From IMG/VR virus record IMGVR_UViG_3300009506_000198, positions 1 through 23,062 of that record: a stretch of DNA of 23,062 nt. One strand, written 5' to 3'. A model generated the notes under the pieces. The model was given only the letters and a program-made list of their open reading frames with translations, ran no database searches and was not told the origin of the DNA. Position numbers and translations under genes: made by a program. This document shows positions 1-23,062 of the stretch, piece by piece; the stretch's first letter is position 1; each line of letters opens with the position of its first letter. Source of the stretch: a virus.

Positions 1-2
1 CG

Positions 3-170
3 ATACTAGAAAGGTTTCGTGTTGACGATAAAAAGGTCGGAATAGTCCAAGGTGTTTCCGGTGTAGCTCTGAATGTACAATATATAAACTTTATTGACGG
101 GTGGTCATTGGGCGAAGATCTGAAACCAAGATGCCCTAAACATAGTAAGGAGATCAAAAATGAATTCTGA
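3..170 (+). CDS. C-terminal end of an unrecognised protein (5' truncated)
   Basis: An open frame enters from the left edge and runs 55 codons to a TGA. Its last bases overlap the start of the next gene, the tight packing seen throughout the window. The visible tail reads ILERFRVDDKKVG, continues through a mixed hydrophobic stretch and ends in a basic segment (KHSKEIKNEF). There is no recognisable motif and the N-terminus lies outside the window, so no function can be given. The other two forward frames stop within the first 25 bases, which supports this frame. Confidence 0.5.
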   Translation: MLERFRVDDKKVGIVQGVSGVALNVQYINFIDGWSLGEDLKPRCPKHSKEIKNEF

Positions 171-369
171 TTCAGAATCCCTGCTATCCGGTAGACAACA
201 ATTGGATATCGAAGAAGCGAAGAAAAAAGCTTTCGATCCACATAAGAATGAAAAGTCAGAAGGTTTCAAAGTGCAAAAAGCCAAACAGTTCAAAAATAAA
301 GTAGACAATAGACGGAAGCGAAATAAGATTTCAAAGGTATCAAAAAAGAAGAATAGAAAAAATAAATAA
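160..369 (+). CDS. Small lysine-rich basic protein, unknown function
   Basis: This 69-residue protein has a good ribosome binding site (AAGGAG about six bases before the ATG). The first 20 residues are mixed and slightly acidic. The rest, especially residues 45-69, is dominated by Lys, Arg and Asn (for example NRRKRNKISKVSKKKNRKNK). There is no Cys, no membrane segment and no fold signature. Such a tail could bind nucleic acid or be packaged with DNA, but that is inference from charge alone. It overlaps the end of the upstream gene and is followed two bases later by the HNH endonuclease gene. Confidence 0.6.
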   Translation: MNSDSESLLSGRQQLDIEEAKKKAFDPHKNEKSEGFKVQKAKQFKNKVDNRRKRNKISKVSKKKNRKNK

Positions 370-370
370 C

Positions 371-1057
371 ATGAGATCTAGAAAACCATTCAAGCAAATT
401 CTGATTGACCATGTTGATAAACGTGGTGAGAATGAATGCTGGCCGTGGACTGGTCACATAGGGAAGAATGGTTATGGTAAGGCTGTTAGAACAATAAAAT
501 ATGGTGGTATTTCAGATAGAAAACAAAAAACCTATAGGGCTCACCGTGCCTACCTAATCTTCGTAGCCAAAAAGAAAGTTCCAAAAGACGCTTACGTATG
601 TCACACTTGCGACAATCCACCGTGTTGCAATCCTAATCACTTGGTAATTGGTGATGCAAAATGGAATAATGCTGATATGGTAAAAAAGGGGCGCAATGTA
701 ATTTTGCGTGGTGAAAATAGTGCTTTAGCAAAACTAAGCGATAAACAGGTAGCGATAATCAAAAAAGCACTAAGCGATCACAGAGTATCGGCAATGGAGA
801 TACAGGATAGATTTCATATTTCTGAACCAAATGTGCGTAAAATTATAAATGGAAGTAGATGGAAACATATTTATCCATTTGGATCGATTGAAACTGTAAT
901 GGGTAATCGTAGACCTAACGCTATGTCAAAACATTTACGTTTATCAATTAGAAAATACGGTATGAAAGAAACTGCAAAGCATACTAAATTATCTATGTCA
1001 AAATTGCGTATATTAGCTTATCCGTTAGCTCCCGGATATAAGTATGGGGTAAAATAA
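371..1057 (+). CDS. Free-standing HNH endonuclease with C-terminal helix-turn-helix
   Basis: This 228-residue protein has the layout of phage HNH homing endonucleases. Near the N-terminus are ECWPWTG (residues 22-28) and RAHRAY (56-61). The HNH and zinc core follows: VCHTCDNPPCCNPNHL at 76-91, where H78 and the N89-H90 pair form the catalytic motif and C80, C85 and C86 are likely zinc ligands. Residues 114-166 (RGENSALAKLS onward to NGSRWKHI) are the DNA-binding helix-turn-helix usual in this family. Residues 186-218 look like a second helix-turn-helix. Enzymes of this type cut DNA to spread their own gene. The frame is intact and the key residues are present, so it may be active. No neighbouring gene is visibly split by it. 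The 3683-4192 protein shares its DNA-binding part. Confidence 0.92.
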   Translation: MRSRKPFKQILIDHVDKRGENECWPWTGHIGKNGYGKAVRTIKYGGISDRKQKTYRAHRAYLIFVAKKKVPKDAYVCHTCDNPPCCNPNHLVIGDAKWNNADMVKKGRNVILRGENSALAKLSDKQVAIIKKALSDHRVSAMEIQDRFHISEPNVRKIINGSRWKHIYPFGSIETVMGNRRPNAMSKHLRLSIRKYGMKETAKHTKLSMSKLRILAYPLAPGYKYGVK

Positions 1058-1059
1058 AA

Positions 1060-1521
1060 ATGGAAAGGTCAGGTGAGGCAATGGACCCTAGAAATGGTAG
1101 ACACATGAAATATCTTCTTACTGGCGATCCTGATTTTTTGAATGACGTTGAAGTAGTAAGAAGTTTTCTTGAAGACTTAGTTGAAGCGATCGATATGGAA
1201 GCTGTAGATGAACCAAAGGTTTATTGGCTTCCGCCAATTCTAGAAAACATGTCACTTGATTGTCCTAATGACGCTGGTGGTGTTACCGGTGTTGTAGTGT
1301 TGAGTACGTCACATGCTTCAATCCATACCTTCCCTGAATGCTCCTATGCCGTGTGTGATGTCTATTCGTGTAAAGATTATGATCCACAAATACCGCCTAA
1401 TGTAATGTCCGCTCACTTCGGAATAAAAACGATTTTTTCTACAGATTTGTCATATTCCCTGAAATATCCCTATCCACTTCCGGATCCGGTTCAGCGAAAG
1501 AAAAACGTTTCTGGTATATAG
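1060..1521 (+). CDS. speD: S-adenosylmethionine decarboxylase homologue (SpeD-like proenzyme)
   Basis: SpeD makes decarboxylated S-adenosylmethionine for spermidine synthesis. It is made as a proenzyme that cuts itself to form a pyruvoyl cofactor. The core here is LSTSHASIHTFPE (81-93). Ser84 would become the pyruvoyl group, His89 matches the processing histidine, and Cys104 in VYSC lies 15 residues later, the same spacing as His68 and Cys83 in the Thermotoga enzyme. The residue before the cut is Thr83, where Glu is usual, and the position of Thermotoga Ser55 is Thr76. At 153 residues the length is near the bacterial single-chain class, with about 20 extra N-terminal residues. An ATG at 1081 has a better ribosome binding site (AGGTGAGG) and may be the true start. 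Decarboxylases for arginine or ornithine have evolved from SpeD, so the substrate is not certain. No spermidine synthase is in the window. Confidence 0.88.
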   Translation: MERSGEAMDPRNGRHMKYLLTGDPDFLNDVEVVRSFLEDLVEAIDMEAVDEPKVYWLPPILENMSLDCPNDAGGVTGVVVLSTSHASIHTFPECSYAVCDVYSCKDYDPQIPPNVMSAHFGIKTIFSTDLSYSLKYPYPLPDPVQRKKNVSGI

Positions 1522-1525
1522 GCGT

Positions 1526-1981
1526 ATGCCTATAACTCTAGAAAAAGCCAAAAAACGTTTCGAAGATAAACTAAGGTCCAAAGGTAAAACTAAATGTCCT
1601 GTGTGTGGCCGTACTTCGATTATCTATCAGCGCGTAGTTGACAGGACTATGGCTACTACGCTTCAACTGTGGGCTAAAGAACGTGGTGACGCTTACGTTC
1701 ACGTTAGAAGCTTCCTTGAAAGCAAAGGACTCGAATCTCAAGCGCGTGGTGGTAGCTTTACGAAACTACGCCACTGGGGATTGATAGAGTCAAAGGGTAG
1801 ACAGTCCGGATATTGGCGCATAACAGAAAAAGGGTTTGCGTATTTAGCCGGTAGGAAGAAGATTCACAAGGTCGCTCTAGTCGCTAATCAAGATGGTAGA
1901 GTGATCGGTTATTTGGCTGAAGAAGGCAAGGTGTCTATTCATGATGCTCTGAACACTAAATTTGATAAGGGTAAACTATGA
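1526..1981 (+). CDS. Winged-helix DNA-binding protein with N-terminal CPVC motif
   Basis: This 151-residue protein starts with a basic helix and one zinc-ribbon-like half site, CPVCG (C24, C27). Residues 40-115 have the order of a winged helix: a helical part (MATTLQLWAKERG, RSFLESKGL), a recognition-like helix (SFTKLRHWGLIE, 77-88), and a beta wing ending YWRITEKGFAYLAG (96-109). The C-terminus has a short beta segment with GRVIGYL and IHDALNTKF. Small proteins with this layout are common in phages and are usually annotated as hypothetical or putative transcriptional regulators. Only one CxxC pair is visible, so metal binding would need a partner or dimerisation. It overlaps the next gene by ATGA. 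Confidence 0.7.
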   Translation: MPITLEKAKKRFEDKLRSKGKTKCPVCGRTSIIYQRVVDRTMATTLQLWAKERGDAYVHVRSFLESKGLESQARGGSFTKLRHWGLIESKGRQSGYWRITEKGFAYLAGRKKIHKVALVANQDGRVIGYLAEEGKVSIHDALNTKFDKGKL

Positions 1982-2301
1982 ACGACAAAATACTATACGC
2001 TATAAACGATGCTAAAGTAACTCGAACACATAGAAGGGATGTAGAAGAATTCTGTAAATTAGATAAGCTACACAAACAAGGAAAGTTGAGTGCTTCAAAA
2101 CAGAAAAGGCGAAATAGAATTATGTTTCGCCTAATAAAGGCTGGTATACTGAGGCAAATGAATCGTGAAGCTTTAGAAGAAGCCGCACGGATCATGTATA
2201 ACAATTTTCCTTGGCATAGGAAGCTAAAGCTAAGGTTTCAATTTTTGTTTCGAAAATTCAAGAAATGGTTTTCAAAAGTTTTTTTTAGGAAGGAAGGGTA
2301 A
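1978..2301 (+). CDS. Unrecognised basic protein
   Basis: The gene encodes 107 residues and starts in an ATGA overlap with the upstream gene, preceded by AAGGGT. The sequence is highly basic and looks helical: the middle (KLHKQGKLSASKQKRRNRI) and the C-terminus (LRFQFLFRKFKKWFSKVFF) are rich in Lys, Arg and aromatic residues. The C-terminal 30 residues could form an amphipathic membrane-binding helix, but there is no true transmembrane segment. I do not recognise a family. The frame, ribosome binding site and overlap support it as a real gene. Two bases separate it from the metallopeptidase-like gene, which suggests joint translation. Confidence 0.6.
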   Translation: MNDKILYAINDAKVTRTHRRDVEEFCKLDKLHKQGKLSASKQKRRNRIMFRLIKAGILRQMNREALEEAARIMYNNFPWHRKLKLRFQFLFRKFKKWFSKVFFRKEG

Positions 2302-2303
2302 TC

Positions 2304-2921
2304 ATGTCAGTAAGTGCAATAGTAACATTGGTTTTGTGTATACTCGGTTTTGTCGGAATCGCGATATGGGCGTTTACATTAGGTAGGAAATACCGGTGGA
2401 CAAAAGGTGTTCAAAGGAATCGAAAGATAGACGGTGATATCGAAGTCATAACGATAAATACACCAGGTGCAACAGAATCATCTAGAAATATTTTGGCTGA
2501 TTCTTGCGCCTACGCTGTACAAGCGTGTTTTGTGGCGTGGAATAGATATATTCAAAATACCAATATGGATAAGGCGGAAAGTGAAATCGACACCGTTGGA
2601 ATATCATTTATAAGTGATAGTGAAATGGATGAATACCAAAAGCACGATCCACATGAACGTGTAGCAGCGTACTTTCATTTCACTTCAAGATCAATTGGTT
2701 CTAGCGCTCCTACTGCGGTTATTAGAAACAGCCTAGCAAAAACTGTAAATGAAACAGGTGAACCGGTGATTCATGAGATGTTACACGGACTTTTGAAAAG
2801 ATGTTCCGATGTAGGTCTAGACTATGATCACAAACATGAGTCTTGGATCATCGTCGGAAGGAGCGCTAGAGCTGAATATAAAAGGATTCATGGCGACGAT
2901 CTACCACGTCCTAAAGTTTAG
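2304..2921 (+). CDS. Membrane-anchored HExxH metallopeptidase-like protein
   Basis: The 205-residue product starts with one strong hydrophobic segment (about residues 3-26, followed by RKYRW), so it is probably anchored in the cytoplasmic membrane. The remainder is soluble. Near the end is VIHEMLHGLLKR: His157, Glu158 and His161 form the HExxH zinc site, and H176 or H178 in DHKHESW could be the third ligand. This is the minimal signature of a zincin peptidase. No specific family is recognised and the substrate is unknown. The ribosome binding site is good (AAGGAAGGG). A transcription terminator follows the stop codon, so this gene closes the first transcription block. A second membrane HExxH gene lies at 7208-7738. 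Confidence 0.72.
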   Translation: MSVSAIVTLVLCILGFVGIAIWAFTLGRKYRWTKGVQRNRKIDGDIEVITINTPGATESSRNILADSCAYAVQACFVAWNRYIQNTNMDKAESEIDTVGISFISDSEMDEYQKHDPHERVAAYFHFTSRSIGSSAPTAVIRNSLAKTVNETGEPVIHEMLHGLLKRCSDVGLDYDHKHESWIIVGRSARAEYKRIHGDDLPRPKV

Positions 2922-2943
2922 TTAGACGTATTCTATAGTGACG

Positions 2944-2981
2944 ATACAGCCGTGATTCTTGTGGATTGCGGCTGTATTTTT
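2944..2981 (+). terminator. Rho-independent terminator
   Basis: A perfect 9-base-pair stem (ATACAGCCG at 2944-2952 with CGGCTGTAT at 2969-2977) encloses a 16-base loop and is followed by a run of T. It sits just after the stop of the metallopeptidase-like gene and before a gap, where an operon end is expected. Confidence 0.8.
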
Positions 2982-3059
2982 GTCATTTTTATAAATCTAA
3001 ATAGTTGAAGCGACACAAAACAATTCATCGTACCATTGTGGTACTGTTACCTATCTTGT

Positions 3060-3266
3060 ATGACAAAGAAATACGGTAAAACAATTATGTTTTGGGTGTA
3101 CCTTGTGTACTTCCTATTTTTCATTTTCTGGTGTTCGTTTGTGTGGGTAGGTTGTGGAAATGAAACTGTAACTTATCCGTCTACATCGTATTCAATTCTA
3201 TTCGGAATGGTTTACGGAAAAATTTATTATGAGTATTTCAAGCCGTGGATGAAGGGTAGACTATAA
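3060..3266 (+). CDS. Small membrane protein, unknown function
   Basis: From the ATG at 3060 the frame gives 68 residues: a short basic start (MTKKYGK), a very hydrophobic aromatic segment (about residues 8-28, FWVYLVYFLFFIFW), then a segment with a possible second weak membrane span and a basic end (KPWMKGRL). The frame stays open upstream to a TTG at 3036, but that start lies inside a hairpin and lacks a ribosome binding site. The 3060 ATG has no clear one either. The size and hydrophobicity would fit a holin or another phage membrane peptide, but nothing specific supports that. The next gene starts one base after the stop. Confidence 0.5.
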   Translation: MTKKYGKTIMFWVYLVYFLFFIFWCSFVWVGCGNETVTYPSTSYSILFGMVYGKIYYEYFKPWMKGRL

Positions 3267-3267
3267 T

Positions 3268-3642
3268 ATGAAAAATAATAATGTAAAATCTATGAATCTA
3301 CATTCATTGAGCAAACAAGGTTTAGTGCAAATGGTAGTAGGCCTTCAGGCTTCAATAAAGCAATTGCAAACAGACCTATTGAGATGTCAAGTGATGGCGG
3401 CTACTCGTTTAGATGTTATCCGTTTACTCGGATACATAATGAACAGAGATCCATCACCGGATCCGGTTCAGTTGTCAATGGTAACACCAATGGTTCCGGA
3501 AGTGAAAAAGATTATGGCAGGTGAACTAAATGACCTAGCCGTTCATTTGCGTACTAGAGCTGATGAATTTGAAAAGGTTTCCGCGCGTCTAATACAAGAA
3601 GTAGACAAAGAACCTGAAGAAGAAAAGAAAGTGAAAGAATGA
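3268..3642 (+). CDS. Unrecognised helical protein
   Basis: The 124-residue product is preceded by AAGGGT at a suitable distance. It appears mostly alpha-helical, with heptad-like hydrophobic spacing in residues 12-45 (LHSLSKQGLVQMVVGLQASI onward) and again at about 85-112. A proline-rich break (PSPDPVQ) separates the two, and the tail is charged (EEEKKVKE). This suggests a coiled-coil or helical hairpin protein. No catalytic motif or known family is recognised. Confidence 0.6.
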   Translation: MKNNNVKSMNLHSLSKQGLVQMVVGLQASIKQLQTDLLRCQVMAATRLDVIRLLGYIMNRDPSPDPVQLSMVTPMVPEVKKIMAGELNDLAVHLRTRADEFEKVSARLIQEVDKEPEEEKKVKE

Positions 3643-3682
3643 AAAAATTCATCGCTTACTTCTTCAGAGTGTAATTATACTT

Positions 3683-4192
3683 GTGTCGATTATATCGAAA
3701 AACTTACGTAAGAAACAGGTGAAGAAGATCAAGCGATTGATCGTTAGCGGTAAAGGTCTAAGTGAAGTAGCTGGTTTGTATAATGTCTCTTATATGACCA
3801 TTTACAAAATAGCCGCTGGTTTGACCTGGAATAATGTAAAACCTACCGGAAAGCTAATAGGGGATAGAGATTATAAATCGAAACGTGTTTTTTCTTTGGC
3901 ACAATGTGAACGTATAGCGCTGAAGAAAATGAAAAAACGTTTTTCGAATAATCGGATAGCTACAAAGTTGGAAACTTCTGAATCAACCATTCAAAGGGCG
4001 GTAGAAAATGGAATGGCTTCTTTGGGTATGAAGCTTCATAAGTCTTCACTGAATGGTGGGTTCACCAAAGAACAAAAGGGTTATCAGCTAACCGATGAAG
4101 AAATTCAATCTCTGATAGACATAAGTGTTTCTGGTGATGTTCCTAAATGGATACGTAAGGAGAACGAAAGTGAAAGAAAAAAAGTCCGATGA
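3683..4192 (+). CDS. Tandem helix-turn-helix protein related to HNH-endonuclease DNA-binding domains
   Basis: This 169-residue basic protein starts at a GTG. Residues 8-53 (LRKKQVKKIKRLIVSGKGLS, then EVAGLYNVSYMTIYKIAAGL, then TWNNV) match the pattern of the helix-turn-helix at the end of phage HNH endonucleases, including the closing G-x-x-W. The HNH enzyme at 371-1057 has the same pattern. A second helix-turn-helix follows (about 70-112, FSLAQCERIALKK and NRIATKLETSESTIQRAV), and residues 133-163 could form a third helical unit. There is no HNH, GIY-YIG or other nuclease motif. It may be a regulator or the DNA-binding remnant of a homing endonuclease. The start is uncertain because no good ribosome binding site precedes it. 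Confidence 0.62.
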   Translation: MSIISKNLRKKQVKKIKRLIVSGKGLSEVAGLYNVSYMTIYKIAAGLTWNNVKPTGKLIGDRDYKSKRVFSLAQCERIALKKMKKRFSNNRIATKLETSESTIQRAVENGMASLGMKLHKSSLNGGFTKEQKGYQLTDEEIQSLIDISVSGDVPKWIRKENESERKKVR

Positions 4193-4553
4193 AATATCTT
4201 CTCTGAAAGAAAGAATCAAAAATCTAGAATGCGAATTGGAGAAATTCAAGGATAAGTATTATTGTTTATGTCCGGCGCTTCCAACTGACTTATGGAATAG
4301 ATCAAAGAATGTATGGGCTTCAGCTTTACATTCTTATTTATATGGTGAACCTGGTGATCCTGGTCCTTTGGCAATAATTGAAAGAGCACTTTTTGACGCT
4401 GAAAAAAGGGGACCTTCCGGAAGGAAGGATCAAAATAAAGTACATTGCAATGGAGAGTGTAACTGTTCTTCGAAAAAGGTAGAAAAGGATGACTCGAAAA
4501 AAACACAGAAAGTATCCGGAAAGAAACGATCCACCACAAAGAAAAAGAAGTAA
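4170..4553 (+). CDS. Unrecognised protein with coiled-coil start and lysine-rich tail
   Basis: The likely start is the GTG at 4170, which has AAGGAG eight bases upstream. A longer reading from an ATG at 4125 lacks one. The product is then 127 residues. It begins with a charged heptad-like helix (EISSLKERIKNLECELEKFK). A central part follows (CLCPALPTDLWNRSKNVWAS, then ALHSYLYGEPGDPGPLAIIE) that looks globular, then a cysteine group (HCNGECNC) and a Lys/Ser/Thr tail (KKRSTTKKKK). The central part resembles small phage proteins often found near DNA-metabolism genes, but I cannot name a function. It overlaps the upstream gene by 23 bases and the downstream one by 65. Confidence 0.55.
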   Translation: MKEKKSDEISSLKERIKNLECELEKFKDKYYCLCPALPTDLWNRSKNVWASALHSYLYGEPGDPGPLAIIERALFDAEKRGPSGRKDQNKVHCNGECNCSSKKVEKDDSKKTQKVSGKKRSTTKKKK

Positions 4554-4839
4554 TATACAACAGGAAGAATACGGATATCCATTGTACAGGTGTGCAATGT
4601 GTGATGAAATAATAATGCCAAATACCGTATCTTCTATTTCATTATCTTCACTATTATCTTTGATTAGCGATCCAAATATAATAAATATCGGTTGTCTTCA
4701 AAGGTTTATTGTGCATACGTGTGCAAATGGATCGTACGGAATAGCCCACCTTTCCGGTATAATTTCACGTAAGGTAATGACTGATGCTAGAAAATTACCA
4801 AGTGAACTTTCGAACAATAAATGTGTAGGTCCTAACTGA
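4489..4839 (+). CDS. Unrecognised protein with cysteine pairs
   Basis: The 116-residue frame starts inside the 3' end of the preceding gene, in another frame. Its first 30 residues are therefore encoded by DNA also used for the Lys-rich tail of that gene, and they are accordingly basic and low in complexity. The more convincing part starts near residue 33: YRCAMCDEIIMPNTV carries a CxxC pair. A later CLQRFIVHTC segment and a GYAHLSG-like stretch (read SYGIAHLSG) might complete a zinc site. A shorter start near 4597 is possible. The stop overlaps the next ATG by one base. Confidence 0.5.
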   Translation: MTRKKHRKYPERNDPPQRKRSNIQQEEYGYPLYRCAMCDEIIMPNTVSSISLSSLLSLISDPNIINIGCLQRFIVHTCANGSYGIAHLSGIISRKVMTDARKLPSELSNNKCVGPN

Positions 4840-5528
4840 TGAAGTCTAAAAAAAATAAACCGTTATTGAGTTATAAAAAGAAGCTGGAACTATCGGCCGA
4901 AATATACGGCCTAATGATGGAAGGTGATAGTGATGGCGAGATCATTGAAAGCCTAGATATCACACCACAAGAGTACGCTATTGCAAAAAAGTTTTTGCTT
5001 GAAAGTAAGGGGAATGAAGAATCGATTTTATCTAGTAAAGAACGTTTCGCTAAATACGTTATTGTTCAGGACAGAAATACACGTGCTTTAGACGAATTGA
5101 TAGTGAACCTTGACGCTAAGAATCAGTATAACGCTTTGGTAGGAGCTATCAGGTTGAGATCTGATATTGCTGATAGAGTAATCACTACAGGTCAAACGTT
5201 AGGCGTGATATCTAAGGAACCGGAAAAGAAAATGGTTTTCAATGGTATCGCGATAAGTGAAATAAACGAAAAAGAATTGAAAACCGGTTTAGTAAAAGCA
5301 ATTACTAGTTTCGGTAAAATGATGAGACGATATGGTGGTGGAAAAGATATTTCTGAAATCAAAACAGGTGAGCTTCATCGTGGTGAAGGTATAAAGGTTC
5401 TTCCGGAAGATTTCTCTACTACCGCTGCTATGGGTGCTCCACCTATGAAGGAAAAGTCAAAGGACAAGAAAAATAGGGCTAAGACCGGTAAAAGAGCGGC
5501 TGGCCGTAGAAGAGTAAAGGAGAAATAA
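4839..5528 (+). CDS. Candidate small terminase subunit (DNA-binding, helical)
   Basis: This 229-residue protein has an N-terminal helix-turn-helix-like part (about 15-55: SAEIYGLMMEGDSDGEIIES, then LDITPQEYAIAKKFL). A long helical middle follows (65-125, including DRNTRALDELIVNLD and NALVGAIRLRSDIADRV), then a very basic, probably disordered C-terminus (KDKKNRAKTGKRAAGRRRVK). DNA-binding head, helical oligomerisation middle and variable tail is the known plan of small terminase subunits, which recognise phage DNA and pass it to the large subunit. The large terminase gene lies 3.5 kb downstream and no better candidate lies in the window. There is no sequence motif that proves the role. It could instead be another DNA-binding protein. 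Confidence 0.45.
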   Translation: MKSKKNKPLLSYKKKLELSAEIYGLMMEGDSDGEIIESLDITPQEYAIAKKFLLESKGNEESILSSKERFAKYVIVQDRNTRALDELIVNLDAKNQYNALVGAIRLRSDIADRVITTGQTLGVISKEPEKKMVFNGIAISEINEKELKTGLVKAITSFGKMMRRYGGGKDISEIKTGELHRGEGIKVLPEDFSTTAAMGAPPMKEKSKDKKNRAKTGKRAAGRRRVKEK

Positions 5529-5530
5529 AA

Positions 5531-6229
5531 ATGGCTAATGGAGTTATTATAGGCGGTAGAAGTTACGAATTAAGGCATCCACAAACAGGTGCTTCAATTC
5601 CTATCTTCAATTGGAAAGATACAGGGATGGAATTCAAGATCGGTGATGGATATAATAAACGTCGTAAAGTACCTATTACATTGGGTGTTGTTCATTGGAC
5701 TGGTTCAGAGAATTCGGTTGAAACAATGTTCAACGTTTTGAATAAGCGAAAGCTAGGCGTTGAGTATTGTATCAGTCCTTACGGATCGCTTTATCAGTTC
5801 TGTGATATGATGGAAGTTGATACGGCTGACGCTGGTGCGGCTAATAAAATAAGTTGGGGTGTTGAAGTGGTGAACGCTGGAATTCGTAGGATGAATACGG
5901 TATGGCGTGAACCGCGATATCGTAAAACAAAGATGGGTCCACGCCACCCATATGAAACACGTATTCACGGAAGAAACGTGAAGTGTTGGGATTTCTACAA
6001 AGAACAAACGATGACGTTGCTAGCATTGAATAGTCTCATTGCTGAGGTGATTCCTACGTATGAAAGTAACGTGTGTGTAGCTAATAAAGAAATCAATTGG
6101 CGCGAATTCAAAGGAGCTATCGGTCACTTTCATATCACAAGAAGAAAGCTTGATCCTGGAACTGAACCGATGAAACACCTTCACGAATTTATGAAGTACG
6201 GAATACTTCCAGGTTACATCTGTAAGTGA
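5531..6229 (+). CDS. N-acetylmuramoyl-L-alanine amidase (endolysin, Amidase_2 type)
   Basis: The product (232 residues) is a zinc amidase that would cut the bond between muramic acid and L-alanine in host peptidoglycan at lysis. Motifs of the Amidase_2/PGRP fold are visible. GVVHWTGSEN (52-61) carries the first zinc ligand, H55. VEYCISPYGSLYQFCD (77-92) is the usual second strand pair, and SWGVEVVN (108-115) follows. GHFHITRRKLDPGTEP (198-213) supplies His199 or His201 and Asp208, with Lys206 nearby, as in the AmpD-type H...K.DPG ending. There is no signal peptide or membrane segment, so release would need a holin or another route. The ribosome binding site is strong (AAAGGAG). Residues 1-50 and 125-150 are unassigned. 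The gene ends in a GTGA overlap with the next. Confidence 0.88.
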   Translation: MANGVIIGGRSYELRHPQTGASIPIFNWKDTGMEFKIGDGYNKRRKVPITLGVVHWTGSENSVETMFNVLNKRKLGVEYCISPYGSLYQFCDMMEVDTADAGAANKISWGVEVVNAGIRRMNTVWREPRYRKTKMGPRHPYETRIHGRNVKCWDFYKEQTMTLLALNSLIAEVIPTYESNVCVANKEINWREFKGAIGHFHITRRKLDPGTEPMKHLHEFMKYGILPGYICK

Positions 6230-7197
6230 AACAGAATCCACTAAAGATACGAAAGAAATCTGAACCCTGCCCTATCTGTAAGGGGCAGGGTAACGATAAT
6301 ATATTGACTATTTGCTTAGACTGTTATGGTAGCGGAAAGAAGTACATTGTTTGTCGCGAGTGTTGGAATAAAAAATCACCATTAGAGTTTTTCGATTCAA
6401 AAAGAAACAAGTTTTTGAAGACTTGCAAACAATGTAGAGAGAAATACAGATATCGCGAAAAAACCGATCCAAGAAACGGACTTCCGGATCGTGGTCCTAT
6501 CAGAGTGAAGTTCAATCTGAATTCAAACAACACAAAGACCGGAAGTATCCCGGTTAGTATGACTTCTAGTCCTACTTGTCCTTCTTCTTGTTCTTTCCGT
6601 GGTGGTGTCTGTTATTCGGAAGGTCATTTCGTAGGGATGCATTGGAGAAGGCTAAGTAAACCTGATGGAAGTGGCGGTATTATATGGGATAAGTTTTGTG
6701 AAATGGTTTCTCAACTTCCAAAGGGTCAAGTGTGGCGACACAATGAAGCCGGTGATCTTCCAGGTTTAGGCGACGAAATAAACGCTTCAATGTTGAAGAA
6801 ATTGATTATTGCGAATATGGGTAAGGCTGGATTTACTTACACTCATAAGCCAGTTTTAGAAGACTGTGGAATATCTGTTTTCAATAGGGTATGTATCTAT
6901 GAATCAAATACAAAAGGATTTTGTATAAACCTTTCGGCTAATGATTTAGAACAAGCTGATACTTTGTATAAATTAGGTATAGGTCCAGTGGTAGTTACCT
7001 TGACAGAAGACGCACCGAAAGAACTGTCAACTCCAAAGGGAAAAGACGTTATAGTGTGTCCTTCTCAATATTCTGAAGTAACGTGTAAGGAATGTAAACT
7101 TTGCGCTAAACCAAAGCGTCAAGTAATAATAGGATTTAGAGCACACGGTCTTGGAAAAAATAAGATAGGATCGAATCACCAATTATCACTATTCTGA
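6226..7197 (+). CDS. Cysteine-rich phage protein (DUF7227-like) with N-terminal zinc-finger motifs
   Basis: The 323-residue product begins with four CxxC pairs. CPICKGQG (15-22) and CLDCYGSGKK (30-39) look like the DnaJ central repeat; C43/C46 and C67/C70 resemble a second small finger. From about residue 90 it follows a widespread phage and plasmid family of unknown function, which I recall as DUF7227: TGSIPVSMTSSPTCPSSC (105-122) with C129-Y130, WRHNEAGDLPGLGDE (170-184), GFTYTHKP (202-209), INLSAND (234-240) and VVVTLTED (255-262). It ends with a cysteine group (C278, C287, C290, C293) and AHG. The alternating strand and helix order and the TCP/CY and CxxCxxC clusters recall phage Gp37/Gp88-type barrels related to radical-SAM folds; that link is inference. 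It starts at a GTG overlapping the endolysin gene. Confidence 0.75.
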   Translation: MKQNPLKIRKKSEPCPICKGQGNDNILTICLDCYGSGKKYIVCRECWNKKSPLEFFDSKRNKFLKTCKQCREKYRYREKTDPRNGLPDRGPIRVKFNLNSNNTKTGSIPVSMTSSPTCPSSCSFRGGVCYSEGHFVGMHWRRLSKPDGSGGIIWDKFCEMVSQLPKGQVWRHNEAGDLPGLGDEINASMLKKLIIANMGKAGFTYTHKPVLEDCGISVFNRVCIYESNTKGFCINLSANDLEQADTLYKLGIGPVVVTLTEDAPKELSTPKGKDVIVCPSQYSEVTCKECKLCAKPKRQVIIGFRAHGLGKNKIGSNHQLSLF

Positions 7198-7207
7198 AGG
7201 GTGAATT

Positions 7208-7738
7208 ATGAGAACATGGCGATCTTTATTTTTGTATGTCAGTTGTTTAGCGGCTGACATTATTGGTTTTATGGGATTGATTATTATCTGGGGTATATGT
7301 GGAAAGAATCTTCGATTCGAGAAAAAACCAAAGAAACAAAAGGGAAAGTTTCCACCTGGTAATTGGTGTCTCACTTGTGATGTAAAGCGAAAACATCTTT
7401 CGATTTTCAAATACAACGGTATGACAATCGCTCCACACATGATTATTTACCGTGAAGGAAAAAGGCCTAATGGTTCAAGCGAGTGGTCAAGGATTCAGGA
7501 ACATGAACACTTTCATTCTGAACAATATGAATCTGCGAGCGTAATTGGATTTCTCATTTTGATAATCGGATTGTTTGGACCAATTAATATATTACTGTCA
7601 ATTTTTATTTTTACTGTAATGCCGTGGGCGTATATGGGATCGGCCTACGCTACTTCTTGGCTACGTGGTGAAGACGTTTATAGGGGCGCTCACACGGAAG
7701 AAGGAGCGTACGCAATCGACGACTTCTATGAAGATTGA
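7208..7738 (+). CDS. Second membrane HExxH metallopeptidase-like protein
   Basis: The product has 176 residues. An N-terminal hydrophobic segment (about 7-31) is followed by a basic soluble part with a CLTC pair (C54, C57). The motif QEHEHFHSEQYE comes next: H99, E100 and H103 form HExxH. A long hydrophobic double span (about 112-145) follows, and then RGAHTEEGAYAIDDFYED, where E165 or E166 could be the third zinc ligand, as in gluzincins. So the zinc site sits between membrane spans, as in some membrane peptidases. No substrate can be named. The motif HEHxHxxQYE is one I associate with small bacterial and phage proteins of unknown role. AAGGGT precedes the ATG. It could act on the host envelope, given the endolysin two genes upstream, but that is inference. 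Confidence 0.68.
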   Translation: MRTWRSLFLYVSCLAADIIGFMGLIIIWGICGKNLRFEKKPKKQKGKFPPGNWCLTCDVKRKHLSIFKYNGMTIAPHMIIYREGKRPNGSSEWSRIQEHEHFHSEQYESASVIGFLILIIGLFGPINILLSIFIFTVMPWAYMGSAYATSWLRGEDVYRGAHTEEGAYAIDDFYED

Positions 7739-7761
7739 TCCACTTTGTTGTATGATATATT
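7735..7761 (+). promoter_or_regulatory. Weak candidate promoter before the virion module
   Basis: TATATT at 7756-7761 matches five of six bases of a -10 box. TTGATC at 7735-7740 is a partial -35 box at a short 15-base spacing. It precedes a 120-base gap with RNA structure and the first virion-type gene, a logical place for a promoter. The match is weak and a phage-specific polymerase or sigma factor might be used instead. Confidence 0.28.
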
Positions 7762-7779
7762 TATGACTAAACAATAACT

Positions 7780-7839
7780 TCGATCCAAGCGAAAGCAGGG
7801 TTATGCGTTGAAGACGGCTCATAATCTGTCAAGGATCGA
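7780..7839 (+). ncRNA. Structured leader RNA element, unrecognised class
   Basis: A perfect 7-base-pair closing stem (TCGATCC at 7780-7786 with GGATCGA at 7833-7839) encloses a small GCGAAAGC hairpin (7789-7796) and a 7-base-pair stem GGTTATG/CATAATC (7799-7805 with 7820-7826, one G-U pair). An alternative inner fold pairs TTGA (7808-7811) with TCAA (7829-7832) and GACGG with CTGTC. The layout is a multibranch structure upstream of a virion gene, without coding potential. It matches no riboswitch or tRNA that I can name. Confidence 0.4.
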
Positions 7840-7848
7840 CACTGAATA

Positions 7849-7868
7849 GAAGACAGTGAAATGTCTTC
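7849..7868 (+). promoter_or_regulatory. Hairpin directly before the ribosome binding site of the next gene
   Basis: GAAGACA (7849-7855) pairs perfectly with TGTCTTC (7862-7868) around the loop GTGAAA, and GGGAGA, the likely ribosome binding site, follows without a gap. A competing hairpin CACTG/CAGTG (7840-7844 with 7854-7858) uses part of the same bases, so only one can form at a time. This could regulate or stabilise the message. Confidence 0.5.
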
Positions 7869-7881
7869 GGGAGAAATTGTC

Positions 7882-8178
7882 ATGAGTAGTGGAGTACAAC
7901 TAAGTAAGAATGGCGCCTTCTATGGCACTGGTGCAAACATCGATGTCCGTACCGTAGGATTCCGCCCTAGAAGGGTAGAGCTTTTCAATGAAGACGGTCT
8001 AGCGAAAGCTGTGTGGACTGATGACATGGCTGATGCGGCTGGACTGAAACAGATCACCGCTGGAACCATGTCGAAAATGACAGCCGGTATAACGCCGTTG
8101 TCAGATGGTTTCAGACTAGGAACGGACGCGGATATGAACGTTTCCGGTGAGAAAGTCTACTGGGTAGCTCACGAATAA
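7882..8178 (+). CDS. Putative virion protein (small beta-rich)
   Basis: The start at 7882 is chosen because GGGAGA lies eight bases upstream. An in-frame ATG at 7861 lies inside a hairpin and has no such site. The 98-residue product reads like a known type of small phage structural or hypothetical protein: a beta-rich body with RTVGFRPRRVELFNEDGLAK (23-42), VWTDDMADAAGL, TAGTMSKMTAGITPLSDGF and a closing EKVYWVAHE. The exact role (decoration, fibre or adaptor) cannot be read from the sequence. It lies at the start of the head module, behind a structured leader and possibly its own promoter, which suggests high expression. Confidence 0.65.
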   Translation: MSSGVQLSKNGAFYGTGANIDVRTVGFRPRRVELFNEDGLAKAVWTDDMADAAGLKQITAGTMSKMTAGITPLSDGFRLGTDADMNVSGEKVYWVAHE

Positions 8179-8196
8179 CCCTTTGTCTATTGTGTA

Positions 8197-8222
8197 GCTA
8201 GGCGTTTTTCGGAACGCCTAGC
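8197..8222 (+). promoter_or_regulatory. Perfect 10-base-pair inverted repeat in an intergenic gap
   Basis: GCTAGGCGTT pairs perfectly with AACGCCTAGC around the loop TTTCGG. It lies between two virion-type genes, 32 bases before the next ATG. No T run follows at once (ACTTCTATTTATTTC), so it is more likely an attenuator, a processing site or an mRNA-stabilising hairpin than a strong terminator. Confidence 0.65.
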
Positions 8223-8254
8223 ACTTCTATTTATTTCAACTAGGAGAGTTTTTC

Positions 8255-8710
8255 ATGGGCTATTTCGATCCAAAAGACGGTAGAAGAAAGTCTGATCCAA
8301 TGATGTCATTAGATAGAGCACCAGCTTGCGCCCCTGACTGGCAATTAAATCGCGTTGTAAGCGCGCAAGATACAGTTTTTACTGTGAAAAATCATGGCGT
8401 AAACATGGGTCATTATCGTGCGGTTAGATTTTCTGTTGTTCCATATGATAAAGATCCGACAAAAGATCCTACAGCGCTTCCGGGTGGATCTGCTAATCCA
8501 AACGTAGAAGTGATGATATGGTCAGAAAGCGCCGGAAAGTTTCTTTCGTTGGATAATCCAATAACACGAAGTGGCGCTGGTGCTGGTGTTGCATATATAG
8601 TTGACGTTGAAAATGCAAATGGAGCAATTTTATTGTTGTCTATGACGGCTTCACCAGGTGGAATTGTCGCTATATCTTCACAAGGGTACGAAATCGATCA
8701 TACGTTATAA
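8255..8710 (+). CDS. Putative virion-associated protein, unknown function
   Basis: The gene has a strong ribosome binding site (TAGGAGAG) and encodes 151 residues with no membrane segment and a largely beta-strand-like composition (for example YRAVRFSVVPYD, VEVMIWSESAGKFLSL, AILLLSMTASPGGIVAISS). The N-terminus is polar (DPKDGRRKSDP). Position between two probable structural genes, beta character and separate ribosome binding site fit a minor virion or adhesion protein, but no family is recognised. Confidence 0.58.
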   Translation: MGYFDPKDGRRKSDPMMSLDRAPACAPDWQLNRVVSAQDTVFTVKNHGVNMGHYRAVRFSVVPYDKDPTKDPTALPGGSANPNVEVMIWSESAGKFLSLDNPITRSGAGAGVAYIVDVENANGAILLLSMTASPGGIVAISSQGYEIDHTL

Positions 8711-8712
8711 TA

Positions 8713-8982
8713 ATGCCATTCCCAAATTTCCACGCGGCTAGACAGGTTGATCCTGGTGGTTTTGATAGTTTCAGTAGGGGAAAACCAAAGGGTTTCCCCC
8801 GTGGTATCTCTGTTATATTTGGTATAAAAAATGGTAAGTCGCGTATTCAGACCATTCGTTTCGATCGTAAACTATGGACTGTCGCGCGGGCTTGTGAATG
8901 GCTAAAAGCTCATGGCTATAAGTCGTCCATAGAAGCCGCATCAGGTGAAGTGAAAAAAGGTTTTTGGGAAGGGATAATATAG
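8713..8982 (+). CDS. Small protein with a prohead-protease-associated domain and FWEGII tail
   Basis: The 89-residue product begins MPFPNFHAARQVDPGGF, a start shared with many phage head-protease-type proteins, and continues RGISVIFGIKNGKSRIQTIR, then FDRKLWTVARACEWLKAHGY (residues about 28-69). In other phages this module is often joined to a protease domain; here it stands alone. The C-terminus, GFWEGII, resembles the ends of the scaffold-like protein (GLWNGLL) and of the protein at 18821-19597 (SFWRSVL). This suggests a shared binding peptide within the head. No ribosome binding site is obvious, but the family-like N-terminus supports the start. Confidence 0.65.
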   Translation: MPFPNFHAARQVDPGGFDSFSRGKPKGFPRGISVIFGIKNGKSRIQTIRFDRKLWTVARACEWLKAHGYKSSIEAASGEVKKGFWEGII

Positions 8983-9021
8983 TATCGTTATGCACAATCA
9001 CAAATTTGTAAGGGATAACTG

Positions 9022-11538
9022 ATGTCCCTTGCGTTATCCATACCGACAGAGAAACAAATACGTAAGGCCGATAGGGGTCAATTAGAATCCTATTATCGTG
9101 ATGTTAGTAATTCTAATAATGCCTGGATAAGAAAACAAGTTTTAGAATACAATAGAATTGATATACTTGCTATTGAGGTTTTAGGGAAACAGGTAGAACC
9201 TTTTCATTTAGCACTTCTGAAATATCAATTCGAACATCCAGAAAATTTACAGCTATGCTTTCGTGGCGCTGGTAAGTCCACTGTTTGCACTGAAATAAAA
9301 ACGATACACCTACTTCTGAAGAATCCAAATCTAAGGATACTAATTGCTTCTAAGACTCTACAAAATGCGTGTGGATTTCTAAAAAATATAAAAGCTCATT
9401 TCGAAACAAATACGAGACTAGAAGAAATATTTGGTCAGTATTATGATCCACGTAGAGTAGGTAAGTGGGATGAAAGAGAGATAGAAGTTCTTCCTAGAAC
9501 TATCGTTGCTAAAGAAGCTTCAGTTACTTGTATAGGCGTTGAAGGAACGGTTGTTTCAAAACACTATGATGTCATTATCTCTGATGACTTAGTAGATGAA
9601 GATAATAGTAGAAGTAAACTTCAGAGAGATAAAACTAGGACGTGGTTCTACAACACTTTGATGCCTACGTTAGAACCACCCGATCAAGAAATAGAACACC
9701 GTGGTGAACACCACATGTTAGGTACTCGTTATCATTATGATGATCTATACGGTCACTTGATAGATAACGAATTGAAAGAACATCACCAAATAATTCCGGC
9801 GCTTGACGGAAACGGCCGTAGTCCTTGGCCTAAAAAATTTCCGCCGAAATGGTTTGCTGAAAGACGCAAACGTTCCGGTCTAATAATCTTCAACTGTCAA
9901 TATCAGTGTCATTCTGATGATACGGAATTTCTGACAGAAGATGGATGGAAACTATATAATGAAGTTAGAAAATCCAAGTTAGCAACTTTTGATCGTGATT
10001 TGAAAATTGTTTTTCAAAAACCAACAAAATCAATATGCGAATTTTTTGACGGAAATCTGATTCATTTGAATGGTTATAAGATTGACGCGCTTGTTACTCC
10101 TAATCACCAAATGGTTTGTAAACCAGCGGATTATCGCAAACCAAAAGAATGGAGTATGGTTGACGCTGAATTATTACCAAGTATTTCTAGTATAAGAACC
10201 GGAAATGTTTTAGTTCCGTCTACATCTATGTGGAATGGTAAAGAAGTAAAAACATTCAAAATAAAATCAGGTTATAGAAAAGATAGACACGGTGGCGTAA
10301 GATATCAACATAAAGAAAAAATTGTTTCAATGAATTTATTTTCAAAATTCATTGGGTATTTCATATCGGAAGGTGCAACTTCAAAAACAAGCCGTGGTGA
10401 TATTTCTTTATCACAATCTTCCGGATTAGTATTTGAAGATATGAAAAAAACGCTTGTGTCTATGGGGTTTGATACAAAGGAGTATAAGTGTGGATCAGTA
10501 AATAAATTATGTATTAGACATATTGGTCTTTGGGAGTGGTTGAGAAAATATGTAAAGACCAATTCTGGTGATGCTCGTATTCCTAAGAAATTAAAAAATC
10601 TTTCATCTAATCAACTGAAAATTATGTTTGATGCATTGATTGATGGTGATGGATATACGATAGAAAACAAAAAACACAAATCTTATCAATATACCAGTAA
10701 ATCTAGATTATTGATAGATGATATTTCTGAATTGTGTTTGAAGATAGGTATGGATGTATCGATCAATAAATCTACAAAGAAAGACGGAAGGGTATTTTGG
10801 AGAGCTATAATAAGACCAGGAATTGGGAATGGAATAAATATAAAAAGAAATTTTTATTATAAATATTATAAAGGAAATGTAGTTTGTTTTACCGTTCCAA
10901 ATGGAACGCTAATTACACGGAGAAACGGAAAAATATTATTATCTGGAAATTGTGATACTGAAGCAATGAAGGGTGAAATCTTTCAGTATGATCAATGTCA
11001 ACAGATATCAGAAGAAGACTGGCCAGATTATAGAAACCTACGTGTTTTTATGGGCGTTGATCTTGCTATCAGCGAAAGTGAATCAGCGGACAAATTCGCA
11101 ATAGTAGTTATTGGTCTCACAAAAGACAGAAGTGCTTATTACGTTCTTGACTACTATGAAAATCAATTAAGGTTCAAGGGTCAAACCAAAAAGATATTGG
11201 AATACTACCGTAGGTGGAAACCTATCAGATGTTCAATTGAAACAAATCAGTATCAAGCCGCACAATATCAAAACCTAAAGGAAGAAAATCCAGATATCAG
11301 ACTAAAGAAGGTCCAAACTGATAAGGACAAAATAACAAGGGCTTGGAAATTATCGGCTATTTTTGAAGATAATAAAGTATTTTTCAGAAAAGGAATTCAG
11401 GCATTACTGATAGAACATATGGTTCTATTTCCAAATCATAAGTACAAGGATCTGTTTGATGCTTTTGATTTGGCAGTACAAGCGAGTAAAATGAAACGAA
11501 AGAGAAGAAGAAGAGAAAATGAACCGGGAGTGATGTAA
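9022..11538 (+). CDS. terL: Large terminase subunit precursor containing an intein
   Basis: TerL is the DNA-packaging motor: an ATPase joined to an RNase H-like nuclease. The 838-residue precursor has Walker A FRGAGKST (80-87) and Walker B VIISDD (184-189). The nuclease domain has D680 in MGVDLA, E740 in CSIETNQ and D813/D816 in DLFDAFDLA. Between FNCQYQ and CDTEAMKG lies a 348-residue insert with all the marks of an intein (entered separately). Removal would leave 295 plus 195 residues, 490 in total, a normal TerL length. Both extein parts are in frame and complete, so a working enzyme is expected after splicing. AAGGG precedes the ATG. The portal gene follows with a one-base overlap, as usual in head modules. 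Confidence 0.95.
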   Translation: MSLALSIPTEKQIRKADRGQLESYYRDVSNSNNAWIRKQVLEYNRIDILAIEVLGKQVEPFHLALLKYQFEHPENLQLCFRGAGKSTVCTEIKTIHLLLKNPNLRILIASKTLQNACGFLKNIKAHFETNTRLEEIFGQYYDPRRVGKWDEREIEVLPRTIVAKEASVTCIGVEGTVVSKHYDVIISDDLVDEDNSRSKLQRDKTRTWFYNTLMPTLEPPDQEIEHRGEHHMLGTRYHYDDLYGHLIDNELKEHHQIIPALDGNGRSPWPKKFPPKWFAERRKRSGLIIFNCQYQCHSDDTEFLTEDGWKLYNEVRKSKLATFDRDLKIVFQKPTKSICEFFDGNLIHLNGYKIDALVTPNHQMVCKPADYRKPKEWSMVDAELLPSISSIRTGNVLVPSTSMWNGKEVKTFKIKSGYRKDRHGGVRYQHKEKIVSMNLFSKFIGYFISEGATSKTSRGDISLSQSSGLVFEDMKKTLVSMGFDTKEYKCGSVNKLCIRHIGLWEWLRKYVKTNSGDARIPKKLKNLSSNQLKIMFDALIDGDGYTIENKKHKSYQYTSKSRLLIDDISELCLKIGMDVSINKSTKKDGRVFWRAIIRPGIGNGINIKRNFYYKYYKGNVVCFTVPNGTLITRRNGKILLSGNCDTEAMKGEIFQYDQCQQISEEDWPDYRNLRVFMGVDLAISESESADKFAIVVIGLTKDRSAYYVLDYYENQLRFKGQTKKILEYYRRWKPIRCSIETNQYQAAQYQNLKEENPDIRLKKVQTDKDKITRAWKLSAIFEDNKVFFRKGIQALLIEHMVLFPNHKYKDLFDAFDLAVQASKMKRKRRRRENEPGVM
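9907..10950 (+). mobile_element. Intein with LAGLIDADG-type homing endonuclease in terL
   Basis: Precursor residues 296-643. The first intein residue is Cys296 (block A, CHSDDTEFLTEDG). Block B is VTPNHQMV (358-365). Two LAGLIDADG-like helices are visible: FIGYFISEGA (443-452, acidic E450) and MFDALIDGDG (535-544, acidic D541/D543). The end has block F (VVCFTVPNGTLITRRNG, 620-636) and block G (LLSGN, then Cys644 as the +1 extein residue). The penultimate residue is Gly642, not the usual His, though the terminal Asn is present. The coding sequence looks more A+T-rich than the flanking exteins, most clearly at 10800-10950, which fits horizontal arrival. Self-splicing and homing are expected from the family, not shown. 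Confidence 0.93.
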
Positions 11539-13388
11539 TGGAAAAATCAGAACAACGTAAAACTACTATTGCTTCTAATGCAGTAAACAAAAGCGCACTC
11601 AAAAAGGTTCGTGCTCTAGTTATAGACGTAAGTAAATCTGGTGCGGCAAATGGTTTGACAAGTGGAAAGGCTGAACCTGGTAGGTCTGAAGCGCTTCCGG
11701 AAGAACCGTTTCACGCGCTAGGTCATATGGGAAAGATTCTTTTACCACCCTTTGATATGCTTACTTTGTCTATGCTTGTAGAGAACAATTGCGAGCTAAA
11801 CCAGTGTATAGAAGCTATGGAAACGAACATAGATGCAACGGGTCACCGATTTATTTCTAGACTTAGAATGGACGATATAACGCCTACTAGTAACGATTCA
11901 GGCGAGTCACAAGGTGAGCTTACACCGGAACAAGAAAAACTTCTTTTGAATGCAAAGAAAGAAAAAGTTGGTTTGATAAATTTCTTTACGTATGCGACTT
12001 CAGAAAGTTTTGTAGCGTTTCGAAGAAAGATAAGAAGGGATATTGAGTGCACAGGTAATGCCTACTTCGAAGTAATACGAAATGACGCTAATCAGATTCA
12101 AGGATTTACTCATTTACCTAGTTACCAAATGAGAATTGGAAAACTTGAAGAAGAACCGGTTGAAGCCGAAAGAAGTATTCTAGAGCTTCAAATAGACGGA
12201 TCTGTGAAGGTGAAAAGACAAAGGATTATTAGAAGATTTAGAAACTACGTTCAAAGCAGATCGATTCACCAGGGTAGAACACAATCGTCTATTACCGGAC
12301 ATAAAGTTGTGTGGTTCAAGGAATTTGGTGATACGCGACTTTACAGTAAAAGGGATGGCAAATTACGAAAGCGAATTCCAAAAGAAGATCGGGCTACTGA
12401 AGTGATGCACCTAAAGCTTTATAGTCCTAGAAGCGCTTACGGTTTACCGCGATTCATTGGAAACCTTCTTTCGATATTTGGCGATCGTGCGGCTGAAGAA
12501 ATTAATTGGATCACTTTCAAGAATAATAACATACCTAGTATGGTTATTGCTGTATCAAATGGTCAATTGACACAAGCTAGTGTAGATAGAGTTCAGTCTT
12601 TTGTAGAATCGCAAATACAAGGATCTGACAACTATTCAAAGTTTCTTTTGATTGAAGCTGAAACAATGGGTGAAGAAGAAGGTGAAGACGGTGGCCAAGT
12701 AAAGATAGATATAAAGCCACTAACCGCCGATCAACACAATGACGCACTGTTTCAAAACTATAGCGAAAATAACCAAGATAAAGTTAGGCGTGCTTTTAGG
12801 CTTCCGCCTATCTTTGTGGGAAAGGCAAAGGACTATACGCGCGCTACCGCTGAATCTTCAAGACGTTTGGCTGATGAACAGATATTCAAACCAGAAAGAG
12901 ACGAATTCGACGAATGCATAAACAGAATGCTGTTTCCGGAAATGGGCGTAATCTATCATAAGTATAAGAGTAATACACCTAATACTACCGATAATGCCCA
13001 ATTAGTGAAGATCCTAGCTGGTGCTGAGAAGACCGGTGGTATTACTCCACGGATAGCGCGGTTTATAATGGAAGATATTCTAGGTATAGATCTACCAGAT
13101 TTTCCTGATGGATTTCCCGCTGATGTTCCATTCTCTATGACTATGGCACAAGCCGTGAAGAACAAGGCCGATCCGACTGAACCGGGTCAACAGGTTACTG
13201 CATTGAAGACACTGAAGTCTTTAGGCATTATAGGTGATGACGGTGATTTTGATCTGGAAAGTCTTGAACTGGAAGATCTGGATACAGAAGATCCTGAAAG
13301 TGTAATGGAGGTTGCTAAAAAATTATTAGCGTTGAACAGATCGGCTGAAATTTTGTGGCGTCAAAAGGTAATGGAAGAAGCTGAATGA
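11538..13388 (+). CDS. Portal protein
   Basis: The portal forms the 12-subunit ring through which DNA enters the head. The 616-residue product has the order typical of the PBSX-type portal family: KILLPPFDMLTLSMLVENN (66-84) and CIEAMETNI (90-98); RRDIECTGNAYFEVIRN (166-182); HLKLYSPRSAYGLPRFIGN (291-309), which is highly characteristic; then ITFKNNNIPSMVIAVSNG (325-342) and LTADQHNDALFQ (395-406). RLPPIFVGKAKDYTRATAES (421-440), with the family's LPP and S/T-x-A elements, follows. The C-terminus is acidic (LESLELEDLDTEDPES). A Gln/Glu-rich linker at 117-142 and residues 1-55 are variable. It overlaps terL by one base and the gpF-like gene by ATGA, so the three are probably translated together. 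Confidence 0.93.
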   Translation: MEKSEQRKTTIASNAVNKSALKKVRALVIDVSKSGAANGLTSGKAEPGRSEALPEEPFHALGHMGKILLPPFDMLTLSMLVENNCELNQCIEAMETNIDATGHRFISRLRMDDITPTSNDSGESQGELTPEQEKLLLNAKKEKVGLINFFTYATSESFVAFRRKIRRDIECTGNAYFEVIRNDANQIQGFTHLPSYQMRIGKLEEEPVEAERSILELQIDGSVKVKRQRIIRRFRNYVQSRSIHQGRTQSSITGHKVVWFKEFGDTRLYSKRDGKLRKRIPKEDRATEVMHLKLYSPRSAYGLPRFIGNLLSIFGDRAAEEINWITFKNNNIPSMVIAVSNGQLTQASVDRVQSFVESQIQGSDNYSKFLLIEAETMGEEEGEDGGQVKIDIKPLTADQHNDALFQNYSENNQDKVRRAFRLPPIFVGKAKDYTRATAESSRRLADEQIFKPERDEFDECINRMLFPEMGVIYHKYKSNTPNTTDNAQLVKILAGAEKTGGITPRIARFIMEDILGIDLPDFPDGFPADVPFSMTMAQAVKNKADPTEPGQQVTALKTLKSLGIIGDDGDFDLESLELEDLDTEDPESVMEVAKKLLALNRSAEILWRQKVMEEAE

Positions 13389-14629
13389 AAACAGAAGATC
13401 TATATCACGTACTTCATTGTGAATGCTGTTCTAAGAGAATAGATATCCTTCACGATGTTTTATCTTACTCTGATGAAGCTGTAGCTAAAGCTCTGATGGT
13501 AAGCGAAGTAGCTCATATAGCAAGGGTTGAGTCACGTATGCGTGAATACCTTTTGTCTAAATGGAGATTACGCGCTGAACAAGCCGCTAAGAAAGCCGGT
13601 GGCGTCTACAAGAGTACAGGATCTTTGAAAGCTTCTTTCGCTTCGGTAGACAAGATAATGAACAAGTGGGATGAAGAAGTAGCGCTACGTTTCGGAAAAG
13701 ACATTGAAGAGATATATAAGCTTGCCAGAAATGCGGGATGGAAAAAGGCTAACGGTCAAACTTCAGCTTCACTTCAATACGCTATGCCAAATTTTACCGA
13801 AGAACTTGAAGGAAAGGTGAAGAAGGCAAAGGTGAAAAGAAGATTAGCCGCTGTGAAACCTTCTTTCGACTTGTTTGATGAACAAGCTGTAATGCAATTG
13901 CAAGATGATCAAATGTTATGGATAGGCGTTCATTATGACAAGAACGTAAGGGACACCGTAAGAGAATCTGTAAAACCTGGTGTTGTTCAAGGGGTAAGTC
14001 GGATAGAAGCTGGTAGACGCGTTAGTGAAGCCGTCTTGAAACAACTAACAAAGGTAACCGTTCCAGGTGGATTCAATGGATCTGATGCAAAGTACTTTGA
14101 AGGATTAGCGGCTAATACGGCTACTAATAGTAGGGTACGTGGTCAACTAAGAAGTTTCGTTGACGTAGGTGTTACACGATACGAAATAGTGAATCCTATG
14201 GATAATCGTACTTCACCTATTTGTGTAGAGATGAATGGAAAGGTTTTTACGGTTAGAGAAGGAGCTTCACTTATTTCAAAAGTTTCTGGTGCTACTAATC
14301 CGGAACAAGTCAAAGAAGCTCACCCATGGGTTTCAGTGGGTGAGGCAAGAAAGATATACAAGAGTGGTGGTGAAAGAGCGCTAGCGAAAAAAGGTTTGTG
14401 TTTACCACCCTACCATTTTCGGTGTAGAAGTACGGTTGATATATCTACTGAATCTGTTTCATTTGGTTCTTTGTCAAAGGAAGAAATGATAGAAGTTCCT
14501 AGCCGTAAACAACCGACTAAACAGAATACTCCAAAGAATAGAAAACCGACTTCAAAACCGAAGAAATCTCAACCTATGAAACGTCCTGCTACGCTTCCGG
14601 AAATTGGTGAAGTTTTGAAAGCAGCGTAG
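13385..14629 (+). CDS. Minor head protein, Mu gpF-like head morphogenesis protein
   Basis: The 414-residue product has the C-terminal signature of the phage Mu F-like family: NPMDNRTSPICVEMNGKVF (270-288), then AHPWVS, and KGLCLPPYHFRCRSTVDIS (336-354). Residues 180-265 hold the usual helical part (VSRIEAGRRVSEAV and ANTATNSRVRGQLRSF). Residues 30-120 are long charged helices, and a CECC cluster sits at 12-15. Members bind near the portal and act early in head assembly; some are injected with the DNA. The last 50 residues are basic and proline-rich, probably disordered. The gene starts in an ATGA overlap with the portal gene. Confidence 0.88.
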   Translation: MKTEDLYHVLHCECCSKRIDILHDVLSYSDEAVAKALMVSEVAHIARVESRMREYLLSKWRLRAEQAAKKAGGVYKSTGSLKASFASVDKIMNKWDEEVALRFGKDIEEIYKLARNAGWKKANGQTSASLQYAMPNFTEELEGKVKKAKVKRRLAAVKPSFDLFDEQAVMQLQDDQMLWIGVHYDKNVRDTVRESVKPGVVQGVSRIEAGRRVSEAVLKQLTKVTVPGGFNGSDAKYFEGLAANTATNSRVRGQLRSFVDVGVTRYEIVNPMDNRTSPICVEMNGKVFTVREGASLISKVSGATNPEQVKEAHPWVSVGEARKIYKSGGERALAKKGLCLPPYHFRCRSTVDISTESVSFGSLSKEEMIEVPSRKQPTKQNTPKNRKPTSKPKKSQPMKRPATLPEIGEVLKAA

Positions 14630-14650
14630 CGATCAAGCTATCATATAATT

Positions 14651-15193
14651 ATGGAAGATATTTCTACCAGTATATTAGGGATCGTCAAGTGTGTTAGAAA
14701 AACATCTTTGTCCGCTGTTAGAGATAAAGCCCGTAAAGGAATCCAGGTCGAGACAAAAAAAGATGTAGTTACAGAAAATTCATCCGATGAACAGAATACG
14801 GTAAAAAAACAGATCGATGTAACCATAGCGAAAGCTGATGAAGAACAACAGACTGTTACCGGGATTGTACTTCAACCTGAAGTAGTTGACGGACAAGGGG
14901 ATATTATGTCCGCTGAAGTTATAAGAGATAGCGCTTATGCTTTTCTAATGAACTTCAATAAGGCTACCAAACTAGGTATTCAACACAGTAAATTCCCTGT
15001 CGGAAAGATGGCCTTAGTTGAAAGCTGGTTATCACCTATGGAAATGGCAATAGGGACTAAGACGGTCAAACAAGGTTCTTGGATTATGACCGTGAAAGTC
15101 TTAGACAAAAAGCTATGGGAGAAAGTGAAGAAGGGTGAAATAACTGGTTTCAGTATTGGCGGTAAAGCTAAGGTAGTGGGCGTACAAACATAA
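14651..15193 (+). CDS. Prohead maturation protease, XkdF-like (Peptidase S78 type)
   Basis: The 180-residue product matches the XkdF-like serine protease core: EQQTVTGIVLQPEVVDGQGD (65-84), AYAFLMNFNKATKLGIQHSK (95-114) with the likely catalytic His112, LVESWLSPMEM (122-132), GSWIMTVKVLDKKLWEKVKK (142-161) and GEITGFSIGGKA (162-173) with the likely nucleophile Ser168. Such enzymes trim scaffold and capsid proteins during head maturation. Residues 1-60 are polar and may be a removable pro-segment. There is no clear ribosome binding site; a small inverted repeat (14626-14641) spans the upstream stop. In many relatives the protein continues into an EVSLVD-PAN segment. Here that segment starts the next gene, 14 bases later with its own ribosome binding site, so protease and scaffold appear to be separate chains. 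Confidence 0.88.
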   Translation: MEDISTSILGIVKCVRKTSLSAVRDKARKGIQVETKKDVVTENSSDEQNTVKKQIDVTIAKADEEQQTVTGIVLQPEVVDGQGDIMSAEVIRDSAYAFLMNFNKATKLGIQHSKFPVGKMALVESWLSPMEMAIGTKTVKQGSWIMTVKVLDKKLWEKVKKGEITGFSIGGKAKVVGVQT

Positions 15194-15206
15194 AGGAATC
15201 AAAACT

Positions 15207-16157
15207 ATGCCTAAGAAACCTATTAGAAGATTTCTAAAATTAGATACAAATGAGGTATCGTTAGTAGACGTTCCAGCAAACGAAGTACCGTTTCTGGTAA
15301 CCAAAAATCAAGAATTGGAGAATGAAGACATGAGCGCACAAGCCGGAAATCAAAACACCGACGAAAGCCGTGTTGAATTGCAAGTTGACGGTGGCGATAG
15401 CGCCGTTGAAAAGGCCATACAACACATGAATTCTATCGTCGAAAACATAGTGAAGGTCGCCACCGAAAAAAACCAAGGAGAGAAAGAAGGAAGTGAAGAC
15501 TCTCAGTCGGTTGATTCCGGTGACACCCAAGACGTTAGCAAGGCTACTGTCAAAACTCTTCTTTCCGCTTTAGGTATGAAGGGTGAAGATATGAAGAAAG
15601 CTTGCGACAAACTGAAGGCGGCTGGATTCAATCCTGACCAGAAATTCCCGTCTGCACAACCGCCCGTCAAGAAAGATGCAAGCGGTGAAGATCCTGAACC
15701 TGAAGCTGATACTAAAAAGTCAGAAGACGGTCAAGGTTCTTCTGAAGATCAACCGCTTACCATGCAAGGTCTAGTAGCCGCTGTTTCGAAAGCAGCGGCT
15801 TTTACACCTGGTAGGATCAAGCAACTTCAAGATGCGCAAGATATCCTGAAGCTTGTCCTTGAAGCGGTTGCCCCTAATGCAACGCCTAAAACGAAAGTTC
15901 CGGGTGTTGAGAGTCATAGCAATCCGAGTGCCGTAAGCGATCTTTCTCAACCGAAGAAGAAGCCGGTTATGAAGAGTGCTGATGGTAACGACGAATTGGT
16001 TTCAACGTTGAAGTCTTTGGCTGATGGCGTGAAGAACCTAACGGAACGTGTCGAAAGTATCGAGAAGACTCGCAACGCTAGCAATAGCGTAGAAGAAGAC
16101 GGTGATACTGATACGAATACACAAAAGAATCAAGGCCTTTGGAACGGGCTTCTATAA
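15207..16157 (+). CDS. Scaffold-like capsid assembly protein, companion of the protease
   Basis: The 316-residue product begins with FLKLDTNEVSLVDVPANEVP (9-28), the segment that in related phages follows the XkdF-like protease domain. The rest is acidic, low in complexity and Ser/Glu/Asp/Lys-rich, with a helical segment (LVAAVSKAAAF to LKLVLEAVA, about 188-230) and a predicted coiled coil near the end (LVSTLKSLADGVKNLTERVE, then SIEKT, about 268-292). It ends GLWNGLL. These are the usual features of a scaffold: abundant, disordered, coiled-coil, placed between protease and major capsid genes. AAAGGA precedes the ATG. The tail motif is shared with two other proteins in this window. Confidence 0.75.
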   Translation: MPKKPIRRFLKLDTNEVSLVDVPANEVPFLVTKNQELENEDMSAQAGNQNTDESRVELQVDGGDSAVEKAIQHMNSIVENIVKVATEKNQGEKEGSEDSQSVDSGDTQDVSKATVKTLLSALGMKGEDMKKACDKLKAAGFNPDQKFPSAQPPVKKDASGEDPEPEADTKKSEDGQGSSEDQPLTMQGLVAAVSKAAAFTPGRIKQLQDAQDILKLVLEAVAPNATPKTKVPGVESHSNPSAVSDLSQPKKKPVMKSADGNDELVSTLKSLADGVKNLTERVESIEKTRNASNSVEEDGDTDTNTQKNQGLWNGLL

Positions 16158-16182
16158 AGAATAACGGTCACAAGGCGCAAAC

Positions 16183-16195
16183 GAAAGAAACTTTC
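16183..16195 (+). promoter_or_regulatory. Hairpin abutting the capsid gene ribosome binding site
   Basis: GAAAG (16183-16187) and CTTTC (16191-16195) pair around AAA, and AAGGAG begins at 16196. The stem is short, so chance is possible. The position directly before the ribosome binding site of the most expressed gene repeats a pattern seen elsewhere in the module. Confidence 0.38.
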
Positions 16196-16211
16196 AAGGA
16201 GATAAACGAAA

Positions 16212-17414
16212 ATGACTATTTCAAATGAAGATATTGTCAGCAAGGCGGCGATAACCGCTGATGCAATAGCGGCAAGCGGAAAGTTGAACAATGCGCAATC
16301 CGATCGGTTTATCGATTTTGTGATTGATGAAACTGTTCTGAAGGACAACGCGCGTATCGTTCGCTTTCGAAACGAAAACCTAGAAATTGACAAGATCGGT
16401 GTTGGTCGACGTGTGGCCGTACCGAAGTCTGAAGCGGTTGACCCACAGGTTAGACGCGGTATTACGACTTCAAAGGTCACTTTGACACCACACGAATTGT
16501 GCGTTCCGTTCGAGATCGGTGATAGCTTCAGAGAGCTAAACATAGAAGGTGATAGCATTGAAGAAACGATTATCCGATTGATGGCTACGCAACTTGCGAA
16601 CGATCTAGAAGATCTATACATCAATGGTAACGAACTAGGACCGGCCGTACCACAATCCGATATTTTGGAAAATGGTAGCTCTGATGAAGTCAAAGACGCC
16701 TACTTGGCACTCTGTGACGGGTGGTCGATTCTCGCTGATGGTTCGAACATCGTTGACGCGCAAGGACAAAACATCGGTTTGTCTATTTTTAGTAAGGCTA
16801 TTAGAGCAATGCCTACCAAGTTTAGGCGGAATCGATCGGCGCTACGATGGTTCATCAGTCCGGATCTTTGGCAGCTATATCTAGAGAAGTTGTCGACACG
16901 CGCTACTATGTTGGGTGATGAAGCCGCTCGCGGTGGTGGCGGAATGCCTGGACCTTTCGGTATTACGGCCGTCCCTGTTCCTTTGTGGGAGTTCGAACCG
17001 CTCACTGTGGAACATATAACCTTGACCGGAACAACCGCTGTAGCGCTTGCTAACGCACCTGTAACGGACGTCGTAGTTCATCCGGAAACGTTGGATAAGG
17101 TTCCTACTGTCGCTTATGTTGAAGGCGCTGGTAACGACTATATCCTTGACGCGACCAACGGAACGATTGCGCGTGATGCGGCTGGTTCTATCGGAAGTGG
17201 CGATACGGTCAAAGTAACCTATCGGTCTAACCCGCAAATTCTATTGACGCACATGAATAACATGATCGTCGGTATAGGCCGTGATATCCGTATCGAAAAA
17301 GATCGTGATATCTACAAGGGTGTAAATCAATACGCGATTACGGCTAAGGTTGATGTAGAATACGAAGAACTAACCGCGATCGTAAAGGTTCGAAACGTCG
17401 GAAAGGGTGTATAA
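16212..17414 (+). CDS. Major capsid protein (HK97 fold)
   Basis: The 400-residue product forms the head shell. Family features include an N-terminal helical arm (1-40), SKVTLTPHELCVPFEIGDSF (87-106) and IEETIIRLMATQLANDLEDL (116-135) followed by YINGN, the spine helix region. WFISPDLWQLYLEKLSTRAT (213-232) is the next core segment, and RIEKDRDIYKGVNQYAITAK (360-379) with VDVEYEELTAIVKVRNV closes the P-domain and A-domain core. Residues 264-340 look like an inserted beta-rich domain (VEHITLTGTTAVALANAPVT to GDTVKVTYRS), a type often exposed on the capsid surface. AAGGAG lies eleven bases before the ATG. The codon choice appears richer in C/G-ending codons than in the accessory genes, consistent with high expression. 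Confidence 0.94.
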   Translation: MTISNEDIVSKAAITADAIAASGKLNNAQSDRFIDFVIDETVLKDNARIVRFRNENLEIDKIGVGRRVAVPKSEAVDPQVRRGITTSKVTLTPHELCVPFEIGDSFRELNIEGDSIEETIIRLMATQLANDLEDLYINGNELGPAVPQSDILENGSSDEVKDAYLALCDGWSILADGSNIVDAQGQNIGLSIFSKAIRAMPTKFRRNRSALRWFISPDLWQLYLEKLSTRATMLGDEAARGGGGMPGPFGITAVPVPLWEFEPLTVEHITLTGTTAVALANAPVTDVVVHPETLDKVPTVAYVEGAGNDYILDATNGTIARDAAGSIGSGDTVKVTYRSNPQILLTHMNNMIVGIGRDIRIEKDRDIYKGVNQYAITAKVDVEYEELTAIVKVRNVGKGV

Positions 17415-17460
17415 ACCCTACACAAAAATAAGCTTGTGAGGTATCTTCACTAAGCAGGTT

Positions 17461-17475
17461 CGATCATTTTGATTG
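17461..17475 (+). promoter_or_regulatory. Small hairpin before the ribosome binding site of the post-capsid gene
   Basis: CGATCA (17461-17466) pairs with TGATTG (17470-17475) around TTT, with one G-U pair. AAGGAG follows at 17484-17489. A second short repeat (AGGGT/ACCCT, 17404-17419) spans the capsid stop codon. Confidence 0.33.
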
Positions 17476-17498
17476 GTCTAAACAAGGAGAATCAAGAA

Positions 17499-17969
17499 AT
17501 GGCAAAAGGTTTTCAAGCAAAAGTTCAGTTATCAAAAACGAAGCGCGCCCCTGTATCTCATACGGGATATAGGGGTCGTACCGTCAAAAAGGGTGATTCC
17601 TTTACGACTATCGATCCGGCTGAAGCAAGGTATTATCAATGTCAACCGGGTTTCAGCGTTCAGATTCTATCTGGTAAGCTCATCTCTAAACCGGTTGAAG
17701 AACCTGAAGAGATCGATGAAGTGGATGACGATGAAGACGAAGTAGAAGAAGAACGTGACGAAGAAGTAGAAGGCCTTTACGAAAAAGCAGATCTGAAAAA
17801 GATGAGCGTAAAGGACCTGAAAGCTCTAATCAAAGATGACGATGATCTTACGCTTTCCGTGAAGGATATTCCGAAGAAAGCAGGGAAGAAAGAGATAATC
17901 GAGATGATTCTTGACGCGCAAAGTCAAGATGACGATGACGATGACGATGAAGAAGGTGAAGACGAATAA
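17499..17969 (+). CDS. Acidic head-associated protein with SAP-like segment
   Basis: The start at 17499 is supported by AAGGAG ten bases upstream; the open frame extends to a TTG at 17469 that lacks one. The 156-residue product has a basic N-terminal domain (residues 1-55, AKVQLSKTKRAPVSHTGYRG and DPAEARYYQCQPGFSVQIL), then an Asp/Glu run (65-90). A helix-extended-helix segment follows (LKKMSVKDLKALIKDDDD to KKEIIEMILDAQ, about 98-140), like the SAP/HeH folds often found in phage small head proteins, and the tail is poly-Asp/Glu. Genes with this plan commonly follow the major capsid gene; decoration or head-tail joining are possible roles. Confidence 0.68.
   Translation: MAKGFQAKVQLSKTKRAPVSHTGYRGRTVKKGDSFTTIDPAEARYYQCQPGFSVQILSGKLISKPVEEPEEIDEVDDDEDEVEEERDEEVEGLYEKADLKKMSVKDLKALIKDDDDLTLSVKDIPKKAGKKEIIEMILDAQSQDDDDDDDEEGEDE
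17928..17950 (+). repeat. GATGAC tandem repeat encoding an Asp run
   Basis: Three full copies of GATGAC plus GATGA encode the poly-Asp tail of the acidic head-associated protein. Such a tract may vary in length by slippage in units of two codons. Confidence 0.85.
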
Positions 17970-17976
17970 TCTTCAC
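17956..17976 (+). promoter_or_regulatory. Seven-base-pair hairpin spanning a stop codon
   Basis: GTGAAGA (17956-17962) pairs perfectly with TCTTCAC (17970-17976); the loop CGAATAA contains the TAA stop of the upstream gene. AAGGGAG for the next gene follows ten bases later. It may mark an mRNA processing point or uncouple the two genes. Confidence 0.5.
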
Positions 17977-18001
17977 TGTCGCTTCAAGGGAGAATGAAAT
18001 C

Positions 18002-18382
18002 ATGTATTTTATCAGGTTTGGACATAACGCTCTAGTTCAGCAAGTTGAAGGATTTCCGAAAGACTGTAAACGCTCGTGTGAAGGTGCCCTACATGTACGA
18101 CCTGAAGCGACAAAGAAAGTCACTGAAGCCGAATTGAAGCGACTTCAAGAATTGAAAATTCCCTTGATGATTATCTCTAAACCGAAAGCGGTTGAATCTG
18201 TCGAGTCAGAATCTAACGAATTGCCCACTGAGGACGTCAAAGAAGTACTTTATTCGCCACTGGACGAAAATTCGGAACTACTGGCCGTAGAAAACTTTGA
18301 CGCCTTAGAAGGGCAATCTGTGGATTCTGAAGACGATTCTTACCAAAAAGAGAAAAAGGGGAAAAGGCGAAAGAAGTACTAG
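18002..18382 (+). CDS. Small head-module protein, unknown function
   Basis: A 126-residue product with a good ribosome binding site (AAGGGAG). Residues 1-60 look folded (MYFIRFGHNALVQQVEGFPK, a CKRSCEG pair, HVRPEATKKVTEAELKRLQE). The rest is acidic and Ser-rich, probably disordered, and ends in a Lys/Arg stretch (KEKKGKRRKKY). The folded part resembles small phage proteins found after the capsid gene, but I cannot assign a role such as head completion. Confidence 0.6.
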   Translation: MYFIRFGHNALVQQVEGFPKDCKRSCEGALHVRPEATKKVTEAELKRLQELKIPLMIISKPKAVESVESESNELPTEDVKEVLYSPLDENSELLAVENFDALEGQSVDSEDDSYQKEKKGKRRKKY

Positions 18383-18386
18383 CCAA

Positions 18387-18401
18387 TTCGGTTCAACCGA
18401 A
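18387..18401 (+). promoter_or_regulatory. Six-base-pair hairpin before a GTG start
   Basis: TTCGGT (18387-18392) pairs perfectly with ACCGAA (18396-18401) around TCA. The next gene starts at GTG 18411 and lacks a strong ribosome binding site. Confidence 0.42.
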
Positions 18402-18410
18402 AGAACTATT

Positions 18411-18824
18411 GTGCTGAAAATACACACATGTGACGGCCAAACACTTAGAGTAGATTTGGCTGATGAAGAACAAGCTCGCCTTTGGTTAGATCGTTTGGCT
18501 AGAGAAGACTTTCAGGCTACCATAAATGGTGTGTCGTTAGTAGAAAGGCATAGCGTAGGAAAGTGTCAAGAGTGCGGTAGGCGTAGCTCTAGAGATATCG
18601 GTGTTCAATATTCAGTTACTAGACCTGATGATTTCAAAAAAGTGTTTTTCAATATTGAGTACATTAGACCTAACGGAAAAATAAAGGGTGGTGAAAGAGT
18701 CACTGTTTTTTCTGATGATATAAGACTCGTTATGATGGCTCATAAGTCACAACCGGCCGCTAGGGTAACAGTATCAAAAATAGGAAAACAAAAATTCAAC
18801 CCTTACAAGGGAGCAAAGAAATGA
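18411..18824 (+). CDS. Unrecognised head-module protein with a CxxC motif
   Basis: The 137-residue product starts at GTG. It has an N-terminal part (KIHTCDGQTLRVDLADEEQA then RLWLDRLA), a CQECGRR pair (C53, C56) that could be a metal or disulphide site, and a beta-rich C-terminal half (FNIEYIRPNGKIKGGERVTV). No family is recognised. The start is uncertain because no good ribosome binding site precedes it. It ends in an ATGA overlap with the next gene, which supports a real, co-translated gene. Confidence 0.55.
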   Translation: MLKIHTCDGQTLRVDLADEEQARLWLDRLAREDFQATINGVSLVERHSVGKCQECGRRSSRDIGVQYSVTRPDDFKKVFFNIEYIRPNGKIKGGERVTVFSDDIRLVMMAHKSQPAARVTVSKIGKQKFNPYKGAKK

Positions 18825-19597
18825 TTACTCAATCTATCATCGTTCGTAAAGATATCAGACTAGCTACCGGTGAGAGTCTAAAAGACTTCTCTATGAAGAT
18901 ACGTGAAGCTTGTGTGAAATGGGCTAGACAGAAATTGAACGTAGATACGAAGAAGGGCGATATCTATCCGGTTGAGATCTTCAGTACGGCTATCGTATTT
19001 GACGTTTATAAATATGATATGCCTGAACCAAGTGAGAGACAAAAATTCTACGCTTGTAAATACAAGCGTCAAGATAACGGTGGATTTGAATTTGAAAGCT
19101 TAATCGAAGTCGAAAGGGTTGTTTCGTTCCAGCAAAAACAAAATACCCCTGTTATGAAATCAAAAGAAGTAGACGTTGAAAAAGCGCCATTGTCAACGGC
19201 CACTATCAATGATCTACCTGATGCGGCTTTCGCGATCATTCTTCCAGGTGGTAAGAAAGATGCGAGTGGTAAAACCGTACCACGTACTTTACGCGCGCTA
19301 CCGCATCACACACGTAACGTTCAAAGCGCTGGTGAGAATAGTACAATTGATATGCCACGTTTACGTAATGCATTAGCGCGATTGAATCAAGCTAAGATGA
19401 GTCCGGAACAACGTAAACGCGCTGGTGCTCATTTGGAAAAGCACGCTAAAGCTGTGTTGGCTAGCCGTGGTGGTAACCCTGGTAAAATTGACGCAACGCG
19501 CGGAAATAGAGCTGGTGCTACCCCTGTCAAAAAAGCCTTAGACGTTTGTGATGGGTGGAAAGAAACATCTAAAAGTTTCTGGCGTAGCGTTCTATAA
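18821..19597 (+). CDS. Head-module protein with protease-associated domain and FWRSVL tail
   Basis: The 258-residue product has three parts. Residues 1-105 form a beta/alpha domain (ITQSIIVRKDIRLATGESLK, FSTAIVFDVYKYDMPEPSER). Residues 131-213 form a conserved small domain (DLPDAAFAIILPGGKKDASG, KTVPRTLRALPHH, IDMPRLRNALARLNQAKMSP) that in other phages is often fused to prohead proteases. Residues 214-258 are a Gly/Arg-rich linker and a terminal helix ending SFWRSVL, similar to the ends of the scaffold-like protein and of the 8713-8982 product. No protease active site is visible. A role in head assembly as substrate or cofactor is inferred. The ribosome binding site is AAGGGAG. Confidence 0.65.
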   Translation: MITQSIIVRKDIRLATGESLKDFSMKIREACVKWARQKLNVDTKKGDIYPVEIFSTAIVFDVYKYDMPEPSERQKFYACKYKRQDNGGFEFESLIEVERVVSFQQKQNTPVMKSKEVDVEKAPLSTATINDLPDAAFAIILPGGKKDASGKTVPRTLRALPHHTRNVQSAGENSTIDMPRLRNALARLNQAKMSPEQRKRAGAHLEKHAKAVLASRGGNPGKIDATRGNRAGATPVKKALDVCDGWKETSKSFWRSVL

Positions 19598-19607
19598 AAA
19601 ACGTTTT

Positions 19608-19628
19608 CGGTATGGGAAACCATCACCG
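19608..19628 (+). promoter_or_regulatory. GAAA-tetraloop hairpin before the fusion enzyme gene
   Basis: CGGTATGG (19608-19615) pairs with CCAT and ACCG (19620-19623 and 19625-19628), with one bulged C, around a GAAA tetraloop. The ribosome binding site GTGAGGA follows at 19633. GNRA loops are unusually stable in RNA, which favours a role at the RNA level. Confidence 0.55.
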
Positions 19629-19642
19629 TATAGTGAGGAATT

Positions 19643-21484
19643 ATGGAAGATACCATTGTCCAAGCGGAAATAGAAGAGAAGGCTAGAAGGGCGAATAACT
19701 CCGATCTATGGGATAAACTTTGGAAAGATGAAGGGGATGACACTTGGAGGAAACAAGCGCTCACACGCGTGTACGCGCGTATATGCGCGCTACTGAAAAG
19801 AATTCCACCGTGGTCACCTAACGGAAATGTAATAGTTGATATAGGTGGTGGACGCGGAATACTCGCGAGTCAAATTGTAGAAGAGTGTCATTTAGTAGGT
19901 CAGAATCCACAAGAAAATATGATGGTTGTAGATCACAGTGATTCCGCTTTGGAAGCTGTAGCAGAAAAGGGGATGACTGGAATAAAATATGATTTGGAAA
20001 CAATTCGAGATATCGATGATTTTCCAAGCGCTACAGTTTACGTTTCTACAGAGTGTTTAGAACATCTTTCTACTATCTCTCGTAATCGAGTTTTAGAAAC
20101 TATAAAAAGAAATTCTTTCATAGGTGCGATGATATCAGTTCCTAACAATCGATTAGGTCCGGAAGAAGAACCACAGCACACCATAAAATTCAACGCCATG
20201 ACTTTCAAAAGGACACTTGAAAGTCATTTCGAACACGTAAGGGTTGAAGTGTTAGGACCATTTTTGCTAGGCGTATGCGGTGGATTAGCGAAGAAGGATT
20301 TCACATTATCAGCTACGCTTCCGGTTAGAGATGAAGAACACGATTTAGAACCTACGCTCGCAAGTTTACGCGGTATAGCTGATGAACTTGTGGTAGGGAT
20401 AGATCCACGTACCACAGATAATACCTGGAAGATAGCTGAATTATACGCTGATAAAATCTTCTATTTGCGCGATCCTATGGGTCCACCTACCGGACATATG
20501 AAAAATGATTGTCCTATTTGTGGTGGCGATTGTAGGGAATATATGGGTGAGGACAAAGTTAATTTCAGTTGGATAAGAAATCAGTGTATAGCTGAATGTA
20601 GTGGTGAATGGATCTTTATGACTGAAGGTCATGAAAGATTAGTAGGTGGTCAAGACGTTCTACTTCAACTAAATAGAATAGTTCCTAAACCAGCTAGAAT
20701 AGGTTTAGTACTAAGACAGGGTAATGGTCAACAATGGTCTTTTCCGTGGTTGTTTCAGAACGCTAAAGATATCTTTTTTACGCGTCCAGTTCACAACACC
20801 TTGGATTATCCTGATGGAACTTACGTTGTGAAGTTGCCTCAAATAAAGATGCTTCACGATAGACATGAAGAACGTTCAAAAAGTCGCGCCAAACAACGCA
20901 AAGCACAGAACAGAAACGCGCTATTAGATGACTGGCTAGCGCGAAAATCTGAAGCGAGTCTTTTTTATTTGGGTCAAGAATGGAGAGATATCGATCCAAA
21001 TAAAGCGATAGAAAGGCTTGAAGAGTTTTTAGTCGTTTCAAATAATGGGGTTCAGCGCTATCAAGCAAGGCTTATTCTGGCCAAAGAATATATGAGAAAG
21101 GGTAACGCGAAAGAAGCTTTCAGAGTGTTACACGGATGTACTTCTGATGACTGGACAAGGTGTGAACATTTTCTATGGTTAGGCGATATTGCCTTTCTTC
21201 AAGAAGATTATGAGAAGGCACATAGGTTTTATACGTACGCTGCTACCGGTATAGGCGATCCACCCTTTACGGTATGGTGGATTGACCTGATATACTACGG
21301 ACACTTGCCCGCTCAAAGATTAGCGCAAACTTGCGCTTATATGGGAAAAATAGAAGAATCTTTGATGTGGGCTAAAAAGGTTATAGAGCTTCTTCCGGAT
21401 GACTCACCCCTTGAAGCTTTTACGGAAGCAAAGGGAAATGTTACAATACTCGAAGAAGCATTGTCACAATGTAATGGAGAATAA
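19643..21484 (+). CDS. Fusion of SAM methyltransferase, GT2-like glycosyltransferase and TPR-like repeats
   Basis: The 613-residue product has three parts. Residues 60-215 are a class I SAM-dependent methyltransferase: VIVDIGGGRGILASQI (63-78, SAM-binding loop), VVDHSDSAL (95-103) and VSTECLEHLS (134-143). Residues 220-410 resemble a family 2 glycosyltransferase: LSATLPVRDEEHDLEPTLAS (222-241), LVVGIDPRTTDNTWKIAELY (249-268) and FSWIRNQCIAECSGEWIFMT (308-327). At the place of the usual metal-binding LDADE is MTEGHE (326-331), so the DxD motif is missing. A cysteine insert (C290, C293, C297) lies within this domain. Residues 440-610 are helical TPR-like repeats (for example AIERLEEFLVVSNNGVQRYQ, EDYEKAHRFYTYAATGI). 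The enzyme could modify virion proteins or a cell-surface glycan; the target is unknown. GTGAGGA precedes the ATG. Confidence 0.82.
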   Translation: MEDTIVQAEIEEKARRANNSDLWDKLWKDEGDDTWRKQALTRVYARICALLKRIPPWSPNGNVIVDIGGGRGILASQIVEECHLVGQNPQENMMVVDHSDSALEAVAEKGMTGIKYDLETIRDIDDFPSATVYVSTECLEHLSTISRNRVLETIKRNSFIGAMISVPNNRLGPEEEPQHTIKFNAMTFKRTLESHFEHVRVEVLGPFLLGVCGGLAKKDFTLSATLPVRDEEHDLEPTLASLRGIADELVVGIDPRTTDNTWKIAELYADKIFYLRDPMGPPTGHMKNDCPICGGDCREYMGEDKVNFSWIRNQCIAECSGEWIFMTEGHERLVGGQDVLLQLNRIVPKPARIGLVLRQGNGQQWSFPWLFQNAKDIFFTRPVHNTLDYPDGTYVVKLPQIKMLHDRHEERSKSRAKQRKAQNRNALLDDWLARKSEASLFYLGQEWRDIDPNKAIERLEEFLVVSNNGVQRYQARLILAKEYMRKGNAKEAFRVLHGCTSDDWTRCEHFLWLGDIAFLQEDYEKAHRFYTYAATGIGDPPFTVWWIDLIYYGHLPAQRLAQTCAYMGKIEESLMWAKKVIELLPDDSPLEAFTEAKGNVTILEEALSQCNGE

Positions 21485-21487
21485 GTC

Positions 21488-21988
21488 ATGACACCAAAGC
21501 AATTAATTCAAGACATTTTGCAAAGCAAAAAGTTCGGTGGTTTCGTCGATATTGAGGTTATCCGAGATAGCGGTGACGGACCTAAAGTTATTCAGCGTAG
21601 AAGGACGCATAACCTTGTAGTCAATACAGGTAAGCGTCAAACATGGCGTCAAGCTTGTGGCTTGAATACTAATGACTGGGATCAATTCAGAATTGGTACG
21701 TCTGGCGTAGCCGCTAATAGCGCACAAACCAACGTCCTATCACCTGTGACCGGAACGCTGAATACGGCTGATTCAAAAACGCTTTTGTCAGGAACAAGAA
21801 CGTTTCAATTGGTTATCAGCTATCCTTCAGGTGCCGGATCGAAGTCGGCTACCAACATTCAAGAAGTCGTTGTGTTGAATCAAAACACTTCACCGGGTGG
21901 ATCGGCACTTATGCGCGCCATCTTTACCCCTGTGAACAAGACTACCGCTGATAAGTTGAAGCTCACCTATAACGTTCGAATCGTGTAA
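21488..21988 (+). CDS. Putative virion structural protein (beta-rich)
   Basis: The 166-residue product has GGAGA before its ATG. An N-terminal helical stretch (MTPKQLIQDILQSKKFGGFV) is followed by a beta-rich body: HNLVVNTGKRQTWRQACGL (41-59), DQFRIGTSGVAANSAQTNVL (65-84), SPVTGTLNTADSKTLLSGTR and FQLVISYPSGAGSKSATNIQ, ending FTPVNKTTADKLKLTYNVRI. LVVNTG...RIGTSG is a pattern I associate with small phage virion proteins of neck, tail or fibre type. The position between the fusion enzyme and the fibre-like gene fits. The exact role is not known. Confidence 0.65.
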   Translation: MTPKQLIQDILQSKKFGGFVDIEVIRDSGDGPKVIQRRRTHNLVVNTGKRQTWRQACGLNTNDWDQFRIGTSGVAANSAQTNVLSPVTGTLNTADSKTLLSGTRTFQLVISYPSGAGSKSATNIQEVVVLNQNTSPGGSALMRAIFTPVNKTTADKLKLTYNVRIV

Positions 21989-21990
21989 TC

Positions 21991-22170
21991 ATGAGTATCA
22001 TAGACAAACCACAAGTTGTAGATTTGGTTTCGGTCGTAATCGAAACTGATTTTACACGTCCGGTTTATCCTTGTCCAAAATGTAATTCAGAAACAAAAAT
22101 ATATAAAAAAACAAATTTGAGGATTTGTTCTAATAAAAAATGCAGAAGTATAATTGATTTAGGAGAGTAA
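21991..22170 (+). CDS. 59-residue zinc-ribbon protein
   Basis: Between two virion-type genes an ATG at 21991 opens 59 codons ending in TAA at 22168-22170. The product has a hydrophobic first third (KPQVVDLVSVVIETDF) and then a clear zinc ribbon: CPKC (C28, C31) and CSNKKC (C46, C51), 14 residues apart. It fills the gap exactly; the next gene starts two bases after the stop, and its AGGAGAG site lies inside this frame. There is no strong ribosome binding site for the ATG, so translation may be coupled to the upstream gene. Function unknown; small zinc ribbons often bind nucleic acid or protein. Confidence 0.6.
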   Translation: MSIIDKPQVVDLVSVVIETDFTRPVYPCPKCNSETKIYKKTNLRICSNKKCRSIIDLGE

Positions 22171-22172
22171 TT

Positions 22173-22442
22173 ATGGCAAATCCAGCTACAGTTTCATGTT
22201 CTCAAGGTTCTTGGCAAAAGGTTGCTGATAATGTAACTAATGGCCTTGTAAAAAGACACATTAATTCTGAAGACGTTTTATTTTATGAAACATACAGATT
22301 ACATGGTGTAGCAGCACCAACAGATCTTACCGATGCGTCTACCTGGTGGTATAATCAAGATCTTATAATAAATCATATAGATCCGATAGATGTATATGTA
22401 TATGCGCAAAATAAGAGTGGTACTGTCAAGGTAGAATTGTAA
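22173..22442 (+). CDS. Small putative virion protein, unknown function
   Basis: The 89-residue product has a strong ribosome binding site (AGGAGAG). Aromatic-rich beta-type sequence (FYETYRLHGVAAPTDLTDAS, TWWYNQDLIINHIDPIDVYV, YAQNKSGTVKVEL) suggests a compact beta fold, as in adaptor or fibre-associated proteins. There is no cysteine motif or membrane segment apart from one N-terminal Cys. The stop overlaps the next start by one base. The DNA here is more A+T-rich than in the capsid region. Confidence 0.6.
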   Translation: MANPATVSCSQGSWQKVADNVTNGLVKRHINSEDVLFYETYRLHGVAAPTDLTDASTWWYNQDLIINHIDPIDVYVYAQNKSGTVKVEL

Positions 22443-23062
22443 TGAATAAATTTATTGGAAATAATGTAAGGCCAATTGACATTGGTATATTACCTAGTGA
22501 TTCTGCCATTGATAAAAATTATAAAATAGTTGGTAACGGATTAGGTATATTCAAAGCCTTTCTACCCTTCTCTGCCGGTGTATTTGCCAACGCATCCGAC
22601 CGCTACATCACAGCGAAAAACCCGTCGACTGGTCTGTACGAGATGACAGGTCCGTTTGGAGCGAATGTGTTAGCGACTCGGAATATCAGTGGTGATGTAT
22701 ACGGATTGTTCGAGAAACAGTACGCTACTGAAAATACCTATTCCGAAGTATTTAGACAAGCGATATCAAACTGGACTAACACTGAGGTTGACGTTAGTGA
22801 CGACTCTGCAACCTCCCCAGCGGGAACATTAACAGCAGATAAGGTGTACGAAACAACAGCAGACAGTTTACACGGAATAGTGCATTCATTTACACCGGAC
22901 GGCGCTAGTAGGTATTATGGGGTTTTGTTTCTAAAAGCAGCTGGTAGAACTAGATGTCGTGCTAACTTTGGAGCACCTCAATTTGTTGGTTCGCCATCAT
23001 GCCGCTTTAATATATCTACTGGGGTTACGTACGATGAAACGGACTGTGATGATTATGGACTT
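22442..23062 (+). CDS. N-terminal part of a tail-fibre or tailspike-like protein (3' truncated)
   Basis: The frame opens at ATG 22442, preceded by AAGGT, and is uninterrupted to the window edge (207 codons). Residues 1-75 (MNKFIGNNVRPIDIGILPSD, FLPFSAGVFANASDRYI) look like a virion-attachment region. Residues 93-200 resemble the carbohydrate-binding-like beta modules common in phage fibres and spikes: the patterns NTYSEVFRQAISNWTNTEVD, SPAGTLTADKVYETTADSLH, YYGVLFLKAAGRTRCRANFG and FNISTGVTYDE fit the usual W-(6-8)-V, P-x-G-(x)-TADK, (S/G)V-x-x-KA and FN-x-STG order. The base composition becomes richer in G+C after about 22560. The C-terminal receptor-binding part lies outside the window. Confidence 0.7.
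   Translation, partial: MNKFIGNNVRPIDIGILPSDSAIDKNYKIVGNGLGIFKAFLPFSAGVFANASDRYITAKNPSTGLYEMTGPFGANVLATRNISGDVYGLFEKQYATENTYSEVFRQAISNWTNTEVDVSDDSATSPAGTLTADKVYETTADSLHGIVHSFTPDGASRYYGVLFLKAAGRTRCRANFGAPQFVGSPSCRFNISTGVTYDETDCDDYGL

Follow-up and report, generated by a model that had tools for sequence, protein, structure and literature searches.

A scaffold C-terminal peptide shared with accessory proteins as a putative prohead-targeting signal in XkdF-type phages

Introduction

The selection of proteins for the interior of phage heads is understood in few systems. In phage lambda, gpC and Nu3 are encoded by overlapping genes and have a common C-terminus, so that a scaffold sequence at the C-terminus brings a second protein into the prohead. 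In phage T4, the internal proteins IPII and IPIII are targeted to the prohead core by a common N-terminal capsid-targeting sequence (CTS) of about 10 residues, which is sufficient for the targeting of GFP; the CTS is absent from other core proteins, and the localisation of certain core proteins is still called mysterious (PMC9958956). In encapsulins, several types of cargo carry a cargo-loading peptide (CLP), mostly C-terminal, hydrophobic and about 10 residues long, which is dispensable when the cargo is fused to the shell (PMC7355545).

Here, we describe a C-terminal peptide that is common to a phage scaffold and to unrelated proteins encoded around it, in a stretch of DNA (the window) comprising the whole of IMG/VR virus record IMGVR_UViG_3300009506_000198, 23,062 bases in length.

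Results

Gene layout of the locus

The window probably represents a tailed-phage fragment; Pfam and PHROGs matches identify a terminase, a portal protein, a Mu F-like protein, an XkdF protease and a capsid protein of phrog_1623. Features of the head module are collected in Table 1. The terminase large subunit gene (9022-11538) contains a LAGLIDADG intein (PF14528); the terminase of the closest relative, G002, has 490 aa and no intein, pointing to a recent gain or loss. Other genes encode a homing-endonuclease-like zinc-loop protein (371-1057; PF05551), a phage-encoded S-adenosylmethionine decarboxylase (1060-1521; PF02675, E 1.1e-19), a DUF7227 protein (6226-7197; E 2.5e-76) and a 613-aa protein (19643-21484) with consecutive weak matches to methyltransferase, family 2 glycosyltransferase and TPR domains.

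Table 1. Tagged proteins, their terminal peptides and head genes of the window
Feature	Position	Strand	Remarks
P0001, free-standing domain B protein, 89 aa, C-terminal tag	8713..8982	+	in Roseobacter and Synechococcus phages, B is part of S78-protease/capsid polyproteins
P0001 tag VKKGFWEGII	8950..8979	+	last six residues 8962-8979; kept in G002 (GFWKGII) and G004 (SFWYGVI)
Portal protein, alternative receptor candidate for the tag	11538..13388	+	PF04860, phrog_12
XkdF-type prohead protease, itself without tag	14651..15193	+	PF14550, E 1.6e-32
P0002, head scaffold by similarity and gene position, 316 aa, C-terminal tag	15207..16157	+	between protease and capsid genes; phrog_3017 end match
Scaffold tag NQGLWNGLL	16128..16154	+	last six residues 16137-16154
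Major capsid protein, candidate tag receptor	16212..17414	+	phrog_1623
P0003, two-domain D-C protein, 258 aa, C-terminal tag	18821..19597	+	domain C fused to XkdF-type proteases elsewhere
P0003 tag GWKETSKSFWRSVL	19553..19594	+	last six residues 19577-19594; SFWNGVI in G002, KFWEGVL in G001

Three proteins of the window share a C-terminal peptide

P0001, P0002 and P0003 end in VKKGFWEGII, NQGLWNGLL and TSKSFWRSVL, respectively. An earlier note, made from the window alone, had drawn attention to this shared end, and both the peptide and the coordinates that it gave for the last six residues of all three proteins hold. Its statement that the codons differ was also correct: only 11-14 of 21 bases are common to pairs of tags, which rules out a recent DNA duplication as their origin. 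Where the earlier note fell short was in listing three head proteins as equivalents; the tag is indeed shared, but the middle protein, P0002, is the scaffold, a point that had been overlooked.

Chance, which the earlier note had held to be an improbable cause, was rejected. The strict motif, [FILMVS]W.[GS][ILV][ILV], stands at the C-terminus of 80 of 23,106 ORFs against 0.66 expected from its internal rate in the same ORFs (79 occurrences in 2.76 million positions), the 80 including repeated sampling of related scaffolds.

The tag is almost confined to scaffolds and free-standing B, C and D proteins

We read 22 virus records whole, including the window, and counted the 20 that were not duplicates. 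A relaxed form of the tag ends 14 of 15 scaffolds, 20 of 27 free-standing proteins of the domain types B, C and D (described below), none of 16 XkdF proteins and 5 of 1379 other genes (Fisher p about 1e-34); for the strict form, the counts are 12/15, 15/27, 0/16 and 1/1379. Equal frequency on non-head proteins of the same phages, which would have spoken against the earlier note, is thus not seen. The sole other gene with a strict tag encodes a 76-residue zinc-ribbon protein of G012, which is probably real cargo, since its FWDGVI is shared with the scaffold and the B protein of that genome. The records were partly chosen for tagged loci, so that 20/27 is biased as a rate, with the background count unaffected; they also include relatives and hence are not independent. 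Seven of the 27 free-standing domain proteins lack the relaxed tag; a D protein of G015 is untagged, and degenerate ends occur in G016, G022, G023 and G024. A weight matrix built from the tails of all XkdF fusions separated poorly, being diluted by untagged tails, and was replaced by a class-wise test of the residue pattern.

P0002 is an XkdF-type scaffold with a conserved end

Residues 205-316 of P0002 align to positions 301-401 of 402 of phrog_3017 (E 1.8e-6), a family of XkdF protease-scaffold fusions. The similarity reaches the C-terminal end of the family, and the gene lies between those of XkdF and the capsid protein; on both of these grounds, drawn from sequence and gene order, P0002 is assigned as the head scaffold. 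Alignment of scaffolds from XkdF phages revealed little conservation beyond an N-terminal EVS.VD..AN, an EK[ATS] near the end and, in many, a terminal W-x-G-[LIV]-L, which explains why a tblastn search of phage records with the whole scaffold gave no matches.

Scans with the XkdF alignment yielded 24 bacterial loci, many of them from Bacillus, and 80 viral loci. Many XkdF protease-scaffold fusions among them end in KKSVWDGLL, KPIWDGLL, QKSETVWGGLL or QKSIWSGLF, and in the Bacillus loci (KKSVWDGLL, KPIWDGLL) it is the fusion itself that bears the tag. The consensus of the tails, K-[SG]-[FLIV]-W-x-G-[LVI]-[LI]-COOH, is the conserved scaffold end of XkdF/PBSX-type phages. Different short conserved ends, HYLAGIL, GYMRLF[SQ] and GYMSNFM, were observed on other XkdF scaffolds (L082, L087, L104, L125, L130 and others); the peptide thus varies among XkdF scaffolds, with conservation inside each lineage.

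Scaffold tails (37 distinct) and cargo tails (23 distinct) follow one and the same residue pattern: a lysine, mostly three residues before the tryptophan, and then W-x-G, with two aliphatic residues closing the chain. The glycine after W-x is present in 36 of the 37 scaffold tails and 19 of the 23 cargo tails. As the earlier note had required, the end is conserved in homologues of all three proteins, namely P0001-type proteins (14 loci, with relaxed or variant forms counted in), D/C proteins, and scaffolds from Bacillus to uncultivated phages. P0001 and P0003 are unrelated to the scaffold. We conclude that the scaffold is the probable source of the shared peptide and that P0001 and P0003 are likely cargo carrying it.

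Scaffold and cargo tails also match better within genomes than between them (565 versus 522 +/- 18 upon permutation, p 0.012; 16 genomes, no phylogenetic correction). Examples are the threefold FWDGVI of G012, W.GVLF[ND] on both proteins of G014 and GG[IM]W.GVL on two proteins of G022.

Tagged domains are fused to head proteins in other phages

P0001 consists of a single domain, B, and P0003 of two, D and C. No convincing family was found for domains B, C and D in Pfam, PHROGs or NCBIfam, weak matches to BRX and SAM_2 being disregarded; phmmer searches of the PDB with P0001, the capsid protein and the PBP180 XkdF fusion brought no useful match, and a search for relatives with the C-domain protein of G001 was swamped by a poly-lysine stretch. 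In the AF2 model of P0001, a confident domain (residues 11-70, mean pLDDT about 90) is followed by an unstructured tag (81-89, <50). In that of P0003, domain C is confident (about 97) and domain D fair (about 80), with residues 222-258 disordered at <50, where the helix that is drawn has little meaning. Neither the B model nor the D-C model had a significant match in PDB fold searches. Among viral structures, a 661-residue protein matches the P0003 model best, over 212 aligned columns, which is compatible with D and C in tandem.

In phage THSA-485A, a protein that is also 661 residues long has domain C after an XkdF-like protease. In Roseobacter and Synechococcus phages, domain B lies inside a capsid polyprotein, in which Pfam also finds an S78 protease in the Roseobacter case. 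Among the fetched loci, the fusions B-X, C-X, X-C and B-C-X occur, where X is XkdF. The view of the earlier note that these domains are joined to prohead proteases elsewhere is thus borne out. When standing alone in XkdF phages, most B, C and D proteins end in the scaffold's peptide. In two loci (L053, 362-1096; L057, near 3731-4465), domain C and XkdF were observed in one frame, interrupted in both at the same point by a TGA immediately ahead of RLNDLPDAAF, implying a downstream start or readthrough.

The tag behaves as a movable terminal module

The order of the domains is shuffled among phages, and the tag always comes last: D-C in the window and G002, C-D in G020, D-B in G018 and G019. Single domains are tagged too, as in D alone (G013, G022, G026), B alone (many phages) and the zinc ribbon (G011/G012). 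The B gene is tagged both in the window, where it lies upstream of the terminase, and in G004, where it is found >11 kb downstream of the scaffold. Untagged free-standing B proteins of L066 and L078 stop at the end of the domain (..ATG), indicating that the tag is an added tail.

A longer cassette, approximately G-W-x-E-T-x-K-S-F-W-x-G-V-[IL], was observed on several tagged D-containing proteins (P0003, G013, G018, G019 and G026); its upstream tryptophan is missing from scaffold tails. The zinc ribbon, a separate tagged protein in G012 (36228-36458), has a similar-looking counterpart fused to C in L038 (7656-8309), both on weak Pfam matches.

In 14 contigs checked, XkdF was not detected together with untagged free-standing domains except in the L038 contig, where an XkdF protein is present, without the tag. 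Several tagged contigs among the 14 also lack XkdF, being short.

Discussion

We consider it probable that the shared C-terminal peptide is a scaffold-derived prohead-targeting signal. We observe directly that the peptide is shared and conserved, that it is restricted to head proteins and stays terminal, and that it alternates with fusions; the alternation between fusion and separate tagged protein is as expected of a recruitment signal. The match of tails within genomes and the disorder of the tails in the AF2 models also speak for this reading. The proposal of the earlier note, that the tag is a label for recruitment into the head, finds support at the level of sequence. Head incorporation, physical recruitment and the receptor are inferred; there is no evidence from virion proteomics, binding or structure, and no experiment shows tagged proteins in heads.

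The scaffold consists of a coiled coil and a flexible linker, followed by K-x-[FLIV]-W-x-G-[LVI]-[LI]-COOH. This terminal peptide would most likely anchor the scaffold inside the growing shell, at the major capsid protein or the portal, although binding is inferred. A flexible linker attaches the same peptide to small accessory proteins (B, C, D and the zinc ribbon), which could then be gathered into the prohead with the scaffold, their entry again being an inference. The tag would in this way replace the covalent fusion to protease, scaffold or capsid seen in other phages, and XkdF may later trim the tagged proteins. With regard to the receptor, every tagged phage in the sample has a phrog_1623 capsid, and the tag is missing from three XkdF phages whose capsids are of other types (phrog_1328, phrog_1005), but some phrog_1623/XkdF phages also lack it. 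A capsid receptor is compatible with this distribution, which common descent also explains; no binding data are available.

Several features of the tag could be read in other ways. Separate XkdF proteins are never tagged (0/16), scaffolds are protease substrates, and the accessory domains are fused to proteases elsewhere, all of which would suit a docking site for XkdF that marks its substrates, the scaffold and the accessory proteins, to be processed and does not bind the shell. We think this possible but unlikely: protease and tag lie in one chain in Bacillus phages, where docking would be superfluous, and T4-type proteases act on cleavage sites with no need of a shared C-terminal dock. A C-terminal degron, by which a host or phage protease would clear scaffold and accessory proteins, can draw on the removal of scaffolds and on the capacity of hydrophobic C-terminal residues to serve as degrons. 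The conserved W-x-G core with its upstream lysine is, however, more specific than known hydrophobic degrons, and tails that vary in step within genomes point to a phage-encoded partner, leaving this explanation very improbable.

We give still less credence to a functionless remnant, inherited from a former scaffold-accessory polyprotein. The same domains do occur as fusions in other phages, but the W, G and hydrophobic positions are retained where the attached domains are about 40-60% identical, the tails vary in step within genomes, and the splitting of a polyprotein would leave the shared end on one product only. Both the degron and the split polyprotein were rejected. 

Beyond prohead targeting in the phages sampled, we put forward tentatively, with slightly less than even confidence, a widespread modular system of C-terminal cargo loading in tailed phages, in which the scaffold's terminal coat-binding peptide would serve as a genome-specific label on an open-ended range of proteins that are packaged into the head and may also be injected from it. 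If true, this would be the phage equivalent of encapsulin cargo loading and could be used to predict what heads contain. Such a label, readable from sequence, would allow prediction of the internal head proteins of uncultivated and PBSX-like phages, would unite scaffold and accessory proteins under one recruitment logic, and would supply a small tag with which proteins could be loaded into phage heads. We found no earlier report of the peptide in the full-text literature searched, a scope that leaves out most subscription papers and all preprints.

The peptide can be compared with several described systems. PBSX/XkdF fusions (phrog_3017, Peptidase_S78_2) have the same C-terminal peptide and a coiled coil, but are single polypeptides, with no second tagged protein seen in the flanks fetched. 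In lambda, gpC and Nu3 share a whole scaffold from one gene, whereas here only 8-10 residues are shared, by separate genes. The T4 CTS is likewise a short peptide common to several internal head proteins; it is N-terminal, in contrast to the present tags, which are all C-terminal and are common to the scaffold. The encapsulin CLP resembles the tag in being a short, mostly C-terminal peptide on several unrelated proteins (here B, C, D and the zinc ribbon), and true phages, too, show the choice between a fusion and a peptide tag that is known from encapsulins. Encapsulins, however, lack a scaffold. In the present phages, the peptide sits on the scaffold, and the shell is that of a genuine phage head, protease included; with its terminase, portal, protease and phage capsid, the window does not encode an encapsulin shell devoid of phage genes. 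By analogy, the present signal would most likely act like the T4 CTS or the encapsulin CLP, yet from the C-terminus and in common with the scaffold.
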